Origin: a virus
Virus record (IMG/VR): IMGVR_UViG_3300037083_000054
Span: 1 to 64,000 of that record
DNA: 64,000 nucleotides
Strand: one strand, 5' to 3'
The notes beneath the pieces are model-generated. The model made no database searches, was not told the DNA's origin, and saw only the letters and a program-made list of their open reading frames with translations. Positions 1-64,000 of this stretch are shown here, piece by piece (within the stretch, counting starts at the first letter, position 1; each line of letters starts with the position of its first letter). Both the position numbers and the translations under genes were made by a program.

Positions 1-378
1 ATTGGCCAGTTCTGGATACGGTGCCCGATTGGCCAGTTCTGGAAACGATGCCCAATTGGCCAGTTCTGGAAACGATGCCCAATTGGCCAGTTCTGGAAAC
101 GGTGCCCAATTGGCCAGTTCTGGAAACGATGCCCGATTGGCCAGTTCTGGATACGATGCCCAATTGGCCAGTTCTGGATACGATGCCCAATTGGCCAGTT
201 CTGGATACGGTGCCCGATTGGCCAGTTCTGGATACGGTGCCCGATTGGCCAGTTCTGGAAACGATGCCCAATTGGCCAGTTCTGGATACGATGCCCGATT
301 GGCCAGTTCTGGATACGGTGCCCGATTGGCCAGTTCTGGAAACGATGCCCAATTGGCCAGTTCTGGATACGATGCCCG
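1..378 (+). repeat. 27-bp tandem repeat, 14 exact-length copies
   Basis: Fourteen 27-bp units run head to tail without length variation and encode the 9-residue unit LASSG(Y/N)(G/D)A(R/Q). A degenerate fifteenth unit follows at 379. Differences between units are confined to three codons, each with two states: TAC/AAC, GGT/GAT and CGA/CAA. The array is cut by the window edge, so its true copy number is unknown. There are no unique spacers, so it is a coding minisatellite and not a CRISPR array. Confidence 0.95.
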
Positions 379-583
379 ATTGGAAATGTCGGGAGAAAAT
401 AGCATTGGAGCCATCGCCGCAAAAAATGGTCGCATCAAGGTCGGCTCGAAAGGTGCATTCGCGATTTCTTTCTGGACAGACGCGGATGGATGGCGATTTT
501 TGACCGGAAAAGTTGGCGAGAATGGAATCCTTGCTGATACGTGGTATCAGGTGAAGGATGGTCAGTTGGCGAAGTGCGAATGA
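2..583 (+). CDS. DUF7666-like repeat protein, 5' end outside window
   Basis: The visible 193 residues are about 126 residues of 9-residue repeats followed by a C-terminal domain of about 65 residues (GENSIGAIAAKNG..., ending near WYQVKDGQLAKCE). That repeat plus C-terminal domain layout is known from phage and bacterial proteins carrying a DUF7666-type C-terminus; the function is unknown. The start lies upstream of the window. The TGA stop overlaps the next ATG (TGATG), so it is probably translationally coupled to the following small genes. The repeats also stay open in a second frame (21-503), which I treat as a by-product of repetition. Confidence 0.75.
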   Translation: MASSGYGARLASSGNDAQLASSGNDAQLASSGNGAQLASSGNDARLASSGYDAQLASSGYDAQLASSGYGARLASSGYGARLASSGNDAQLASSGYDARLASSGYGARLASSGNDAQLASSGYDARLEMSGENSIGAIAAKNGRIKVGSKGAFAISFWTDADGWRFLTGKVGENGILADTWYQVKDGQLAKCE

Positions 584-807
584 TGAGGACGAATGAAATG
601 CCACAAGACATTGAATTGCAATCCGGCGGATTCGAAATCGCGGCTCTCCGGCTGGCGTCGGCTCTAGAAGACTTCTCTGCCAAGATGGACGTTCAGATCA
701 AGCTTCAGACGCTCCTCATTGAACGCATGGAGCGAGTGTCCGACGCCTTCGTGAGAAGTTCTCTCCGAATTGAATCCGCAATAGGAAGGGGATCGCATGT
801 CGATTGA
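583..807 (+). CDS. hypothetical small protein (74 aa)
   Basis: The start ATG at 583 overlaps the previous stop. The middle of the protein (ALEDFSAKMDVQIKLQTLLI) looks helical, possibly a short coiled coil. I recognise no family. It is the first of a chain of small overlapping genes (583-1652), a pattern typical of phage early operons. An internal ATG at 598 is an alternative start. Confidence 0.6.
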   Translation: MRTNEMPQDIELQSGGFEIAALRLASALEDFSAKMDVQIKLQTLLIERMERVSDAFVRSSLRIESAIGRGSHVD

Positions 808-1000
808 ACTCTCGAAAATCAAGATCGGTGATCCAGTCGCATTCCAAGAAGACAATGGCGAAATCGTTCGCGGGATTGTCGAGCGAGCATTTCCTGATCG
901 AGGCTGGCGAATTCTCGTGAAGTGGGATGACGGCCATGCATCGAGTGCCGTCTCATTGGATTCGGCGAGCCTAATTTCTGTCGGGGAGCAAAAACGATGA
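797..1000 (+). CDS. hypothetical small protein (67 aa)
   Basis: Starts 11 bases inside the preceding gene and ends overlapping the next start. The sequence is rich in beta-type segments (KIGDPVAFQEDNGEIVRGIV, WRILVKWDDG), which would suit a small SH3- or Tudor-like barrel. That fold suggestion is inference; no family is recognised. Confidence 0.6.
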   Translation: MSIELSKIKIGDPVAFQEDNGEIVRGIVERAFPDRGWRILVKWDDGHASSAVSLDSASLISVGEQKR

Positions 1001-1197
1001 AACTGACACTCTGGTGTGATGCCACAACTGAAGACGGCACAATCATTCCAATGGATTCCAAAGTGGAATACCGTGGGCACGTGATTGGAGGAATGCTCTC
1101 TGTCCTGGCGGTGATTGATGGCAAGGAAATACGAGCGGTGATTCATCCGGAAAATACCGTGGAATTGAGAACGACCAAAAACAGGAAAAGGAATTGA
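997..1197 (+). CDS. hypothetical small protein (66 aa)
   Basis: ATG at 997 overlaps the previous TGA (ATGA coupling). Sixty-six residues with a basic tail (TTKNRKRN). No domain recognised. Likely real because of the tight overlap on both sides and the same codon character as its neighbours. Confidence 0.6.
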   Translation: MKLTLWCDATTEDGTIIPMDSKVEYRGHVIGGMLSVLAVIDGKEIRAVIHPENTVELRTTKNRKRN

Positions 1198-1515
1198 ATG
1201 ATGAAAGGTTATACGCCGGGTCCGTGGGAAACGAACGAAATTAAAATGCATCCCACAGGCAATCCGGATGTCGATCGACCGTGTGCGGTTTATACGAAAT
1301 CGCGTCCGCAAAAGTTCATTTGTACCACACTGGACGCGGATGTTCGCCCATTGATTGACGAACAAAGTGCGGCTGACTGCCGACTGCTTGCAGCGGCTCC
1401 TGAATTGTTCCAGTGCTTGCAAGATCTCGTAAACGCGGCTGATGAGAATGATGCTGTATTTTTCCGAATCCAAGCCCGCAAAATTCTTGCAAAGGCCAAA
1501 GGAGACTCCCCATGA
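1198..1515 (+). CDS. phage/bacterial protein with TPGPW...AAPEL motif (105 aa)
   Basis: Begins MMKGYTPGPWE and carries SAADCRLLAAAPELFQCL. The combination of an N-terminal TPGPW and an internal A-D-x-RL(I/L)AAAPEL(L/F) is a widespread signature of uncharacterised phage and prophage proteins of about 100 residues. Function unknown. It follows the previous stop directly and overlaps the next ATG. Confidence 0.75.
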   Translation: MMKGYTPGPWETNEIKMHPTGNPDVDRPCAVYTKSRPQKFICTTLDADVRPLIDEQSAADCRLLAAAPELFQCLQDLVNAADENDAVFFRIQARKILAKAKGDSP

Positions 1516-1652
1516 TCGAATTATCAATTCCGCAGCGAGTGCAAAATGGAATCGACTGGCTCGATTCGCAGATGGAGCGATTGGTTTGGTTCCCCACCCA
1601 ATCGGGGAGATATCTCGATGAGATTGATGAACTCAGTCGGAACTCTATTTAG
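1512..1652 (+). CDS. hypothetical 46-aa protein
   Basis: ATG at 1512 overlaps the previous stop, and a 46-codon frame runs to TAG at 1650. The product begins MIELSIPQRVQNGIDWLDSQ and looks helical. It is the last gene before an intrinsic terminator, which supports it being the end of a transcription unit. Confidence 0.5.
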   Translation: MIELSIPQRVQNGIDWLDSQMERLVWFPTQSGRYLDEIDELSRNSI

Positions 1653-1729
1653 GAAAGGGATTGATCATGATTACCAATCACGAATTCAACATTTAATTCG
1701 CAAAAGCTCCGGCCTCCGACAAATGATTT

Positions 1730-1768
1730 AACGCGGCGAACAGAAAATTGTTCGCCGCGTTCATTTTT
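1730..1768 (+). terminator. intrinsic terminator
   Basis: A perfect 12-bp stem (AACGCGGCGAAC / GTTCGCCGCGTT) with an 8-base loop is followed by CATTTTT. It closes the small-gene operon that ends at 1652 and separates it from the gene at 1838. Confidence 0.8.
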
Positions 1769-1837
1769 ACGTGAACCATTCCGATGAATCGTTCGTTGTA
1801 CTGAATACGAAGCCAAAAACAGCCGTAGGAGAAGTCC

Positions 1838-2176
1838 ATGTCGACGCAAATGATTGAGTCCAGCACGAATGCCGATATCATCATCACGATCACGCCAGAA
1901 ACGGTGGAAACGATCCGCACGAAAGCGAAGCTGGTGATGACGACTGCCCTGAAGGGAGTTGTCTGGGAAGATGGCGATGTCGTGGTCCGCGATGCTCATG
2001 AAACGATGTCGCCGTATGATTCGATGAAGACGCCGGAGCAATGGCATTGGACTGCCGGTGCAGAGATCGTGCAATACTTTGATTCATGTGCCATAAGAGG
2101 AGTGCTCATTTCCGATGCCGATTTGATAAAAGGTGTGGCTCGACTGATCTTTACTCATGATCCGGCAATGGTGTAA
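1838..2176 (+). CDS. hypothetical protein (112 aa)
   Basis: Starts after a good Shine-Dalgarno (TAGGAGAAGTCC) and ends just before the GNAT gene. The C-terminal half (EIVQYFDSCAIRGVLISDAD) looks folded, but I recognise no family. It opens the next plus-strand operon after the terminator at 1730-1768. Confidence 0.65.
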   Translation: MSTQMIESSTNADIIITITPETVETIRTKAKLVMTTALKGVVWEDGDVVVRDAHETMSPYDSMKTPEQWHWTAGAEIVQYFDSCAIRGVLISDADLIKGVARLIFTHDPAMV

Positions 2177-2178
2177 AC

Positions 2179-2664
2179 ATGCGACTTTTCGGCCAAAAAT
2201 CCATGACGACTCCAAGGGCTCACGTTCTCGTACGATGGGCAATCAGCCGTGATTTGCCGGAGATTCTGGAGATTGAGAACGAGTCGTTCGAATTTCCATG
2301 GACGCGAGAAGATTATCTGGGCACCCTGCGACGCCGAAACGTCATTGCTCTGGTTGCGGAAAGAAACGAATCCATTCTTGGATATGCAATCTATGAGTTA
2401 TTGAAAACTCAATTGCATCTGCTGAACTTCGCGGTTGCTCCGAAACATCGGCATACCGGTATCGGTTACTCGCTGGTCGAGAGGATGAAAAAGAAAATCC
2501 TGGAACAACGTCGAACGTCAATTGTGTTAGAGGTTCGCGAGACGAATCTCGACGCTCAGTTGTTCTTTCAGTCGCAAGGATTCGCGGCGACGAATGTATT
2601 GCGGAAGTATTATGACGACACAACTGATGATGCCTATCGAATGTGTTATGGAGTGGATGAATAA
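2179..2664 (+). CDS. GNAT N-acetyltransferase, RimI-like
   Basis: 161 residues spanning a complete GNAT fold. The acetyl-CoA loop is visible as APKHRHTGIGYSLVERM, matching the (Q/R)xxGxG/A motif A, and the C-terminal QLFFQSQGF is typical of RimI-type enzymes. Such enzymes transfer acetyl from acetyl-CoA to an N-terminal or side-chain amine; the substrate here cannot be told. Its TAA overlaps the ATG of the DUF3310 gene (TAATG). Confidence 0.85.
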   Translation: MRLFGQKSMTTPRAHVLVRWAISRDLPEILEIENESFEFPWTREDYLGTLRRRNVIALVAERNESILGYAIYELLKTQLHLLNFAVAPKHRHTGIGYSLVERMKKKILEQRRTSIVLEVRETNLDAQLFFQSQGFAATNVLRKYYDDTTDDAYRMCYGVDE

Positions 2665-2948
2665 TGGCAAAAATGCCGATCAAAGAAGCTGTGAATCATC
2701 CAGCTCATTATAATTCTGGAAACATTGAGGTCATCGAAGCGATCGAGGATTGGGGCCTCGGTTTCTGCGACGGAAACGTGGTTAAATATGTGGCCCGATT
2801 CCGACACAAGAATGGAATCGAAGATCTGAAGAAAGCCCAGTGGTATTTAAATCGTCTCATTCAAGAAGAGGAACAAAAGACATGCCCGAACAACGTGACA
2901 TCAATATCTTCAAAATCGCCCAAACCACAGTCGACCAAGCAGCCGTGA
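2664..2948 (+). CDS. DUF3310 (SaV-like) phage protein
   Basis: The N-terminal 70 residues carry the DUF3310 signature: VNHPAHYNSG, then EVIEAIEDWGL, then GNVVKYVARFRHKNG and LKKAQWYLNRLI. This family of about 60-70 residues is common in phage nucleotide and replication clusters and is thought to be a small nucleotide-binding or kinase-associated protein; the role is not established. The C-terminal 20 residues are low complexity and overlap the ThyX start. Confidence 0.9.
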   Translation: MAKMPIKEAVNHPAHYNSGNIEVIEAIEDWGLGFCDGNVVKYVARFRHKNGIEDLKKAQWYLNRLIQEEEQKTCPNNVTSISSKSPKPQSTKQP

Positions 2949-3706
2949 AACAGTGGCTCGATTCGTTGGGTGCAACCGAATTCGAAATTCCTGATTCAGA
3001 TTCTGTGAGCGATCCTGCATTGCTCGTCGCATTAGCTGGAAAGCGGTGTTACATGAGTTTCGAAGCGGGTCTTAATCCAAACGTCACGCAGATTCGCAGC
3101 GACTATGTGAAATACTTCGACAACATTCTCGCGAGCGGCCACGGGTCGGTCCTTGAACACTCAGTCTTCACGTTCGCGATTGAGAATGTATCGCGTGTCT
3201 TCACAGCGGAAATGAACAGGCATCGTGCGGGTTGGGCGATCAGCGAAGGTTCCCTGCGGTTCATTCGTTTTGATAAGACGATTCCGTTTTGGATGCCGAC
3301 ATCGCTGCAAGATCAAGAGGGAGATCCCGAAGAGATCCTCAACAAAAAATACAATAGCCGCGAATTGTTCATGCAAGCGTTTCGGCACCAAGAAATCATT
3401 TACGGAGAATTATTGAAGATCTGGGACATGGAATCGACTGACAAAAACTTCGCCTACAAAAAACTGGTGACGAGTTGTCTCCGAAGAATTGTGGGGCTTG
3501 GAGTTGCAACTGGCGGTGTGTGGACCGGGAATGTCCGTGCTCTCCGTCATGTGTTGACGATGCGTTGTTCGCCGGTCGCAGAAGAAGAAATTTTGCATGT
3601 GTTCAGTCGGATTGCTCAGATGATTGCCGTGGAACAGCCGTTAATGTTCGGCGACTTTGCGAAGAGCGATGATGGTTACTGGCGTCCGAAGTATGTCGGC
3701 GTGTGA
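2882..3706 (+). CDS. thyX: FAD-dependent thymidylate synthase
   Basis: About 274 residues from ATG 2882. The ThyX motif is seen as RHRAGWAISEGSLRF, a variant with one extra residue relative to the canonical RHRx7S spacing. GHGSVLEHSVFTF and a C-terminal NVRALRHVLTMRC (substrate-binding arginine region) also fit. ThyX makes dTMP from dUMP with methylene-tetrahydrofolate and NADPH, using FAD. Many phages carry it to raise the dTTP supply, which suits the neighbouring replication genes. The ATG lies inside the DUF3310 gene; an upstream in-frame GTG-type extension is less likely. Confidence 0.93.
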   Translation: MPEQRDINIFKIAQTTVDQAAVKQWLDSLGATEFEIPDSDSVSDPALLVALAGKRCYMSFEAGLNPNVTQIRSDYVKYFDNILASGHGSVLEHSVFTFAIENVSRVFTAEMNRHRAGWAISEGSLRFIRFDKTIPFWMPTSLQDQEGDPEEILNKKYNSRELFMQAFRHQEIIYGELLKIWDMESTDKNFAYKKLVTSCLRRIVGLGVATGGVWTGNVRALRHVLTMRCSPVAEEEILHVFSRIAQMIAVEQPLMFGDFAKSDDGYWRPKYVGV

Positions 3707-4554
3707 TTGAAAGCGAATTTAAAATGCCATACTCCGAATCATACCACGAAGAAACCGACAGTCTTAGCTGCACTCAGTTCAAGCTGTTCGTCCATTCGCC
3801 GCTTGAATATTACCATACGTTCATCACGAAAAAGCTGGCGAAGAAAGAGGCGACGCGATTTACGGAAGTCGGTAAAGTCGTTCATGCGATCACATTGGAG
3901 AAAAAGAGTCTCGACGATCTCGTGCGTGTCTATCCGTCAAGCTGCATGAACAAAAAAGATGGATTAATTGGAAGTGCAGCGGCAGAGTTCCGAGAGAAGA
4001 TTTTTCCTGTCGTCGCGATGAAGGAAGATCAGATTGAGCAGATTGAGAAAGTCGTCGCAGCCGTCTATTCCAGTGATCTCGGCCCGATCGTGAACTCGGG
4101 AGCGAAGTTCGAGGAGCGATTGGATGCAATCGTTGAAGGCGTGGCGTGTCGGTGCAAGATCGACATCCACTCAGTTTTCGAGGATATGGTGCGGATTTGG
4201 GATGTGAAAACCACCGAACGGATTGCCCCAGCGGATTGGAATCGAACTGCCAAACAGTTTGGTTATCCCATTCAGGATGCGTTCTACAGTCTGATTGCCG
4301 AGACGCATTATGGATTGCCTTCGGTCTTTCGATTCTGGGCCGTCGAAACCGTGAAGCTGTATCGCGTTGAGACGAGATGGTTTGATGAGCGGAGCCGCGA
4401 AATCGCCAAGGATTTCGTTCGCAAGAAATTGAAAGAATTCGCAGCCCGAAAAGAGTCAGGCAATTGGAATGACGGATGGGAACCGACGATGGTGGTTGGT
4501 CCATGGGACTTTAATGAAGGCAATGATGATGAAGTTGTGGAGTTCGAAGGATGA
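3703..4554 (+). CDS. PD-(D/E)XK exonuclease-like protein (DUF3799/RecE type)
   Basis: About 283 residues with LSCTQFKLFVHSPLEYYH near the N-terminus, EVGKVVHAIT, and the catalytic core GVACRCKIDIH...IWDVKTTE followed by QFGYPIQDAFYS. The D...DxK plus Q/Y pattern is that of phage RecB/Cas4-like PD-(D/E)XK nucleases related to RecE C-terminal domains. It probably processes DNA ends for recombination, working with SSB. GTG 3703 overlaps the ThyX stop; ATG 3724 is an alternative start giving a cleaner N-terminus (MPYSESYHEETDS). Confidence 0.85.
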   Translation: MIESEFKMPYSESYHEETDSLSCTQFKLFVHSPLEYYHTFITKKLAKKEATRFTEVGKVVHAITLEKKSLDDLVRVYPSSCMNKKDGLIGSAAAEFREKIFPVVAMKEDQIEQIEKVVAAVYSSDLGPIVNSGAKFEERLDAIVEGVACRCKIDIHSVFEDMVRIWDVKTTERIAPADWNRTAKQFGYPIQDAFYSLIAETHYGLPSVFRFWAVETVKLYRVETRWFDERSREIAKDFVRKKLKEFAARKESGNWNDGWEPTMVVGPWDFNEGNDDEVVEFEG

Positions 4555-4802
4555 AAAAACTATGGGGCGTTCACTGTGATACGGAAACATGGTTTTATGG
4601 TTCGGAACAACAGGCGATTGATCAAGCTAATCGACTGCGGTCGTTCATTCATGAAACGTCAAAAGTGGATGGCGTATGGGACGGATGGGATCGGCCTACT
4701 ATTGAATCTGTTTGCGTATTCCGGGTTATTTTTTCCATGCAAGCCGTTAATCCAGGCGCTCATTATTCGCAGGTTGATTATCAACTGACATCGTTGGAGT
4801 GA
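4551..4802 (+). CDS. hypothetical protein (83 aa)
   Basis: ATG overlaps the stop of the nuclease gene. The sequence (MKKLWGVHCDTETWFYGSEQQAIDQANRLRSF) is unrecognised. Its placement between nuclease and SSB genes suggests an accessory replication or recombination role, which is inference from context only. Confidence 0.6.
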   Translation: MKKLWGVHCDTETWFYGSEQQAIDQANRLRSFIHETSKVDGVWDGWDRPTIESVCVFRVIFSMQAVNPGAHYSQVDYQLTSLE

Positions 4803-4805
4803 ACG

Positions 4806-5084
4806 ATGACATTTTCGTTCAACTGCGGTGATTTTGAGGGACGAGCGGATACGATCGAAGAAATGCGATGGAAAATTCAGGCCAATGACGAACGCAGGCG
4901 AAATACTGACAGGATTGTGCAGTTGCGGGCGATTCGATGGGGCCATGAGTTCGGGCTGCGACGTGTGTGTGAATGTGGTTTGCGAGATGTTGATTTTCAT
5001 CTGAGCGATGAAGCGTTGCGGCGAATTTGTCCAGTAGCGGAACGAAAGTCGTTGGAGGCGAGATATGGCAAAAGCGAGCGATAA
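4806..5084 (+). CDS. hypothetical protein (92 aa)
   Basis: ATG 4806 lies just after the previous stop; the 3' end overlaps the next start by 20 bases. A Cys pair (RVCECGLRD) and His (DFHLSD) are present but do not form a clear zinc knuckle. Unrecognised. Confidence 0.55.
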   Translation: MTFSFNCGDFEGRADTIEEMRWKIQANDERRRNTDRIVQLRAIRWGHEFGLRRVCECGLRDVDFHLSDEALRRICPVAERKSLEARYGKSER

Positions 5085-5586
5085 GCCGAGCGAGGAAATG
5101 TTCTCCAAATATGATCTCGGTTCAGGATTTTTGCGGTCGTCGGATATGGTGCATAACCAATCGTTTCGATCATTTCTATTGACGATCGACAAGTTTCATC
5201 CGGCGATGTCGCTGGAAGGGGCCGATAAGAAGCCGATTAAGCATCCGTGCCTTGGTTTCAAGGAAACAACCAAGTTGCTCGTGCTGAATTCCACGTCGCA
5301 AGAAGTGCTGCATATGGTGACGGGCGAATCAGACGGATTCAAAACAATCGGCCATAAAGTGCGAATTGAGGCCCGCGAAATCGAAGCATTTGGCGAGCGA
5401 TGTTACGGTTTGCGTCTGATGCCTTCGCCGGGAACGTTGATGCGGCGGGGTGTTAAGAAATTCTTGGGGAAGCCAGCGGTATTTGTTTGTTCGTCGAAGT
5501 CGAAAGAAGAAGGTGCAACTGATGGGAATTCCCAAGCCGGAGCGACTGAGTCAGGAACAGCAGAGAAAAAAGGCGACGGAAACTGA
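5065..5586 (+). CDS. hypothetical phage protein (173 aa)
   Basis: A folded N-terminal portion of about 140 residues (YDLGSGFLRSSDMVHNQSF... RLMPSPGTLMRRGVKKFLG) and a charged, low-complexity tail (EGATDGNSQAGATESGTAEK) resemble the layout of small ssDNA- or tail-interacting phage proteins. No family is identified. It lies two genes upstream of SSB. Confidence 0.6.
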   Translation: MAKASDKPSEEMFSKYDLGSGFLRSSDMVHNQSFRSFLLTIDKFHPAMSLEGADKKPIKHPCLGFKETTKLLVLNSTSQEVLHMVTGESDGFKTIGHKVRIEAREIEAFGERCYGLRLMPSPGTLMRRGVKKFLGKPAVFVCSSKSKEEGATDGNSQAGATESGTAEKKGDGN

Positions 5587-5746
5587 AGAGCAACTGTGGC
5601 GAAACTATTTTCGATTGACTAAGGCGGAAGGCGATTCTGCGTGTTTGCTTCGTCGGGCGATTTTGAAGAGAATCCGCGACCGGGATTTTTCGGAAGCCTA
5701 TATTCAAACGTCTTTCGCAGCCGACCCGGATTTTGACGACGAATGA
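5522..5746 (+). CDS. hypothetical 74-aa protein overlapping the previous gene
   Basis: Starts at ATG 5522 and overlaps the low-complexity tail of the preceding gene by 65 bases in another frame. The product is basic at the N-terminus (MGIPKPERLSQEQQRKK) and acidic at the end (ADPDFDDE). The downstream non-overlapping part is good coding sequence, but the start is uncertain. Confidence 0.45.
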   Translation: MGIPKPERLSQEQQRKKATETEEQLWRNYFRLTKAEGDSACLLRRAILKRIRDRDFSEAYIQTSFAADPDFDDE

Positions 5747-5768
5747 CATTCAACCGTAAAGGAACTTC

Positions 5769-6212
5769 ATGGCCTCGTTTAATCAAGTGACATTGATCGG
5801 CAATCTTACCCGTGATCCGCAACAGAAATTCCTTCAGAGTGGAACGGCCGTTTGCGAATTCGGCCTCGCGGTGAATTCGAGTTATACGAACAAATCCGGC
5901 CAGAAAGTCGAGGAGTGCTCGTTTTTCGAGGTGACGTTCTTCGGAAAGATTGCGGAAGTCTGCGGTCAGTATTTGACGAAAGGCAAACAAATCCTCGTCT
6001 CGGGGAAACTTAAACAAGAGACATGGGACGATAAGGAAACGGGAGCCAAGCGATCGAAAGTGAAAGTGATCGGCGAGTCGATGGTGATGCTCGGCGGAAA
6101 GTCCGGCGAGAACGGGAATCGACGCTCGGAATCTACCGAGGAAGGTGGTTCGTCCGGCGGTTCCTCGGAACCGGCATCGGACTATTCGAACAGTGACGAC
6201 GTTCCATTTTAA
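5769..6212 (+). CDS. ssb: single-stranded DNA-binding protein
   Basis: 147 residues with the full OB-fold: NQVTLIGNLTRDP at the start, FGLAVNS, ECSFFEVTFFGKIAE, and GKQILVSGKLKQETW. A Ser/Gly-rich linker leads to an acidic tip DSNDDVPF-like end (residues SDDVPF), the usual docking peptide for partner proteins such as helicases and nucleases. RBS AAAGGAAC precedes the ATG. It coats ssDNA during phage replication and recombination. Confidence 0.95.
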   Translation: MASFNQVTLIGNLTRDPQQKFLQSGTAVCEFGLAVNSSYTNKSGQKVEECSFFEVTFFGKIAEVCGQYLTKGKQILVSGKLKQETWDDKETGAKRSKVKVIGESMVMLGGKSGENGNRRSESTEEGGSSGGSSEPASDYSNSDDVPF

Positions 6213-6222
6213 GGGATGATGA

Positions 6223-6471
6223 ATGCTGACGTATCGCGATATGCAAACCGAAGCCGAAGCGAAGCAGCGAGGTCGCGACCATGTGAATATCCGCTTCAGC
6301 AATGGGAAGGGGGCGGCATTCCGTGGTCTTGGTAAGACTCAGATTTATTTGATTCGCTGCCCGAAAGAGGATTGTGGCAGTGAGAACTATGCGTTGAACG
6401 TTTCCTCCGGCATCTGTTCAACATGCGGTTTCGATGTGTCGAAAGATGCCGAAAAAGAGACAGAATCATGA
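6223..6471 (+). CDS. zinc-ribbon small protein (82 aa)
   Basis: Two CxxC-type pairs are visible, CPKEDC and CSTCGF, forming a plausible zinc ribbon in the C-terminal half. The stop overlaps the next ATG. Function unknown; probably a nucleic-acid-binding accessory of the replication block. Confidence 0.6.
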   Translation: MLTYRDMQTEAEAKQRGRDHVNIRFSNGKGAAFRGLGKTQIYLIRCPKEDCGSENYALNVSSGICSTCGFDVSKDAEKETES

Positions 6472-6812
6472 GCATGAAATTGAGTGTCTATGTCGGCCCC
6501 TCTCTGGTGGCAGAGGACGTGTCGCAAGAACTGATCGAGTCGTTTGAGCACGTCATTCGTGACGGCGAAGGCGAAGCTCGTGATCATGATGATACGAGGC
6601 GGTATTTGACTCCCAATATCAAAGTACCTGGAATCACTCGGACGATGAGATTTGATGACTGCGATTATCCACGCCCGACAGATATCAGTATGGATCTCGT
6701 GCGACGGGAAACGGAAGCGTTTCGCAATATGACGTCGGCATTCCGAGACGCGATGTCGATTGTCGGCGGCGAATGCACAGTCGAATGGGGCATCGTCTGC
6801 GGGATTTTCTGA
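6468..6812 (+). CDS. hypothetical protein (114 aa)
   Basis: Start ATG 6468 overlaps the previous TGA. The sequence is acidic in the middle (EARDHDDTRRYLTPNI) with no recognised motif. The start was chosen because of the overlap; an upstream in-frame extension to 6423 would run deep into the zinc-ribbon gene. Confidence 0.55.
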   Translation: MSMKLSVYVGPSLVAEDVSQELIESFEHVIRDGEGEARDHDDTRRYLTPNIKVPGITRTMRFDDCDYPRPTDISMDLVRRETEAFRNMTSAFRDAMSIVGGECTVEWGIVCGIF

Positions 6813-6852
6813 GTGGGCGATTTGCCAAAAAACAACAACAAAGGAATTGGAA

Positions 6853-7884
6853 ATGGTTGAAGCGGAATTGATCGTCACGTCGACGCAGCGAAAAGCCCAC
6901 AAGGAATGCGAGTTAGCTTGGAAACAGGGACAGAAAGAGGCCACGGGCTGCATTCCGAAAATGGCCATCAATCTCTACAAAATCCGGGAGATGGGCACAT
7001 GGAGTTTGGGTGGCTATAAGTCAATGAATGAGTATTTGGAAGGCGAGGGGTTTTCCTTCAGCCAGCCGCGAGGCATTCAGTTAATGAACGCGGGCGAAGC
7101 CTTGATCAAAATGGGTCTGCTCGCCGAGGAACGGGGAATTGAGATTGTGTTGCCATTCTCAGATGCTCATGCCCAGATGCTGCGGAAGATTGGCGACGAT
7201 GAATCGCAGTGGCTCGATGTGTGGACCGAGGCTCTCAAACAATCGGGCGGCAAGACGGACTCCATTACCAAAAAGATCTTGGAAAAGATTGCCGATCAAA
7301 TCCTGCCGAGTCGAACGCAGCCCGCTCGCGGTCGTCCGCCGACGGGAGGAGGCGGAAAATCGGAACAAAAACGAGTGGCCGTCAAAAAAAACAGTGAGGA
7401 ATTGCCGGAAGATTCGGCTCCTATCGCTCCGTCGATTGCGGTGCCGACAGCGGTCCCTGAAACGGAATATACCGGCAAGCCGTCAGGCGGAACGACATTC
7501 AATCCTGGAGAATTCGATGCCTCACAATCGGTCGACACCACGAATGCTCCGGCCTGTTTGAAAGAGGTGATTCCATCCGCTCTTGTTGTTCTCGCCCTCC
7601 AAAAAGACGTTGCCGCTCTCAAGAAACGCATTTTGGAATTCTCTGAATCGCCGGGCGGTTTTTATTTCCACAAACAAGATGCCGAGCGTCTCTGCGATCA
7701 GATCCGGGAGAACTTGAAGGAAGCGGTCTATGAGCGGATTTGTGCTGGATGCAAGGGTGAGCCAGTTAAGTCGTGCAAGCACTGTCAAGGATGCGGCTTT
7801 ACTTCTCATGGACAGGGTCGGACGCTAACGAAAGAAGATAAGGCGTGGCTGGCCAAGCAACCCTTTGAAGGGGAATATCGGTGA
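6853..7884 (+). CDS. hypothetical DNA-metabolism protein with C-terminal zinc motif (343 aa)
   Basis: Chosen start ATG 6853 follows AAAGGAATTGG. The N-terminal 150 residues include WSLGGYKSMNEYLEGEG and SQPRGIQLMNAGEALI, resembling the helical modules of plasmid/phage replication-associated proteins. A low-complexity linker (about residues 180-250) is followed by a Cys-rich end: CAGCKGEPVKSCKHCQGCGF, a DnaJ-like zinc cluster with four CxxC or CxGC units. The stop overlaps the helicase start. Exact role unknown; a helicase partner or loader is a reasonable guess. Confidence 0.6.
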   Translation: MVEAELIVTSTQRKAHKECELAWKQGQKEATGCIPKMAINLYKIREMGTWSLGGYKSMNEYLEGEGFSFSQPRGIQLMNAGEALIKMGLLAEERGIEIVLPFSDAHAQMLRKIGDDESQWLDVWTEALKQSGGKTDSITKKILEKIADQILPSRTQPARGRPPTGGGGKSEQKRVAVKKNSEELPEDSAPIAPSIAVPTAVPETEYTGKPSGGTTFNPGEFDASQSVDTTNAPACLKEVIPSALVVLALQKDVAALKKRILEFSESPGGFYFHKQDAERLCDQIRENLKEAVYERICAGCKGEPVKSCKHCQGCGFTSHGQGRTLTKEDKAWLAKQPFEGEYR

Positions 7885-9806
7885 CCGACGATTCATGGAT
7901 TGAAGACGCCATCGGGTCGGCCATTGATTATTCGGAAGCGGATCTGAACCCCGAAGTGCCAGTTGTTCCGAAGTTGATTCCTATCGTTCCGAAACCCGGC
8001 GGCACGGGATTCTTTCAATTACGTCCCTATCAGGAAGAATGCGTCGACGCGGTTTATCGCACTTGGCAGACTTATCAGTCGTGCCTAATGATTGCCCCAA
8101 CCGGGACCGGCAAGACGTGCATGCTTGCCGAAGTCGTGTTGCGTTGGCCAGATGATATGGGTCGAGTTCTTGTTATTGCTCATACGGAAGAATTGATTGA
8201 TCAGGCTGCAGAAAAAATCGGGATTCATTTAGATGAAGCAACCGGCATTGAAATGGGAGAGAGGAAAGAGTCAATTCATCCAGGAATAATGGGGCACCGA
8301 CCCAAGGTCGTGGTGGCTTCGATTCAAACTCTCTCACGACCAAAGCGACGAGCAAAACTGGACGGTCAGGTCGGGCTAATTGTATATGACGAAGCACATC
8401 ATTCCGTTTCGAAATCGGCTCGGGCTGTGCTGACTTATTTTCTCTTGCAAAATCCGCAATTGAGAATTCTTGGGCCGACAGCAACTCCTCAACGCGGGGA
8501 TAAAAAAGCTCTCGGTGATGTGTACGAATCGGTCGCCTATGAAATGAATCTTGTCGATGCGATTGATGAAGGATGGCTCGTTCCTATTGAGCAAAAGATT
8601 GTTGTCATCGAAGGATTGGATTTCAGTAAGTGCCGTAGTTTTGGCGGTGATTTAAATCAAGACGATCTTGCGACGGTCATGATGGGCGGATCGTCTTCAG
8701 TCATCGAAGCAACGTCAGAATTGACGCCAGTCCAGATTGAGCAGATTCAGCAACAGGAAAAAATGATTCATGCGGTCGTGAAGCCAACGATCGAGGAATC
8801 TCATGGGCGTCCAACAGTCGTATTTTGCGTGACAAAAGCTCACGCGAGATTGATGTGCGAAATCTTCAATCGTTATTTGCCATTTTCAGCAGAAGTCATT
8901 ACAGACGACACGCCAAAAGAAGATCGTCATTTGATTTTGAGAAAGTTCCGATCGGGGCAATTCCAGTTTTTGCTCAATTGCTCCGTTCTCAGTGAAGGAT
9001 TTGATTCGTTAGTCGATGTGATCGTCAATGCGGCACCTACGAAGTCCATCAGTCGCTATATGCAACGTATCGGACGTGGGACTCGCCCGCTGCCGGGAAT
9101 TGTTGATAAATGGAACACGGCAGAAGAACGCAAATGGGCGATTTCTGTTTCTGCGAAACCGGCAATGTCCGTGTTAGATTTCACGGGCGATTCTGGCAAG
9201 CACAACCTCATTACAGCCGTGGACGTTTTGGGGGGGGAATACGAAGAAAATATTATCGAAGCGGCGAAGGCTCGCTTGCGAAATGGCGATACCGCCGATG
9301 TTCAAGATGTTCTCGAAGAAATTGAACAGGAGATTGAGGACGAAAAGAAAAAAGCCCAAATGGAGAAAGAGGAGCGGGAGCGACTCGCCAAGGAACGTGC
9401 AGAAGCCGAGCGAATCAAACACGCAGCCGAAGCCTCACGCCGGGCATCCGTGAAGGCGGAAGTCCAATATCGCACTCAGGCGGTTGGCTTGTCGGGAGCG
9501 GTGGTTCCGCAACAGATTGGCATCGGCATGCGTCGGGGTGGAGCGACGGATAGTCAGGTCAAGTTTCTGATCCGATTGGGGATTTCGCATGAAAAGGCGT
9601 GCGAGTTCACGAAGGGGCAGGCGGGGGCGGTGATTGACAAGTTAAGTCAGCAGACGGGATCGAAGTATATCTTTCGGTTTGGGAAATATTGCGGGAACGA
9701 AATCGGTAAGTGTCCGACCGGTTATTTGAGTTGGGCCGCAGAGAATTTGAACGACCCAGACTTTAAGCGGAATTATCAAATGATGGTCCAAGAAAAGGTG
9801 TCGTGA
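7881..9806 (+). CDS. DEAD/DEAH-box superfamily 2 helicase
   Basis: 641 residues. The Q-region RPYQEECVDAVY is followed by Walker A APTGTGKT (about 72-79), DEAH at about 170-173, GPTATPQRGD (motif III), the second RecA domain with VVFCVTKAHA, and motif VI QRIGRGTRP. A helical coiled segment rich in E/K/R lies near residues 475-530. The C-terminus holds two small modules: ATDSQVKFLIRLGISHEKA and FGKYCGNEIGKCPTGYLSWA, the latter like the exonuclease-X/quorum C-terminal motif. It unwinds duplex DNA or RNA with ATP. Start ATG/GTG overlap with the previous gene implies coupling. Confidence 0.92.
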   Translation: MTDDSWIEDAIGSAIDYSEADLNPEVPVVPKLIPIVPKPGGTGFFQLRPYQEECVDAVYRTWQTYQSCLMIAPTGTGKTCMLAEVVLRWPDDMGRVLVIAHTEELIDQAAEKIGIHLDEATGIEMGERKESIHPGIMGHRPKVVVASIQTLSRPKRRAKLDGQVGLIVYDEAHHSVSKSARAVLTYFLLQNPQLRILGPTATPQRGDKKALGDVYESVAYEMNLVDAIDEGWLVPIEQKIVVIEGLDFSKCRSFGGDLNQDDLATVMMGGSSSVIEATSELTPVQIEQIQQQEKMIHAVVKPTIEESHGRPTVVFCVTKAHARLMCEIFNRYLPFSAEVITDDTPKEDRHLILRKFRSGQFQFLLNCSVLSEGFDSLVDVIVNAAPTKSISRYMQRIGRGTRPLPGIVDKWNTAEERKWAISVSAKPAMSVLDFTGDSGKHNLITAVDVLGGEYEENIIEAAKARLRNGDTADVQDVLEEIEQEIEDEKKKAQMEKEERERLAKERAEAERIKHAAEASRRASVKAEVQYRTQAVGLSGAVVPQQIGIGMRRGGATDSQVKFLIRLGISHEKACEFTKGQAGAVIDKLSQQTGSKYIFRFGKYCGNEIGKCPTGYLSWAAENLNDPDFKRNYQMMVQEKVS

Positions 9807-9807
9807 T

Positions 9808-10221
9808 ATGGACAGTCATCAGGCTCTCGGCATCATCGCAATCGTCGCGTCCAAATCGAAGGATTTGAATCCTAACGACTTTCCGGGGATGTCGGATGAA
9901 ATCACTCTCGCGATGGCGAAGCCGCAGGAAGCGTTGAAATCGGCCTTGGAGACGGCGTTTCAGATCGACTGGGATATTCAACCGCTCTGGCCGTTTCTGA
10001 TTGCGAATGCGAAAGAACATTGTCGGAAACTGAAGTTGAAATCGTCGGTTCGCCAGATGAAGCTGGATATCGAATGGGCGTTGAAAGTTATGAACAATCA
10101 GGAAATTACAGACCTGCCTCAAACGACAATTGATAAGGCGAGCTTGATCTTGCAGCGAATGTGCGAAGTGGCAATGGGAGAGTTTCCAGTGATGAAGGAC
10201 GAACAGTGCGGAAGCCCCTGA
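9808..10221 (+). CDS. hypothetical protein (137 aa)
   Basis: Follows the helicase by one base. Mostly helical, with DWDIQPLWPFLIANAKEHC and a middle KLDIEWALKVMNNQ. No family recognised. The 3' end overlaps the DUF1064 gene. Confidence 0.6.
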   Translation: MDSHQALGIIAIVASKSKDLNPNDFPGMSDEITLAMAKPQEALKSALETAFQIDWDIQPLWPFLIANAKEHCRKLKLKSSVRQMKLDIEWALKVMNNQEITDLPQTTIDKASLILQRMCEVAMGEFPVMKDEQCGSP

Positions 10222-10724
10222 CAAAATGCGAAGTCACGCAGGATGAGATGAAGGCGATTCTGGCGAATCCGTCGCTGCTGAACCGTGTCGGAATAGCGAA
10301 AAATAAATCAGCGACTGATGTTCTCAAACAAGAGAAAATGAACCAAAGTGCTGCCAATCTTGAAGTCAAGGCATTATCGAAATCAGAAGGCCGTTACGGA
10401 AAACGGCACGTTGACGGGGAAATGAATCGGACGGAGGAATCGTATGCCGTTCGTCTAGAAGAACGTCGGTTGAAGGGTGAGATTCTTGGTTGGTGGTTCG
10501 AGGCAGTGACGTTTAAATTCGCGGAGGATGCTCGATTCAAAGGCGACTTTCTGGTACTTCTGGCCGATCTCACAATTGAAATCGTGGACGTAAAAGGAAG
10601 CGGCCCAATCAATGAGGCATCCACCGTGCGAGCGAAAGCGTGTGCGGATAAATTCTGGTTTCTGACGTTTGTTCAGGAAAAGAAACTGCCGAAAAATGCG
10701 GGTTGGGAACGAAAGGTATTTTGA
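10206..10724 (+). CDS. DUF1064-type PD-(D/E)XK nuclease-like protein
   Basis: About 172 residues from GTG 10206 (AAGGA lies 6-7 bases upstream); an alternative ATG at 10161 would overlap the previous gene by 61 bases. The core reads NRTEESYAVRLEERRLKGEI, then WFEAVTFKFAEDARFKGDFLVL, then EIVDVKGSGP, matching DUF1064 phage proteins whose E...D...(D/E)xK residues form a nuclease-like centre. These are proposed resolvase or repair nucleases. Placement beside the helicase fits a DNA-processing role. Confidence 0.8.
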   Translation: MRKPLTKCEVTQDEMKAILANPSLLNRVGIAKNKSATDVLKQEKMNQSAANLEVKALSKSEGRYGKRHVDGEMNRTEESYAVRLEERRLKGEILGWWFEAVTFKFAEDARFKGDFLVLLADLTIEIVDVKGSGPINEASTVRAKACADKFWFLTFVQEKKLPKNAGWERKVF

Positions 10725-10726
10725 TA

Positions 10727-10927
10727 ATGGAGATCCAAGATAATCAGAATCCGCCAATCCTGAATCGAATTTTCAAACAGCTTCGTGACGGGAAAACTCG
10801 TTCATGGCATATCAAAAATGATCTATGTCCGGAATGCGGTGGCGAACTTGATACTGGTTGGGAGTGTAATGATTGCGGATTTGACGCCATGCCAGAAGTG
10901 GAGCAAATGAGGAATGATCAACGATAA
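10727..10927 (+). CDS. zinc-ribbon small protein (66 aa)
   Basis: A two-knuckle zinc ribbon is plain: CPECGGELDTGWECNDCGF. The N-terminus is short and charged. Start ATG 10727 is 2 bases after the previous stop. It probably binds nucleic acid or is a protein-interaction module. The 3' end overlaps the next ATG by 14 bases. Confidence 0.65.
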   Translation: MEIQDNQNPPILNRIFKQLRDGKTRSWHIKNDLCPECGGELDTGWECNDCGFDAMPEVEQMRNDQR

Positions 10928-11177
10928 TAAAACACTTGGGGAACTGCTCTTCGACAGTTTGTACGGAGTCGACATCCTTGACCGTTCCATTGAACGCAAT
11001 GGATGGATCGGAACCTATGAGGACGATAAAGCGACATTCGAAGCCGCAGCGAAAACGATTCAAGAGCGAGTGATGGATCGGGTCTGGAAAGCGATCGGAA
11101 TCTGTTCGGATACTTTGGATGATGACGAAAGCGGAGCATGTCTAAGACGACTTCAGGAGGCATTAAAAGATGAGTGA
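10914..11177 (+). CDS. small phage protein, LGxxxF family (87 aa)
   Basis: Begins with KTLGELLFDSLYG and ends with RRLQEALKDE. The same plan, an N-terminal LG(E/Q)xxF motif followed by a variable segment and a helical ELx tail, recurs in the next gene, in 33055-33342, in 33862-34236 and in the gene split by element 1, so this is a paralogous phage family. Function unknown. Confidence 0.65.
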   Translation: MINDNKTLGELLFDSLYGVDILDRSIERNGWIGTYEDDKATFEAAAKTIQERVMDRVWKAIGICSDTLDDDESGACLRRLQEALKDE

Positions 11178-11430
11178 CAAGAAATCCCTGGGCCAGCTTG
11201 CTTTCGAAGCGTGGGCTGAATGGCACATTCGAGAAGATCGAGAATGGAGAGATCTTTCAAGCACTGAGGAAACGATTTGGGATTCGACAGCTGGTGCCGT
11301 CCAGGAGGCAGTAATCGAGTCAGTCATCGAGGAAATCATGTCTCTGCGACAGGAGTTTGCAGCGAACGGGTCCTTTGACGGTTGCGATGCATGCATGCGA
11401 CTGTTGCAAAAGATTCGCGATGAGAATTAA
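11170..11430 (+). CDS. small phage protein, LGxxxF family (86 aa)
   Basis: Begins with KSLGQLAFEAWAEWH and is a clear sister of the preceding gene, which it overlaps by 8 bases. DACMRLLQKIRDEN at the end mirrors GACLRRLQEALKDE in the neighbour, so the pair looks like a tandem duplication. RBS AGGAGG lies at 11155-11160. Confidence 0.7.
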   Translation: MSDKKSLGQLAFEAWAEWHIREDREWRDLSSTEETIWDSTAGAVQEAVIESVIEEIMSLRQEFAANGSFDGCDACMRLLQKIRDEN

Positions 11431-11465
11431 TTATTGTGGGAACATATTGAACAAGGGGCTATCAG

Positions 11466-11765
11466 ATGAATGAGTGTCGGCCACAGTCGGCTACGATATT
11501 GTGCGGGTGTATATGCGGCATGATATTAATTTTCCTGATTGCTTGGATTGATGCGTCAGTGAGTGGGTCTAGTATTGTGTGCGCCCAAGTCACACCGCTG
11601 AAATCCGATAGCCATACAAAATTATCTCGTTTCCGAGTGCGATCTCTCGGAAACGAATGGACGGCGGAAGATTGGAGTTTCGACAAAACCGGCGGATTTC
11701 TGGAATTCAAGTCGAGAGGGAAATGGGTCTATCTCCATGCGGATTTTGTCATTGAGGAGCAATGA
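11466..11765 (+). CDS. hypothetical membrane-anchored protein (99 aa)
   Basis: A hydrophobic stretch (CGCICGMILIFLIAWI) near the N-terminus suggests a membrane anchor or signal peptide. The rest (FDKTGGFLEFKSRGKWVYLH) is beta-rich and probably outside the cytoplasm. TGATG-type overlap with the next gene. Confidence 0.55.
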   Translation: MNECRPQSATILCGCICGMILIFLIAWIDASVSGSSIVCAQVTPLKSDSHTKLSRFRVRSLGNEWTAEDWSFDKTGGFLEFKSRGKWVYLHADFVIEEQ

Positions 11766-12118
11766 TGAAAGATCCCACATTTGCCCCGTCCTATTGCTGT
11801 CTCTATCCGAAACTAGCGGCGATTGCTCGATCGCATGGCTATGCCTTGGCGGTTCACGGATCATTACAACGTGATTTCGATCTCGTCGCTGTTCCTTGGA
11901 CGGAAACCGCTTTAGATGCCAGAACGCTCTACGAAGCGATTGCGAATGAATGCTCGCATGACGGGCCGAGCGAATCCGCCAAATTTGTGGATGGGCAATG
12001 GGTTTCCGTCGATCTGCGAGAACCGGAATTGAAACTGCACGGCCGATTGTGTTGGACGATTATTTTGCATCATACGGCCTTCATTGATCTATCGGTAATG
12101 CCGCGAGTTAGTCAATAA
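11762..12118 (+). CDS. nucleotidyltransferase-fold-like phage protein (118 aa)
   Basis: Contains HGYALAVHGSLQRDFDLVAVPW, where GS...RDfDLVAV resembles the GS-x-DxD core of small nucleotidyltransferases. The single D-x-D-type pair and short length match a recurrent but uncharacterised phage family (YPKL...AVHGSL.RD.DL.AVPW). Enzymatic activity is inference. Follows the membrane-anchored gene with an overlapping start. Confidence 0.65.
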   Translation: MMKDPTFAPSYCCLYPKLAAIARSHGYALAVHGSLQRDFDLVAVPWTETALDARTLYEAIANECSHDGPSESAKFVDGQWVSVDLREPELKLHGRLCWTIILHHTAFIDLSVMPRVSQ

Positions 12119-12126
12119 TTAGCCGC

Positions 12127-12426
12127 ATGAAACTCACTGAACTAGAGCCGCGATGGATTCATCCGAACTTGTTCGTTTTCCGATGTCCTCATTGCCAAAA
12201 TGTCTGGCTGACATGCAAGAATATCCCAATGACACGGCAGGAATCGTGGGAGATCCTGAAAGCTGGATTGGGAGACGACTGGAACGAAATCGTCGTTCCG
12301 CCAAAACCGGAGTTCGCTTGGTCGATTGACCGGCCAGACTTCGAGACAATGAACGTAACACCATCGATTGATGCGAGTGCGTCAGGTCACTGGCACGGAT
12401 TCATCAGAAATGGGGAGATTTGCTGA
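12127..12426 (+). CDS. DUF6527-like metal-binding protein (99 aa)
   Basis: FRCPHCQNVWLTC near residue 19 gives a zinc-type CxxC, and the C-terminus has VTPSIDASASGHWHGFIRNGEI, the SGHWHGFI.NG motif seen in DUF6527 proteins. Likely a small metal-binding domain; role unknown. This is the last gene of the long plus-strand operon that began at 1838. Confidence 0.65.
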   Translation: MKLTELEPRWIHPNLFVFRCPHCQNVWLTCKNIPMTRQESWEILKAGLGDDWNEIVVPPKPEFAWSIDRPDFETMNVTPSIDASASGHWHGFIRNGEIC

Positions 12427-12506
12427 AATCCTGAACCCCGATTGTTCATAATCCCATTTTTCAGTATGCTTTCGACACGAAACTCGGAGCGGCAATGACA
12501 GCCGCC

Positions 12507-12527
12507 ATAAATAAGCGACTTATTTAT
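12507..12527. promoter_or_regulatory. dispersed palindrome, copy 1
   Basis: Nine-base arms ATAAATAAG and CTTATTTAT flank CGA. It sits in the 143-bp gap between two operons, 43 bases before the ATG at 12570. Near-identical copies are at 27825, 36939 and 43851, all between gene clusters, so this is probably a repressor or activator site. It has no U-tract and weak GC content, so it is not a terminator. Confidence 0.7.
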
Positions 12528-12569
12528 CTCTGGATGAAGACATCCAATTTAGATGCGAGGGGATGGAGC

Positions 12570-13085
12570 ATGACGCGGAACAAGTTATTGTTGATTTCTC
12601 TGATCGGGGCTGCAATCTGTGGCTCGCTGCTATTCGTTATCTCGGACGCAACGGTCGTGCCGTTAGTGGCCAAAGGAGCCGGTCCGGGCGGCGTGCAGGT
12701 GACGACTCCGGGCTGGGCGTCATTTGTGGTGACACTGCTTGGGACGCTCGGTTTCACCAGTTCCAGTTTTATTCTGTGGATTGTGGGACACATCAAGTTT
12801 CCTGCTGGCGTCATCCCGTCGTCGGGACAGTCGGTCGCTCCAACGAGTTCTCCATTACCTGAATTGGCTCAATCGTTCGCGGCTTATATGGCGGACAAAA
12901 CGAATCGAGCGGCTCAGCGTCGATTTGTGTTCGCTCTGATTGACTCGGCCAGCCTGATTCAAGGCGTCACGACCTCGCACGAGAACGGCGTGATTGTGTT
13001 CAAATACAGCGGGTATGCCGATCCGACACCGCCTGCGGCTCCAGTTGCTCCGGCTGTTCCTGCTGCCCCAGTCGCGGGAGCATAA
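12570..13085 (+). CDS. two-TM membrane protein (171 aa)
   Basis: Start ATG 12570 follows GAGGGGATGGAGC; an upstream start at 12495 would swallow the palindrome. Two hydrophobic helices (LLLISLIGAAICGSLLFVIS and FVVTLLGTLGFTSSSFILWI) are followed by a soluble part and a Pro/Ala tail (PPAAPVAPAVPAAPV). First gene of the 12570-18861 block rich in membrane proteins. A holin or structural role is possible but unproven. Confidence 0.6.
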   Translation: MTRNKLLLISLIGAAICGSLLFVISDATVVPLVAKGAGPGGVQVTTPGWASFVVTLLGTLGFTSSSFILWIVGHIKFPAGVIPSSGQSVAPTSSPLPELAQSFAAYMADKTNRAAQRRFVFALIDSASLIQGVTTSHENGVIVFKYSGYADPTPPAAPVAPAVPAAPVAGA

Positions 13086-13088
13086 CCA

Positions 13089-13445
13089 ATGATTAAAAAG
13101 ACGTTTTTCGTTGTTCTGATCGCACTGCTCTTGTGCGGTTGCGGTCCGCTCTCGGTCCCGACCGGCGATACGAATCCATCGACTCCCATCGGCAAGGAAA
13201 CCGTCTGGTCTGATATTGCGAGCTATGTCGATGGCAAGGATCTGCAAGGCAACGCATTGTCGAATATGAAGGGCATTGATCTGATCCCCGATTCCGAATC
13301 GTTAGAACTGATCGTCAAGCGACTCCGGCAAGTCGGTGAAATCGACGACAATGGCAAGGATTCGTTTTACAAAGCGTTTCCGGGGATTGATACAAAAGTC
13401 AGGCCTCTGACGCCTGATGACGCAAAAACGTTGCGAGGAATGTGA
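13089..13445 (+). CDS. lipoprotein (118 aa)
   Basis: A classic lipoprotein signal peptide: KK, then a hydrophobic core FFVVLIALLL, then lipobox LLCGC. The mature part is soluble and acidic with a DxD-rich end (FPGIDTKVRPLTPDDAK). Phage lipoproteins can act in superinfection exclusion or lysis (spanin-like); which applies here cannot be told. Confidence 0.75.
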   Translation: MIKKTFFVVLIALLLCGCGPLSVPTGDTNPSTPIGKETVWSDIASYVDGKDLQGNALSNMKGIDLIPDSESLELIVKRLRQVGEIDDNGKDSFYKAFPGIDTKVRPLTPDDAKTLRGM

Positions 13446-13446
13446 C

Positions 13447-13575
13447 GTGCTTACCTACTCGGAAGTCCTCTGGAATGCGAATGCTGTTTCGTTGTTCTGT
13501 GCGATTGTCGGCGGCGTGATTTTGATTGTGGTCGCGGAATTGATTTTCGGTGCCAATGAGTGGCGGGATAAGTAA
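13447..13575 (+). CDS. single-TM small protein (42 aa)
   Basis: GTG start at 13447, one base after the lipoprotein stop, with a TAA at 13573. The product has one clear transmembrane helix (SLFCAIVGGVILIVVAELIF) between short soluble ends. The TAATG overlap with the next gene supports it. Confidence 0.55.
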   Translation: MLTYSEVLWNANAVSLFCAIVGGVILIVVAELIFGANEWRDK

Positions 13576-13799
13576 TGCTCCTACAATTGCATCGCCAAAA
13601 GCGAGCCGATCTGAACAAGACAGAAATTGTTGCTCAGTGCGATCCAAATCAGATTCCATTCGTGTCGAAGGAATGGAAGGCCAATACTCTCCATGAGTGG
13701 ATCAAGTCAGTTCAGTCTCGCCATGAAATAGCTGATGACGAAGTCTGGTTGTTGTGTGATGAGGATTCGCCGTACTTTGTTCGAGCGGCTGGAGAGTAA
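13575..13799 (+). CDS. hypothetical 74-aa protein
   Basis: Begins in the TAATG overlap. Charged, soluble, with WIKSVQSRHEIADDEVWLLC. No family recognised. It directly precedes the peptidase gene (3-base gap). Confidence 0.55.
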   Translation: MLLQLHRQKRADLNKTEIVAQCDPNQIPFVSKEWKANTLHEWIKSVQSRHEIADDEVWLLCDEDSPYFVRAAGE

Positions 13800-13802
13800 A
13801 CG

Positions 13803-15209
13803 ATGCCCACGAATTTTGGATGGACTTATTCTGCCACAAGAATTGACGATGCCAAAGGCCGCATTGCTGCTGCTGGTTTTCAGTTCTCTTATGCCGCTGA
13901 TCGTCCGTCGATGTTGGGCTATTGGAAGCGACGACAAGCGGCGGGGATTCACTGGATTGCGGCCCAAGATGATGAGATGAAACTGAATGGAAAATGGCGT
14001 GATCCGAACAATCAGGCACGCGGAACCTGCCATCCAGCGGGCGTTATGATTTTGATGGCGGACAAAACCGAGAAGCCCATCCAGGAAGTTGTGATCGGCG
14101 ATCGCGTTTTGAGTCATACCGACGAATCACGTCGAGTGTCTGATATTGGCGTGAGAAAATATAGCGGCGATTTACTTTCGTTTGATGCGGTTGAGTCTGG
14201 CAGATGCTGCATTGTGACTCCAGATCATTTAATCGCTCACTTTCCGGGGCTTGCCGGAGCATGGCTTCGTCCTGAATTTGCTCCGGCCTACAAAATCGAG
14301 ACCGGCAATCGAATCGGCACGTTAACAGCCAATAAATCGGAATCAAATCTGAGTCGATCGTTTGATCGAGTAAAAATGGCAAGCTTCGCGAGAGTGACGG
14401 GATGCAGTGTCCATAGTATCGAAGTGGAAGCGGATCACACTTACTATGCCAATGGAATGCTTGTTCATAATTGCGTGGGCCAAGGCTCGTCGCGTGCCAT
14501 TGAAGATGTGATTAACTCGCGAATCGTCGATGGCGAGATTATGGGCGAATCGCAATTGGTTGCGTTTGAGCCTATGTACGGTTTTGAGCGAAATACGCGA
14601 TGGCAAAAGACGCATCCATTTGGTTGTCGATGCGGCAATTGTCCAGATGGTTTGGCTGGAGCCGATGCCGCCGCATTTTATTCACAGCATGGATATCTGA
14701 AACGCGATGTCTACGGGTCTATTGATCTCAGCCAACCGCAAGAACATTTCGCCATTGACTGGAACAACTCTGGCGTTCCGGGTGATGTACTGAACGCATC
14801 GACAGGACATCAGGTTCAATGCCATTCCTCAGACTCGTGGGATGAATATGCGGATGCCATCGCCTCAAAGGATTGGGGACACATTTGCCTTCCAAAAGTC
14901 TTCGGCTATTCGCGAGTGATTGTCGGTCCCTATGGAACGGTTGAGCCGGATACCGATGCGGGCCATGATACGGAGTGCGTAGGATGCTGCACATTACCGA
15001 GCAACGAGACGGCCTTCCTGATTCAAAATTCGTGGGGACTGGGTGTCAAATATCCGCCATCAATTCAAGTGCTCAACGGCAATGGAGCGACTGTCAGCAA
15101 ACAAATGCGTCCTGGCTCCTACGCTGTTCGACAGAGCGTATTGGAAGGATTAGGCAATGCCGCTGAACGCATCAGTTGCGACATTCAAGGATCGAGTGTT
15201 TTTCGATAG
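13803..15209 (+). CDS. papain-like cysteine peptidase interrupted by an intein
   Basis: 468 residues before splicing, 320 after. The intein spans residues 76-223. Joining the flanks gives RGT-CVGQGSSRAIE, the nucleophile region of a papain-type (C1A-like) peptidase, with catalytic Cys224 being the +1 extein residue. The other catalytic residues are visible as AGHDTEC (His388) and IQNSWG (Asn409), the NSWG box of papain. Predicted to cleave peptide bonds; in this block of membrane and lipoprotein genes it could serve lysis, head maturation or host-protein cleavage. Activity would depend on splicing. Confidence 0.85.
   Translation: MPTNFGWTYSATRIDDAKGRIAAAGFQFSYAADRPSMLGYWKRRQAAGIHWIAAQDDEMKLNGKWRDPNNQARGTCHPAGVMILMADKTEKPIQEVVIGDRVLSHTDESRRVSDIGVRKYSGDLLSFDAVESGRCCIVTPDHLIAHFPGLAGAWLRPEFAPAYKIETGNRIGTLTANKSESNLSRSFDRVKMASFARVTGCSVHSIEVEADHTYYANGMLVHNCVGQGSSRAIEDVINSRIVDGEIMGESQLVAFEPMYGFERNTRWQKTHPFGCRCGNCPDGLAGADAAAFYSQHGYLKRDVYGSIDLSQPQEHFAIDWNNSGVPGDVLNASTGHQVQCHSSDSWDEYADAIASKDWGHICLPKVFGYSRVIVGPYGTVEPDTDAGHDTECVGCCTLPSNETAFLIQNSWGLGVKYPPSIQVLNGNGATVSKQMRPGSYAVRQSVLEGLGNAAERISCDIQGSSVFR
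14028..14471 (+). other. mini-intein (148 aa) in the peptidase
   Basis: Starts with Cys76 (CHPAGVMILMADKTEKPIQE...GDRV), has the block B TPDH motif (Thr139...His142), and ends YYANGMLVHN with the His-Asn pair before Cys224. Splicing blocks are present but there is no room for a homing endonuclease. Standard Cys/Asn/+1 Cys chemistry should be possible. Confidence 0.88.
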
Positions 15210-15229
15210 TCAAATTATAAGGACGTCAA

Positions 15230-17035
15230 ATGTCTTTCAAATTCTCCGATAAAGTCTGCTGGAAATGTCAGGATGCCGTCGTGCATGTGCATGGACCCAA
15301 TTGCAGTGAATGCGGTTCGTCGGTCCCGAAGCCGATGCTGACATGGCGATTGCTCGTTTTGATATTGGCAGTTCTTGGGTTTGTCCTACTGTCTGCGATC
15401 GCGATCTTTGCGGGACCGAAAGAACATGTTGCGATTGCCGAAGCGATTGTCTATGCCGCCAAACACAAGCGGCCTGCATTGCAATCGGACACCTTCCAAT
15501 CGAAACCATCTACGGAAGTGGGCGAAGTTCCGTTGCCGATTGATGAGATCCCGAGTCCTACGCCGATTGAAATAATTCAACCGGTTCCCGCCGAAGAACC
15601 AAATCCGCAGCATCCGATTGTTGCGGTTCTGCAAGATGAATTGGAGACGGCGAAAGAGAAATTGAATGCGGCGAATTATCGAATCATGGAATTGAAGCTG
15701 GCCAATTCCGATGCCGGGAAATTCGAACTGGTGACGCTGAATTTGTGCGATGGAAAAGTCTGCGTGGTGGTCGAAGGGGACATTGTCAAAAGGACCACTA
15801 AAACGACTCTGATCGCTATTCCGGAAGGCGTTCTCAAGGAAGTGACTGGCGTTCCGGTCATCACTGTTCAGAATGCCGGAGAAGCCTATCTCGCCCATCA
15901 AATCGAGTCGATGGACGGAATGGCATTGTTTCAAGTCGACGAGCCGATCGGGACACCAAAAGACACTTCCGGGACCGTGATCGCTCAGCAAAGGTCGTCC
16001 TCCCCTTTGTTGGGTTTGCCGTCCGGTCTCGGAAGTCTTTCGGCTCCGATGCGATTAGAGATTCCGGCGATGGTTGCACAGCCGATTACTCATACGGCCA
16101 TCGAAGCGACGACCTATGTGAGTGAAGGATGTGCTCCGTGTCATTGGATGCAAAAAGCGAATGGTCCGGGAGATAGTCGCGTTCATTTCACCTATTCGAA
16201 TGCGGCCCCTCCGAAGATCTTCGTTCAGCGAGGTCGACGATATGTGCCCGAAGATATCGGCATCAACCCCGTGACATTCTGGCAAGACGGTGACGGAGGA
16301 TTGCGATATCACGTTGGCTTGGCGACGACCGATGAAATCTATGCGAAGATCTGCGATGGTCGGAATTCGCCGCCTGCCGAAGTGCATCAAGGCTATGCGG
16401 CGACGGGAGGAGCGGGAGCGATTCACGCTCGGAATGGCATTCAAAAGTTCGCAGCGATTTTGCGACAGCGAATCGGCGAAGGGAATCACATCGCGGGATT
16501 GTGGGATCGGTCCGAAGCGAAACTGAATCTGTTCGCGGCAAAAGACTTCGGATTGAAAGACTGGATCGGGCGTCAAGGGCGATTGCAGATTGACGCCCCG
16601 AATGCGATTGGACTACCGGTCAAGACAATGGCAATTAGCTATGACATCGTTGGAGATCGCATCTTTCTCGATGCGGAACGATTCGGATTGGAATTAAGCC
16701 TGTTGACTCCGAAGCAAGGCTATGGAGCGGCCCCGGCTCAATTCGTGGTTCTCGACGATGCTCTATTCATCTATTCGGTCGTGCAATTGATGGAGGCGAT
16801 TTGGGGGCTTTTGCATCCGAGTGCCGATATTATTTTGCCCGATCAGATTTCGTGGGATTGTGTGCTGAATGGCGACACGATCACAATCACATTTGATAAG
16901 TCTCCGAGTATTTGTCTCAAATGGCTCATGACGTTCAATCTGGCAGTGAAAAAGGTCGTGATTACGGATTCGAATATCCACGTCGAGTTTAGTGGTTCTC
17001 GTTGGATCAAGAGCCGCGATTTTGATGTGAAATAA
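15230..17035 (+). CDS. zinc-ribbon, single-TM protein with thioredoxin-like CxxC domain (601 aa)
   Basis: Domain order: an N-terminal zinc ribbon (CWKCQD...CSECG), a TM helix at about 39-62 (LLVLILAVLGFVLLSAIAIF), a long Pro-rich and helical linker, then YVSEGCAPCHWMQKAN with a CxxC typical of thioredoxin-fold proteins, followed by KIFVQRG...VTFWQDGDGGLRYHVGL. The remaining 200 residues are beta-rich and unrecognised. The catalytic domain would sit on the trans side of the membrane. A disulfide-exchange role is inference from the CxxC. The zinc-ribbon plus TM start is shared with three proteins in the transposon regions. Confidence 0.65.
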   Translation: MSFKFSDKVCWKCQDAVVHVHGPNCSECGSSVPKPMLTWRLLVLILAVLGFVLLSAIAIFAGPKEHVAIAEAIVYAAKHKRPALQSDTFQSKPSTEVGEVPLPIDEIPSPTPIEIIQPVPAEEPNPQHPIVAVLQDELETAKEKLNAANYRIMELKLANSDAGKFELVTLNLCDGKVCVVVEGDIVKRTTKTTLIAIPEGVLKEVTGVPVITVQNAGEAYLAHQIESMDGMALFQVDEPIGTPKDTSGTVIAQQRSSSPLLGLPSGLGSLSAPMRLEIPAMVAQPITHTAIEATTYVSEGCAPCHWMQKANGPGDSRVHFTYSNAAPPKIFVQRGRRYVPEDIGINPVTFWQDGDGGLRYHVGLATTDEIYAKICDGRNSPPAEVHQGYAATGGAGAIHARNGIQKFAAILRQRIGEGNHIAGLWDRSEAKLNLFAAKDFGLKDWIGRQGRLQIDAPNAIGLPVKTMAISYDIVGDRIFLDAERFGLELSLLTPKQGYGAAPAQFVVLDDALFIYSVVQLMEAIWGLLHPSADIILPDQISWDCVLNGDTITITFDKSPSICLKWLMTFNLAVKKVVITDSNIHVEFSGSRWIKSRDFDVK

Positions 17036-17048
17036 TAGGACGGTGGAA

Positions 17049-17375
17049 ATGTCTCTTTCTATTTCTGAATATTCTAAGCAGTCGATGGATTGGGTTTATC
17101 TCGGCGATAATGCGGACGGCAACGGTATCTGCTGGCGAATCACCATTCGCGACAATCGGTATTTCATCCATGATGCCGATGACAATCTGATTGTTGGTGA
17201 TGGAAAATTGCCGTCGAACGATTCGATGTCGCTGAAAATGACATGGGTTGCTTATATGGCCCGCATGGTCTTCGACGAATTTGAAATGTTCCGCACAAAC
17301 CCCGAACCACAAGGCGAGTTTCGTTTCGGGAGGATCTATGAGGGCTCGCTGGAATCTGTCGCAATGGATCATTAG
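17049..17375 (+). CDS. hypothetical protein (108 aa)
   Basis: ATG 17049 has AGGA at 17038-17041; a GTG six bases earlier is too close to that RBS. Beta-rich start (WVYLGDNADGNGICWRITI). No family. Its end overlaps the next gene. Confidence 0.5.
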   Translation: MSLSISEYSKQSMDWVYLGDNADGNGICWRITIRDNRYFIHDADDNLIVGDGKLPSNDSMSLKMTWVAYMARMVFDEFEMFRTNPEPQGEFRFGRIYEGSLESVAMDH

Positions 17376-17568
17376 TATGTCGCGGCCACATCGCCCCGGA
17401 TATCCGTTGCTCGTCGTGTTTTGGTTTGCTTGTGCATTGTTGACCGTGTCTGTGTTCTTTATTCGAATCACTTACCGAAATCACAGAGGAGAAAATCATG
17501 GGAATTTTGACCAGCCTATCCACCGAGATCGAGAAATTGAACCCGGCGAATATGGTGGCGGAAATTGA
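17338..17568 (+). CDS. single-TM small protein (76 aa)
   Basis: ATG 17338 is preceded by GGGAGGATCT, a strong RBS. One TM helix (LLVVFWFACALLTVSVFFI) and a basic/acidic tail. It overlaps both neighbours (38 and 71 bases), which lowers certainty, but the RBS and the TM helix argue that it is real. Small overlapping membrane genes of this sort are common in phage lysis modules. Confidence 0.5.
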   Translation: MRARWNLSQWIISMSRPHRPGYPLLVVFWFACALLTVSVFFIRITYRNHRGENHGNFDQPIHRDREIEPGEYGGGN

Positions 17569-17782
17569 ATCGCTGCAAGCGGATTTGCAATCGGCCTTAA
17601 GTCGGGTGGCCACGCTGGAATCGAGTGTCGCCTCCACGGCGGCAACAGTTGGTCCGATGCTTCTCTCGATCGAATCCGCGATTCCGGGAGTGCCTGCGGA
17701 AGTGGGAACGGTCTTGACGACGGTACTGGCGGCATTGAAGGCACTGACTCCTGCGGTTCCCGCAGCAGTCGCAACGAAGTAA
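17498..17782 (+). CDS. coiled-coil small protein (94 aa)
   Basis: RBS AGAGGAGAAAATC precedes the ATG. The sequence has a heptad-rich segment (AEIESLQADLQSALSRVATL) and an Ala/Val-rich tail. The following gene has the same plan. Possible tail-fibre chaperone or structural coiled coil. Confidence 0.6.
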   Translation: MGILTSLSTEIEKLNPANMVAEIESLQADLQSALSRVATLESSVASTAATVGPMLLSIESAIPGVPAEVGTVLTTVLAALKALTPAVPAAVATK

Positions 17783-17830
17783 TCATGACCGATCATTCCT
17801 CGTTTACACACAGGAAGGCGGTGATCCTAA

Positions 17831-18223
17831 GTGACGCAACAGGGCAGTCTCTCGCAATGGGCGATCGACTGGATTAATTGGTTAGTCGGCGAAGACAAGT
17901 CCTTACAAAGTCAATTGACTGCATTCGGAACTCGAATCGCCGCATTGGAGACGAAGCAAATGGCGACAGATCAGTTTGTGACCGATTTAACGACGGCTTA
18001 TGCAACCTTGTCCGCAGGCATTACGGCCTACCAAACGGCGGCGACCGCCTCGATTACGGCCCTGCAAAGCCAATTGACGGCCTTGACGGCTCAGATCGAC
18101 AATATCCCCGGCGATACGACCGCCGTGGAGTCGATCGTCAGCGAAATGAACGCCTCGGCAGCGACCTTGGCCACGGCAACTGCGGCCTTGACGCCTGCCC
18201 CGGCTCCGGTTCCCTCCGCCTAA
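17831..18223 (+). CDS. coiled-coil small protein (130 aa)
   Basis: GTG start at 17831. An amphipathic start (SLSQWAIDWINWLVGEDKSL) leads to a long Ala/Thr/Gln coiled coil (TAAIT-type repeats, ITALQSQLTALTAQIDNI) and a Pro/Ala tail. Layout is similar to the previous gene. Confidence 0.6.
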   Translation: MTQQGSLSQWAIDWINWLVGEDKSLQSQLTAFGTRIAALETKQMATDQFVTDLTTAYATLSAGITAYQTAATASITALQSQLTALTAQIDNIPGDTTAVESIVSEMNASAATLATATAALTPAPAPVPSA

Positions 18224-18231
18224 CGAGACGA

Positions 18232-18247
18232 TCCCTTGGCCAAGGGA
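18232..18247. repeat. 16-bp perfect palindrome
   Basis: TCCCTTGGCCAAGGGA, immediately after the stop at 18223 and before the next gene. It could be a protein-binding site or part of a weak hairpin; no U-tract follows. Confidence 0.4.
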
Positions 18248-18336
18248 CGATCCAAGGATGGATGAACCTGATCGGCGAAGAAGAAGTCGCACGCGCTACG
18301 GTCAGGTTTTTTCGTTTTCCGAGAGAAAATAATCCA

Positions 18337-18861
18337 ATGACGACTATCGAATTGATCTTGGGAGTTATCCCCAAAAGCCGTATCATCCGACCCATTGCGA
18401 AGAAGATTCACAGGGACGTGAACGATATGGGAACTCATGGCATGGAAGCGTTGCTTATCACTCTCGTCACGCTCGCGAGCGGATCGCAGATTTTAGCATC
18501 AATTACGCCCGGTGATCCGGATTTCGTCGCATCCACAATCTGCGGCGGCGGTGGTGTCTTGGGCGTCTTGATCGGCCTCAGTTGCTCATGGCCGAAAAAC
18601 GGTCAGGCAATGGCTCAAGAGATCTTCGGGAATTTGTCGTGTGCGATTGCCTTTGGCCCTTTATCGGCGCCTTGGTTCGCGGCGAGATTCAGTGTGGAGT
18701 CGCCGACATTTCAATGGTTTGTGGCCGTGGGTGCGGCATGGGGAATTATTGGACTGGCGATTGTTCGCGGCTTGCGATCGGACGCGGTCAGTCAGGCGAA
18801 ATGTGCGATTGCGGCTCAGTTCGGACTGCAAAAAGCGAAAGATGATGTTCCGCCGTCATAA
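18337..18861 (+). CDS. multi-pass membrane protein (174 aa)
   Basis: Four hydrophobic segments (LLITLVTLASGSQILASI; STICGGGGVLGVLIGLSC; NLSCAIAFGPLSAPWFAA; WFVAVGAAWGIIGLAIVRGL). Holin-like size, but no holin family is recognised. ATG 18337 has only a weak GAGAG upstream; ATG 18262 in the same frame is an alternative and would add 25 residues. Confidence 0.6.
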   Translation: MTTIELILGVIPKSRIIRPIAKKIHRDVNDMGTHGMEALLITLVTLASGSQILASITPGDPDFVASTICGGGGVLGVLIGLSCSWPKNGQAMAQEIFGNLSCAIAFGPLSAPWFAARFSVESPTFQWFVAVGAAWGIIGLAIVRGLRSDAVSQAKCAIAAQFGLQKAKDDVPPS

Positions 18862-18902
18862 ATCGGCATGATGCCATCAGTAGAAAATCAGGATGATGAT
18901 CC

Positions 18903-19397
18903 ATGGACGGACCAGCACTCAAATCTCTTATTGATGCCAATGCGTCATTTTTCACGCCCGCTGGTGCTGACGACATCCAGGCGGATGGATACGTCTCCAC
19001 GCAGCATTTGATCAATCTGTTGACAGGCTCTTATGGAACGGTTCCGAATTCGGTTCCGCAAGGCACGATCCCGGCTCCTGTCACGATTCTTCAGTTGATG
19101 CAGGCGGCTCCGACAACGCTGGTCGCTCTCGATAGCACAACGCTGATTGAGATTGCCGATTGCGTGAAGAGTCAAGATATTGCGGCCTTGACGACTTGGT
19201 CTCAGATCTTGGTCGCGAAGACGATCATGTCTTCTGCCGAGCATACCGCCGTGACAACATTGTTGTCTCAGACGGTGCCTGATCCGAATTGGTCGCCGAC
19301 GATGCCTGCTCCCTCGTTTCTGGCAGCGAATGGATATGGGACGGATTATTCGGGTGTGCGAGCCTTACTGCTTTCAGCACTTGGGAGAACAGCATGA
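18903..19397 (+). CDS. hypothetical structural-type protein (164 aa)
   Basis: Ala/Thr-rich, helical sequence (LVALDSTTLIEIADCVKSQD... GVRALLLSALGRTA). It is the first of four consecutive overlapping genes ending in the giant tail protein, so a tail or virion role is likely by context. No family recognised. Confidence 0.6.
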   Translation: MDGPALKSLIDANASFFTPAGADDIQADGYVSTQHLINLLTGSYGTVPNSVPQGTIPAPVTILQLMQAAPTTLVALDSTTLIEIADCVKSQDIAALTTWSQILVAKTIMSSAEHTAVTTLLSQTVPDPNWSPTMPAPSFLAANGYGTDYSGVRALLLSALGRTA

Positions 19398-19846
19398 CTC
19401 AACCAACAGTCTTAGTCCTCGCCGGGTCGAGCTACTCCATGCAGACGACCGAGATGAACTCGCTCGCCAATGGTAGCGGCGTGATTTCCTCTGTCGGCGG
19501 TTCGTCCGGACTCTTCAGTTCAACGCAGACTCAAAACTATCAATTCATGGACTTGTCGTTGAAGCTGCCGACCATGACAGCGATGACGGCTAATAACATA
19601 ATTTCAATTTGGTTTGTGCGAGAAGTGGACGGAACGAATGTGGAAAACGGAACTCCACCTAATCGTGCTCCCGATGCGATTTTAGTTTGTACGGCAACAA
19701 CAACCGCGTTTCTTCAGGCGATTGGCGTACCAACTCCGCCTGAATCGTTCAAAGTCTATTTGTTAAATAACAGCGGACAGTCATTTGTTTCCAGCGGATG
19801 CATTCTGACGGCCCTTCCTTGGACTTATACGATTCCAACACAATGA
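19394..19846 (+). CDS. hypothetical structural-type protein (150 aa)
   Basis: ATG overlaps the previous stop. Beta-rich, Ser/Thr/Asn-rich (SSYSMQTTEMNSLANGSG), as in virion-surface proteins. The next ATG overlaps its stop. Unrecognised. Confidence 0.6.
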   Translation: MTQPTVLVLAGSSYSMQTTEMNSLANGSGVISSVGGSSGLFSSTQTQNYQFMDLSLKLPTMTAMTANNIISIWFVREVDGTNVENGTPPNRAPDAILVCTATTTAFLQAIGVPTPPESFKVYLLNNSGQSFVSSGCILTALPWTYTIPTQ

Positions 19847-20634
19847 CAGTTACTTATTCACAAGCGTTGCAGAAATCTTGGCGATACCCCAATCTGTGGA
19901 ATGGGCGTGTATGGTCTGTATGTCCAACTTTACAAGGTGGAGGAAAAACTTTAATTGACTTTGCTGGCAATAATGCTGGCAATATGTCTTTAAATAATAT
20001 GAGTTGGAATCAATTCTATAACACAATAAATCCAACCGCTGCTACTTCTACTGCAATTGGATATGTTGGTGGTCCAGTTGGAAATTACGCCGCTCCATTT
20101 AGTATAGCATGTTGGTTTTATGTTTCAACACTTACACCTAGCGGCTATTTAATGATGTTAAATAACGCAGGAGTTACTACTGGTGCCAATTGGTTTGGCA
20201 TTTATACTAATTCTTCAAATGTTATTACGATTGGTATTGGAGTCGGCAGCGTTTACAGTGTAACTGGCGCAACGCTAACGGCAAATACATGGTATTGCGT
20301 AGTTGCAACCTTCAGTGCTACTAATGTAATGACTATGTATGTGAATGCAAATTCTGGCGGTACCGGTGGTGGCTCGCTTGTAGCTTCAACAGGAAATCTT
20401 AATCGTATATCGCTAGGCTGTTGGGGCGGGTACGGACTGCACGCTTATACAGGCGCATTATTTACAGATGCAGCAGTATGGAATCGAGTATTGTCTGCTG
20501 GCGAGGCACGTCAATTATATAGGCTTGGACCAACAGGCTCATATGCGCAACGGCCTCAACCATACAACTACGCGGCGGCAGTGGCATCTACCGGGGATTT
20601 ACTGTCCCTCAGACGCAGGAGAGTGCTCGCATGA
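19843..20634 (+). CDS. LamG/concanavalin A-like lectin domain protein (263 aa)
   Basis: Residues about 75-225 form a LamG-like jelly roll: FSIACWFYVSTLTPSGYL, TANTWYCVVATFSATNVMTMYVN, ISLGCWGGYG and LFTDAAVWNRVLSAGEARQLY. Such domains bind carbohydrate and are common on phage tails and fibres. The first 600 bases are visibly more AT-rich and use other codons than the flanking genes, suggesting recent acquisition. It overlaps both neighbours. Confidence 0.85.
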   Translation: MTVTYSQALQKSWRYPNLWNGRVWSVCPTLQGGGKTLIDFAGNNAGNMSLNNMSWNQFYNTINPTAATSTAIGYVGGPVGNYAAPFSIACWFYVSTLTPSGYLMMLNNAGVTTGANWFGIYTNSSNVITIGIGVGSVYSVTGATLTANTWYCVVATFSATNVMTMYVNANSGGTGGGSLVASTGNLNRISLGCWGGYGLHAYTGALFTDAAVWNRVLSAGEARQLYRLGPTGSYAQRPQPYNYAAAVASTGDLLSLRRRRVLA

Positions 20635-23600
20635 TCGTCGCAGCCGGATCAAATCCTTCGATTGACATTCAAATCGTGAACGATAGCGGTATTGCCGTTA
20701 CCGGACTCGTTGCGGCGACGATTACCGCAACCGTGAATTACGTCATCAACGGCCTCACAGCACAGGTCTCGATCTCACTTTCCGATCTCAGCACGATTAC
20801 GTCAGCTTATTCATCGGGCGGCATTAAAGAACGCTCCGGTGGTCATTATCGACTGGATCTTCCGGCTTTGGCTGTTGCGACGGCGGGAACGAGCGTTGAA
20901 GTCTACGGCGAAACAACCGGCCAGCATATTATTTGCCCCGCGATTGATGTCGGACCGCTTGTTGTGAATGTCTCTCAAATCAATGCAGTCTCCACGTCGA
21001 GCGTGACGACGGTGAACGCGAATATCGGCACGACGCAAGCCATCGCCTTTGATGCGAATAACTATCAAAAGGTTGATCTTGTCGATGTCTTAGGAACTGC
21101 GGCGACTGCCGCGACGGCTGGCATTTTGGATGTCAACACGAAGAATCTGAATAATGTCAGCACATCCTCGGTCACAACGATTAATGCGAATCAGGGAACA
21201 ACGCAGCCGGTGAATTACACGGGAACCGGTTCATCAGCATTGGTAAAATCGGACATGCAGGATATTGCGGGCTCGGCGGTGAATGCTGCATCCGCTCAGA
21301 TCGGAGTGAACATTGTTCAAATCAATGCTCAGACCGCCTCGGCGTCGGGGGCGGTGACATTTCCAAATGCGACTTTGGCCAGCACGGCGAATATCACGAC
21401 GGTCGGAGCCGTCTCGTCGCCGGTGCAGGTCGACAATATTGGTTCCAGTTCCGCCGCATTGAATGTCGTTGCCTCATCATTCACGCAAACAACCGGAACA
21501 GTCACGAGCGGAACTTATACGAATACGTTTACGCTCGACGGTTCGTTCCATGTGACGGCTGCTGCGGCGGGAACGCTCGACGAATACTACGTTTTCAATG
21601 TCGGAACGACAGGGCAGATTGCAACGGGATTCCAATTCAACGGCTATTTGGCTGGAGCAGCGAATACGCTGAACGTCTTCGCTTATAACTGGACTTCTTC
21701 CGCGTGGGATCAGATCGGAACACTGGTGGGCGTGGCAGGAACGCCAACACTGCCGAACGAAACACAGCAAGAATACGACCTCATCAATAATCACACGAAT
21801 ACGAGCACGGGCAATGTCCAGATCCGATTCCAAGCGACGGGATTGACGCTGGCGAGTCTCTATGCCGATCGTTTGTTGACGGGCTATACCACGATCTTCA
21901 GCTTTCCTACCAACTTTGCCTCACAGTCCATTGACTCGTCGGGCCGCGTTCTCCTTCAGCCATCGCAGCCGAGCGTTGTGATTCCGACGGTGACGACGGT
22001 GACGAATCAACTCACTGCGGCTCAAATCGCAACAGGAGTTTTCCAAGATACGACTTCGGGCGACTTTACAGTGTCTGGTTCCATCGGAAAATCGCTCTTT
22101 ACATCGGGTAATGCTCCAGGGGCATCGAGTGGCCTCGCATTGGTCGGGTCCAACATGGGGACGGTCACGGGCGGCACGATTACGACAGTGACGAATCTGA
22201 CAAACGCCCCAACGAGCGGCGATCTGACGGCCACAATGAAAGCGAGTGTCACAACCGCCGCGACAGCGTCAACGCCGACAGTGACCGTCAGTATGGGGAC
22301 GGGAACGGGCCAAATCAATTTGAATGCGGGAAATGTCCCGATTGATATGACTGTCGCTCTGCCCACGGCTCCGGTGGCGAACACCATTGGGGAGGCCCTG
22401 TTCATCGCGGATATTCTCGGCGGTCGAATCAATACGGCCCAAGCGGGAGCCTCGACAACCATCACTCTGGACTCGGGAGCTTCATCCGACGCAACGGCCT
22501 ATGTCGGCGATGACATCTATCTCTATGGCGGCATGGGGGGCGGTGTCCGCGGGACAGGGCAACGTCGAACGATTGTCGCTTATAATACGAGTACAAAAGT
22601 CGCGACGGTCAATCGAGCTTGGGATACGAATCCGGACAACACGACGAAGTTTATTACACTGCCAACCGCCCAATCGAACCTTGGCATGATTCAAGGGGTC
22701 CAAATCACGACTCCCGCGACAGCAGGGGTTCTCGACGTCAATGCGAAGAACGTGAACAACGTTTCAACCGGATCAGTCACCACGATTGATGCGGTCATTG
22801 GAACGCCGACTGTCGGCTCGACGGCAGCGGCTCTCAGTACCGCTCAAACAAGTCTCAATACTTTGGTGACAGGCGTCGTCGTCACGACCAACAATGACAA
22901 AACGGGTTATTCGCTCACCGTCACTCCTCCCACGGCTTCGACAATTGCTTCCACGGTCTGGCAGGATGCGACCGGCGGGGATTTCACTGTCTCGGGTTCC
23001 ATTGGAAAGAGTCTCTTTACGGTGGGGGACGCTCCCGGAACGGCGGGCGGTCTAGCGATTGTCGGATCGAATATGGGAAATGTGGTCAATGTCACAGGGT
23101 CCGTGAATGGCCAGTTGACTGGTCCGCAAACGGCCACAGCGATTTGGCAGGATGCGACCGGGACAGACTTCACGACTGCGGGTTCCATTGGCAAGAGCTT
23201 GTTCACAACGGGCAACTTCCCTGGTACAGCGGGAGGGATGGCCCTTGCTGTCGATTCGTCAGGCCGTGTCAATTCGTTCATGGTTGGAATTTTGACAACG
23301 CTTTTGACGGAAACGACGGTCGGATGGCTTGCCGCCGCCTTTAAGAAGTTCTTCAATCTTGGCTCACCGACCTCGACGATGAACGAAATCACCTTGGTCG
23401 ATACCACCACAAATCTGACGAACGCAGCGTCAAATGGCGACTTCACAGCGACCATGAAAACCAGCATCACGGAGGTGGTTCCTTCGGTGGTTTCGATTCA
23501 ATCGGGTCTGGCGACTGCGAGTCAGATTCCGGCCCATTTCACAAATGGGACGTTTGCGTCCGATGGCGTGTTTTCTGTGGCGGCTTTGGCGAATGCTCCG

Positions 23601-24425
23601 ACGGGCAGCGATGCGACTCCTTCGCAAATTGCGACTGCCGTCTGGCAGGATAATACAAGCGGTGATTTCACTGTCGCTGGCTCCATCGGGAAAAGCCTGT
23701 TCACAAATGGGGATGTTCCTGGTGCAGCGGGCGGAATCGCGATCGTCGGTTCCAACATGGGCACCGTATCCAGTGTCACGGGCAGTGTGAATTCTGTTTC
23801 TAGCCCGGTGACTGTGACGGGGACGCCATCCGTGAATGTCACAGAAATCAGCGGAAGTGCCGTCAATCCATCGGCGGCTCAAATTGGCGTCAATGTTGTC
23901 GATATCGGAGGAAGTGCCAGCCAAGGGGCAGCGGGCTATGTCGGTGTCGATTGGGCGAAAGTGGACAATCCGACTGCGACCGTGGGATTGACGAATACGA
24001 CGATCAGCACGAGTCAAGTCGTTTCCGTCGATACGGATGCGATTGCTGCTGCTGTCGCTGCCGCATTGGGAGCGGCGGATATCAGCGTGGTCAGCCCGCT
24101 ATCACAAGACGGAACCGTCTTGATTCTGGTGAACGGCGATTCCTACTCGGTTGCCAATGGACGATCGTTGATTTTCAATATCACGGATCAACCCGGCTTG
24201 GTCGGATCGACTCCGCATTTGCGAGTGACGGGTCTGACGCCTGATTTGGCCGTCGCTCCGGCAATTCTCAGTGCGACACAGACAATCACCTTTAACGACG
24301 TTCTGACGGCCGTGACGCAGCAATTGCCGATCGGCCAGTCGATTCCCTATCAAATCCACTTTATTGATGGCATTGATGTGGCCACTCCACTTCAAGGTTT
24401 GGCTTCAATTTCTCGATACGTTTGA
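20631..24425 (+). CDS. giant repetitive tail/fibre protein (1264 aa)
   Basis: Begins with a BppU/baseplate-like beta domain (SIDIQIVNDSGIAVTGL... SGGHYRLDLP), followed by long Ser/Thr/Ala/Val repeats. One unit, (V/I)(W/F)QD-TSGDFTV-GSIGKSLF plus a following VGSNMG, recurs about four times (near 22030, 22955, 23140 and 23645); another, DVNTKNLNNVSTSSVTTI, recurs near 21130 and 22735. A beta-rich C-terminus ends the protein. Proposed role: adsorption fibre or baseplate-fibre connector. Confidence 0.8.
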   Translation: MIVAAGSNPSIDIQIVNDSGIAVTGLVAATITATVNYVINGLTAQVSISLSDLSTITSAYSSGGIKERSGGHYRLDLPALAVATAGTSVEVYGETTGQHIICPAIDVGPLVVNVSQINAVSTSSVTTVNANIGTTQAIAFDANNYQKVDLVDVLGTAATAATAGILDVNTKNLNNVSTSSVTTINANQGTTQPVNYTGTGSSALVKSDMQDIAGSAVNAASAQIGVNIVQINAQTASASGAVTFPNATLASTANITTVGAVSSPVQVDNIGSSSAALNVVASSFTQTTGTVTSGTYTNTFTLDGSFHVTAAAAGTLDEYYVFNVGTTGQIATGFQFNGYLAGAANTLNVFAYNWTSSAWDQIGTLVGVAGTPTLPNETQQEYDLINNHTNTSTGNVQIRFQATGLTLASLYADRLLTGYTTIFSFPTNFASQSIDSSGRVLLQPSQPSVVIPTVTTVTNQLTAAQIATGVFQDTTSGDFTVSGSIGKSLFTSGNAPGASSGLALVGSNMGTVTGGTITTVTNLTNAPTSGDLTATMKASVTTAATASTPTVTVSMGTGTGQINLNAGNVPIDMTVALPTAPVANTIGEALFIADILGGRINTAQAGASTTITLDSGASSDATAYVGDDIYLYGGMGGGVRGTGQRRTIVAYNTSTKVATVNRAWDTNPDNTTKFITLPTAQSNLGMIQGVQITTPATAGVLDVNAKNVNNVSTGSVTTIDAVIGTPTVGSTAAALSTAQTSLNTLVTGVVVTTNNDKTGYSLTVTPPTASTIASTVWQDATGGDFTVSGSIGKSLFTVGDAPGTAGGLAIVGSNMGNVVNVTGSVNGQLTGPQTATAIWQDATGTDFTTAGSIGKSLFTTGNFPGTAGGMALAVDSSGRVNSFMVGILTTLLTETTVGWLAAAFKKFFNLGSPTSTMNEITLVDTTTNLTNAASNGDFTATMKTSITEVVPSVVSIQSGLATASQIPAHFTNGTFASDGVFSVAALANAPTGSDATPSQIATAVWQDNTSGDFTVAGSIGKSLFTNGDVPGAAGGIAIVGSNMGTVSSVTGSVNSVSSPVTVTGTPSVNVTEISGSAVNPSAAQIGVNVVDIGGSASQGAAGYVGVDWAKVDNPTATVGLTNTTISTSQVVSVDTDAIAAAVAAALGAADISVVSPLSQDGTVLILVNGDSYSVANGRSLIFNITDQPGLVGSTPHLRVTGLTPDLAVAPAILSATQTITFNDVLTAVTQQLPIGQSIPYQIHFIDGIDVATPLQGLASISRYV

Positions 24426-24436
24426 AAGGACAAAAT

Positions 24437-24604
24437 ATGGCGGAATCTAAGTTTGACAAAGTGGCAAAGTCGATCGAACGTAAGGAAGGCTATTCGCCTG
24501 CCGCCGCCAAGGCGACAGCCGCGAAGATTGGCCGGGAGTCGATGGGCAAGACGGCGTTTCAAGCGAAAGCGGCGGCGGGTCGTCGAGCGGCCAACAAAAA
24601 GTAA
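24437..24604 (+). CDS. small basic phage protein (55 aa)
   Basis: RBS GAAAGGAC precedes ATG 24437. The sequence (KFDKVAKSIERKEGYSPAAAKATAAKIG, ending in RRAANKK) matches a recurrent family of very small basic phage proteins found near structural genes. Function unknown. Confidence 0.75.
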   Translation: MAESKFDKVAKSIERKEGYSPAAAKATAAKIGRESMGKTAFQAKAAAGRRAANKK

Positions 24605-24607
24605 TTC

Positions 24608-24736
24608 TCACTTTTTTGTCAACTCATGGGCGGATTGCGGCGGCTTTTCTTGTCGCACAATCCGCTCCACTTCTTTATAGCCGAGCAGTCGGATGAAGTA
24701 TCGAATTCCTAGTAGGGCAATTTCTCGGGCCGTCAT
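24608..24736 (-). CDS. hypothetical 42-aa protein
   Basis: Minus-strand frame with ATG at 24736 and an excellent RBS (GAGGAGATACAACG). Product MTAREIALLGIRYFIRLLGY..., helical and basic. It is convergent with the gene ending at 24604. Overlooked easily because of its size; the RBS is the main evidence. Confidence 0.5.
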   Translation of the reverse strand: MTAREIALLGIRYFIRLLGYKEVERIVRQEKPPQSAHELTKK

Positions 24737-24916
24737 CGTTGTATCTCCTCTTGCCTCTAACGCGAATTTCATTGGATTGGCTCAAATCGCAGTCATACAA
24801 TTCCTATTTCTGAGAAACATACTACAATTGTGATATTTATCATAGCGGAATGCCGATTCTTCCATTAGATTCTGCGAGCCTCGCATGTCACTATTCCTCT
24901 GGAGGGAGAATCAATC
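24737..24916. promoter_or_regulatory. divergent intergenic region upstream of the sigma gene
   Basis: 180 bp, clearly more AT-rich than the genes on either side (for example ACAATTGTGATATTTATCAT at about 24832). It must hold the promoter for the sigma-factor gene and that of the small minus gene. I can see no clear -35/-10 pair. Confidence 0.4.
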
Positions 24917-25531
24917 ATGGATGACGAGTTGATGCTGTCGATTGCTGCCGGGGACGCATCCGCGTTCGATGCTCTGCATCAGCGATGGAATCGGCGATTG
25001 ATGACTCGCTTGTGCGTCGGATCGAGTCGCCGCGACCTTCAGACTCGCGAGGATATCGTTCAGGAAACCTGGATTCGCGTGTGGAAATTCGCATCCCAAT
25101 ACCGACCCAACGGTCATTTTGATTCGTGGCTCTTTCGCATTGCCGATTCGTGCCGAATTGACATGCATCGTCGAGGGAAGGTCAGTCGGCTTGCGTTGCC
25201 GATCCCCGAAGATCAATGTCTCGAAACACTTCTCGAAGACAAATGGTCCGCACTCATTGGGAGCGTTGATCGCATGATTTCGGACGAGGAACAATCGCAG
25301 ATTCTCGATGCGATGGAAACGATTCCTTCTGAGCAAGCGGACGTCTTATCGCTCGTGATTTTCTGCGGGATGACTCATCCGGAAATTGCCGAGAGACTGA
25401 ATATTCTCGTGGCCACATCCAAATCTCGCTACCGTCTGGCAAAAGAAAAGATCTGTGAAGCGTTGGGTTTGACGACCGTCGCCGCATCGAATGCAGCGGC
25501 AGTGTTGGAACGATCTCTGGTTGTGGCGTAA
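24917..25531 (+). CDS. ECF-type sigma-70 family RNA polymerase sigma factor
   Basis: 204 residues with both ECF regions. Sigma-2 is seen as FDALHQRWNRRLM, LQTREDIVQETWIRVWKFAS and FDSWLFRIADSCRIDMHRR; sigma-4 as EQADVLSLVIFCGMTHPEIA and SKSRYRLAKEKICEAL. RBS GGAGGGAG precedes ATG 24917. It would redirect host RNA polymerase, plausibly to late phage promoters. No anti-sigma gene is adjacent. The stop overlaps the next ATG. Confidence 0.9.
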   Translation: MDDELMLSIAAGDASAFDALHQRWNRRLMTRLCVGSSRRDLQTREDIVQETWIRVWKFASQYRPNGHFDSWLFRIADSCRIDMHRRGKVSRLALPIPEDQCLETLLEDKWSALIGSVDRMISDEEQSQILDAMETIPSEQADVLSLVIFCGMTHPEIAERLNILVATSKSRYRLAKEKICEALGLTTVAASNAAAVLERSLVVA

Positions 25532-26034
25532 TGATGCCAAAAGTCTCGGCCTATTATGCGAAAAAGCAACGAGACGGCTATCGCAAGTCCGTTTCGACCG
25601 TGGACGAGGTTTGGTCGGTTCTTTCGCAGTATCCCCATGCCAACACATGGCTGGGTCCGCGTTCTCCGTTCGGGTCGACGAGCGTTCATCACATCATGGG
25701 TCGAGGTCCGAATCCGCGATTCCACTGGTTCTGCAATCTGGTTGTCTGCTCCGATCTCTGTCATGCCTATGGGCACGACCAGCGACCGTACGTGCTGGAA
25801 TTGTGTTGCTTGCATGCGAAGATGCGGCAAGAAAAGATCTTGCTCGCAGAAGATGGACTGAGATCGTCAGAGTGTTCAGAATGGATTTGGCATCCGACCG
25901 CAATGGCCGAGAATATCCATCGTCCGACCCTCTCGCATCGAATTGAAGAATTGCTCATCAAAACCGCCTATTTACCGGATAGCGGCATTTTACAGACGTT
26001 CGGATGCGAGATTCTCGACTTTCTGAACGAATGA
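25531..26034 (+). CDS. HNH-like nuclease domain protein (167 aa)
   Basis: The core SVHHIMGRG...FHWFCNLVVCSDLCHAYGHD matches the HH...N...H layout of small phage HNH proteins, with a CxxxCH near the metal site. It may be a DNA-nicking or packaging-associated nuclease. Translationally coupled to the sigma gene. Confidence 0.7.
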   Translation: MMPKVSAYYAKKQRDGYRKSVSTVDEVWSVLSQYPHANTWLGPRSPFGSTSVHHIMGRGPNPRFHWFCNLVVCSDLCHAYGHDQRPYVLELCCLHAKMRQEKILLAEDGLRSSECSEWIWHPTAMAENIHRPTLSHRIEELLIKTAYLPDSGILQTFGCEILDFLNE

Positions 26035-26087
26035 TTTCCTGTTAGGATTGTCACCAATACGAACCATCCTTGCAGGACGACTCTCCG

Positions 26088-26372
26088 ATGCAAATCTGCG
26101 GCCCCCTCATCTCCGGCAGTAATTCCACGATCAATGCGACGACTCCGACGGCGTTGACGTCCACGTTCACTCCGGTGGTAGGTGGAATTATCATTCAGGC
26201 CCCCGCAGGCAACAGCCAGATCATCTATCTTGGCGGCTCGAACGTCACGTCCGCAAATGGCTTTGCTCTCGCTGCCGGAGGCAGTTCGCCGCTTCTCCAT
26301 ATCAACGATGTCAGTAAACTCTATGCGATTTCCGCGACCGGGACGCAGGCCGTCAACTGGATCGGTGGTTAG
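26088..26372 (+). CDS. small head/structural-type protein (94 aa)
   Basis: Beta-rich protein with repeated STPTALTS-type stretches, IIIQAPAGNSQIIYLGGSNVT and a C-terminus NDVSKLYAISATGTQAVNW. This layout, a short beta protein describing a 'value per position', is common for phage head-decoration or similar small virion proteins. Confidence in the exact role is low. Confidence 0.55.
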   Translation: MQICGPLISGSNSTINATTPTALTSTFTPVVGGIIIQAPAGNSQIIYLGGSNVTSANGFALAAGGSSPLLHINDVSKLYAISATGTQAVNWIGG

Positions 26373-26447
26373 TAAGTCGTTGCATTCGAATCCGAATTCG
26401 TTAATCTATTCTCAGTCATGGATTTACTGACTCCGAATGGATTCGAT

Positions 26448-26684
26448 ATGTCAACACGCGATGGCCGCAAGGATTGCCGCCCCGGACCGCCCGCTCTCGA
26501 CACCAATCAATCTGCCGAAAATCTCAAAAAGGCGATTGGTGATTTCTACGAGCGAGTGCAAGAACGTCTCAACTCCCCTGGATATCAGGGCGAGATTTCT
26601 CTTTCAGTAATGCTATTCGATGGCATTCCCCAACAACACACTGTCACTGAATCTCAGCGGCACAAGCACAAGGATGTGAAATGA
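26448..26684 (+). CDS. hypothetical protein (78 aa)
   Basis: ATG 26448 chosen; an upstream in-frame ATG at 26418 would add 10 residues. Contains FYERVQERLNSPGYQGEISL and a His/Lys-rich tail (SQRHKHKDVK). The TGA overlaps the next ATG. Confidence 0.5.
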   Translation: MSTRDGRKDCRPGPPALDTNQSAENLKKAIGDFYERVQERLNSPGYQGEISLSVMLFDGIPQQHTVTESQRHKHKDVK

Positions 26685-27748
26685 GTTACGTCGATCGCCA
26701 GTCAGAAATTGTGAATGCTGTCAACGAATCCGTCCGTTTGACGGCCAATTGGATTCGGGAATTGCGGAAGAATGACACGCTGAAACCCACCGAATTCATC
26801 ATGCTCGCATGGCGGAATATGATCCTCGCCTGTTCCGGAGATATTCCGGAAGCCTCGCGGTCGATCTGCGTGGCTGTCTCGGTCTTTCAGGAAGAGTTCC
26901 GACAGTATAGCCAAAGCTACGACGGGAAAGTGAACCCGAACGGTTCGCCGGTGGGTTCGTTCTGGGCCGCATTGGCCAAAGTGCAAGAACGCGTGATGAA
27001 ATCGGACACCGTCTACGTGGAAGAACTCGAATCTATTAAGGAACTGCGATCGCAACGAGTTTCGGATGATCAGATTGCCTTTCATATCTATGGCAACCGA
27101 GGAAAAGAGGGGCCGTTTATCACGAAGCATGGGACCGTGAATAAGCGATTGCTGGATCTCGCCGCAGAATCGCGGGATGCTCAAGACAAGATTCTGCGAG
27201 ATGCGGGATGGCCCGAACAAGACGGCATCTTTTACCCGCCGTGGAAAGCCCAATCGAGCACGAGCAAGAACAAGGAAGATCAGGAACGATTCGAGGCGTT
27301 CAAAGCCTTGCAGGAAGGCCCGAAAGCCTACGAAGACCCGTCCTCGATCGAAGATATGTTGTACGATGGCTGTTATGTGCAGCAGATTCAACGCGGCAAA
27401 CATTGTACTCGCGAAGAAGTACTGAACGCGGCGATTGCCTTGGGAATCGACGTGAAGGATGAGCCTGGTTTCAATCCGCGTCTGAATCAAGCGATCACGC
27501 GGAAGGTCGAGCCCGTCGTGCCGGAGCATATGAAGCAGCATCTCGCGGGTGAAGCGGCAGAAGGCGATATTGACCCCGCTGGGACGCTCAGGCCGCATGT
27601 GGAAGTCATTGCGAATGGAAATCCGACATTTGGAGCGGCGGAGATTGTCGAAGACCTGCGAGTGAGCGGCATTTCGGCCACAGCGAGACAGGTGAGCGGT
27701 ATTCTGCGAAGCCTGAAGTCTGCGGCGAAACGTCAGACGGTCCAATAA
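26681..27748 (+). CDS. large DNA-binding-type protein (355 aa)
   Basis: Helical N-terminus (VNAVNESVRLTANWIRELRK, MILACSGDIPEAS) and a helix-turn-helix-like end (GAAEIVEDLRVSGISATARQVSGILRSLKSA). Middle region is charged. No family recognised. It is followed by a strong terminator, so it ends the block 24917-27748. A transcriptional or packaging role is possible. Confidence 0.6.
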   Translation: MSYVDRQSEIVNAVNESVRLTANWIRELRKNDTLKPTEFIMLAWRNMILACSGDIPEASRSICVAVSVFQEEFRQYSQSYDGKVNPNGSPVGSFWAALAKVQERVMKSDTVYVEELESIKELRSQRVSDDQIAFHIYGNRGKEGPFITKHGTVNKRLLDLAAESRDAQDKILRDAGWPEQDGIFYPPWKAQSSTSKNKEDQERFEAFKALQEGPKAYEDPSSIEDMLYDGCYVQQIQRGKHCTREEVLNAAIALGIDVKDEPGFNPRLNQAITRKVEPVVPEHMKQHLAGEAAEGDIDPAGTLRPHVEVIANGNPTFGAAEIVEDLRVSGISATARQVSGILRSLKSAAKRQTVQ

Positions 27749-27761
27749 ATTCAATTGATTC

Positions 27762-27797
27762 AACAGCCCAGCGGGAAATTCCTTCTGGGCTGTTTTC
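27762..27797 (+). terminator. intrinsic terminator
   Basis: Stem AACAGCCCAG / CTGGGCTGTT with TTTTCC following. Directly after the 26681-27748 gene. Confidence 0.85.
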
Positions 27798-27824
27798 CAA
27801 AATCTGCCATAGCATTCGAAAAAA

Positions 27825-27845
27825 ATAAATAAGCCGCTTATTTAT
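27825..27845. promoter_or_regulatory. dispersed palindrome, copy 2
   Basis: Arms ATAAATAAG and CTTATTTAT flank CCG, between the terminator and the ATG at 27884, 39 bases upstream of it. Same element as at 12507. Confidence 0.7.
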
Positions 27846-27883
27846 CGGACAGTGGATATACAGTGCCGTGAGACGACAATGCA

Positions 27884-28276
27884 ATGACGCAAGAATTGAG
27901 AGTCACGATTCACGCGATGGAGCGATTCGTCCAGCGGACTCGCAAGCAATTTCGGCATATCGACGACTGCCTCGCTCGCGGATGCCAGAAATGCGATCGA
28001 CTGAAAGAGATCATTCGCCAAGAAGTCTTTCAGCACTCTGCCGAGATTTCGAAAGAATTGTTGATTCGCTTCGGGCGAGCGAAAGAATATACCCCCGTTC
28101 GCCATACGTCTCTCAAAGGAAAAACCTCCCGCTATTTCTTGCTGGGAGAATTCGAATTCATTGTCGATGATTCGGTCGAACCGGCGGTTTTGATTACCTT
28201 CGCGAAACGGCATCAAGAAACCGTCTGGCGAAAGATCGCAAAAAACTCCCGCACAGGGAATCGGAAAGAACACTAA
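27884..28276 (+). CDS. hypothetical protein (130 aa)
   Basis: Begins TQELRVTIHAMERFVQRTRK, where HAxxRFxxR is reminiscent of small RNase/toxin-like folds, and includes CLARGCQKCDRLKEI. No firm family. TAATG overlap with the gene fragment that element 1 interrupts. Confidence 0.55.
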   Translation: MTQELRVTIHAMERFVQRTRKQFRHIDDCLARGCQKCDRLKEIIRQEVFQHSAEISKELLIRFGRAKEYTPVRHTSLKGKTSRYFLLGEFEFIVDDSVEPAVLITFAKRHQETVWRKIAKNSRTGNRKEH

Positions 28277-28300
28277 TGGACGGTGAAAGAACGCTCGGGC
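28276..28300 (+). pseudogene. 5' fragment of LGxxxF family gene split by element 1
   Basis: ATG overlaps the previous TAA. The first eight codons read MDGERTLG and then the element begins. The continuation is at 32718-32929, in frame when the element and one copy of the 9-bp target duplication are removed. The restored protein is 78 residues (MDGERTLGQQFHDAYWQPD... ERAAQDLIRPYLRKIAELEK) and fits the LGxxxF family. Confidence 0.85.
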
Positions 28301-28374
28301 GGCTTTGCAACGCAATTGGCCAAAACGACTTAAATGCGTTTCAGGATGAATAAATACGTTTCAAGGAACTGAAA

Positions 28375-28602
28375 ATGAGCGATTTGAACGAAAAAAGACC
28401 GGAACTGAAGATCTATGTTGTTGGCGAGACTTCCGGGAATCCAGAAGACTGGTCGGAGTTTGGGAGCCGAAAAATCGTGATTGCGGAGTCGCCAGAGCAG
28501 GCATTGGATCTCTCTGATGCAACTCGTCGGGGCTGCGTGTGCCTATTGAATGCAAGTTTTCCAATGGTGGTGATGAGCGAGGAATTTACAGGGACCACCT
28601 AA
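28375..28602 (+). CDS. hypothetical cargo protein (75 aa)
   Basis: First cargo gene of element 1. Sequence ELKIYVVGETSGNPEDWSEFGSRKIVIAESPEQAL suggests a small alpha/beta fold; proteins of this pattern turn up in phages and planctomycetes without known function. Ends convergently with the MltR-like gene (4-base overlap). Confidence 0.55.
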   Translation: MSDLNEKRPELKIYVVGETSGNPEDWSEFGSRKIVIAESPEQALDLSDATRRGCVCLLNASFPMVVMSEEFTGTT

Positions 28603-29171
28603 TCCCATTGATCCTTCAGGCGGTTCACTTTTTTTACGTCCCACGATTTGAGGATCAAGTCAGTGCCGACTGTGGCAACGATCATTGAAAATCGACCGCG
28701 ATTCGTTGATGAGTCAAGGTGTTGATTCACGAAGTCGATCATATCGTCCATGTCGCGGATGTCCGATTCTCGCGGAAGATTGAGATGAAGCTTCGACGGC
28801 ATTGTGAGTTTCTTACAATCTGACGCAACTGATTCGTGATCGAATGACAGCACATCCAGCTTGTGAGCAAAGCGATTCCTTATCTCGGCCAGTAATGCAA
28901 GATTGTTGAAGCAGCCTTTTGATATAATCCCAAGGCAATATGCACACTTCGCCTTATTCAAAAACGACCCGATAGGGCCGGACGAATCAAGCATCGCATT
29001 CGCGGTTTCTCCCTCAATAAAATGCAGTCCTAGGAGCGATCCAAGGCAATGGTCCACATAAGCGATTCCGACGATCGCACAAACTGAATCTGTTTGATGA
29101 GTGAGTGCATCGAATAAACCTTGCCATTTTGCTCGCAGATCTTCTGGACTCAGTTGTTTTGGTTTCGCCAT
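28599..29171 (-). CDS. MltR-like/HEPN-fold protein (190 aa)
   Basis: Pattern AIVGIAYVDHCLGSLLGLHF, GPIGSFLNKAKCAYCLGIIS and AEIRNRFAHKLD is that of the MltR (mannitol operon repressor-like) family. IRNRFAH provides an R-x4-H motif as in HEPN domains, which in other families form RNases or partner-binding toxins. Here it is transposon cargo, so a defence or addiction role is possible. That is inference; a classical transcriptional role is not indicated by context. Confidence 0.65.
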   Translation of the reverse strand: MAKPKQLSPEDLRAKWQGLFDALTHQTDSVCAIVGIAYVDHCLGSLLGLHFIEGETANAMLDSSGPIGSFLNKAKCAYCLGIISKGCFNNLALLAEIRNRFAHKLDVLSFDHESVASDCKKLTMPSKLHLNLPRESDIRDMDDMIDFVNQHLDSSTNRGRFSMIVATVGTDLILKSWDVKKVNRLKDQWD

Positions 29172-29205
29172 TTCACTCCTGATAATGTTTGATTTGATTA
29201 AAATA

Positions 29206-29247
29206 AAAAACCCGCATCTGACACCAAAAGGCTACCGATGTGGGTTT
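29206..29247 (-). terminator. intrinsic terminator of transposase 1
   Basis: On the minus strand, GAAACCCACATCGG...GATGCGGGTTTTTTATTTT. It lies 3' of the transposase gene and separates it from the MltR-like gene. Confidence 0.8.
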
Positions 29248-29269
29248 CTCTCATTCAAGCGAATCGCAT

Positions 29270-30577
29270 TTACTGTGATGCCAATTCTTTTTCCATTTCC
29301 TCAATTTCAAGATCTGCGACCCAAGCGTCGCGAGCGTAAGACACCGGTTTTGTTGGTTCGATCGTTTTGTTGTCGCCCCAGAAAATTGGCTCGATCCCAA
29401 GTTCGCATTGTTCTTGAATCAGGCAACAGAGATTGTGAGCGATCAGCTTGCACAAAACCTCATTGGTCATGGCGACCAAGTTTTTGCTGCGAACAGCGTC
29501 GCCGAACTTTCTTTTGACCATGCTGAACGTACTTTCGACGTTTGATCGACGATGATAGTGAGCGAGGTATTCATCCTTTTTGAATTCGAAATAGTGCAGC
29601 ATCTTCTTGAATAGACCACCGACTGATCCAGTCGCATTGTCCTTGAACGCGATGAATGCTATCCCACCGAGATTAGCGACAGTTTCGAAGTTCTCCAGGC
29701 TACTGTATGCCTTGTCCGCCGAGACTTCTTCAATCATGAACGTCTTGCCAGTCTCTTTCACGAGTGGTTCAAACTGCGGGCAATCTGCCGAGTTCTGATC
29801 CATGATCCGAACTGCTGTCACGCAATTCGTTTTGATTCCGCAGGCGATGTGACATTTGATCCAGACGTGCTTCAGTTTCGTCACCCCATACTTCGCGTCA
29901 TACCAGCGTTCGAACTTATTTGTCGAGAATCCGCTGCTGTCGATCGCAAATCGAGTCTCGACCACTTTCAATGGTGCGGCACTCTTGCCGACCAGGGCCG
30001 TGAGAAATGGCGTCAACGCGGGGTTCTCCATGAATGCTGTCGTTTTCACGCCAGGAATCGGTCGCGAGATAAATCCTCGTGCTTGTGCTTCTCGCAAGTC
30101 GGACGAAAACCGTCGACTGCTGAGCGTGGTATAGACCTTGAAGACACAGGCGAAAATCGAATCACGAACTGTGTGCGGTTTCGGCCCTTTTCTCCAGAGT
30201 TCGCGTTCTGGTTCTTTTAATCCCCTGCACAGATCGTGCAGCAATTCCTGTACTCGGTCCTTTTCCATGCTCTGAGCCTTATTGTAAGCCGCCCAGTTTT
30301 GCTTGTAGGTTGTTTTCTTGGTCAGCGTGATGCTCTCGGTCTCTGTCACGCTCCCATCGGGATTAAACTCGCGTTTGGCAGTAATTTCGACGGCATATTG
30401 ATGCTTGCACTTGAAACCGTTCTCCGAATGGTCCGGACATGTGCAGGTCTTTTTGACAGGATCGACGCGGTAAATCGTATTGGCATTTGATTGTGAAGGA
30501 ACCAGCCAAACATTCGACATTCGGTTCAATTTGCACACGGCAGCGATGATCAATCCGCGTTGTTCTCTGGCATCCAT
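29270..30577 (-). CDS. SWIM-finger DDE transposase 1 (435 aa)
   Basis: N-terminal SWIM zinc finger at about 50-75 (CTCPDHSENGFKCKHQYAVE, CxCxnCxH). The catalytic triad candidates are FAIDSSGFS (Asp), VSADKAYSS (Asp) and the conserved end RSNVESTFSMVKRKFGD (Glu), as in IS4/IS5-type DDE_Tnp_1 enzymes. It would bind the terminal repeats and catalyse cut-and-paste. The start MDAREQRGLI is preceded by a short hairpin and an antisense RNA region, so expression is probably tightly controlled. Confidence 0.88.
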   Translation of the reverse strand: MDAREQRGLIIAAVCKLNRMSNVWLVPSQSNANTIYRVDPVKKTCTCPDHSENGFKCKHQYAVEITAKREFNPDGSVTETESITLTKKTTYKQNWAAYNKAQSMEKDRVQELLHDLCRGLKEPERELWRKGPKPHTVRDSIFACVFKVYTTLSSRRFSSDLREAQARGFISRPIPGVKTTAFMENPALTPFLTALVGKSAAPLKVVETRFAIDSSGFSTNKFERWYDAKYGVTKLKHVWIKCHIACGIKTNCVTAVRIMDQNSADCPQFEPLVKETGKTFMIEEVSADKAYSSLENFETVANLGGIAFIAFKDNATGSVGGLFKKMLHYFEFKKDEYLAHYHRRSNVESTFSMVKRKFGDAVRSKNLVAMTNEVLCKLIAHNLCCLIQEQCELGIEPIFWGDNKTIEPTKPVSYARDAWVADLEIEEMEKELASQ

Positions 30578-30581
30578 CTGA

Positions 30582-30703
30582 TAACCCCTTTTAATCAGGG
30601 GCGTTCCCGATAGAATGTTCGATGGTTGGTCGCATTCTGGTGGAAACGCCGGTTTGTGATTCCGTCCCTGATTCGATTCACAGTCGAGTCAGGGATTTTT
30701 TAT
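30582..30703 (+). ncRNA. predicted antisense RNA over transposase 1 leader
   Basis: Plus-strand sequence with a long hairpin, GGCGTTCCCGATAGAATG (from 30600) pairing with CATTCTGGTGGAAACGCC (to 30650), then a terminator hairpin TCCCTGA...TCAGGGA followed by TTTTTT (30665-30701). Complementary to the 5' leader of the transposase mRNA. Similar structures are at 50444 and 52322. It recalls the RNA-OUT antisense control of IS10. The 5' end is not defined. Confidence 0.65.
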
Positions 30704-30724
30704 TGGCCAGTGCCAACACGAGCT

Positions 30725-30759
30725 AGCATACAAAAATAAAAACGATTGTCAAGTATGCT
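30725..30759. promoter_or_regulatory. divergent operator and transposase promoter, element 1
   Basis: Arms AGCATAC (30725-30731) and GTATGCT (30753-30759) enclose a minus-strand -35 TTGACA, a 16-base spacer and a -10 TATGCT made by the arm. Likely binding site of a regulator controlling both divergent genes. Confidence 0.6.
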
Positions 30760-30897
30760 TGCTCGGAATTGAATGTTGTGTTACGATTCTTCTGCTACGC
30801 ATGCTTGCCACGTCAATAGTGCAGGCGCAATGGTTTTCGGCAGGTGTCACGAAAACACGCAGATCGTACGGAAAACAGCAGGTGAAGGAGTCGAATC

Positions 30898-31962
30898 ATG
30901 AAGAAGAAAGAAGCGAGCGAGCACGCAAGGGCCTTGTCGTCTCTTGGAGCGTCCAAAGGTGGAAAGGCAAGGATGGCGAGTCTGACAGAGGAGCAGCGCA
31001 AAGAAATCGCCTCGAATGCCGCTAAGGCTCGGTGGGGAGAAAAGCTGCCGGAAGTGACGCATGGCGATCCAGGGCATCCATTGAAGATCGGTGATATCGA
31101 AATTCCCTGTTACGTCCTGAATGATGGAACCCGTGTTTTGCATCAAAGAGGGATGGTTGATGCACTCGGAATGGCTCGCGGAAGCAGTGGAGGAATTGGC
31201 GGTGACCGACTGGCTAAATTTGTGGCTGGAGAACGATTGAAACCCTACGTTTCAGCCGATTTGCTAGCGGTGACCGAATCACCAATTAAATTCAAGGCTC
31301 CAAATGGCCATGTAGCCTATGGGTATGATGCGAATGTCCTTGCAGAACTGTGCGATGCCGTCATTGCCGCAAGGAATGCCGGAAAGCTGCAAAAGCAGCA
31401 AGCCCACATTGCAGAGCAGTGCGAAACTCTGAAGTCTGGGTTTGCCAGAGTCGGTATCATTGCGTTGGTCGATGAAGCGACCGGATATCAATATGACCGT
31501 GCCCGTACCGCATTGGCAGATATCCTAGAAGCGTTTCTGAAGGGAGCACTGGGTGCGTGGGCCAAGCGATTCGATGATGACTTCTACAAGGAATTGTGCC
31601 GCCTTCGAGATATCCCGTGGCCACCAATCAAAAATCTTCCATCGTATTTTGGCCATCTTGTTAACGATGTAGTCTATGACAGACTGGCTCCAGGATTGAA
31701 GTCTGAGCTTCAGGCGAGGAGCCCGAAGACTCCACGCGGCAATCGTAAGAACAAAATGCATCAGTGGCTGACGGACGATATCGGTCATCCAAAACTGAAA
31801 GAACATATCATCGCGGTAAAGGCATTAATGCGTTCTTGTGACGATTGGGAAGATTTTCATCGTCGGCTAGATAGGGCCTTTCCAAAATTCGATTTGTCAT
31901 CATTGGATTTACCGGAAAATGTCATCATGATTGAAGCCGAAAATAAGCCTGAAGACTCGTGA
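30898..31962 (+). CDS. P63C-domain protein (354 aa)
   Basis: RBS GGTGAAGGAGTCG lies upstream. N-terminal region has a Gly/Lys-rich GASKGGKARMASLTEEQRKEIA, then DGTRVLHQRGMVDALG and the P63C-type core (LAELCDAVIAARNAGKLQKQQ, DEATGYQYDRARTALADILEAF, RDIPWPPIKNLPSYFGHLVND). P63C proteins are found in phages and mobile elements, often beside antirepressors. Here it is in the regulator position of the element, divergent to the transposase. Confidence 0.85.
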   Translation: MKKKEASEHARALSSLGASKGGKARMASLTEEQRKEIASNAAKARWGEKLPEVTHGDPGHPLKIGDIEIPCYVLNDGTRVLHQRGMVDALGMARGSSGGIGGDRLAKFVAGERLKPYVSADLLAVTESPIKFKAPNGHVAYGYDANVLAELCDAVIAARNAGKLQKQQAHIAEQCETLKSGFARVGIIALVDEATGYQYDRARTALADILEAFLKGALGAWAKRFDDDFYKELCRLRDIPWPPIKNLPSYFGHLVNDVVYDRLAPGLKSELQARSPKTPRGNRKNKMHQWLTDDIGHPKLKEHIIAVKALMRSCDDWEDFHRRLDRAFPKFDLSSLDLPENVIMIEAENKPEDS

Positions 31963-31987
31963 TCGTTGCATTTCGGGAGAAAACTGA

Positions 31988-32632
31988 ATGGCATCAGTGC
32001 CTATTGTCTGTCCGCATTGCTCACGGTCATACAGAGTAGGCGACACGGCCATCGGAAGAAAAGTGTCCTGCATGAATAAGCAGTGCGGGAAGGCATTTGT
32101 CGCCACGACCTCAATCCGATCCGCTCAGTTTGATTTTGAAACGGCAAAAACAGAAACGCCAGTTGAGATCACGTTTAAGTCGATTGACGAGGAAAAAACC
32201 GAGAAGCAAGCACAAGAATTTGGATTGCCAAAATTTGTGCCTTCCGCTGCGGCACCGCCGCTATCTCCCCCGCCAGTGACACCAGCCTTTTCTTTTGTGG
32301 ATGATGATCGAGAGCCATCTCCGTCGCGTAGTACGAACTCTCGATATCCCAACTTGATGCTCAATCTCGAATGGCTGGAAAACGCCGCAAAACGTCAATT
32401 AATGATCGCAAGGATAATTGCTCTTTTACTAGCAGTTCTTTCAGTGATCGGCGCAATCGGCGTGATGGTTCAGGTAGGGGATTTCACTACCGGAATCGTT
32501 GGAATCGGTCTTTTCCCACCGCTCATCTTGTTTCTGATCATTTCTCCAGCATGGATTCTCTATGTTCTTATGATGGCGACAGTTGAATTCATTCGCGTCA
32601 TTATGGACATCGAAAGAAATACCAGAAAATAA
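31988..32632 (+). CDS. zinc-ribbon membrane protein (214 aa)
   Basis: N-terminal zinc ribbon (CPHCSRSYRVGDTAIGRKVSC...CGKAF, MJ0042-like), a Pro/Glu linker and two hydrophobic helices at the C-terminus (ARIIALLLAVLSVIGAIGVMV; LFPPLILFLIISPAWILYVL). This plan is common in planctomycetes. It ends 6 bases before the right-end subterminal repeats of element 1. Confidence 0.75.
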   Translation: MASVPIVCPHCSRSYRVGDTAIGRKVSCMNKQCGKAFVATTSIRSAQFDFETAKTETPVEITFKSIDEEKTEKQAQEFGLPKFVPSAAAPPLSPPPVTPAFSFVDDDREPSPSRSTNSRYPNLMLNLEWLENAAKRQLMIARIIALLLAVLSVIGAIGVMVQVGDFTTGIVGIGLFPPLILFLIISPAWILYVLMMATVEFIRVIMDIERNTRK

Positions 32633-32717
32633 TCAGACAATTCCGAAACGTCTTAATGCGTTTCAACTTGCGGAAATGCGTTGCGCCTGCCAATTGCGTT
32701 GCAAAGCCCGCTCGGGC

Positions 32718-32929
32718 AACAGTTTCATGATGCCTATTGGCAGCCCGATTCTCTCGGCAATCTTCCTCGTGGAATGTGTTGGTTCCGACCGTGGAGCGAG
32801 CAATCCAGCGGCACAAAATCGGCCTGCGAACGAGCGGCCCAAGATCTGATTCGCCCCTATCTGCGGAAGATTGCGGAACTGGAAAAACAGATTTCTTGTC
32901 AGAATCTGGCAGAAAATTTCGCGGAATAG
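32718..32929 (+). pseudogene. 3' part of LGxxxF family gene split by element 1
   Basis: In-frame continuation of the 28276-28300 fragment. Encodes QQFHDAYWQPDSLGNLPRG... and AELEKQISCQNLAENFAE. Without the start codon, which is 4.4 kb away, it is not expected to be translated unless a non-standard start is used. Confidence 0.8.
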
Positions 32930-33058
32930 TGAACTGAAACCGCATTTCGTGCGTTCTGTGAAGAAGAATGCGGGGAGTGGCTCGTCAGTAAAGAAGAGAA
33001 GTGTTCATGGAGAGTGTGTTGTTGCAATGAATGTGCTGATGAGGAAGGAGAATCATGA
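32929..33058 (+). pseudogene. Cys-rich small gene with a +1 frameshift near its start
   Basis: A GTG in the TAGTG overlap of the previous gene reads GTG AAC TGA, but removing one T gives an open frame MNETAFRAFCEEECGEWLVS... ending NECADEEGES right before the next ATG. The Cys-rich end (CSWRVCCCNEC) looks like a metal-binding motif. Either a frameshifted gene or a sequencing error. Confidence 0.35.
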
Positions 33059-33342
33059 GCGACAGTATTCCTGCGGCTGTTCCAAATCCGACGCTGGGCG
33101 AAGTTGCCTTCGTCGCAATAAAAACTCGTGATTATTCCGACTACGGCGACGCCAGCTACTGGTCTGAAAAATATCGAAACCACACTCACGCCAGAGCAAA
33201 ACTCGATTATGAGTTTCAGGCCCAAGCCGTCCGTTCTGCCGTGCTGAAGGAAGTGAGAGAGAAGCTGATTGCGTTCGAACACAATCGCTGTAACAAAGAA
33301 CTGAAAATGAGCGAACTTTTGCAGGAGCTTGGCGATGAGTGA
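33055..33342 (+). CDS. LGxxxF family phage protein (95 aa)
   Basis: Contains TLGEVAFVAIKTRDYSD and the helical AVRSAVLKEVREKLIAFEHN, ending KMSELLQELGDE. Same plan as 10914-11430. RBS GGAAGGAGAATC precedes it. Confidence 0.65.
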   Translation: MSDSIPAAVPNPTLGEVAFVAIKTRDYSDYGDASYWSEKYRNHTHARAKLDYEFQAQAVRSAVLKEVREKLIAFEHNRCNKELKMSELLQELGDE

Positions 33343-33862
33343 AAAAGACTTGATCGTCGATCGCAAAGAGGACATGTCGCCAGAAGGGAAGCTTCGCATT
33401 TTAATGCAGGACGACGGCGACATGATCGTCGAATGCCTTGAGTGGAACGATAGAACAAAGCTGATCGAGAGAACTGCGGCGGTTGAGTTTTGTACACATG
33501 CTGGCGGTGGTCGCAGTCCAAAAACACGCATGGCATTGTTGCAATTGGCTCATGCGATGGCTGAGGAGAATAAGGCTGATCCCGATAGTGCTGGTGACTG
33601 GCTTGGTGAAGCGTTTCTTGATTGGATATATGACGATGCAACAGCCCCACTTCACGCCAGAATCGCGGAGTTGGAGAAACGAAATTCAGAGATTGAAAAT
33701 CGGCTTGATGTTATTGGCTGTCGGATTGAAAAAGTTCGTGACCTAGCGGCGGAACAGCAAGGCTGGCGATGGGAAGCCGTGGCTAAGACGGTTAATGAGA
33801 TTGAACGAATTTACTGCGGCGAGTTGATTGATCCAGTTCTCGACGGAAAGGACGGTGGGTGA
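33335..33862 (+). CDS. hypothetical phage protein with LGxxF segment (175 aa)
   Basis: ATG 33335 overlaps the previous gene by 8 bases. An N-terminal EGKLRILMQDDGDMIVECLEW part is followed by DWLGEAFLDWIYDD and a helical IAELEKRNSEIENRLDVIG, so the LGxxxF helical module seems fused to another domain here. Ends DPVLDGKDGG, a motif shared with the next gene (DRVLDGKGGE). Confidence 0.6.
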   Translation: MSEKDLIVDRKEDMSPEGKLRILMQDDGDMIVECLEWNDRTKLIERTAAVEFCTHAGGGRSPKTRMALLQLAHAMAEENKADPDSAGDWLGEAFLDWIYDDATAPLHARIAELEKRNSEIENRLDVIGCRIEKVRDLAAEQQGWRWEAVAKTVNEIERIYCGELIDPVLDGKDGG

Positions 33863-34236
33863 TGAGTGAGAAATCCGACGGACAGGTAGCGTATGAAACA
33901 ATGTCAGCCGAATACCCGGAAGCACAGTTTGTTCCGTGGTTTCGATTGAGCATTGGGCAGCAGTCAGCATGGAACAAGGTCGTCATTGCGACAAATACAC
34001 ATCTTCACGCCAGAATCGCGGAACTCAACACGGACGTTTCCAATCTTGAAATGGCGGTTGATCATGCGGAAGCGATTGCCAAACAGGAGAAGAAAGAAGT
34101 GTTGTCGCTTCATGCCAGAATCGAGGAGTTGGGGACAGTTCTATGTTCCATCAAAACAGATTTGCACGGGAGTTGTACACCAGCGATGCGAGGAATAATC
34201 GACCGAGTTCTCGACGGAAAGGGTGGTGAAGTGTGA
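33862..34236 (+). CDS. LGxxxF-like family protein, coiled coil (124 aa)
   Basis: DGQVAYETMSAEYPEAQF near the N-terminus is a diverged form of the LGxxxF motif. The rest is coiled coil (HARIAELNTDVSNLEMAVDH) and ends IIDRVLDGKGGEV like its neighbour. Starts in a GTGATG overlap. Confidence 0.6.
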   Translation: MSEKSDGQVAYETMSAEYPEAQFVPWFRLSIGQQSAWNKVVIATNTHLHARIAELNTDVSNLEMAVDHAEAIAKQEKKEVLSLHARIEELGTVLCSIKTDLHGSCTPAMRGIIDRVLDGKGGEV

Positions 34237-34490
34237 GAGATCTTACCTACGACGATATCGAGGATGTGATTGAGTTGGTACGAGATAATGCTCCAGCCAG
34301 TCGTCAGCTTAATACGATCATCATTTTGGCATATCAGCGAGATGATCAAATTGCTGAGATCGTCCGACTTCGTGTCGCGTTGGAGAATATTCTATCTGTT
34401 ACCAAAAATAATCGACTATCTCTTGGTGAAGCGTTCAGTGAAATGTCAATTATTGCCAGCGAAGCTCTGTCGGGAAAGGGGGAGATGTAA
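34233..34490 (+). CDS. hypothetical protein (85 aa)
   Basis: ATG/GTG overlap at 34233. Helical, charged; ends EALSGKGEM, again like the two previous genes. Its stop overlaps the next ATG. Confidence 0.55.
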   Translation: MRDLTYDDIEDVIELVRDNAPASRQLNTIIILAYQRDDQIAEIVRLRVALENILSVTKNNRLSLGEAFSEMSIIASEALSGKGEM

Positions 34491-34669
34491 TGATGATAAA
34501 AATTCTGTTGAGTGAGGGTGAGGCAAATTTGATTTTAGAGGTTGCTAAATCTTGTAGTGTTCCTGACTTGTCAGTCCCAAAGTGTCGGATCGGCAATAGC
34601 GTAACGGCAGACTATTGGAGGGGGATTGCCGAGAAAATTGAGCATCTACTGAAGCGGGAGGGGAAGTAG
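34490..34669 (+). CDS. hypothetical 59-aa protein
   Basis: TAATG overlap at 34490; 59 codons to TAG at 34667. Product MMIKILLSEGEANLILEVAK... ending KIEHLLKREGK. Fits the run of overlapping small genes; the stop overlaps the next GTG. Confidence 0.55.
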   Translation: MMIKILLSEGEANLILEVAKSCSVPDLSVPKCRIGNSVTADYWRGIAEKIEHLLKREGK

Positions 34670-34980
34670 TGAACGGAATTGATTTAATCAAGCAAGAACG
34701 TGGACGGCAGATATCAATCGAAGGTTACCGAGACGTACACGATGATATGCACGTCAGTGGTGAACTTGTACGAGCCGCAGAAGCATATTGTCATGCGATT
34801 GAATGGGTTGATGATCAGATAGTTGCGCGAACACTAAGGCCATCATTTCCATGGCCGTGGGAGAAGAAATGGTGGAAACCGTCAACCGACAATATTAAAA
34901 ACCTCACGAAAGCCGGGGCATTGATCGCGGCTGAAATCGACAGGCTTTTACGTCTTCAGGAAAGGAAGTCAGCGAAGTGA
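34669..34980 (+). CDS. conserved phage protein, WPWxxKWWKPS family (103 aa)
   Basis: GTG start in the TAGTG overlap. Carries DLIKQERGRQISIEGY, HVSGELVRAAEAYCHA, then FPWPWEKKWWKPST and LTKAGALIAAEIDRLLR. This combination is a widespread but uncharacterised phage family. Confidence 0.85.
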   Translation: MNGIDLIKQERGRQISIEGYRDVHDDMHVSGELVRAAEAYCHAIEWVDDQIVARTLRPSFPWPWEKKWWKPSTDNIKNLTKAGALIAAEIDRLLRLQERKSAK

Positions 34981-35365
34981 AAACCATCGACGAAATGATC
35001 GCAGTGATGCAGGCCGCAAAATTAGAAAACGGCAAAAACATTCAAATCAGCGATAAGAGCGTTGAACGCTGGTCTGACTGCTACGGAATGCCCGGTTGGA
35101 ACTGGGGGGAATTCGACTACCGCATCGTCCCTCCCCCCCCCCAGTAGAGAAGTGGGTGCATTGGACGATTGAGGAGTGGGAACAAAAAATTCCAATCGCC
35201 GTTCGCCAAAAGAGCACGGGAATCCTTGCGACAGCTTGCGTTTCGGAGAGAGGCAAGATTTGCGTTATTGGTTTGGAGGGGCCGAATTGGAGGACTCTTG
35301 AGCAAGCCTTGAAAGAGTTGACGCTATTTGATGGCAGTCCTTGTGGGAAGTTGGTGACGGAATGA
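34977..35365 (+). pseudogene. small protein gene interrupted at a C10 homopolymer
   Basis: GTG 34977 reads VKTIDEMIAVMQAAKLENGK... FDYRIVPPPPQ and stops at 35145, just after ten C residues (35133-35142). The sequence resumes coding in another frame as VEKWVHWTIEEWEQKIPIAV... to 35365. Eleven or eight C residues would fuse them into one protein of about 130 residues. Either slipped-strand phase variation, programmed slippage or a homopolymer read error. Confidence 0.7.
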
Positions 35366-35490
35366 TTAGTATTAAGCCTGCGACAGTTAATATGCCTCCA
35401 CGAATTGCTTTGTGCAGACGGTGCGGAAAGCCTTTATGTCGTAGTTCATGTCGTGGAGAAGTCTGTCCAAAGTGCCTGAAGATAAAGTGA
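35362..35490 (+). CDS. Cys-rich zinc-ribbon peptide (42 aa)
   Basis: ATG overlaps the previous stop. Six cysteines in CRRCGKPLCRSSCRGEVCPKC give a zinc-ribbon-like core. Short but well placed in the operon. Confidence 0.55.
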   Translation: MISIKPATVNMPPRIALCRRCGKPLCRSSCRGEVCPKCLKIK

Positions 35491-35497
35491 AAGACAA

Positions 35498-35698
35498 ATG
35501 ACTCTATCCCCATCCCAACTAGAAGCAGCGGCAAGAGAGTTGTGTAGGCTGAGAGGGAACGAGACGGACGATGAACAGCAGATGTTCCTGAATATCAGGT
35601 GGGCCATTCGAGAAATCAATTTAGCGTTATCAATTGACCCAGACATCCTCGCAGCCATCGAACACGGAAGGAAATCAAAACGACAACGTCAACAGTGA
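35498..35698 (+). CDS. hypothetical 66-aa protein
   Basis: Starts 7 bases after the previous stop. Helical (PSQLEAAARELCRLRGNE; RWAIREINLALSIDPDI), basic tail. Unrecognised. Confidence 0.55.
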   Translation: MTLSPSQLEAAARELCRLRGNETDDEQQMFLNIRWAIREINLALSIDPDILAAIEHGRKSKRQRQQ

Positions 35699-35700
35699 TC

Positions 35701-35868
35701 ATGGTGAAATGTGACGGTCCTGATTGTCTGCGAAAACACACGGTGGAGACTGGCAGCACGAATCGCTCGGCTGTCGTTGGAAATCGAACTTGGGCGGACA
35801 CAGATGAATGTTCGAAGATAGTCCCGCATTTGCAGGCATTCGTTAATAGAGGGGAGTTGGGGGAATGA
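35701..35868 (+). CDS. hypothetical 55-aa protein
   Basis: ATG 35701 to TGA 35866. Starts MVKCDGPDCLRKHTVET with a CxxxxC pair. The stop overlaps the next ATG, as for its neighbours. Confidence 0.5.
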   Translation: MVKCDGPDCLRKHTVETGSTNRSAVVGNRTWADTDECSKIVPHLQAFVNRGELGE

Positions 35869-36206
35869 ATTTTAAGGTAACGCGAACTACTGGGGACATT
35901 GGCAATATCGGAGAAGTTCTCATTGAGGACTGGAAGAACGATCTGCAATGGCAAGGAAAGATCGTGGAGAGTCGGAGCACTCCATGACGATTCTTCGCGG
36001 CTCAGAACGAATATGTCTGCATTAACGCAGGCGTCGTACCGGACTGGGGACTTCAGGGCGATCTGAACGAGGCCGTTCAGGATTTTATTTCCAAGGAAGT
36101 CTGCGTCGAATGTAAAGGGCCAACCAATTTGTCTGGCGATGACTGCCCCTTGAACGACGACAGTAAGGCACTCTGCATTGAATGCTTCAATAAGATGTCG
36201 ACATAA
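35865..36206 (+). pseudogene. 113-codon gene with an internal in-frame TGA
   Basis: ATG 35865 reads MNFKVTRTTGDIGNIGEVLI... ESRSTP and meets TGA at 35985-35987; the same frame then continues open as RFFAAQNEYVCINAGVVPDW... to TAA at 36204. The end is Cys-rich (CVECKG...DCPLNDD...CIEC), a zinc-ribbon-like motif. A Trp codon mutated to TGA is the simplest reading; the following base is C, a context known to favour read-through. Confidence 0.65.
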
Positions 36207-36314
36207 CCGGCGGAGACCGGTCGTACAATCAGATTGTTTTCTCGAAATCAATCTGTGATAATAATTTGCACAAATTGACTCCCAACGAACCGCAAGATCA
36301 AGGATGGTTTTGAA

Positions 36315-36941
36315 ATGGCAGGAAAGCCAAGGCGGGCAAAGCCTTACAACGCGAAGCCCAAGAGTCAACAGAAGCCGTGGGAGCCGACCGCGACCCAGCA
36401 AGAGTGGTATCGCAAGTGGGTCATCGAGGGGTGGGGTCCATTGCAGATTGCCCAGAACGAGAACCCGCCGGTGCATGCTCAGAACGTCTGCACGATGCTG
36501 TGGAAGATCGACAAATGGATGCGAGCGATGACACAGGATCAATTGGCGTCCTATCGGCATCGGCAGGTCCAGCAGTGCGAGATGGTGATGGCGGAAGCAT
36601 TGGCGTCATGGCGGAAGTCCCATGGGAAGATCATTAAAATCACAACGATGGACAATGATAACGGAATATCGACAAAAGAGACAGTCGAGATGAGCCATGG
36701 GAATCCAGCCTATCTCATGGTTTACCTTGCGGCCCAGAAAGCGATTGCGAATATCCTCGGCCTCGAAGCGGCCAAGCAGTCGGAAATGAAGATCCTGCAT
36801 GCGGAAGAAATCGAGGGATTGCCAGGAATGCAAGGATATGCGAATCGGTCAGAAGCATTGCTGGCTCAAGCGGATGCCATTCGGACACTCGCTTTGACAT
36901 ATCAGCCGACCGAGGACGAGGCCATTCGGACGCTCGATTAA
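36315..36941 (+). CDS. terminase small subunit-like DNA-binding protein (208 aa)
   Basis: Basic N-terminus, then a helix-turn-helix region (TATQQEWYRKWVIEGWGPLQIAQ), then helical segments (HRQVQQCEMVMAEALASWRKS; YLMVYLAAQKAIANILGLEAAK). The order of HTH plus oligomerisation helices resembles small terminases that select DNA for TerL. TerL is 7 kb away on the other strand, so the assignment rests on fold pattern only. Its stop lies within palindrome copy 3. Confidence 0.6.
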   Translation: MAGKPRRAKPYNAKPKSQQKPWEPTATQQEWYRKWVIEGWGPLQIAQNENPPVHAQNVCTMLWKIDKWMRAMTQDQLASYRHRQVQQCEMVMAEALASWRKSHGKIIKITTMDNDNGISTKETVEMSHGNPAYLMVYLAAQKAIANILGLEAAKQSEMKILHAEEIEGLPGMQGYANRSEALLAQADAIRTLALTYQPTEDEAIRTLD

Positions 36942-36957
36942 ATAAGCGGCTTATTTA
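36939..36957. promoter_or_regulatory. dispersed palindrome, copy 3
   Basis: TAAATAAG CGG CTTATTTA, a perfect inverted repeat that contains the stop codon of the preceding gene. It lies 140 bases upstream of ATG 37098. Confidence 0.7.
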
Positions 36958-37015
36958 TTTCAGTCTATTTTTCTCGATGTTTTTGAAAAGTGAGGAAGAA
37001 ATCTGGAGATTTGCC

Positions 37016-37043
37016 TTGACGCTGTCGATATCATTATTATGAT
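37016..37043 (+). promoter_or_regulatory. sigma-70-like promoter
   Basis: TTGACG, a 16-base spacer and TATGAT, upstream of the gene at 37098. Confidence 0.5.
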
Positions 37044-37097
37044 ATAGTGAGTATTGGCCATCCATTCGAGAACAATTCAGACGCGGAGTGAAAACCC

Positions 37098-37490
37098 ATG
37101 CAAACTGAAACAATGACTCTTCCTGAAACTGTGAGCATTCCAGAACAGAATTTATTCCGCTTGCAGGAAGCGATTGCGAAGCTTCAGCGGCGTGCGGAGA
37201 CTCGGAAAGTTCTCGTCTATCGATTTCATGCCGAGAATGTGAGACCGGTAGCTTTGGAAGCGTCAGTGCGGATTGTCTTATCTCATATTCATAGGTATGG
37301 CGGCAAAGTGATTGCTGCTCAACTCGTCATCGAGATTGATCGAATCCGGAACCGATTTGAAGTGACAGCCTATTACGAAGGCGATATTCCTCCCATCAAT
37401 CGGCAGCGGGTCGAATCTTACATGAATCCAAAATCATGGGGCCAGTCGTGGTCGACTGAGGAGTTGAGAAATCAACGGCGACCTGTTTGA
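37098..37490 (+). CDS. hypothetical protein (130 aa)
   Basis: RBS-like GGAGTG upstream. Central part (TRKVLVYRFHAENVRPVALEA; GKVIAAQLVIEIDRI) looks like a compact alpha/beta fold. No family. It is convergent with the minus-strand operon ending at 37472. Confidence 0.55.
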   Translation: MQTETMTLPETVSIPEQNLFRLQEAIAKLQRRAETRKVLVYRFHAENVRPVALEASVRIVLSHIHRYGGKVIAAQLVIEIDRIRNRFEVTAYYEGDIPPINRQRVESYMNPKSWGQSWSTEELRNQRRPV

Positions 37491-38344
37491 CGCAGTTTCA
37501 GGTTACTCCGGTTCTCCCATCCGGGAATATTCGATCGTCCGCCCGATCTGACTTTTCGTTCTGGAAGCGATGATCTCTGGCCGTTGAGCGTGCGGGGAAT
37601 GAAGAACTCGCCCTGGAGACCGCGTTTCAAACCGGCGAGTCTTGGAACTGCTGGCAAATCACCGATATCAATGATTGCGACATTTGTTTGATGGCCCGAA
37701 ACAGTATGGCGAATCCGGAAATTATCCCAAACGAATTTTCCGGCAGACGCTGCATGTTTGAATTCCGTGAAGAGGGAATACGAAACTGGCCAATATTTGT
37801 AAGAAGCGCCCGGACCTGCTCGATGCTTCGAATCTCCCGCAAGAAATCGAACGACGATTGCCCCGGTTCCGCTTGTGTCGCCATTCGTCGGGAACAGAAA
37901 CGCAATTGAAAATACATTAGATGAGCCATTCACCAGAATCGGCCCTTCCATGACCGGTTCTGTGTTGCGATGCCCCAATCGGTAATCGTCATCGTCTGGC
38001 GGCTGATTCGTTCTGACTTGATAATGCGGTCGTGCGGAAGGGATGTTCAATCCGCTATTTCCCGCAGCTTGCGGCAGTTCCAATTCATTCATCAATTGTT
38101 GAGCAGCTTCAATCTCCGCTCGCGAGAGTGAAGAGGACTGCTTACTGAACGGTTTGAAGAGTGCCGCAAGCAATTGGCCAGTCGCTCCGAGGCTTTTCTC
38201 GCCAGCGGTCGAAATTTGCTTGCTAAGCCATTGGCGAAGGCCCCCGGTCGTTTTCCCCGCCGATCCCGCTTTGGCTTGAATCTCGGCGGCAATTTGGTCC
38301 TGCTTGCGTTTGTTATTGAATGAGGGGAATAGGGGACTAGCCAC
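37472..38344 (-). CDS. KTSC-like domain protein (290 aa)
   Basis: A disordered N-terminal half (Gln/Ser-rich) is followed by VVRFLAGDSKHRAGPGASYKYWPVSYSLFTEFKHAASAGKFVWDNFRIR. The Y-x-Y...VP-like/V..F..A.S.G..F...IR pattern resembles KTSC domains found in phage head and tail proteins. It is the last gene of the minus operon. Confidence 0.6.
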   Translation of the reverse strand: MASPLFPSFNNKRKQDQIAAEIQAKAGSAGKTTGGLRQWLSKQISTAGEKSLGATGQLLAALFKPFSKQSSSLSRAEIEAAQQLMNELELPQAAGNSGLNIPSARPHYQVRTNQPPDDDDYRLGHRNTEPVMEGPILVNGSSNVFSIAFLFPTNGDTSGTGAIVVRFLAGDSKHRAGPGASYKYWPVSYSLFTEFKHAASAGKFVWDNFRIRHTVSGHQTNVAIIDIGDLPAVPRLAGLKRGLQGEFFIPRTLNGQRSSLPERKVRSGGRSNIPGWENRSNLKLRQTGRR

Positions 38345-38549
38345 TGAGAGACTCCTTCCGAGGCGTTTCGGCTTTCCAAATTAGAGTCTTTTTGCCATCT
38401 TCGACAACGGCGATGAATCCGCCGGTCGATTGTGGTGTCAAAAGCTCATAGATCCGCGTGAGTAGCAATTCATCGGAGAACGAATCGGCACGCAACAGGA
38501 TTCTCTGGACCCGCTTTGTTTGCTTCGCTGTTTCGCCGGTCAATCGCAT
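38337..38549 (-). CDS. hypothetical 70-aa protein
   Basis: Starts MRLTGETAKQTKRVQRILLR and has a beta-type end (GGFIAVVEDGKKTLIW). Overlaps the KTSC-like gene by 8 bases. Unrecognised. Confidence 0.5.
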   Translation of the reverse strand: MRLTGETAKQTKRVQRILLRADSFSDELLLTRIYELLTPQSTGGFIAVVEDGKKTLIWKAETPRKESLSG

Positions 38550-38588
38550 GATGCCGCATTGTCATGTTTTTGCGGCATCCGGTCCAGA

Positions 38589-39269
38589 TCAAAGGCTCTG
38601 CGGGAACTCCGCAATCCGACTTTCCCACTGCTTATAGAACTCGCTTCGGAGCCGACCGTTTTTGTCGCAGAAGTCCCAGAGTTCTCGCGAGAAATAGATG
38701 CCTGTCGGGATTGTTTCGCCTTGATGATATTCGCCGCTCTGTGGGAATTCAGAGCGACGACTGGACCAGAGCCGATAAAACACAATCCCGCATCGGCTAT
38801 TGTCCCGATCGCGGCAAAAGTCCTCCAGGTCGCTCGACCAATAAACGCCGTGTGGAATCGGATCTTTCTCGCTTTTAATAAAATCAGTCGCCGATTTCTC
38901 TGGTGGATTCGCGAGCGTCATTCCGGGCGGCAGAAGGATCGCTTTCAGTCCCGCAGATTCGAATTCTTTCCTGATGAATGCATCCTTGTGCTGATTGCCC
39001 CATGCAGTTTGGTCGCATTGGATAATGATGAACTGTTGATTGTTCGTCGTTTGAGGAAGCAGAATGGGATTGCCCATTGAACCGCTGTTCTTGGCGATCA
39101 CTTCCCGCAGAAGTTCAATGGCCTCTGATGTTGGCTTGGCAAACAAGCATTTCTTCTCCGCTGCTGCCTGATGGTAAGCATTGTGAATGTCGACTTGTGA
39201 TTGTGCTTGTCGAAAAAGACGATCTATGGTTGCATCGTCGAATTCATCGGGCAACAGATTGTCTGTCAT
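38589..39269 (-). CDS. hypothetical protein with internal duplication (226 aa)
   Basis: The C-terminal third contains two similar units: GVYWSSDLEDFCRDRDNSRC... and GIYFSRELWDFCDKNGRLRS..., each ending (R/A)EFPQS. The N-terminus is helical (FRQAQSQVDIHNAYHQAAAE). Function unknown. Confidence 0.6.
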   Translation of the reverse strand: MTDNLLPDEFDDATIDRLFRQAQSQVDIHNAYHQAAAEKKCLFAKPTSEAIELLREVIAKNSGSMGNPILLPQTTNNQQFIIIQCDQTAWGNQHKDAFIRKEFESAGLKAILLPPGMTLANPPEKSATDFIKSEKDPIPHGVYWSSDLEDFCRDRDNSRCGIVFYRLWSSRRSEFPQSGEYHQGETIPTGIYFSRELWDFCDKNGRLRSEFYKQWESRIAEFPQSL

Positions 39270-39595
39270 AGTTCATCGAATTCCTTTCTCAATGCGGCAA
39301 TCTCGGCATCGCAAATGGCCAGCAACTTCAATTTGATCTCACTCATCAATTCTGAGACGACGATTGCTGAGGCGGAAAATTGATAGCCTATTGGAGTGTA
39401 TGGGCCATCCTCGGAATACTGAATTCTGCCGCCAATGTCATTGAATCCATGCGTGATTTGAAAGACACGACTTTTCTCGACCGATTGTCGAACAACAATC
39501 GCTCGACCAATTTGATGCTGAAGTGCATGGCCTCGATCAATCCGAGCGGCTTGACTGATCAGTTCTTCCGATTTCATGATTGCTTCCTCGCCCAT
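39266..39595 (-). CDS. hypothetical protein (109 aa)
   Basis: Helical ends around a Gly-rich middle (HGFNDIGGRIQYSEDGPYTP). Overlaps both neighbours. Unrecognised. Confidence 0.55.
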   Translation of the reverse strand: MGEEAIMKSEELISQAARIDRGHALQHQIGRAIVVRQSVEKSRVFQITHGFNDIGGRIQYSEDGPYTPIGYQFSASAIVVSELMSEIKLKLLAICDAEIAALRKEFDEL

Positions 39596-39927
39596 TCAAG
39601 ACATTGGATCATTCGGTCAATATAACGCAAATGTGACACCAGTTTCGGAGAGGCTTTGCCGAATTCAGTCTCGTACTTCCGAGCGGCCTCGGCAATCTGT
39701 TCAGGTTCCAAGCAGGATGATTTCCAGTAGGCAATCTGATATTCATGCAAGCATTTCGTGATACCAGCAAACTGGTTGAAGAACTCGACTTCATAAGCAC
39801 CAGTCTGGTAGCAGTGGACGATCACTCCTGCCGTTCCCGCCGGGATCGTTCGATATTCGGTGCCGATTCCATTTCCGACAGTGAAGTCTCTGGTTGTGAC
39901 GATGCAATCGTGTTCTTCGAATCTCAT
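39574..39927 (-). CDS. DUF4926-like protein (117 aa)
   Basis: Start MRFEEHDCIVTTRDF at 39927 chosen for overlap with the next gene and domain start. YRTIPAGTAGVIVHCYQTGAYEVEFF is the DUF4926 pattern, a small SH3-like domain in toxin-antitoxin and phage settings. A helical extension follows. Confidence 0.75.
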   Translation of the reverse strand: MRFEEHDCIVTTRDFTVGNGIGTEYRTIPAGTAGVIVHCYQTGAYEVEFFNQFAGITKCLHEYQIAYWKSSCLEPEQIAEAARKYETEFGKASPKLVSHLRYIDRMIQCLEWARKQS

Positions 39928-40181
39928 CTGACAATCCTCGCCATCGACTTCAATCGTTTCTTCCAGTATTCCGGATCGTCTTCCATATGCTCCAAAAGAC
40001 GATTCAGGCATCCTCGCCGCACTTCTCCATCTATCCCTGCGTCTTCGACATCCTCGATGGTTTCGAGTTTCACCCCGAGCATTGCTGCAAACAATGGTTG
40101 CGACCATCCAAGCTTCTCTCGGACTTGCTTGACTCCGAGTCCATTATAAATCGGAGGTTCGTCGATGATGGGATCAGTCAT
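39924..40181 (-). CDS. XRE-type helix-turn-helix protein (85 aa)
   Basis: Start MTDPIIDEPPIYNG at 40181. VKQVREKLGWSQPLFAAMLGVKLETIEDVE is a Cro/CI-type HTH. Probably a regulator or antitoxin-like protein of this operon. Confidence 0.75.
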   Translation of the reverse strand: MTDPIIDEPPIYNGLGVKQVREKLGWSQPLFAAMLGVKLETIEDVEDAGIDGEVRRGCLNRLLEHMEDDPEYWKKRLKSMARIVR

Positions 40182-40734
40182 GATTTTGAGCCATTGTATG
40201 ATGGTCCACGGCCTCAAATGTCTTCGTCGCCATCTTCGCGGCCACTTCGTCATAGCTCACGGGATAGAAGTCCCATGGATCGACACCGACATCAAATGAG
40301 CGATGATTCAGTTCGGGAAGCGATCCATGCGAATGAGCATGGAGGCTCCAAGACCCATAATGCATGCAATTCCAAGTTCTCAGAGCATAATGAAACAAGT
40401 AAATCTTCTGCGTGCCGACTTTCAATCCAAAATAATCCTTGATCCAAACAAACCGATCGACGCACAGCTTATGCTCTGCAACGCTCTCATGGTTCCCTCG
40501 GATCAAATAAATCTGGCCGTTGAGTCGATTCAGAATCTTCCGGGCTTCAGAAGGCGTTCCGAGTGCGACGTCGCCGAGATGGTAAACCCGGTCGGATTTG
40601 CTGATTCGTTCGTTCCATCTCTCGATGATCGTCTCGTTCATTTCTTCCAATGACGAGAAGTGATTATTGCGGAAGAGTTCTTGGCACTTCCGATGATTGA
40701 AATGCGTGTCGGCGGTGAAGAAGACGTTGTTCAT
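40174..40734 (-). CDS. metallophosphoesterase (186 aa)
   Basis: All motifs are present: TADTHFNH, HLGDVALG, LIRGNHE, LFHYAL and HAHSHG, giving the two-metal centre of calcineurin-like phosphoesterases. Size and motif spacing match the small phage/bacterial phosphohydrolase group. Substrate unknown; nucleotide or RNA end processing is plausible. Confidence 0.92.
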   Translation of the reverse strand: MNNVFFTADTHFNHRKCQELFRNNHFSSLEEMNETIIERWNERISKSDRVYHLGDVALGTPSEARKILNRLNGQIYLIRGNHESVAEHKLCVDRFVWIKDYFGLKVGTQKIYLFHYALRTWNCMHYGSWSLHAHSHGSLPELNHRSFDVGVDPWDFYPVSYDEVAAKMATKTFEAVDHHTMAQNHD

Positions 40735-40847
40735 GATTCCCAGTGAAGGAAGAGCCTAACGATTTCACGAAAGACATAGACAAGCGACCAGACACCAATA
40801 GCGAACAGAACGAGGTCAGCGAGCAATTTCACGGGCTTTTTCATCAT
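40731..40847 (-). CDS. single-TM peptide (38 aa)
   Basis: ATG 40847 after GGAGGA; product MMKKPVKLLADLVLFAIGVW..., one TM helix. Ends overlapping the phosphoesterase start. Confidence 0.5.
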   Translation of the reverse strand: MMKKPVKLLADLVLFAIGVWSLVYVFREIVRLFLHWES

Positions 40848-41053
40848 TCCTCCGCAATCATCAAAGCACGTCTCAAATCCACCAAATTAAAGAATTCGAT
40901 CGGCAACGATTCCGAATTGTGCGACGGAAACCATCGGATCTGAAATGCATCCCACATCACGCCAAACCGATCAATCCGTCTATCTCGACTGGCCAGATAT
41001 CGCATTAATGGAACGTCGTCTTGAGCCAGTAATCCTACTCGCAAATTCTTCAC
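40844..41053 (-). CDS. hypothetical 69-aa protein
   Basis: GTG at 41053 overlaps the TGA of the gene upstream. Product starts VKNLRVGLLAQDDVPLMRYL and ends FFNLVDLRRALMIAEE. Unrecognised. Confidence 0.5.
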   Translation of the reverse strand: MKNLRVGLLAQDDVPLMRYLASRDRRIDRFGVMWDAFQIRWFPSHNSESLPIEFFNLVDLRRALMIAEE

Positions 41054-41175
41054 AGAAAACTTCCTTGTTTGATTTCGATGGTTTGTGCCCAGGGGATAAA
41101 CATTGCAATGCCGACTGCGGTCGCCATGAACATCACGGCGACGAGGAACGAAAAGAGATCCCGATGCCGTTTCAT
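41050..41175 (-). CDS. single-TM peptide (41 aa)
   Basis: ATG 41175; basic start KRHRDLFSF followed by a TM helix (LVAVMFMATAVGIAMFIPW). Overlaps both neighbours by a few bases. Confidence 0.5.
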   Translation of the reverse strand: MKRHRDLFSFLVAVMFMATAVGIAMFIPWAQTIEIKQGSFL

Positions 41176-41522
41176 GCTTCCGACTCCGCTTCCAATATTG
41201 GCACGAAATCGTCGTCATCAACCATGTGTTCAAGCATGCTTGGTTTGCGACGGAAACTTTGAAACAGCAGCGGCGAATCTGGCGAACATGGAATCGGATG
41301 TCCGGGGATTACAAGATCGAACGACGGATGCCAGATCGTCGCCGTCAGCGTGCGATTCCATTGGCAGACATCCAAGGAAACGATATCGCATCCTTCTGGG
41401 ATCTCCTCCGTCACTGGCAATCCGTAGAACTCGTTCGGCTTATTGAACGAATTCAAAAGATTAATGAGGACGGAATAGCTGATGGCAATCTGTTTATAGC
41501 GTGGCTCACGTTCATACGACAT
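41172..41522 (-). CDS. hypothetical protein (116 aa)
   Basis: Mixed sequence with a beta-rich middle (TATIWHPSFDLVIPGHPIPC) and acidic end (DDDDFVPILEAESEA). Coupled to its neighbours. Confidence 0.55.
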   Translation of the reverse strand: MSYEREPRYKQIAISYSVLINLLNSFNKPNEFYGLPVTEEIPEGCDIVSLDVCQWNRTLTATIWHPSFDLVIPGHPIPCSPDSPLLFQSFRRKPSMLEHMVDDDDFVPILEAESEA

Positions 41523-41537
41523 TGAGGCATTCCTTTG

Positions 41538-41789
41538 CTATTTTCGAGTGATGATCAATCGACCTGATGCGTCATATAACCTGACCACATTACCGGATTG
41601 ATTGGCATGACCAGTTTGGATGCCGCGTGCATTGTAGAATCGCGTGACGTTGCCGGATGTTGTCGAGCGACCGATAGGGATTCCAGATTGGGAATAGTAT
41701 CGGACCGTCTGCGATGGCTTGTCGGCAGCATCCACCGAATCCGCCGACAAAATGCACAATGAAATGATAGCCGCGAGCTGATAAATCAT
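41538..41789 (-). CDS. secreted YD-like repeat protein (83 aa)
   Basis: N-terminal signal peptide (AAIISLCILSADSVDAAD). The mature part is three repeats of about 18 residues: YYSQSGIPIGRS, FYNARGIQTGHA and LYDASGRLI, as in small periplasmic repeat proteins. Perhaps an envelope-acting phage factor. Confidence 0.6.
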   Translation of the reverse strand: MIYQLAAIISLCILSADSVDAADKPSQTVRYYSQSGIPIGRSTTSGNVTRFYNARGIQTGHANQSGNVVRLYDASGRLIITRK

Positions 41790-42340
41790 GGTGCGGGCGT
41801 CCAGATTGGTGGAGTTGTGTCATCGGGCCAAAACGGAAGAATAAATGTCCCGACCGTCTTCCCTTTGACTTCCAAGTCCCGGATATCGGTCGATGGATTG
41901 GCGAGGGATGGATAACGGCAAATCAACTGAACGCGATTTTTGCGGCCCCATTCAGCGAAGTCACCCGCGAACGATGGTTGCTCCTGAATGAAGGAATAGA
42001 CCGTCTGTTCGACGAACTGCGAGATGGCTTGTCGGCGTTCCCGCATCTCATTCACGACCTCATCGCGAATCGCCGTCTCCCGTGCTTTCTCTGGAGCGAC
42101 TTTCTCCACGGCTTGCGAGAACACTTCGTCATACAGCGGCTCGGTATCGCGACAACGGTCCATCCAGCCGGATTCGACGTCGTATTGAACTTGCTCGCCG
42201 TGGCATTCGTAGGTCAGGAGGAATCCGGATTTTCCATCCCGAGTGACCGGAACAGTAAACGCTTTCGCAACCTTTACGCCGCACTTCCCGCAGCGAGGGA
42301 GAGCTTTGCAGTGTTGGACTTTCAGGACTTCGGGCATCAT
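41786..42340 (-). CDS. hypothetical protein with zinc-type cysteines (184 aa)
   Basis: An N-terminal HCKALPRCGKCGVKVAKAF and CHGEQVQYD give a possible zinc-binding CxxC...C/H set. The C-terminal half is helical then beta. No family. Confidence 0.55.
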   Translation of the reverse strand: MMPEVLKVQHCKALPRCGKCGVKVAKAFTVPVTRDGKSGFLLTYECHGEQVQYDVESGWMDRCRDTEPLYDEVFSQAVEKVAPEKARETAIRDEVVNEMRERRQAISQFVEQTVYSFIQEQPSFAGDFAEWGRKNRVQLICRYPSLANPSTDIRDLEVKGKTVGTFILPFWPDDTTPPIWTPAP

Positions 42341-42606
42341 TGTTCCTTGCTATCGAGGAGTTCTTGCAGTTTCCGAATCTCAGTGTTTTTCTCGCTGATC
42401 GTATCTTCGAGTTCAGCAACTTTGTCTTCCAGATGACATTTGTCCGAATCGAGAACCTCTTCCCGAGCTTCCGATTCTTCAAGCTTTGTCTCAAGAGTCT
42501 CGATTTCGTCTTCGAGATCCACGACATCTGATTGCAAACCGGAAATTCTCGCATTCTCAGCGGAGTCGTCTTCATAGTCCGCGATCAATCGCCGGACGAC
42601 TTCCAC
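42337..42606 (-). CDS. coiled-coil protein (89 aa)
   Basis: Almost all heptad repeat (VVDLEDEIETLETKLEESEA; KVAELEDTISEKNTEIRKLQ), so a coiled coil. Overlaps the neighbouring start and the gene upstream. Confidence 0.65.
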   Translation of the reverse strand: MEVVRRLIADYEDDSAENARISGLQSDVVDLEDEIETLETKLEESEAREEVLDSDKCHLEDKVAELEDTISEKNTEIRKLQELLDSKEQ

Positions 42607-42698
42607 CGAATCGGTCGATCATGATTCAGATCGTCGTCGATTCCCATTCTCTCGAATTCGGAGAGCTGGCGAGATCGGACGGAATAGTCAACGCTCAT
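42585..42698 (-). CDS. hypothetical 37-aa protein
   Basis: ATG 42698 behind GAAGGAATCTCCG. Product MSVDYSVRSRQLSEFERMGI..., ends in the coiled-coil gene. RBS and spacing are the main support. Confidence 0.4.
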   Translation of the reverse strand: MSVDYSVRSRQLSEFERMGIDDDLNHDRPIRWKSSGD

Positions 42699-42709
42699 CG
42701 GAGATTCCT

Positions 42710-43036
42710 TCAGTTAAGAGTCGCACGTCGTTTCATGAGTCCATCCGCAATATGTAACGCGATGAACTCGTGGGTCAATTTAATGAGCGGCTGAGAGAAA
42801 TCCGCCTTGCAATATTGGATTTTCTCGGCATCCGTCATGCCTGCACATTCTCGGATCAATGTCGCGAGATAGAACTCGACGAAGACGGTTGCGAGGACTC
42901 CCGCCATGATCGGTTCGACATTGGCATGGAAATTCGCGACTGTGACGGAAATCGACGATTTGAGCTTGTCGACTTGATCCGTGGCTTGTTCGACCAATTG
43001 CGGGTTGGTTTCGTTCAGATAGTGAATGAATGACAC
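42710..43036 (-). CDS. hypothetical helical protein (108 aa)
   Basis: Long amphipathic and hydrophobic helices (MAGVLATVFVEFYLATLIRE). Possibly membrane-associated. Unrecognised. Confidence 0.55.
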   Translation of the reverse strand: MSFIHYLNETNPQLVEQATDQVDKLKSSISVTVANFHANVEPIMAGVLATVFVEFYLATLIRECAGMTDAEKIQYCKADFSQPLIKLTHEFIALHIADGLMKRRATLN

Positions 43037-43038
43037 GA

Positions 43039-43368
43039 TTATTCCTGTTTCTGAATCTCTTCAGTATGCCACCACTCTCGAATCAATTGATCGCCGCTTC
43101 GACGGACAACATAGAATCCTTTTGTCGAATTGTAGGGTCCGACAATCAAACCTTTGATTCCGGTCAGATGCGTGACTTCGCCTTCGATTCGATGATAGGA
43201 CGATTCATTCCAAGTTTCCGGAGAAGGATCAATCAATCGAATTTCTTGAACCACAGGTGAAGTCAACTGAATCTCTCCCGAGAAGAGATACCAGATGCCT
43301 AAACCGATGATGGCAAGCGAAAAACCGATTTCAGCATTGCTGGGCGAAGTTCTCATCTCGGATTCCAA
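43039..43368 (-). CDS. single-TM protein (109 aa)
   Basis: One TM helix near the N-terminus (GFSLAIIGLGIWYLF) and a beta-rich exterior domain (HRIEGEVTHLTGIKGLIVGP). Overlapping neighbours. Confidence 0.6.
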   Translation of the reverse strand: MESEMRTSPSNAEIGFSLAIIGLGIWYLFSGEIQLTSPVVQEIRLIDPSPETWNESSYHRIEGEVTHLTGIKGLIVGPYNSTKGFYVVRRSGDQLIREWWHTEEIQKQE

Positions 43369-43467
43369 TCAGTTTGAAGCCGCTCGCCGTTTGTCAATAA
43401 ACGCATCAATCGCAGCCGTTGCTGCATCCCAAATGCGACCGACGATTTCCACTCGCTGTTTGCTCAT
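43369..43467 (-). CDS. possible 32-aa peptide
   Basis: ATG 43467, product MSKQRVEIVGRIWDAATAAI.... It overlaps the gene at 43406-43663 by 62 bases in another frame, so one of the two may not be real in that stretch. Confidence 0.3.
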   Translation of the reverse strand: MSKQRVEIVGRIWDAATAAIDAFIDKRRAASN

Positions 43468-43663
43468 CGCCCAACCACTGAAGTTCCTCGGGCGTGATTT
43501 CCAGCCGCATCATTAAGATCTCTTGGAGAGCGAGATCACTCAAGACGATCGCCGTGCAGTGATTGCAGAGGTCGTGTACTTCGACGAGTTCTCGAATATC
43601 TTCTGCCAACGCCTCCATGTTGATGGCGTTTTCTTCGCTGTTTTCGTGGTTGTGACTTTCCAT
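43406..43663 (-). CDS. hypothetical acidic protein (85 aa), first gene of the minus operon
   Basis: RBS GGGTGAGGATGA precedes ATG 43663. Acidic N-terminus (EENAINMEALAEDIRELVEV) and CNHC near the middle. The last 20 residues look less natural, consistent with overlap by the small peptide gene. The gap upstream holds palindrome copy 4. Confidence 0.5.
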   Translation of the reverse strand: MESHNHENSEENAINMEALAEDIRELVEVHDLCNHCTAIVLSDLALQEILMMRLEITPEELQWLGDEQTASGNRRSHLGCSNGCD

Positions 43664-43850
43664 TCATCCTCACCCATTATCGCCGGAGATTCGTTGACTA
43701 TTCGGATAACGCGAGAACATCATCGTCAGATCATGATTTTTATCGGAATTCTGGCAAAAAACAGGAAATCGCATCCATTCAGATCACGACCATCTCTCGC
43801 GGGCGACGGATGCCGTTTTTCGCGAAAATCATCTATGCCCCTCGAAAAAA

Positions 43851-43869
43851 TAAATAAGCCGCTTATTTA
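43851..43869. promoter_or_regulatory. dispersed palindrome, copy 4
   Basis: TAAATAAG CCG CTTATTTA, between TerL's 3' end and the first gene of the minus operon (188 bases upstream of its start). Confidence 0.7.
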
Positions 43870-43890
43870 GTTGTCCAGTTGTTTGTCCAC

Positions 43891-45852
43891 CTATCGTCGG
43901 CTTCCTGGAATATTGTCGCGACCGCCTCGAACCCGACGTTTTGGCTGATTGAACTTATTGCTCTCGATTTGAACGCTGCCTTTTGAGTGCTGATGGGCCA
44001 TGGTTGACGGCGTCAGACCTCGCGTGCTGGCTTCGGAGAAAAGCCCGTATCGCATGCAATCGACCGCGTCATCGTCAATTTTGACGGGATCAGCACGGAC
44101 GGCTGGCGAGTTCACGTTGGTTGTCAGTTGTTTGTGTCGATGGTAATTCACAAAGTTCCGGCAGAGATTCGGACACTTCTCGCGGACGACTTTCAGGCGA
44201 GATTCGACCGGGAGATCGGGAGCCAGTTGAAATGTCGGCTTCAGTAGATAGCGAACATATTCGATCCCCTCCTCGACATTGTCCTTTTTCGCAAGCTGGA
44301 GACTTGGAGCGTCGTATTCGCCATCAGGGAATTCTTCGCTGACCGTGTACTCGTTGACTTTGCCGAGCGTTCGAACCGCATCCAAATCATGGTCGCACCA
44401 TGTCACGCCGTAGTTTGGATTCCCTTCCGGCCACCAATGCATATCCGCGATTTCCTTCCAATGGTCAATCACGGTCTTCGAGGCATCGTTCGAATAGTAT
44501 TCGTCGTAGATCCACACGCGACCTCGTTGATCGAAGCAGAAGAATAAGCAGACGAAAGCGTGATCAATCGAGAATCCGAAGTCGATCGCTCGCACATGGA
44601 ATAGACCTGATGGCGGCTCCCATCCTTCCGGTGTGCAGTGAATGTTCGGGTTCCATTCGGGATAGACCGCTCCTTCGAAGTTGCCCCATAAGCCTTGTTC
44701 GCGGACAGGCTTCATTGAGTCGGGGACCATGCCGAAAAACTGGTGATACCATTGTTCTGAGATATGGCCCGCTTCCATTGCACAGCGGGTATTGCAGCGG
44801 AAGATGGCCGAGTCGGCGGGGATGTCGCCTTTTTCTTCCATTTCTCGCAATGGCATTGAAAGCGATGGGTCGACCGGCGTGAACTCGACAAGCTTGTTGC
44901 CGGTGAATGAATACTCGCGACAACCTCGCATGACTTCTTCGAGAATGCCCCACGGGAACTGTTCAACGAACAGGAAGCCGCCGATTGATTCGGCCTGCAT
45001 ACTCGCTCGGCCTTGCTCGTAAGACTTGAAGCAAAGCAGCCAGTTCTTGCCGGGTCGATTTGGCCATGACTTCAATGGAACGCTGTAGGGCCAATCCATG
45101 TTTGGCTTGTACCACTGGATACGTGGCCAGTCGATGTCGTTCGGATGGATGTGCCCTTTCTGATGAAGCTTTTCTTTCCAACATGCATTCATCACCATTG
45201 AATAGCTTTGGCTGATGAGCCAAAACGGCGTGTCTCGGCGTGGTGGTGGAGTCTTGTTGATAAACCGCATCATTTTCGCCAGACCGAGCGTCGTCGTCCC
45301 TGAATTGTGGTGATAGATGCCTTCCATCCAGTAGTTTTCATAGATCGGGACGTGAAAGTCCCAATAAACATCCCTACGAACAAAGCAATGAGCTTCGACG
45401 TAAGCGACTTTACCATCGGCCTGAATTAGTCTCACATCGCCATCCGCAACCACATCCCGCATCGTCATCCAGCCATATTCGGTGAAGACTCGATGATCGA
45501 GAGTGACGCAAAAAACATTTCCGTCTGAATCGCCAGAAAGCAGAAACTCGCAGAGATCTTCCGTTCCACAGGCATGCGGCTGTTCGGCTAATGCGATGAC
45601 GCGATTGCCAGTGAATTCGTCGATCGACCAGACGTGGAATGGGCCGGGGATCGAGTCTATGCGGCGAGAGACGTCCAGAATCGGATCATAGATTTCTTGC
45701 TCGGCAGCCGCGCATCCGTTGCCGCCAAGGCAGTACTGGATACCAGATAATTCAGACTCATAGAACGCCGTCTGCATATCATTTCGTTCAGGCTGATCAG
45801 GCCGAGGCTTGAAATGAAAGCATTCGAGTTCTTGAATTCTGGAGAGCGACAT
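43891..45852 (-). CDS. terminase large subunit with intein in the P-loop
   Basis: 653 residues before splicing, 516 after. Flanks join to YCLGGNG-SGTTTLGLAKM, the Walker A site of the packaging ATPase; notably the usual Lys of GK(T/S) is replaced by Thr. A deviant lysine position, as known in other terminases, may serve. The RNase H-like nuclease is visible at the C-terminus: RAIDFGFSIDHAF, WCDHDLDAV and IDDDAVDCMRYGL. It cuts and pumps phage DNA into heads. Portal and small terminase candidates are elsewhere in the window. Confidence 0.92.
   Translation of the reverse strand: MSLSRIQELECFHFKPRPDQPERNDMQTAFYESELSGIQYCLGGNGCAAAEQEIYDPILDVSRRIDSIPGPFHVWSIDEFTGNRVIALAEQPHACGTEDLCEFLLSGDSDGNVFCVTLDHRVFTEYGWMTMRDVVADGDVRLIQADGKVAYVEAHCFVRRDVYWDFHVPIYENYWMEGIYHHNSGTTTLGLAKMMRFINKTPPPRRDTPFWLISQSYSMVMNACWKEKLHQKGHIHPNDIDWPRIQWYKPNMDWPYSVPLKSWPNRPGKNWLLCFKSYEQGRASMQAESIGGFLFVEQFPWGILEEVMRGCREYSFTGNKLVEFTPVDPSLSMPLREMEEKGDIPADSAIFRCNTRCAMEAGHISEQWYHQFFGMVPDSMKPVREQGLWGNFEGAVYPEWNPNIHCTPEGWEPPSGLFHVRAIDFGFSIDHAFVCLFFCFDQRGRVWIYDEYYSNDASKTVIDHWKEIADMHWWPEGNPNYGVTWCDHDLDAVRTLGKVNEYTVSEEFPDGEYDAPSLQLAKKDNVEEGIEYVRYLLKPTFQLAPDLPVESRLKVVREKCPNLCRNFVNYHRHKQLTTNVNSPAVRADPVKIDDDAVDCMRYGLFSEASTRGLTPSTMAHQHSKGSVQIESNKFNQPKRRVRGGRDNIPGSRR
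45304..45714 (-). other. mini-intein (137 aa) in TerL
   Basis: Starts at Cys47 (CAAAEQEIYDPILDVSRRI), carries block B as VTLDHRVF (Thr117...His120) with GWMTMRDV, and ends EGIYHHN before Ser184. No homing endonuclease domain fits. +1 residue is Ser. It interrupts the P-loop between GGNG and SGTTT. Confidence 0.88.
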
Positions 45853-45934
45853 CCGTGTCCATTCGGTGAGTTGGCGTCATTGCCACTATTTACTTTAACG
45901 ACGGCACTTCTGTTTAGCCATCACTATCAAAGCA

Positions 45935-45967
45935 AAAGCGACAGTAGAGGGGAATCTCTGTCGCTTT
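45935..45967 (-). terminator. intrinsic terminator
   Basis: Stem AAAGCGACAG / CTGTCGCTTT with T/A-rich flanks, between the 45991 gene and TerL. It would terminate transcripts of 46869-45991, yet TerL then needs its own promoter in the remaining 80 bp or read-through. Confidence 0.6.
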
Positions 45968-45990
45968 CACGGAACGGCTCAACGCCGATT

Positions 45991-46869
45991 TTATGCCTGC
46001 GGGATGTCTTCGATGATCACTCCGCTCCATCCGCATGCGACTTCCACTTCGAACTGATCGAAGACGGCGATGTTCTCGCCATCAATCTCGACACGAAGAT
46101 CATTCGCTTTGTTGATGCGAAGTGCAATCGTTGACCGCGTTGACTTATCAGTTTCTGACGGAGTTTGTCGGCAGAGAACCGCAACTGCATTCGTCGGGAA
46201 TGTAAACTCGGCCTTCATTCCAGTCAGAGGAGACTGGCTCACAGTGATCGAGTCTTCAATCACCACGGGCGAATCGTCAATCATTGTGGGGCAGTCGTAT
46301 TGCTCATCGCGTGGATAGATACCGACAGTCCACGGGCATTCGCCAATCCGCTTGGCCATTCCCGGACTCACGATCACCGTCAGGTCTGGCAATTCGATTC
46401 CAACCTTCTTTGCAACACTCTTTCGATCATGCTGCTTTGAAATCCGCGAAATCTGGCGGCGAATCTGTTCGAACAAAGTATTCGCGGGGACTTCCTCCCA
46501 TGCCGCCAATGACAGTCGAGAAATCGCGGGATCGCTTTTCAGTTTCTCAATCACGGCTGATGTTCGGACTGACATCGCGAGTTGAGCCAATGCTCGCACA
46601 CGCCTCTCGATCTCGTCGGGATCTTTCGATTTGCAGATATCGGTATGCTTCCGCAGAATTCCGCCGCTCTCGATCGGGACAATTTCCACATAACGATTCA
46701 GGGGGAAGTCTTCCGTGTTTCGACTGAAGTCTTTCAGCAGATGCTGCGTTAGTGCATCGTCTCGGAACGACACATTCGAAAGCGTGTTTGCCGTGGCATT
46801 CCGCTGGACAATCCAGCCAAGTCCAAGCCATCCAAAAACAGTCGTCAAAATTGCAGTGCGTCGGTTCAT
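45991..46869 (-). CDS. hypothetical protein with N-terminal signal/TM (292 aa)
   Basis: N-terminal hydrophobic AILTTVFGWLGLGWIVQ, a helical middle (ERRVRALAQLAMSVRTSAVI) and a beta-rich end (GIELPDLTVIVSPGMAKRIG; LRINKANDLRVEIDGENIAV). Looks like a virion or envelope protein; no family. Confidence 0.55.
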   Translation of the reverse strand: MNRRTAILTTVFGWLGLGWIVQRNATANTLSNVSFRDDALTQHLLKDFSRNTEDFPLNRYVEIVPIESGGILRKHTDICKSKDPDEIERRVRALAQLAMSVRTSAVIEKLKSDPAISRLSLAAWEEVPANTLFEQIRRQISRISKQHDRKSVAKKVGIELPDLTVIVSPGMAKRIGECPWTVGIYPRDEQYDCPTMIDDSPVVIEDSITVSQSPLTGMKAEFTFPTNAVAVLCRQTPSETDKSTRSTIALRINKANDLRVEIDGENIAVFDQFEVEVACGWSGVIIEDIPQA

Positions 46870-47078
46870 GTTCGATTCGCTCCATTTCGTTCAGATTCGG
46901 AAATCGCATCAATCCACTTCATATCATAATCCCATTCCTCGCACAAATAATCAACGGAATTCAAGAGAACCGGATCGAGGGTGCCGCGAGGAAGGCGGAT
47001 GATTCCGCCATGATAATCCACATGATTCTTGATCAGGATCTCAATTGCTTCGGCATCGGATTCAAAAGGCTGGCTCAT
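46866..47078 (-). CDS. hypothetical 70-aa protein
   Basis: Start at 47078, overlapping the HTH gene. Acidic alpha-helical (SDAEAIEILIKNHVDYHGGI). Unrecognised; between the HTH gene and the 45991 gene. Confidence 0.5.
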   Translation of the reverse strand: MSQPFESDAEAIEILIKNHVDYHGGIIRLPRGTLDPVLLNSVDYLCEEWDYDMKWIDAISESERNGANRT

Positions 47079-47341
47079 GACTTCTCCCTGAATTCCACAA
47101 TCAAATCCTTTCCCAATCCAAACGCGATTTTCTTCAGCGTCAGCAATGTTTGCGTGTTCGACTTTGCGTCTTCCAGCGAGGAAATTGTTTGTTGACGCAC
47201 GCCACCAAGTTCCGCGAATTGCGTTTGATTCAAGCCACTGGCATCTCTCAGAGCCATGACTTGACGTGCGATATTGGCGTCGATGGCAGCGAAGAAAGCT
47301 TCGCGAGCAGTCGCTTCGGGATCTTCCATGATCACTTTCAT
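47075..47341 (-). CDS. XRE-type HTH protein, antitoxin-like (88 aa)
   Basis: ALRDASGLNQTQFAELGGVRQQTISSLEDAKS is a Cro/CI HTH; the acidic C-terminal strand-like end is typical of HigA/XRE antitoxins. No RelE-type toxin is next to it, so a repressor role is equally possible. Confidence 0.8.
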   Translation of the reverse strand: MKVIMEDPEATAREAFFAAIDANIARQVMALRDASGLNQTQFAELGGVRQQTISSLEDAKSNTQTLLTLKKIAFGLGKDLIVEFREKS

Positions 47342-47431
47342 TCAAAAACAGGACTGCCGATCGGGATTCCACCGATCACCAACAATTTTTGTAGCTGGCA
47401 GTCCATTTACGGCCCGGCAGTCCCGTATATG

Positions 47432-47713
47432 TCACACAATCACAATCTCTCTTGTCGGCGTCGGAAGCCCGCGAGGATCTCCATCGTCAGCCGCAAACCA
47501 TCTCAAATACCATATATTTCCGCGTCTCGATTTCCACATCTTTCCGGGATAGACGCCAGATGGTGTCGATGTGGAATACTCAGCGAGGTTTTTGAATAGT
47601 TGTTCGGTCATCATTGCACAGTTATCGTCGATAAGAACCTGTCTTGAATCCGGTTGACGCCATCCGCGTCCAAGAGGATCTGTAATGGGCGGAATAATAT
47701 TTTCGTGATTCAT
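47432..47713 (-). CDS. conserved phage protein, ITDPLGRxWxQP family (93 aa)
   Basis: Starts MNHENIIPPITDPLGRGWRQ and contains LAEYSTSTPSGVYPGKMWKS and a WYLRWF end. This order is a recurrent uncharacterised phage family. Coupled to the fragment 47710-47889. Confidence 0.8.
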   Translation of the reverse strand: MNHENIIPPITDPLGRGWRQPDSRQVLIDDNCAMMTEQLFKNLAEYSTSTPSGVYPGKMWKSRRGNIWYLRWFAADDGDPRGLPTPTREIVIV

Positions 47714-47877
47714 GACAACAACGCTTCCGCCAGAGGATCATTCGTCTCGTCAATCTCATTCATCACAGCCCAAGCCGATACGCCGAATGGCACTAGGATA
47801 AGGGAACTGCTCCCGAAGCAAGCTTTCGATGGTACGTATTTCGTGGCCGCGACATCATATCTTTCCAGCCTTCGCGT
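47710..47877 (-). pseudogene. phage gene truncated at its 5' end by element 2
   Basis: Reading on the minus strand, the frame runs RYDVAATKYVPSKACFGSSS, LILVPFGVSAWAVMNEIDE..., ending LAEALLS at 47710. The natural N-terminus is missing: upstream in frame is the terminal repeat of element 2 and then a stop. So the insertion or a deletion removed the start. Confidence 0.65.
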
Positions 47878-47974
47878 GGCTTTGCACGTTTAATCCCGAA
47901 TAAAAGTGCAGACGGACCCGAACGGCGAATTAAACGTGCATGCCAAAGGATCTGACAATTGGCGATTATCCGGA

Positions 47975-48193
47975 TTATTTCATTGAAGTTTCTGAATTTG
48001 CAACAGACGTTTTCGCTGCGGCCTTCGCGGCTTTCATGGCTTTAATCTTTTCTCGATACCAGTCAGGTATCTTGTGCGTCGTCACAGGCGGAAAGGGAAT
48101 CGTTTCTTTTGAGCAGATGCTTTCTGAGACTGGAAATTCTTCGAAAACGAGCTCCAAACTCCCATTCACCAGTTTTAATGTCCAGTGCGACAT
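47975..48193 (-). CDS. hypothetical cargo protein (72 aa), overlapping frame
   Basis: Overlaps the 3' end of the gene 48063-48467 by 131 bases in another frame. The part downstream of the overlap (PFPPVTTHKIPDWYREKIKA, Lys/Ala-rich tail) looks like real coding sequence. It could be a separate gene or the true end of the upstream gene after a frameshift. Confidence 0.4.
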   Translation of the reverse strand: MSHWTLKLVNGSLELVFEEFPVSESICSKETIPFPPVTTHKIPDWYREKIKAMKAAKAAAKTSVANSETSMK

Positions 48194-48467
48194 AATTCAT
48201 CTCTTCGGTTTCGCAGTGATCAAAATATCGGAGCAGTTCGTCTAAGTCCTTGATGGCAGCAGGTTCATATGTGCCGACAGTTGTCCATTCGTCACGCTCG
48301 GCGATGAATTGCTTTGCTGCCATCTCGCTGGAAAACAATGGAGCGGCATTTTGGATCTCTTCTGGCGAGAGAACAGCCAATATCCCCCTCCATCCCGCGA
48401 CAATATCGACAGGAATCCAAATAGGATACGTAATGTCGATATCATCGTTTTCATGGATTGATTCCAT
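48063..48467 (-). CDS. hypothetical cargo protein (134 aa)
   Basis: Start MESIHENDDIDITYPIWIPV at 48467, directly behind the structured leader 48468-48582, whose last hairpin carries the RBS GGGAG. The first 100 residues read well (AKQFIAERDEWTTVGTYEPA); the last 40 overlap the alternative frame of 47975-48193. Confidence 0.55.
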   Translation of the reverse strand: MESIHENDDIDITYPIWIPVDIVAGWRGILAVLSPEEIQNAAPLFSSEMAAKQFIAERDEWTTVGTYEPAAIKDLDELLRYFDHCETEEMNYVALDIKTGEWEFGARFRRISSLRKHLLKRNDSLSACDDAQDT

Positions 48468-48582
48468 TATGCGAACTCCCGATTGACTACGTACCGGGAG
48501 TTGCTACCATGCCATCGCCATAACCGCATGGTTCTCCCAGAGAACAAAAGAACGCCAGCAATCCCCATTGCTGGCGTTTATC
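48468..48582 (-). ncRNA. structured leader RNA, copy A
   Basis: Minus strand. Four hairpins in order: ACGCCAGCAA/TTGCTGGCGT followed by a T-run; GTTCTC/GAGAAC; CCATGC/GCATGG; ACTCCCG/CGGGAGT, the last arm holding the RBS just before ATG 48467. Copy B is at 56006-56121 with the same order, conserved loop words and compatible pair changes. Hairpin 1 could also be the terminator of the zinc-ribbon gene upstream. Confidence 0.7.
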
Positions 48583-48618
48583 ATTTTCCAAGATTCATTC
48601 TGAACTGCAATGGCAGAT

Positions 48619-49125
48619 TCAGATTGATCTCTCGGTCTCAATTTTGACTGTCGACATCGTTGCCCAGACCATCAACAAGATCCATACGATGCCGGTCCAC
48701 GCCAAACAGAAGTTCAGAATCAGGATCGGAACCAGATTCCGATGTGCTCGTAAATAGGCGATTATGGACGGCAAGAAATGCAACAAGATTAAAGCAACAA
48801 TGGCAACTGATCCAAATGCCGCGAAAAACACGGCGCGAATTTTGTCGTCGGCCAATGTCTTATTGTTCGCAAAAATCCCCACGCACATTACGACAAACAA
48901 GAGTGCAGTAAGAATCGCAGAGCCAATGACGATAATTTTCCCTTGTCCGTTCTTCGTCCAATAAACTGAAGAATGATCCGATTTCTGGATGATAATTGGT
49001 TCTTCTTTGTCGGCATCACACCTTGGACACACGGTCATTTTCGATGTGTTTGCCGTTGCCGGTATTGCGTAAACTTTACCGCACGACGGACAGGTCCATT
49101 TTTGACGTGACGCACCTGAAGACAT
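48619..49125 (-). CDS. zinc-ribbon membrane protein (168 aa)
   Basis: WTCPSCGKVYAIPATA...CPRCDAD is an N-terminal zinc ribbon; three TM helices follow (IIVIGSAILTALLFVVMCVG; FFAAFGSVAIVALILLHFL; ILILNFCLAWTGIVWILLMV). Same plan as 31988 and 54432, all next to transposons. Role unknown. Confidence 0.75.
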   Translation of the reverse strand: MSSGASRQKWTCPSCGKVYAIPATANTSKMTVCPRCDADKEEPIIIQKSDHSSVYWTKNGQGKIIVIGSAILTALLFVVMCVGIFANNKTLADDKIRAVFFAAFGSVAIVALILLHFLPSIIAYLRAHRNLVPILILNFCLAWTGIVWILLMVWATMSTVKIETERSI

Positions 49126-49150
49126 GATCTCTCTTTCGTCGTGTTGAGTG

Positions 49151-49199
49151 TTGAGCAGAAAAGACGCATCGGATGCTTGTAAGACTACCGATGCGTCTT
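49151..49199 (-). terminator. intrinsic terminator of transposase 2
   Basis: Minus strand: AAGACGCATCGG, loop, CCGATGCGTCTTTT. It lies 3' of the transposase 2 gene and 5' of the zinc-ribbon gene. Confidence 0.8.
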
Positions 49200-49220
49200 G
49201 CTGAGATTCAAGCGATGCGT

Positions 49221-50438
49221 TTACTTCGCGAATGCAGGTTCGATACCTAGTTCGTAAAACTCACTGATTAGGCAGCAGATGTTATGTGCCAAAACCTTAC
49301 ACAGAACTTCGTTTTTCATGGCGATTTCGGTCTTGCTGCGAACTGAATCTCCGAACTTGCGTTTTACCATTGAGAATGTGGATTCAATGTTACTCCGCTT
49401 GTGATACGACTGAAGAAACTCCTCACGGTACAAGCTGAAGAAATGAAATGCCTTGCCAAACAATCCACCGATGCCGCCTGTAGTTCCCGAACGAAACGTG
49501 ATGTATGGCTCGGCCCCGAGAGCATTGATGGCTCGGAAGTTCGATTCGCTCGCATACTGAGTGTCGGCACTCACTTCCTTAACGTCGAAATTCTTTGCGG
49601 TTGTCTGCATGAGTGCTGGCAGAAGTGGTGAATCATTCGCGTTGCGGTCAAGGATTTCCACAGCCGTGATGACATTCGTTTTCACCCCGCACACGGCATG
49701 CAGCTTGACCCAAGTATGCTCAGTCCTGACTTTTCCATATTTATGATCGAACCATCTAATGAACTTCGACGATGTGAAACCTGATGAATCAACCGCAAAA
49801 TCGGTTTCAACGCTTTTGAGCGGCAAACTGGATGTCTGGATCAATTGAACAAGATGTTCCGTCATTTCTTCATCTTCTAGCGCAGTGCTGATCGCATTGA
49901 AATGCGGTGTTCGTTCGATATACCCCTTGTACTTCGCATCGTCCAGATCGCACATAAATCTTCTCTGGCTGACAGTGCTGTAAACCTTGAAACAGGCCAT
50001 GAATATGCAGTCAGACATGGGAATTCGTGGGCGACCGCGTCCAGGCGTCGCTAAGGGTGCCTTGACGTTGTCGCACAGCGATCGCAATAGCGACTGAAAG
50101 TGATCTTTCTCGCTCGTCTGCGCCTGATTGTATTCCGCCCACATTTGAGGATATGTCGGACGTTTGACGGTCGTAGAAATAGTCACTTCCTCAGTCGTTG
50201 TCTCAGTGCCGTCCGCGTTCTGCTCGCGTTTGATGACATATCGGACGGCGTAAATGTGCTTGCACTCTTGACCACGTTTTTCGAAGTCCGGGCAATTGCA
50301 ATAGGGCGTTTGCTCATCTGCCACGACGGTGTATTTGCCTTCGCCTGTCTGACTGGGGACGATCCACACTTGTCCTTTTTGCACAATTCGACTTCCGGCA
50401 GCGATCGTAGCACCACGTTGTTCTCTTGCTTCGCACAT
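49221..50438 (-). CDS. SWIM-finger DDE transposase 2 (405 aa)
   Basis: Start MCEAREQRGATI at 50438; the frame is open far upstream but that part is leader and operator. SWIM finger YCNCPDFEKRGQECKHIYAV, acidic residues in FAVDSSGFTSSKF, VSADTQYAS and RSNIESTFSMVKRKFGDS. Clear homologue of transposase 1, with similar motif order and end (LCKVLAHNICCLI). Expression probably controlled by the RHH operator and the antisense RNA. Confidence 0.88.
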   Translation of the reverse strand: MCEAREQRGATIAAGSRIVQKGQVWIVPSQTGEGKYTVVADEQTPYCNCPDFEKRGQECKHIYAVRYVIKREQNADGTETTTEEVTISTTVKRPTYPQMWAEYNQAQTSEKDHFQSLLRSLCDNVKAPLATPGRGRPRIPMSDCIFMACFKVYSTVSQRRFMCDLDDAKYKGYIERTPHFNAISTALEDEEMTEHLVQLIQTSSLPLKSVETDFAVDSSGFTSSKFIRWFDHKYGKVRTEHTWVKLHAVCGVKTNVITAVEILDRNANDSPLLPALMQTTAKNFDVKEVSADTQYASESNFRAINALGAEPYITFRSGTTGGIGGLFGKAFHFFSLYREEFLQSYHKRSNIESTFSMVKRKFGDSVRSKTEIAMKNEVLCKVLAHNICCLISEFYELGIEPAFAK

Positions 50439-50443
50439 GACTT

Positions 50444-50560
50444 GCCTCTTTTTCTGTTGAGGCATTCCCGATAGAATCGCAATTGCTATGTCGCGGATTG
50501 GCGGGAACGCCAGTTTGTGATTCGCCCCGGTTTCGATTCGCAGTCGATTCCGGGTTTTCC
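50444..50560 (+). ncRNA. predicted antisense RNA over transposase 2 leader
   Basis: Hairpin GGCATTCCCG...AATC with GATTGGCGGGAACGCC (50461-50511), then a terminator hairpin CCCGG/CCGGG and TTTT (50526-50558). Same arrangement as at 30582 and 52322. Confidence 0.65.
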
Positions 50561-50574
50561 TTACGCATAGTATT

Positions 50575-50640
50575 GTACGGACATAATTATCGGAAGTCAA
50601 TAAGAAACCATTGACAAAAATAATTTTGTCCGTACACTTC
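50575..50640. promoter_or_regulatory. divergent promoters and RHH operator, element 2
   Basis: Arms GTACGGACA (50575-50583) and TGTCCGTAC (50627-50635). Plus strand: -35 TTGACA (50611-50616), 16 bases, -10 TACACT, giving a nearly leaderless RHH mRNA (ATG 50645). Minus strand: -35 TTGACT, 17 bases, -10 TACAAT for the transposase. Each -10 overlaps an arm, so one protein could shut off both. Confidence 0.7.
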
Positions 50641-50644
50641 CAGC

Positions 50645-50902
50645 ATGCACGAAAAACGACCAGGAAGACCGCCAAAGTCAGGCGTCGCATTCGGAGTTCG
50701 CATCGAGATTCGAGCGACGGACGAAGAGCGAGACCGCATCGACAAGGCGGCGAGCATTGCCGGTAAAGAGCGATCCGAGTGGATTCGTAGCACGCTGCAA
50801 TTAGCGGCGAATCAGACAATTGAAGAACATGATTCACAACCAGTGTTGAAAATGACGAAGAGATCTGTAAAATCAAAGAAGACCGGCCATGCTGGAACAT
50901 GA
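50645..50902 (+). CDS. ribbon-helix-helix regulator (85 aa)
   Basis: Basic start RPGRPPKSG, then the RHH pattern VRIEIRATDEERDRIDKAAS and SEWIRSTLQLAAN, as in CopG/MetJ-like proteins. Probably represses itself and transposase 2 through the inverted-repeat operator. No Shine-Dalgarno, consistent with leaderless translation. Similar to 52552 and 63806. Confidence 0.78.
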   Translation: MHEKRPGRPPKSGVAFGVRIEIRATDEERDRIDKAASIAGKERSEWIRSTLQLAANQTIEEHDSQPVLKMTKRSVKSKKTGHAGT

Positions 50903-51154
50903 CCGGCTTCGAGAGAAAAACGCCAATCTTCGGGATTGGCACCGATGGCATCCTGCCATCACCTGCTATCCGTCGAGGAACAGCCTGTCATTGCGGCAAA
51001 TTGCCGTCTTGTCAGATCGAACCAAAACGGAAGCAGGCCATGAAGCCATATGGCTTGCATGGCAGTCCTCCTGAAAACCGAGCGATTGGATTATCTTGGG
51101 TTCTAAGTCAAAGTACCCAATCCTCGGTCACTGAGGCACCACTATCCACAGTGG

Positions 51155-51190
51155 CCCGGATGTCGCCTCGTTTGGCATCCGGGTTATTTC
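51155..51190 (+). terminator. intrinsic terminator
   Basis: CCCGGATG / CATCCGGG with TTATTTCTT after it. It ends the RHH transcription unit. The 250 bp between 50903 and here contains no convincing gene on either strand. Confidence 0.75.
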
Positions 51191-51534
51191 TTCGCTTCCT
51201 CTCCACTCCATTTCCCGTCCGGGAGCTTTCTGAAGTTTTTGTCGTTCAGCGTGGTATTGACAGTTCCCTGCGGAATTCCTGATTTGGCGATAACGTCACG
51301 ACGCAACATCGGCCCCTCTTTAATCAAAAACTCTCTCAATTCTTGAACCCTAGTCTTTCCCGCAGTAGTGGCATTGCCTGCTGGCGTTTTATTGCCTCCG
51401 CCTGCCGGAGTTTTCTGATTCGACCGGGGCGGTTTTGAAGTAATTCGCTCAATTGCTTCTGCACCGAGCATTAATTCCTCCACTGTCGTTCCGATTGCAA
51501 TCCAGCCATTTTCTGTTTTTTGAATTGATGCCAT
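51184..51534 (-). CDS. winged-helix-like cargo protein (116 aa)
   Basis: Start at 51534 (GGGGAC upstream); an upstream in-frame ATG at 51642 would add a hydrophobic segment. The Gly/Asn-rich linker (KTPAGGGNKTPAGNATTAGK) leads to a wHTH: RVQELREFLIKEGPMLRRDV, SGIPQGTVNTTLNDKNFRKL, GKWS. DNA-binding regulator or antitoxin-like. Confidence 0.65.
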   Translation of the reverse strand: MASIQKTENGWIAIGTTVEELMLGAEAIERITSKPPRSNQKTPAGGGNKTPAGNATTAGKTRVQELREFLIKEGPMLRRDVIAKSGIPQGTVNTTLNDKNFRKLPDGKWSGEEAKK

Positions 51535-51657
51535 ACAAGTCCCCGCGATTCTGTTCCAGACGTCGATAATGACAATACTTATGAATGGTATCGACCATAA
51601 CGTAAAAAGCAATAGCGCAGGGAACGACCATAATTTGGTCATGCGTCCATATTGCCT

Positions 51658-51695
51658 GAAAACGAAAAAGGCCCGGAGATCCGCAGATCACCGAG
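51658..51695 (-). terminator. intrinsic terminator
   Basis: Minus strand AGGCTCGG...CCGGGCCTTTTTCG. Lies between the right end of element 2 and the winged-helix gene. Confidence 0.6.
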
Positions 51696-51783
51696 CCTTG
51701 ATAAGTTTGAGAAAGCCCCCGTCAGTTGATTAAAAGTGCAGAACTGCGATTATTCGTGCAAGTGCCATTAAACGTGCAAAGCC

Positions 51784-52316
51784 ACCGCACCAGTGGCAAA
51801 AGAAATCAGAGCGACTGCCCGCATGATGGGGAATCCGAGGCCCGCGACGGTGGTTTTGACTCGTGGGAATTCCAATTGGTTCTCAGCAGTATCCGGCATT
51901 GAGAGTGTCGTACCGTCAGCCAGGAACAGTTCACGGCCTCGCCAGTGCCAAGCATTGTCGGCAGTACCGTGAACGCTGCATCCGATTTCCTTCGCAAGTC
52001 GCGACATCACTTGAAGAGGGAAGCGACTGCGGGCGTCGGCATAGCTAGCGGATGACGCTGAACAGGCAGGAAGTCCATTCGCCACGCGATGAGCCAGAAT
52101 CCGGCTCACAGCTTCATTGAGCGATTTATCTTGACTGAGACACTGAGACAGCCACGCCCATAGAGTGACCAGCGGGCAAAACACTCGTTGACGATATTCG
52201 TGCCCTTCATCTTCGAGAACACCGACAACATGGTCGCGTTTGAGAAGTCGTCCAAATGGAAGCCCGTCATCATTTGCAAATGTGTCACGAACTAAGCGGA
52301 AGTCTTTTCTGCTCAT
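51784..52316 (-). pseudogene. IS4-family transposase, 3' part lost at element 2
   Basis: Start MSRKDFRLVRDTFANDDGLP at 52316. The N-terminal part of an IS4-type enzyme is intact (FCPLVTLWAWLSQCLSQDKS; LADGTTLSMPDTAENQLEFP; TVAGLGFPIMRAVALISF) with the first catalytic Asp, but the frame runs into the element 2 end after about 177 of an expected 400+ residues. Not functional. Confidence 0.88.
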
Positions 52317-52321
52317 CTGAT

Positions 52322-52440
52322 TCGCCTTTTCTTCAGGGCGAACCGTGATAGAATGCTGTTGTGATACGGGGCATTCTGGCGGATTCGCTGGTTTGAACTG
52401 GACCCGGTTTCGACGCCAATTGAAGCCGGGTTTTTCTTTT
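52322..52440 (+). ncRNA. predicted antisense RNA over the IS4 transposase leader
   Basis: Hairpin GCGAACC...AGAATGC with GCATTCTGGCGGATTCGC (52338-52388), then terminator CCCGG/CCGGG and TTTTT (52403-52436). Same plan as 30582 and 50444 although the transposase belongs to another branch. Confidence 0.62.
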
Positions 52441-52490
52441 GTCAGGTCGCCAAACCCAACGCATGAAATAATATCAATCCTCTGATTTAT

Positions 52491-52545
52491 TGTCCAGACA
52501 AAAAAACATTCGAATTGACAAATTTTTGTCTGGACGTAATATGTC
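52491..52545. promoter_or_regulatory. RHH promoter and operator
   Basis: Arms GTCCAGACA (52492-52500) and TGTCTGGAC (52527-52535) surround TTGACA (52515-52520); TAATAT (52537-52542) follows at 16 bases. The RHH ATG at 52552 would be leaderless or nearly so. Confidence 0.68.
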
Positions 52546-52551
52546 GGAATC

Positions 52552-52749
52552 ATGAAGCACAAAACTGATCCACTGAAGCGGGGTCGATCGTCGACCGGGC
52601 AAATGCCGATGAAGTATTTCAGGATTGCGGACGAAGACTGGCAACAGATCGAATCTGCGGCCAGTGCGTCCGATGAAACGACTTCTGAATACATTCGCCG
52701 AGTCCTGTTGAAAGACTCGGCCCGCATTCTCAAGAAAAAAGATGCCTAG
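52552..52749 (+). CDS. ribbon-helix-helix regulator (65 aa)
   Basis: RHH pattern MKYFRIADEDWQQIESAASA and SEYIRRVLLKDSA. Promoter and operator are directly upstream; it faces away from the IS4 transposase remnant. Probably the former regulator of that element. Confidence 0.75.
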   Translation: MKHKTDPLKRGRSSTGQMPMKYFRIADEDWQQIESAASASDETTSEYIRRVLLKDSARILKKKDA

Positions 52750-52797
52750 ACTTCACCGCCCTGGAGATTTAATCTATGCAACCGATCAGGATGCCTG

Positions 52798-52931
52798 TTA
52801 TTGCTCGGTATTGCAGACGTGACAGATATTCCCAGAACCAGTAAACATACCGCGATCCTTGCAGAGCAGACATTTCTGTCCCTTCCTTGTTTTGCTTGTT
52901 TGTGGAGTGTCAGTAGAGCGTCAAACCACAT
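52798..52931 (-). pseudogene. possible broken zinc-knuckle gene
   Basis: One minus-strand frame ends CLLCKDRGMFTGSGNICHVC..., a good two-knuckle zinc motif, but has no start; the only ATG upstream (52931, MWFDALLTLHKQAKQG) is in another frame. One frameshift would join them. Weak. Confidence 0.25.
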
Positions 52932-52965
52932 CCGAGCGAGTTGCTGGGGATAAAACGTAAGAGAC

Positions 52966-53001
52966 AGTCATCAGGCCCCAACCTGATGACTTCTTTTTTT
53001 G
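52966..53001 (+). terminator. intrinsic terminator
   Basis: AGTCATCAGG / CCTGATGACT with TCTTTTTTT. Ends the RHH transcript. Confidence 0.85.
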
Positions 53002-53127
53002 GAGGACTCCAAAAACTCAATGGACGATTTCATATACAGGACCGTTTTCAAAAGCGAAAAAGATTCTTTCAATCTCACTTATCCGCCCATTCAACCTACG
53101 CAAATCCAAAAGCAGAAAAGAGACAAG

Positions 53128-53163
53128 GCCCCGCCAAGTTATCGATACTTGACGGGGCTCATT
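53128..53163. terminator. bidirectional terminator
   Basis: GCCCCGCCAAGT / ACTTGACGGGGC long stem. On the minus strand it is downstream of the 53259-53957 gene. Confidence 0.7.
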
Positions 53164-53206
53164 GTTTCAGAGTTATTCAGATGAGCAATCGCAGTTGCCA
53201 TGTGTG

Positions 53207-53255
53207 TTCGCGCGAACACTTTCTTGCGCGCGAACACTTTGTTCGCGTTTTGTTC
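53207..53255. repeat. TTCGCG/CGCGAA cluster
   Basis: Within 50 bases: GTTCGCGCGAAC (perfect palindrome), GCGCGCGAAC, GTTCGCG and GTTCGCG. Lies between the terminator and the stop of the minus-strand gene at 53259. Possibly a binding array; nothing known matches. Confidence 0.5.
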
Positions 53256-53258
53256 GCG

Positions 53259-53957
53259 CTATGGGTTGTATCGACCGCGTGCTTTGAGCATGCGAAGGCT
53301 CGCCAGTAGTCGCTTGGCTTTAGTGTCGCTTCCTAATGTTTCTCCCGTAAATTCACGAGCGGTTTGATTTTGGCTTTTGCCGCTTCCCTTGTCAGAGTTC
53401 AATCGAATGGCGAGATCGCGAATATCAGGATTATCAGGAATTCCTTTCGGGAACATTTTGTGAGTGTTCGCGTCGATGGCGATCTTTTGTGCAGCCAACT
53501 CAATGCCAGCATTCAGAATGTCATCAATTGCTGAGGACGGAATTGGATGAAATGTATATCCATACCGATGAATGCGATGAGATTCGTAACATGCGACTGA
53601 TGACCGCACGACATGGCTGACCCAAGGTAATTTCAGAAGTTTGCGGAACAAATGCGCGAGACGTGACGTAGGATAGGAAACTATGATTTGCGAATGGATT
53701 GATCGCAGCAGACTCGCCATTGTCTGCAATGCGGGTATGTTCGCAATTGCTTCGGCAAGACTCGGCTCAGGATTTGTATTCAGAAGCCCTGAAAACAGAG
53801 ACGATTCCCCGGCAGTAGAATCCGCATCCAATTCTCGTTCGTCGTCCACGGTAAACAACCATTCTGCCATTTCTGGTGGATTGCCTTGTGGATGAAAATA
53901 CTGCCTTAGGTGAACGGCCAATTGATGCAACTCTCCGACCAGAATATCTGCCGTCAT
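53259..53957 (-). CDS. hypothetical protein (232 aa)
   Basis: Helical with Leu/Ile-rich stretches (ALQTMASLLRSIHSQIIVSY; LFRKLLKLPWVSHVV). No family. Genes beside it (RHH, zinc-ribbon TM) suggest cargo of the degraded third element. Confidence 0.55.
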   Translation of the reverse strand: MTADILVGELHQLAVHLRQYFHPQGNPPEMAEWLFTVDDERELDADSTAGESSLFSGLLNTNPEPSLAEAIANIPALQTMASLLRSIHSQIIVSYPTSRLAHLFRKLLKLPWVSHVVRSSVACYESHRIHRYGYTFHPIPSSAIDDILNAGIELAAQKIAIDANTHKMFPKGIPDNPDIRDLAIRLNSDKGSGKSQNQTAREFTGETLGSDTKAKRLLASLRMLKARGRYNP

Positions 53958-54431
53958 TGCGCTGCCCGATCATGCCTCAACCTTGATAATAAGCCATATG
54001 GAAAATCTTCATTATCAATATTGTGATTTGAATTAGACTGCGAAAGCAAACGATCGTCTCTCTGTCGAAAGCATTGTTTCCCAAGATTGAGAATATCACA
54101 TTGTGATTTATCTCGGTCTCGTCGTCATCGCCTTGAATCCTGCTCCGCCGAAGCGGTAGTCTGCTGTCGATTGAGAGAGTTCGTTTAGTGATTAGGAGTT
54201 TTGACGTGTGGCCGATTTGGTCACTAATGACATTGTGAATTGACGCGTGTGCGTCTCTGCTTCGCCGAAAATCCGCCAACTTGGACCGCCTATGGTTCTT
54301 GAAATGGAAGCAGTGCTTCGACCGCGCTCCCGCAAGGGAGCGTCGGCGTGGTGCTGTTCCGTTTCATCCCTTGGCGGGGATTCGGCGAGCGGTCCTGTCG
54401 ACGCTCTTTTTCGTTTTCGGGGGCCAGATCA
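53958..54431. other. 474-bp gene-poor region
   Basis: No convincing gene. An AT-rich part (53985-54115) has repeated TTGTGAT words, including ATCACATTGTGAT near 54097. Near the end is a GC hairpin, CGCTCCC GCAA GGGAGCG (54325-54342). Probably holds promoters for the divergent genes 53957 and 54432. Confidence 0.5.
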
Positions 54432-55952
54432 ATGCAACGATTTGAATGGACCTGTCCAGGATGCCAGAAGAAATTCAGTGTTCCCACACTTGAAGGGTTG
54501 ACCCTGTGTCCTGCCTGTCAGCCGTTCAAGCTTGATACGTCTCAGTCGCCACCGAGCATTAAGCGTGTTCAGAAAAAACAAACCACTTCCCTGCTTGCTT
54601 TGACTTCCTGTGTGATTTTAATCCCTGTCATTATTTGGCAATGGCATCACCTGATTTCATCAGGGAAACTCGCTGAGATTGCTGCGATTTTCCCCGCAGA
54701 AGACATCGGGAAATCTCCGGTTCGAAAATGGCTGAAAGACAATCTCGATGATGGGTCTTGGGAAGAAGTGAAATGGTGGCCAACGATTCCCACTCAAACA
54801 CTCTATAACGCCAATGCTCTGCGACTGCTGGAACATATCGAGGAACAAAAGAGTCGATTCGAGAGAGGTCTTCCAACAAAGCATGACGCTCTTGCCCATT
54901 GCAAAGCTCAATTAGACGCATTTCAAGTAGCTGGAGTTCGTCATTTTTGTGCCATCAAATTTCGAACAAAAAGCCCCTTTGGAGGAATGGTTCTTCAGAC
55001 GCGAACATTTGAAATTCGTGAAAGAGAGGCCATCCCACTGAAAGCCGATCGGATTGTGGAGCAGGATATTCGCGATGCGGAAGTCATCACTCATGATGTT
55101 TGGGATTTTCTCAATAACTCTGAATACGACCCTTCGCCGCAGCCGTTCCCCTTGAAAATCACTGAACGGATTCGCACGGCCCTTGTCTGGAAGAAGCCGA
55201 AAAAGAAAGAAGCAAAAGAGGAAAATCCGGAGCCAATCGTTCAGCAGGAGCGAAACATTCGCCCGCGCCCGATGCAAGTCCAAATGCCAGTTGAACAAAT
55301 TGAAATTCCTGAACGGAAGCCACATCAAATCGTCAAAAACGACCCGCCAATGGAGAAGCCACCGGAACTACAAAGTGGTGTTCCGAAGAAGGTTCGCGAA
55401 TATTTCGAACGAAGCAATGAATTGAAAAACAAACAAAAAGAATTGGAGTCTCAGAGCGACAAACTGGAGTCCGCAATCAAAGGGGCAGCACCCGCGAGCA
55501 AAAATATTTTGCGTGACAAGCTGACGACAGTCAATAAATCATTAGTGGAACTCAAAAAGTTGAAGTTCATACCATTCATGCCGTCGTCGCCGGAATTCGG
55601 CGATATTGGTTCGTTCAGGGCAATTGAAGTGCGGGCAATCTTTAACGATGAAACCGCCATTATCGCATGGTCCCCGAACGGATATTCACCAAATGGCGAA
55701 TTATTGAATCCGATCTATCACTTGGTTGTCACACCAATTGACGCGAAGCAGGCGAAAGTTGGTAAATCGGCTGTGAATACCGATCTCTTCCGAATCACGG
55801 CAAGTCGCGAAGTTCCTCTGCCTATTATGAATGATGACATGGTTAAAGCCGTCTATGATGCGCCTCTCATGTTCGTGGCCGAACCGGTCAAGAAATACGA
55901 GATCGAACAATATCGCGAACAGTACCAAAAAGAAAACACTAAAAAGAAATAG
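54432..55952 (+). CDS. zinc-ribbon, single-TM, coiled-coil protein (506 aa)
   Basis: ATG 54432 with GGGGG upstream (an upstream ATG/GTG frame also exists). WTCPGCQKKFSVPTLEGLTL..CPAC zinc ribbon, one TM helix (LLALTSCVILIPVIIWQWH), a long soluble part, a Pro/Lys-rich segment and a coiled coil (SNELKNKQKELESQSDKLES). Followed by leader copy B. Role unknown. Confidence 0.68.
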   Translation: MQRFEWTCPGCQKKFSVPTLEGLTLCPACQPFKLDTSQSPPSIKRVQKKQTTSLLALTSCVILIPVIIWQWHHLISSGKLAEIAAIFPAEDIGKSPVRKWLKDNLDDGSWEEVKWWPTIPTQTLYNANALRLLEHIEEQKSRFERGLPTKHDALAHCKAQLDAFQVAGVRHFCAIKFRTKSPFGGMVLQTRTFEIREREAIPLKADRIVEQDIRDAEVITHDVWDFLNNSEYDPSPQPFPLKITERIRTALVWKKPKKKEAKEENPEPIVQQERNIRPRPMQVQMPVEQIEIPERKPHQIVKNDPPMEKPPELQSGVPKKVREYFERSNELKNKQKELESQSDKLESAIKGAAPASKNILRDKLTTVNKSLVELKKLKFIPFMPSSPEFGDIGSFRAIEVRAIFNDETAIIAWSPNGYSPNGELLNPIYHLVVTPIDAKQAKVGKSAVNTDLFRITASREVPLPIMNDDMVKAVYDAPLMFVAEPVKKYEIEQYREQYQKENTKKK

Positions 55953-56005
55953 CACGTTTGTGATATTGGCAAGAGATTGCAAGTTTTCCGAAATGATTCA
56001 CAATG

Positions 56006-56121
56006 CAAAACGCCAGCAACGGAAATTGCTGGCGTTGTTTGTTCTCGTTGGGAGAACCGTGCCGAAATGGTGTCAGCATGGTAACGACTCCCGATTTGTT
56101 TTCAAGATGGGAGTCGCATCA
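56006..56121 (+). ncRNA. structured leader RNA, copy B
   Basis: ACGCCAGCAA/TTGCTGGCGT with T-run, GTTCTC/GAGAAC, CCGTGC/GCATGG (one G-U pair instead of C-G/A-U), ACTCCCG...GGGAGT just upstream of ATG 56122. Same order and spacing as copy A; words such as GGGAGAACC, TGC, ATGG and GCATGGTA are shared. It follows a zinc-ribbon TM gene in both copies. Confidence 0.7.
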
Positions 56122-56475
56122 ATGTTTCTGGTCATCGACAAAAACGATCACTTCATATTCCTTCAAGCCGACCCGAGCATGGAGGAGAATTTTCATCTGA
56201 CTGTCGTGAAAGATGTAGAAATTAGGTGGGATATGAAACCATACGGAAATGGATTGTGGCCAGACTCTACCGAACGATCAGTTCGAATGGGAGAAACCGG
56301 ACAGAATCCCAACAATCGAAAGCAATATCGTTATTTCAAGTGTCGCGATGATTTAATTGCGGCTGGATATGAAATGGTTGATAAAACTCACGCGATCAAG
56401 GAACCTCCACGTGAAGCGGCTTCGTGGTCGGAATATCTGAAACAATGCGAACAGCGGGGTGAGTCCACCACATAA
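56122..56475 (+). CDS. hypothetical protein behind leader B (117 aa)
   Basis: Start MFLVIDKNDHFIFLQADPSM at 56122. Beta-rich, then basic (RKQYRYFKCRDDLIAAGYEM). Not related by eye to the gene behind leader A, so the leader, not the gene, is the conserved unit. Confidence 0.6.
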   Translation: MFLVIDKNDHFIFLQADPSMEENFHLTVVKDVEIRWDMKPYGNGLWPDSTERSVRMGETGQNPNNRKQYRYFKCRDDLIAAGYEMVDKTHAIKEPPREAASWSEYLKQCEQRGESTT

Positions 56476-56650
56476 TTGTGACTTCAGTTCCGTCTCGCTC
56501 AAAAACGAACCCCCAATCGGCAATTTTTTTTGGTGACCCGTGAGCATTAATAGCGGTAAGTTGCACGCGGTCGTCTGCGAACAGGTCGACGAGACTCTGA
56601 ATCAGTTCCATAACTTTCGGCTTATTCCGATTGACGCCTGTTTCACCCAT
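56396..56650 (-). CDS. hypothetical protein (84 aa)
   Basis: Minus strand, convergent with the previous gene (80-base overlap). Contains KVMELIQSLVDLFADDRVQL and DWGFVFERDGTEVTIMWW. Coding character is fair; overlap lowers confidence. Confidence 0.45.
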   Translation of the reverse strand: MGETGVNRNKPKVMELIQSLVDLFADDRVQLTAINAHGSPKKIADWGFVFERDGTEVTIMWWTHPAVRIVSDIPTTKPLHVEVP

Positions 56651-56711
56651 GACATTTCATTCCTTTTTCAAATCGTATATATCATAAAATCGCCATTTTT
56701 CAGGCCCAATT

Positions 56712-56730
56712 CCTTATCCTAGTGCCATTC
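56712..56730. repeat. 19-bp repeat shared with 47785-47803
   Basis: CCTTATCCTAGTGCCATTC here; the reverse complement is at 47785-47803 inside the truncated phage gene. It overlaps the 3' end of the tRNA-Leu-like gene, so it may be an old att or recombination site. Confidence 0.45.
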
Positions 56731-56806
56731 TAGATTCGAACTACCATGAATCTTTCGATCCGCAGAATTTTAAGTTCTGTGCGTTTGCCAGTTTCGCCAC
56801 GCATTC
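56723..56806 (-). tRNA. tRNA-Leu(UAA)-like, acceptor stem degenerate
   Basis: D-arm TGGCGAAACTGGCAAACGC, anticodon stem-loop CAGAA CTTAAAA TTCTG (anticodon TAA) and variable arm GGATC GAAA GATTC are excellent for tRNA-Leu. The T-arm is weak (two mismatches), and the 5' GAATGCG has no CGCATTC partner at the 3' end. So either a broken tRNA or one with a replaced 3' end. Confidence 0.6.
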
Positions 56807-56810
56807 AAAA

Positions 56811-56879
56811 TGGATGATGTAGGATTCGAACCCACGCCGCAGGATTTACATCCCCGTTCTACCGCTGAACTAATCATCC
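56811..56879 (-). tRNA. short tRNA (possible anticodon GTA)
   Basis: Acceptor GGATGAT/ATCATCC with A discriminator, D-arm GTTC...GAAC, and T-arm GTGGG TTCGAAT CCTAC are all good. The anticodon arm is one base short; the best fold gives loop ATGTAAA (anticodon GTA). 69 nt, class I size. Confidence 0.65.
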
Positions 56880-56974
56880 GTCGGCAGTTCTCTCAATCAT
56901 CATCTCGAAGGCAAATGACAACGCCAGATACACACTGCCAATCTCTCTGGCTCTCTCACGGTTTGTTCAATTCA

Positions 56975-57131
56975 GTTGTCACGGCAGGATTCGAACCTGC
57001 ATCACGCTTAGTCCACGGTCCGCATACGCGGTTACGCTGCTGCTCTCGCTGTGATTTAGGCAGGTCCGCCTTGGATTGAGCATCACCAAAGTTATCCCGC
57101 CGCGTCTCTACCAGTTCCGCCACATGACAAC
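56975..57131 (-). tRNA. tRNA-like gene with about 70-nt insertion
   Basis: GTTGTCATG at the 5' end pairs over 9 bp with CGTGACAAC at the 3' end, a Leu/Ser-type D-arm follows (TGGCGGAACTGGTAGAG) and a good T-arm precedes the end (GCAGG TTCGAAT CCTGC). Total length is 157 nt, so an intron-like insertion of about 70 nt or a fusion of two tRNAs is present. The anticodon cannot be assigned. Confidence 0.5.
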
Positions 57132-57165
57132 GGATGCCGTTTTCCATCGACTCATTTTCCGGCTG

Positions 57166-57441
57166 TCACAACAGTTGACGATTGCCCACTTCAATGACTT
57201 GTTCAGCGATCGCCTTACCGCCGCCAAATACGAAGCCCCCAAGTTCTCTGCCAGCATCGGGCCGACTATTGAAGACACGACTGAGAATGATTCCGCACAA
57301 TTCGAGTAATTCATGACAAGCCCGCAATTCCGTGGCACTGAGCGGGACATGATCGTCTTGAGCGATGAGATGTTCAATGACGTCATCGCATTCGCGAAGC
57401 TTACTAAGCGTTCCGCGAAATCGCCAGTTGTCATGATGCAT
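57166..57441 (-). CDS. hypothetical protein (91 aa)
   Basis: Start 57441 behind AAAGGAGACTCAG. Helical start (TLSKLRECDDVIEHLIAQDD) and a Gly-rich end (GRELGGFVFGGGKAIAEQVI). Unrecognised; coupled to the regulator gene upstream. Confidence 0.6.
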   Translation of the reverse strand: MHHDNWRFRGTLSKLRECDDVIEHLIAQDDHVPLSATELRACHELLELCGIILSRVFNSRPDAGRELGGFVFGGGKAIAEQVIEVGNRQLL

Positions 57442-57757
57442 TCTGAGTCTCCTTTGGGGCAGGCGATCCCGGCTTCTCTCGCGGCGAAATGCCGAGTCTC
57501 CGCAGCCGATCATTCAATGTTCTCGGAGCAATCGCCAATTGACGACACATTTCCATTCGATTCCCGCCGCACCGATGATATGCCGATCGAATCGCGGCAT
57601 CTTCGAGTTCCTGCAATGTTGCGGTCGGATTTCCGAGCATCGCTTGATCCTGAAGGAACTCAATCTCTCGCAGTAAATCCAAGATAGTCAACGACTTCGT
57701 ATCACTTGAAGCACTATGCGTGAATCGAATATGCTCGATTATTTCCTTTGTCATCAT
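57431..57757 (-). CDS. Fis/NtrC C-terminal-type HTH protein (108 aa)
   Basis: Start at 57757 after GGGAGGAACAACGCG. The end LEDAAIRSAYHRCGGNRMEM, CRQLAIAPRTLNDRLRRLGI is the HTH_8 (Fis-like) domain of NtrC-type activators, here without any AAA+ domain. Likely a stand-alone DNA-binding regulator. Confidence 0.8.
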   Translation of the reverse strand: MMTKEIIEHIRFTHSASSDTKSLTILDLLREIEFLQDQAMLGNPTATLQELEDAAIRSAYHRCGGNRMEMCRQLAIAPRTLNDRLRRLGISPREKPGSPAPKETQNAS

Positions 57758-57935
57758 CGCGTTGTTCCTCCCTGAAACGTGAAAGTTGAATAATATCCGG
57801 GTTCTCGCCGTTAATGGGGGCAAAGTCCTCCACGACCGGCAGGTTCACCACCGCTATCATCAGCCAAAGACACCCGAACATTGCAATGAACACAACGACG
57901 GAAAGCAGGATTTCGGCAGTCATTATGCCAAACAT
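57714..57935 (-). CDS. single-TM small protein (73 aa)
   Basis: One TM helix (EILLSVVVFIAMFGCLWLMI), acidic soluble tail. It overlaps the HTH gene by 44 bases. Palindrome 57959-57979 is just upstream. Confidence 0.55.
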   Translation of the reverse strand: MFGIMTAEILLSVVVFIAMFGCLWLMIAVVNLPVVEDFAPINGENPDIIQLSRFREEQRDDDKGNNRAYSIHA

Positions 57936-57958
57936 TTTGGACTCCTTTGCGAGTGAGA

Positions 57959-57979
57959 ATAAATCAATGGTTGATTTAT
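57959..57979. promoter_or_regulatory. ATAAATCAA-TGG-TTGATTTAT palindrome
   Basis: Same outer arms (ATAAAT/ATTTAT) and length as the dispersed palindrome but a different inner part. Lies 24 bases before the minus gene start 57935, so it may be an operator of this divergent region. Confidence 0.5.
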
Positions 57980-58215
57980 CGGCGATTCAGTCATTCCGCA
58001 TCAGGCATTTCCTTCTGACGGGCAACCCAACTGGGAATCTCGCCCAAACTGGGCATGCATTAATTTAAACGACCGAAACCGCTTAGCGGATCATGAAAAT
58101 CTCTCATCTTTCGCAAAGTTTTTGTTTCTTGTATGCTTCATAGTTCTTATCGGCCCAGTGAAAACGAGTCGCGAATATGCCTTCTGGTGTGCTTGCGACT
58201 TTCGCCTTTTAATGG

Positions 58216-59904
58216 ATGCATGAAATGGATCTGGCCTCGAACCCGTATCTGTCTGGAATCAAAGTGCTCCAACGGAATTCCGATGGCGGAAACGATTGGG
58301 TCGCACCAAATTCGGGTCGATATCCGGTTTCGCACGTCACTACGTTTATGAATCAATACACCTCTCTCGCCCATGTTTACAGGGATTATGATGAAAGTTT
58401 GATCGATAGTCGTGAAAATGCCCGCTTCATGATGTTAAATTTGGGCATAAGGGAATGCCTCGACTCGAGGCGTCGTAGTGTCGCCCTTCTCAATTACCAC
58501 ATTGCTCCTGAAGACGACAAATCACCGCATCAAATCGAGTTTTGCCAACTCCTCGAAAAAGTCGTGAACAGGATCAAGAATTTTCAACAATATCGCGAGA
58601 GCATGCAGTTCGGAATTTGGTTCGGAAAACAAGGTTGCTGGCATCGCTTTTTGCCGCAAGTGTTTAATGGGAAAAGCATTTATGTGCCAAAAGGCCTCCA
58701 TCCAGACGACAATGGTTGGCGACCGCTTCATGGCGACAAGATTGTGTTTCGTCAATCGCGTCCTCTTATGGTCCCCGGTGCGTATGAAGGACAAATGGGG
58801 GTCCGTGTTGGATGGCTAGGCCATCAGCCTGGACAGGTTGTTAACCAACGATGGCGACTCGAAGCGACCGATTACGGTCTTGCCTATTTCCTTAATCCTG
58901 CCGAACGTCGATTGATGCTCATACATAAGCATCACCCATATGATGCCTCATTCGAAGACGGCTTACGAGCCGGGTCAATTCATGGCCTCGGAATTCGTTC
59001 GATTGTTTATTGGGAGTGGAAGCAAGCGACAGAAATTCAAGCGTTTCTTGTGGAATATCTTGAACGAATGGCGGGCGGCATTCAGATTTGGAAGTATCCA
59101 ATGGGGAATCGCCAAGCCGAAGCGAAAGCTCGGGAGGCGGCTGAGAACTATAACAGCGGACACGAACACATCATGCTTGTCCCAGTGCCCATCGGTGAAG
59201 CGGGCAATCAGTATGGTGTCGATGTCGTCGAGCCTGGATTCCAAGGCATTGAGACGATCCAGCACTTGATCAAGGATTACTTCAACGATCGCGTCAAGCG
59301 GTACATCTTGGGCCAGAAACTGAGTTCCGAAGCCGAAGCAACGGGCATGGGTTCCGGCGTCGCCGAGCTGCATATGGACACGCTGTTGCAGATCATCAAG
59401 AGCGATGCGACGGCCCATGAAGAAACGCTGACCGACGAATTGCTCGGGGCGATTATCAAGGTCAATGTCGACAAAAAGGTCTGGCATGATCCGGGATTCC
59501 GACCGCGATTCGTGTGCGAGACGGAAGAATCGGACATTGACAAGAAGTCGGAAGTCGTCTTGGCGTTCATGGGGCAGGGGATTAAGTTCCGCCTGCCTGA
59601 TATTTACGATTTGGTAGGGATGGCTCAGCCAGGACCGGACGACGAAGTCAATCCTGATGCTCCGCAGGGAGCGAAACCGGGTGAAGCGGGCTTGCCAAAA
59701 CCCGATGCGAAAACGAAAGAATCGGGTGATCCAAAGTCGCCTTCCGAGCGTTCTGAAAGCATAAAGGACGGCGAGGACTCGACCGCTCGTGACGATAATG
59801 CGGCGAATAACGGACATGCCGCGTCGCATATCCAAAGGTATAGTCGTCGGTTGCCGTTCTCCGTTCCGTCTGGTTGGAAACGACGACCGAAAACAGGGAA
59901 ATAA
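58216..59904 (+). CDS. portal protein, DUF935 (Mu gp29-like)
   Basis: 562 residues. KRYILGQKLSSEAEATGMGS, GVAELHMDTLLQIIKSDATA and the preceding IEYLE-like segment YWEWKQATEIQAFLVEYLERMA are hallmarks of DUF935 portals. The C-terminal 90 residues are low complexity and charged. The portal forms the dodecameric DNA gate to which TerL docks. The 280-bp upstream gap has no other gene; ATG 58225 is an alternative start. Confidence 0.92.
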   Translation: MHEMDLASNPYLSGIKVLQRNSDGGNDWVAPNSGRYPVSHVTTFMNQYTSLAHVYRDYDESLIDSRENARFMMLNLGIRECLDSRRRSVALLNYHIAPEDDKSPHQIEFCQLLEKVVNRIKNFQQYRESMQFGIWFGKQGCWHRFLPQVFNGKSIYVPKGLHPDDNGWRPLHGDKIVFRQSRPLMVPGAYEGQMGVRVGWLGHQPGQVVNQRWRLEATDYGLAYFLNPAERRLMLIHKHHPYDASFEDGLRAGSIHGLGIRSIVYWEWKQATEIQAFLVEYLERMAGGIQIWKYPMGNRQAEAKAREAAENYNSGHEHIMLVPVPIGEAGNQYGVDVVEPGFQGIETIQHLIKDYFNDRVKRYILGQKLSSEAEATGMGSGVAELHMDTLLQIIKSDATAHEETLTDELLGAIIKVNVDKKVWHDPGFRPRFVCETEESDIDKKSEVVLAFMGQGIKFRLPDIYDLVGMAQPGPDDEVNPDAPQGAKPGEAGLPKPDAKTKESGDPKSPSERSESIKDGEDSTARDDNAANNGHAASHIQRYSRRLPFSVPSGWKRRPKTGK

Positions 59905-59906
59905 TC

Positions 59907-60377
59907 ATGGATTTGATCGACCGCATTAGCCGAGCTAAATCAAACGACGATGTCGATCGCTATTCATTTGAGGAATCGAAACATCCTCGCGGCGACGGCG
60001 GAAAGTGGTCTGGAGTCGATCATGCCGCAAAAGCGGTCGAACACTCCAAGTCGGCAATGGATCGTCCGGCGAACTCAAAAGGCGACCCGAAGATTGTTGC
60101 GGGCTGGGCACACGAAGCGTCTGAGGATGCTCACGAGGCCACAAAATCGGCCACAGATGCCAAGTCCCATGAGAAAGCGGCAGCGGCTCACAAGTCAGCC
60201 GCGAGACTCCATGCTTCGAACGCCAAGTTTCATTATTACCATACAAATCCGATGTTGCATGAGGCTGCCGAAGATCACGAGAAGGCGGCTGACATCCATA
60301 GGACACTTCAGCAAAAGCACTCGGAAATGGCTGGCGGTCCGAAGATGGACAAGTTCGCAAACCGGACACTTTCATAG
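59907..60377 (+). CDS. post-portal structural-type protein, paralog 1 (156 aa)
   Basis: Starts MDLIDRISRAKSNDDVDRYS and has SKHPRGDGGKWS, a motif common in phage head-maturation/minor head proteins. Ala/His/Lys-rich helical remainder (ATKSATDAKSHEKAAAAHKS). The next two genes start in the same way. Confidence 0.65.
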   Translation: MDLIDRISRAKSNDDVDRYSFEESKHPRGDGGKWSGVDHAAKAVEHSKSAMDRPANSKGDPKIVAGWAHEASEDAHEATKSATDAKSHEKAAAAHKSAARLHASNAKFHYYHTNPMLHEAAEDHEKAADIHRTLQQKHSEMAGGPKMDKFANRTLS

Positions 60378-60396
60378 TCGATAAGGAATGTGAATC

Positions 60397-60918
60397 ATGG
60401 AACTGACAGACCGCATCAATCAAGCTCGATCGCAGTACGAAGTCGATCGCTATTCCTTCAACCCTGATCAGAAGCGGGACGAATCCGGGAAATGGTCAAA
60501 ATCCGAAGATGAATCGAACAGCGATTATCACAAAGCTCGCGACGAGGCAACTGAAGCCACTCGTGTATCTCATGTGCAGACGAAGGACGCCGTTACCTAT
60601 GCTCCGTGGCGATTCACAACCAAAGTTCTGTCGCCATCTATGCAAGAGGCTCTCGAAAAGCAGCGGTCAAACAAACCTGCCTATGAGTTTTCCTCGAACG
60701 CAATTGAAATGGCAAAGCGTGGTTATCACGGAATCGCGAGCGAGTTTCATCAAGCCGCCGCAGAAGACCATCAAAAAGCGATTGATGAACATCCTTGGGG
60801 CCGCGAGAAAGAACGCCATCATCTTGCGAAAAATGGCCATCTCGAAGCGTCCGAACTTCATCTCAAAGCACACGCCTTGCAGAAAAAGCGTGCGGCGGAC
60901 GATCGGCCTTCCGAGTAA
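60397..60918 (+). CDS. post-portal structural-type protein, paralog 2 (173 aa)
   Basis: Starts MELTDRINQARSQYEVDRYS and NPDQKRDESGKWSKSEDE, then a helical His/Glu-rich end (GIASEFHQAAAEDHQKAIDE). Sister of 59907-60377. Confidence 0.65.
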   Translation: MELTDRINQARSQYEVDRYSFNPDQKRDESGKWSKSEDESNSDYHKARDEATEATRVSHVQTKDAVTYAPWRFTTKVLSPSMQEALEKQRSNKPAYEFSSNAIEMAKRGYHGIASEFHQAAAEDHQKAIDEHPWGREKERHHLAKNGHLEASELHLKAHALQKKRAADDRPSE

Positions 60919-60945
60919 TAAATTTCGCCTGATTGGTATGTCTGG

Positions 60946-60964
60946 AAAATAACACGCTTATTTA
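60946..60964. promoter_or_regulatory. degenerate copy of the dispersed palindrome
   Basis: AAAATAAC ACG CTTATTTA: the right arm is exact, the left matches 6 of 8. 23 bases before ATG 60988. Confidence 0.4.
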
Positions 60965-60987
60965 TTTCGTTCAGGAATTTACGGCAA

Positions 60988-62838
60988 ATGAGCACAATCC
61001 GAGAGCGAATTCGTGGTGCGGTTGACTTGTATTCTTTTAATACAAACGAGAAGCGTGATGCTGATGGAAGATGGGCTTCCAGCGGCGATGCTCATTCGGA
61101 AGCCGAGCGAGCGAATTCCGTGTTCAGGAAGCATGAGCAACCGACCGCTTCTGCGTCCGTTGACGAGGATGGTTCGTACAAGGTCGAGCATCCCACGCAT
61201 GGGGAATTGACTTCGAACGAGATTGATAACCTGCATTCCGCCGCATCGGATGTCGATCGAGCCAACAAAGTGCTCTCGAAGCACGGCCATGAACCTCTGG
61301 CGACAATCGGCGACGACATGCAGACAACGCACGATCCTGACAACCTCGAAGATGCGAGCGATGAGGTCAAGCGAGCCAATAAGGTCTTCGAAAAGCACGG
61401 ACTGCCGGATCGAGCGAATCTGGAAAATGTGAGTGGTATGTTCGGCGATTACAACTCGTCAGTGGACGCCGACGAACTTGAGCAAGCCGACGCGGATCAC
61501 GAGAAGGTCAAGAGGATCTTCGAAAAGCACGGGATTGACCCAAAGCATTCCAGCATCACAAACGCGAACGGTTCGTGGGAGTCAAAACACAATCTCGACG
61601 ATATTGAGTCCCTGCATCAGGACATTTCGCGGGCCAACAAACGATTGGAAGCGATTGGGTTGAAACCGAATCTGAAGATGGCGATTCAGTTGGGGGAAGC
61701 TTACTCGCCGCATGATCTGGATGAAATCAATGACGCGATCGACGTTCTGAAGAAGTTCCGAGACAAGGAACGATATTCACGCCGCGAGGATCTATCGTCG
61801 ATTGTGCGGGCCAAATACGTTCTGCGGGATTTCGCGATTGACCGCTATGCCGAAGGTCACTGGATTACAGTTGAGCCATCTGGGACGCATATTGAGCTTG
61901 ATGGCAAAGGAAACGTTCTCAAAGGTCCGAACATCAATAAAAGTCCACACGGAACGCTTCCGCCTCCTGCTAAACCAAAAGTTAAGACTCCTATTCAAGA
62001 TCCAATGTTGCGAGGAACAACGCCGCTTCCGCCTCCTGCTAATAAGAAATTGCCGCCAGTTCCCGGACAAGAACCGCCATCCGCTCCATCATGGTTCAAA
62101 GGCGGCAAGAAAAGCGAAGTTTCCGCTCCCGGAAGCATGACTCATCGTTTGCGATCGGCAATGGAAAATCATGTTCACTCAGTTGTCCAGCCGAAGAAGG
62201 ATGAACACTTTGCGGAACATGCCCCCGAAGAAAAGGCAGCCTCCCAAATGACTCCCGATGAGCATCTCCGCAAAACCGTGGAAGACATCAAAAAGCGACT
62301 TGCCGCAAGCGTGAAGCAAGCGGTTGCCTCGCCATCAGCCGAGAAGCCCAAGCCGAAAAAGCTGACGGCCCAGATTGATCCGGAAACGACGAAAGCGGCC
62401 TTTGCTCCGAAAGCCAAACCGGAAAAGAAACCGGAGATGCCGAAACCGCAGTCGGTCGCTCCTGCCGCTCCAACTCCGCATACCGATTTCTCGCAAGATC
62501 GACTCGCTGTCAATCGAGCGAAATCAACAGGCGATACAGAACAAGCGAAACAACTTCAGTCCGTCTTGACGAACAAAATCGCAGCGGCAATGGGAATCGT
62601 TCAGACGTCAGCGAGTGCCATCAATGACTTTGAAGCACGGCTGCGGAATGGGGTCGCGAACTACGCGAAACGCAAGTCAGCGGTTGGCCAATTGGATCTG
62701 TTTTCCGGCGAGACTCGATCATCATCCAAAACACAATCGCACTTGGATTGGGACGAGAGTAAGCATCATCGGGGGCTTTGCCCATTTAATGGCACTTGCC
62801 CGAATAATGAAAGGTCTGCCCGTTTAATCGGTGCATGA
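60988..62838 (+). CDS. post-portal structural-type protein, paralog 3, 3' end replaced by element 3
   Basis: Starts IRERIRGAVDLYSFNTNEKR, DADGRWASSGD, like the two genes before. Repeats of KRANKVFEKHGL-type follow (four units), then RYAEGHWITVEPSGTHIELD, a Pro-rich region and a DWDESKHHRG near the end. That last motif should continue as in SKHPRGDGGKWS, but the element 3 end starts at 62774, so the final 20 residues come from the transposon. The genuine gene continues beyond. Confidence 0.75.
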   Translation: MSTIRERIRGAVDLYSFNTNEKRDADGRWASSGDAHSEAERANSVFRKHEQPTASASVDEDGSYKVEHPTHGELTSNEIDNLHSAASDVDRANKVLSKHGHEPLATIGDDMQTTHDPDNLEDASDEVKRANKVFEKHGLPDRANLENVSGMFGDYNSSVDADELEQADADHEKVKRIFEKHGIDPKHSSITNANGSWESKHNLDDIESLHQDISRANKRLEAIGLKPNLKMAIQLGEAYSPHDLDEINDAIDVLKKFRDKERYSRREDLSSIVRAKYVLRDFAIDRYAEGHWITVEPSGTHIELDGKGNVLKGPNINKSPHGTLPPPAKPKVKTPIQDPMLRGTTPLPPPANKKLPPVPGQEPPSAPSWFKGGKKSEVSAPGSMTHRLRSAMENHVHSVVQPKKDEHFAEHAPEEKAASQMTPDEHLRKTVEDIKKRLAASVKQAVASPSAEKPKPKKLTAQIDPETTKAAFAPKAKPEKKPEMPKPQSVAPAAPTPHTDFSQDRLAVNRAKSTGDTEQAKQLQSVLTNKIAAAMGIVQTSASAINDFEARLRNGVANYAKRKSAVGQLDLFSGETRSSSKTQSHLDWDESKHHRGLCPFNGTCPNNERSARLIGA

Positions 62839-62847
62839 AAAATTATC

Positions 62848-63183
62848 ATGGCCATGAAGCCTGAAGAACTATTCAATTTAGCCGTCACAGACAAGTTTCC
62901 CGACTATTTCCATCCAGGGCAAGGCGATTTGGTGCCAGACGATCTTCTGTCGGCCATGATTGTCCGCTGTGGCGCTCCAGATCTGGGCGGAAAAACGAAC
63001 AGTGCGCTTGAGGGTGGTGGGCTGGTGATCGATTACATTCCAAAAGGAATGCTTGGCGTCAAGCGGCTTGTGCTGAGTTTAAATGATTTGGGAATCAATG
63101 TTGTTATGTGTGATCACCTTCCAGAAGATAATGAGACCATTGTGGATTCAGTTCCACTAAATACCGCCGAACAGCATTCTTGA
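62848..63183 (+). CDS. hypothetical cargo protein (111 aa)
   Basis: ATG 62848 or 62854. PEELFNLAVTDKFPDYFHPG and GGLVIDYIPKGMLGVKRLVL suggest a mixed fold; unrecognised. Convergent with the next gene. Confidence 0.55.
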   Translation: MAMKPEELFNLAVTDKFPDYFHPGQGDLVPDDLLSAMIVRCGAPDLGGKTNSALEGGGLVIDYIPKGMLGVKRLVLSLNDLGINVVMCDHLPEDNETIVDSVPLNTAEQHS

Positions 63184-63721
63184 CGTGCGTCAGTTCATGA
63201 ATGTGGAAAGCCTGCTCGATTGGCGTTCCTTCGTGGTGATATCTCCATTTGGAGAATACTTCTGAGCAGTCGTTCAAAATCTGATCAATTGTCGCTTTCT
63301 GTTTTGGTTGTGTTGTATCTGAACAAAACTGAATGCGAACAAGATCTTTTGAACTATTCTCTTCATATAAAGCAGCAATCTTCTTCTGGCTGTTGGCTGT
63401 CATTTTCTGAAACAATTCGTTCAGTGGGTGTATTCGCTTGATAGATGTGTTTTCGCATTTGAGAACGGACTTGAAATACAACTCAACACAGAAAGCTGTT
63501 GCGACAACGAATGCTTTTAGAGTGGGAAGCCGTGTTTCAACTGTTGATCTTGGGTTTTTCTGATGTTCAACCCTCGCTGCTTCGAGACGATTCAGCGAGT
63601 CAGCGGCGAGAACCTCAGACGAATAGTCCCAATTGACCGCATTGGCAAATAACCCAATTCCAGTGTCGTATGGTTCTGTGTCGAGGGCCACATGGTAAAT
63701 CGTCATATTCGTTGAATCCAT
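63104..63721 (-). CDS. HEPN-like cargo protein (205 aa)
   Basis: Pattern ATAFCVELYFKSVLKCENTS...IHPLNELFQKMTANSQKKIA and SEVFSKWRYHHEG resembles HEPN-domain proteins that pair with nucleotidyltransferases or act as RNases. No R-x4-6-H motif as clean as in the 28599 gene. Cargo of element 3. Overlaps the convergent 62848 gene by 80 bases. Confidence 0.55.
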   Translation of the reverse strand: MDSTNMTIYHVALDTEPYDTGIGLFANAVNWDYSSEVLAADSLNRLEAARVEHQKNPRSTVETRLPTLKAFVVATAFCVELYFKSVLKCENTSIKRIHPLNELFQKMTANSQKKIAALYEENSSKDLVRIQFCSDTTQPKQKATIDQILNDCSEVFSKWRYHHEGTPIEQAFHIHELTHVKNAVRRYLVELNPQWSHYLLEGDHT

Positions 63722-63805
63722 AATTCGCGCGAACCATGTCCGATGTCATGACGTCTTAAGAATATCATGATTCAACATTTGACTCTCTTCGCCCCCACGC
63801 TCTAA

Positions 63806-63997
63806 TCACGACTTCTTTCGTGATTGCTCACGCCGAGCTTCTTCCAGCAGAATTTCCCTGGCCCAGGTAGATGTGTGACCATCTGCCGCCGCGTCGAGAA
63901 CTGTTCGCTCCTCTTTCGTGAGGCGAATACGCAGTTCTGCACTCTTGCGTGCCGCATCGGATTTGAAGGGCCGTCCCCGTTCTCGTTTGGTTTCCAT
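63806..63997 (-). CDS. ribbon-helix-helix regulator (63 aa)
   Basis: Basic start RERGRPFKSDAARKSAELRI followed by RLTKEERTVLDAAADGH and TSTWAREILLEEAR, an RHH pattern as in 50645 and 52552. Start at the window edge. Expected divergent transposase would be just outside. Confidence 0.75.
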   Translation of the reverse strand: METKRERGRPFKSDAARKSAELRIRLTKEERTVLDAAADGHTSTWAREILLEEARREQSRKKS

Positions 63998-64000
63998 ATT

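What the first reader, a model, noticed from the sequence alone, without database searches (positions are those of the whole stretch)
48468..56121. Two copies of a structured leader RNA of about 115 nt
48468-48582 (minus) and 56006-56121 (plus) share four hairpins in the same order, conserved loop words (GGGAGAACC-TGC-ATGG-GCATGGTA) and pair-preserving differences. The last hairpin encloses the RBS of the next gene. Downstream genes are unrelated; the upstream gene is in both cases a zinc-ribbon membrane protein. This looks like a new cis-regulatory RNA, or an attenuator carried by these elements.
Basis: seen in the sequence. Interest (0 to 1): 0.82.

Follow-up and report, generated by a model that had tools for sequence, protein, structure and literature searches.

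The report
Transposon-borne switch-like leader RNA
The two look-alike stretches are copies of an undescribed regulatory RNA that sits in front of passenger genes of jumping elements in planctomycete bacteria and viruses, and whose co-varying bases suggest it can fold in two exclusive ways that hide or free the start of the gene.

Summary
Both copies carry four hairpins in the same order, fold far better than shuffled sequence and lie directly before a start codon. Rfam has no match. A covariance model and scans found 12 further copies: two more in this 122.8-kb virus, one in a second virus, nine in five genomes of one Schlesneria-like genus (Planctomycetaceae); one copy is split by a transposon.

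(2) 'Downstream genes unrelated' is half right: 7 of 14 belong to one diverged small-protein family. (3) The hairpin-2 loop (nGGGAG) can pair with the 5' arm of hairpin 4 (CUCCCn); this pairing covaries and excludes hairpin 4, which hides the Shine-Dalgarno GGGAG. Most copies also carry a sigma-70-like promoter on the opposite strand reading back over hairpins 3-1; all fit a weaker conserved promoter-like site before hairpin 1.

Best model: a cargo-gene leader whose pseudoknot-like pairing frees the ribosome site, opposed by a roughly 75-nt antisense RNA, as in IncI-alpha repZ control. The pairings are supported by comparison; the antisense RNA and the function are inferred.

The parts
48583..48610 (-). 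Copy A: promoter-like site before H1 (TTGCAG-N16-GAAAAT)
   Evidence: Pattern TT[GC]nnn-N16/17-[GCT]A[AC]AAT found at -56 to -73 from H2 in all 14 elements; pattern drawn up after seeing the first copies
48551..48578 (-). Copy A: H1 hairpin AACGCCAGCAAT/ATTGCTGGCGTT; terminator-like on both strands
48531..48545 (-). Copy A: H2 (GTTCTC-TGG-GAGAAC); its CTGGGAG (48540-48534) can pair with CTCCCGG at 48500-48494
48508..48530 (-). Copy A: H3 (CATGC...GCATG)
   Evidence: covariation
48474..48502 (-). Copy A: H4 (AACTCCCG...CGGGAGTT) enclosing the Shine-Dalgarno GGGAG at 48480-48476
48483..48510 (+). Copy A: opposite-strand promoter TTGACT-N16-TACCAT
   Evidence: only promoter hit in 48400-48700; same place in most copies
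48063..48467 (-). Gene after copy A, 134 aa; tentative member of the small-protein family FPxW...LFTEELxAER
   Evidence: (no Pfam); no BLAST match below 0.1 to the others
48619..49125 (-). Gene before copy A: zinc-ribbon plus Imm_superinfect (PF14373) membrane protein
47878..51783 (-). Transposon type Tn2 carrying copy A (transposase 49221-50951, SWIM + DDE_Tnp_1); ends read outward ATTAAACGTGCAAAGCC
55977..56004 (+). Copy B: promoter-like site before H1 (TTGCAA-N16-CACAAT)
56009..56036 (+). Copy B: H1 hairpin, terminator-like
56041..56057 (+). Copy B: H2 (GTTCTC-GTTGG-GAGAAC); its GTTGGGAG (56047-56054) can pair with CTCCCGAT at 56088-56095
56058..56080 (+). Copy B: H3 (CGTGC...GCATG)
56086..56115 (+). 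Copy B: H4 (GACTCCCG...TGGGAGTC) enclosing the Shine-Dalgarno GGGAG at 56109-56113
56078..56105 (-). Copy B: opposite-strand promoter TTGAAA-N16-TACCAT
   Evidence: only promoter hit in 55930-56230
56122..56475 (+). Gene after copy B, 117 aa, no Pfam family
47786..56729 (.). Inverted ends AATGGCACTAGGATAAGG of transposon type Tn1 around copy B (transposase fragment 51768-52733); Tn2 with copy A lies inside. No target duplication found here, so the outer unit may be rearranged

Best explanation
The element is a leader RNA of transposon cargo genes that can adopt two exclusive folds. When the H2 loop (nGGGAG) pairs with CUCCCn across H3, a pseudoknot-like fold, the Shine-Dalgarno GGGAG is free and the gene is translated. 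When that pairing is prevented, CUCCC pairs with the Shine-Dalgarno as H4 and translation is off. A short antisense RNA of about 75 nt, started inside the element at TTGAC-N16-TACCAT and ending near H1, is complementary to H2 and most likely blocks the pseudoknot-like pairing, so that each cargo gene is kept low. Supported by comparison: the homologous family, H3, the alternative pairing, part of H4, and placement in transposon cargo. Inferred: transcription starts, existence of the antisense RNA, and the direction of control.
For: Homologues not used to train the model: 1.4e-17, 1.9e-13, 2.2e-9 and 1.1e-10 in a second virus. H3: 98.3% of cells paired, 3 pairs with two-sided changes, 0/500 shuffles reach the covariation score. 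Alternative pairing: 4 pairs with two-sided changes, covariation 0.259 against 0.164, 0/500 shuffles, every slid register worse; true partners beat permuted ones, 3/20,000. H4: 89.6% paired, covariation reached by 7/500 shuffles. Opposite-strand promoter found by an unguided scan in both window copies and at the same place in nearly all others. Copy 512 has largely lost H4 but keeps the alternative pairing with changed bases.
Against: Only 12 distinct, related rows; arms were anchored by eye, which favours the named structure. A single 9-of-12 promoter match is common in shuffles (7-16%). The terminator tail of the presumed antisense RNA is poor in several copies. Segment permutation does not support H4 on its own (1,624/20,000). 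Copy 511 shows no alternative pairing by inspection. No expression data exist. H1, if a working terminator, would also stop a transcript from the upstream promoter-like site.
Confidence: 0.48

Rival explanations
1. A leader RNA with the same two folds but no antisense RNA: the switch responds to a small molecule, to a protein (for example the small downstream protein) or simply to the order of folding, and the opposite-strand promoter is fortuitous.
For: The pairing evidence does not need an antisense RNA; half of the downstream genes encode one protein family, which would allow self-control; single promoter matches are common in shuffles.
Against: It leaves the conserved unpaired TCAA in the H4 loop and GTA after H3 unexplained, which are exactly the hexamers of the opposite promoter; the other half of the downstream genes are unrelated, which argues against self-control by the product.
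Confidence: 0.27
2. An ordinary intergenic module: H1 is the bidirectional terminator between two cargo genes, H4 and H3 are DNA inverted repeats (operators) around a promoter, and the whole recurs because transposon cargo is copied.
For: H1 scores as a terminator; the H4 repeat flanks the -35 hexamer of the opposite promoter; copies travel with transposons.
Against: Covariation of the H2 loop with the H4 5' arm, across H3, is not expected of DNA operators; H3 keeps pairing through changes of both bases.
Confidence: 0.15
3. The element is mainly a small-RNA gene read from the opposite strand (promoter over H4/H3, loop CUCCC, end at H1) that acts in trans on Shine-Dalgarno sequences; the gene next to it is a bystander.
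For: Opposite-strand promoter; complementary H2 carries an anti-Shine-Dalgarno-like loop.
Against: H3 covariation involves bases that overlap the -10 hexamer of that promoter and so would not be in such an RNA; match of the antisense loop to the Shine-Dalgarno arm of its own copy is no better than permuted; every element lies directly before a start codon or close to one.
Confidence: 0.1

Closest known systems
[quoted passage not shown]
   Same: Leader hairpin whose loop pairs downstream as a pseudoknot that turns translation on; short antisense RNA against that hairpin; Shine-Dalgarno otherwise hidden (details of repZ partly from memory)
   Different: No shared sequence, no Rep gene, no leader peptide seen; several copies per genome before different genes, in transposon cargo; antisense RNA here only predicted
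tisB leader with IstR-1 and similar type I toxin leaders (PMC7708055)
   Same: Structured leader with a pseudoknot, hidden ribosome site, an antisense RNA
   Different: No toxin peptide downstream; the tisB pseudoknot is described as a ribosome/S1 docking structure, not as competing directly with the hairpin over the Shine-Dalgarno
SAS/ESAS repeats of cluster K mycobacteriophages (PMC3203893, abstract seen)
   Same: Repeated start-associated sequence with inverted repeats before several genes of one phage
   Different: Short motifs of other sequence; not known to form a switch or to travel with transposons (from memory; paper not read)
RNA-OUT/RNA-IN of IS10 and other transposon antisense RNAs
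   Same: Antisense RNA encoded by a transposon and acting at a ribosome-binding site
   Different: Those control the transposase; here the cargo gene. From memory, not tested

Membership tests
Any Rfam 15 family | Score above the family's gathering threshold | tested here: not met
   Only a tRNA in the whole window; sub-threshold matches are chance-level
IncI-alpha/I-complex rep leader | Loop of a leader hairpin pairs with a downstream arm (pseudoknot) that competes with hiding of the Shine-Dalgarno | tested here: met
   Covariation on 12 copies; not shown by experiment
IncI-alpha/I-complex rep leader | Short antisense RNA transcribed across the target hairpin | tested here: inconclusive
   Promoter and terminator-like sites in the right places; no transcript data
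IncI-alpha/I-complex rep leader | Controls a plasmid replication initiator gene | tested here: not met
   Downstream genes have no Pfam family and no Rep match
Type I toxin-antitoxin leader | Downstream gene is a short hydrophobic peptide toxin | tested here: not met
   Most products are 103-263 aa; the three shortest (21, 36, 63 aa) are not hydrophobic, and the 21-aa one follows a transposon-split copy
Transcription attenuator | A terminator with a U-tract formed in competition with another fold | tested here: not met
   H1 does not overlap the switching arms, and its sense T-tail is absent in 512 and weak in E; H4 has no T-tail
Riboswitch | Binds a ligand directly | not testable with these tools
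   No ligand-linked gene function is apparent
Transposon cargo | Lies between transposon ends together with a transposase | tested here: met
   A, B, E, G between recognised ends; F before an end; 71, 233, 513, G535 directly downstream of transposases or a remnant. C, D, 511, 512 not assigned

The most novel reading that the evidence does not exclude
The antisense RNAs act in trans between copies: transposon cargo in one cell or one virus is cross-silenced according to the few loop bases around GGG, much as I-complex plasmids sort into incompatibility groups by their RNAI loop. The four copies in this virus carry different loops (TCTGGGAG, GTTGGGAG, CTCGGGAT, CTCGGGAA), so loop divergence would set which cargo genes are silenced when elements meet.
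Probability: 0.12. Interest if true: 0.82.

Novelty: new variant of a known kind. Interest (0 to 1): 0.62.

Why it matters
It adds a regulatory RNA family with no Rfam entry, found on transposon cargo inside viruses and in a planctomycete genus. If the switch is real, passenger genes of transposons travel with a ready-made translational control that works before unrelated genes, which would help explain how such cargo is tolerated after each jump. The base pairs to break and restore are named, so it is directly testable.

Tried and rejected
Relatives by the virus's portal protein: none in IMG/VR, one distant hit among named phages. First viral pattern scan gave one chance match at an unrelated terminator; another found nothing. 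Five of six hits of the genome scan look like chance; only Schlesneria is real. HDV-like ribozyme, attC-like site and tRNA-like readings were considered from memory and dropped because the alignment of copies did not fit them. Phylum-wide search: 1 of 392 genomes; the order search covered 170 genomes, the same number as the family search, and added no genome. Plasmid and phage collections: no DNA match. AlphaFold of one protein of the small downstream family without an alignment gave pLDDT 41 and was not used. PADLOC found no defence family in the cargo tested, only BREX genes beside copy 513. Matches in G515:C3 and G516:C965 were rejected as chance-level. At first the opposite strand was considered the only functional one; the H3 covariation and the alternative pairing turned this round.

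Full report
Observation. The two copies are real and correctly placed. A 71-nt stretch they share is the top-ranked inverted repeat of the window, and a 39-nt stretch over H1 is fourth. Each folds about 17-18 kcal/mol below its shuffles, with z of -4.9 and -5.1. Rfam has no family for them. The window is part of a 122,834-base virus record, with a Mu-type portal protein in this stretch.

Family. A genome-wide pattern scan gave one true homologue outside the virus, in an uncultured Schlesneria (Planctomycetaceae), with several copies on one contig. Model R1, built from six copies, then found copies it was not trained on: G515:C233 (1.4e-17), G515:C71 (1.9e-13), G513:C220 (2.2e-9), weaker but anatomically sound ones in G512 and G511, and one in a second virus, IMGVR_UViG_3300050120_000121 (1.1e-10). 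In all there are 14 elements: four in this virus (A, B, E, F), one in the second virus (G535), and nine in five genomes. One of the nine (H) is split by a transposon with a 12-bp target duplication, CCATACCGATAC. Only 1 of 392 Planctomycetota genomes and 5 of 170 of the family carry it, all five in one genus of 15 genomes. Plasmid and named-phage collections have no match.

Anatomy, 5' to 3' on the gene strand: a promoter-like site TTGnnn-N16/17-[GC]A[AC]AAT present in the elements (TTCAGA-N16-TACAAT in D); H1, a strong hairpin that changes sequence but keeps pairing (missing in D, degenerate in 511); a mostly pyrimidine-rich linker; H2 with base GUUC/GAAC; H3; H4 holding the Shine-Dalgarno; start codon. 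In 511 and 512 the likely start and ribosome site lie a little further on.

Pairing evidence. On 12 distinct hand-aligned copies (D, G and the rejoined H among them; 233 left out as a near-duplicate of G; 511 left out), H2, H3 and H4 together have 93.9% of cells paired and five pairs with changes on both sides; no shuffle reaches the covariation score. H3 alone is the cleanest: 98.3% paired, GC to AU in two rows, CG to GC in the second virus, CG to UA in one. The H2 loop (nnnGGGAG) and the 5' arm of H4 (CUCCCnnn) can pair across H3. This pairing has four pairs with two-sided changes, covariation 0.259 against 0.164 in shuffles (0/500), and every slid register is worse. Permuting whole segments between copies gives 3 of 20,000 as good as the true partners; for the H4 arms it is 1,624 of 20,000, though the outer pair of H4 does covary. 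Copy 512 has nearly lost H4 but keeps the alternative pairing with changed bases. Since CUCCC cannot pair both ways, the two states exclude each other, and their duplex energies are of similar size (-9.4 to -16.0 against -5.4 to -16.9 kcal/mol). Caveats: the rows are related, the arms were anchored by eye, and the number of copies is small.

Opposite strand. The only promoter hit around each window copy reads backwards over the element: TTGACT-N16-TACCAT at 48483-48510 (+) and TTGAAA-N16-TACCAT at 56105-56078 (-). It recurs at the same place in most copies, and explains the conserved unpaired TCAA and GTA of the sense strand. A transcript from it would cover part of H3, and H2 and H1, about 75 nt, and would be complementary to the H2 loop. 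A single 9/12 match is not rare in shuffles (7-16%), so this remains an inference. The H3 covariation points to the sense strand, because its 3' arm overlaps the -10 hexamer of the opposite promoter and would not be in the antisense RNA.

Setting. Two transposon types carry the copies. Tn2-type (SWIM + DDE_Tnp_1 transposase; ends reading outward ATTAAACGTGCAAAGCC or close variants): A lies within 47878-51783, E within 62774-68132, F just before an end at 115541-115557, and copies 71 and G535 follow such transposases. Tn1-type (DDE_Tnp_1 transposase; ends AATGGCACTAGGATAAGG): B lies within 47786-56729, G and 233 directly follow an intact transposase, and 513 follows a transposase remnant (91.6% identical over 95 aa) next to BREX genes. 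Copies C, D, 511 and 512 have no such assignment. Seven of the 14 downstream genes (A tentatively) are members of one diverged small-protein family that is rare in the host family and has no Pfam name.

Mechanism. The working model is a translational switch: pseudoknot-like pairing on, Shine-Dalgarno hairpin off, with an antisense RNA tipping the balance to off. The order of synthesis would favour the on-state first, because the Shine-Dalgarno arm is made last (inference). It works like the repZ leader of IncI-alpha plasmids (Asano and Mizobuchi 1998, listed in PMC10724649) and resembles the tisB leader (PMC7708055), but it is a member of neither: no shared sequence known, no Rep, no toxin peptide. 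A literature search for the combination of transposon cargo, antisense RNA, pseudoknot, leader and phage returned only a general review.

Noticed in passing
L049 8683-14804 (G513:C220): One leader copy lies beside BREX defence genes (PglZ, BrxL) with a Tn1 transposase remnant between them.
   Followed up: partly
window 56700-57150, minus strand: tRNA genes in the virus: tRNA-Tyr at 56811-56879 and, by eye, a tRNA-Leu(UAA)-like gene whose 3' end abuts the Tn1 end at 56729; a further one may lie near 57000.
   Followed up: no
window 1-486: At least 12 head-to-tail copies of a 27-bp unit, running off the start of the window.
   Followed up: no
window 12502, 27820, 36933, 43845, 60947: Near-identical 20-25-nt palindromes AAATAAGC(C/G)GCTTATTTA, in or near gene boundaries; possible operators or terminators of the virus.
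   Followed up: no
G001:C88 13831-18108 (L018): Tn1 transposon inserted into a leader copy with a 12-bp target duplication, which shows the element being hit by the same transposon type that carries it.
   Followed up: yes
window 48063-48467; L004 3593-3937; L019 2309-2620; L046 8366-8698; L047 14659-14970; L050 9644-10015; L067 9152-9514: An undescribed small-protein family (FPxW ... LFTEELxAER) found in these transposons and rarely in Planctomycetaceae genomes.
   Followed up: partly
window 43891-45852, minus strand: A 653-aa protein that looks like a large terminase; by eye a stretch resembling an intein-like insert (FCVTLDHRVFTEYGWMTMRDV ... YHHNSG) lies in its N-terminal third. Pfam gave no match.
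   Followed up: no
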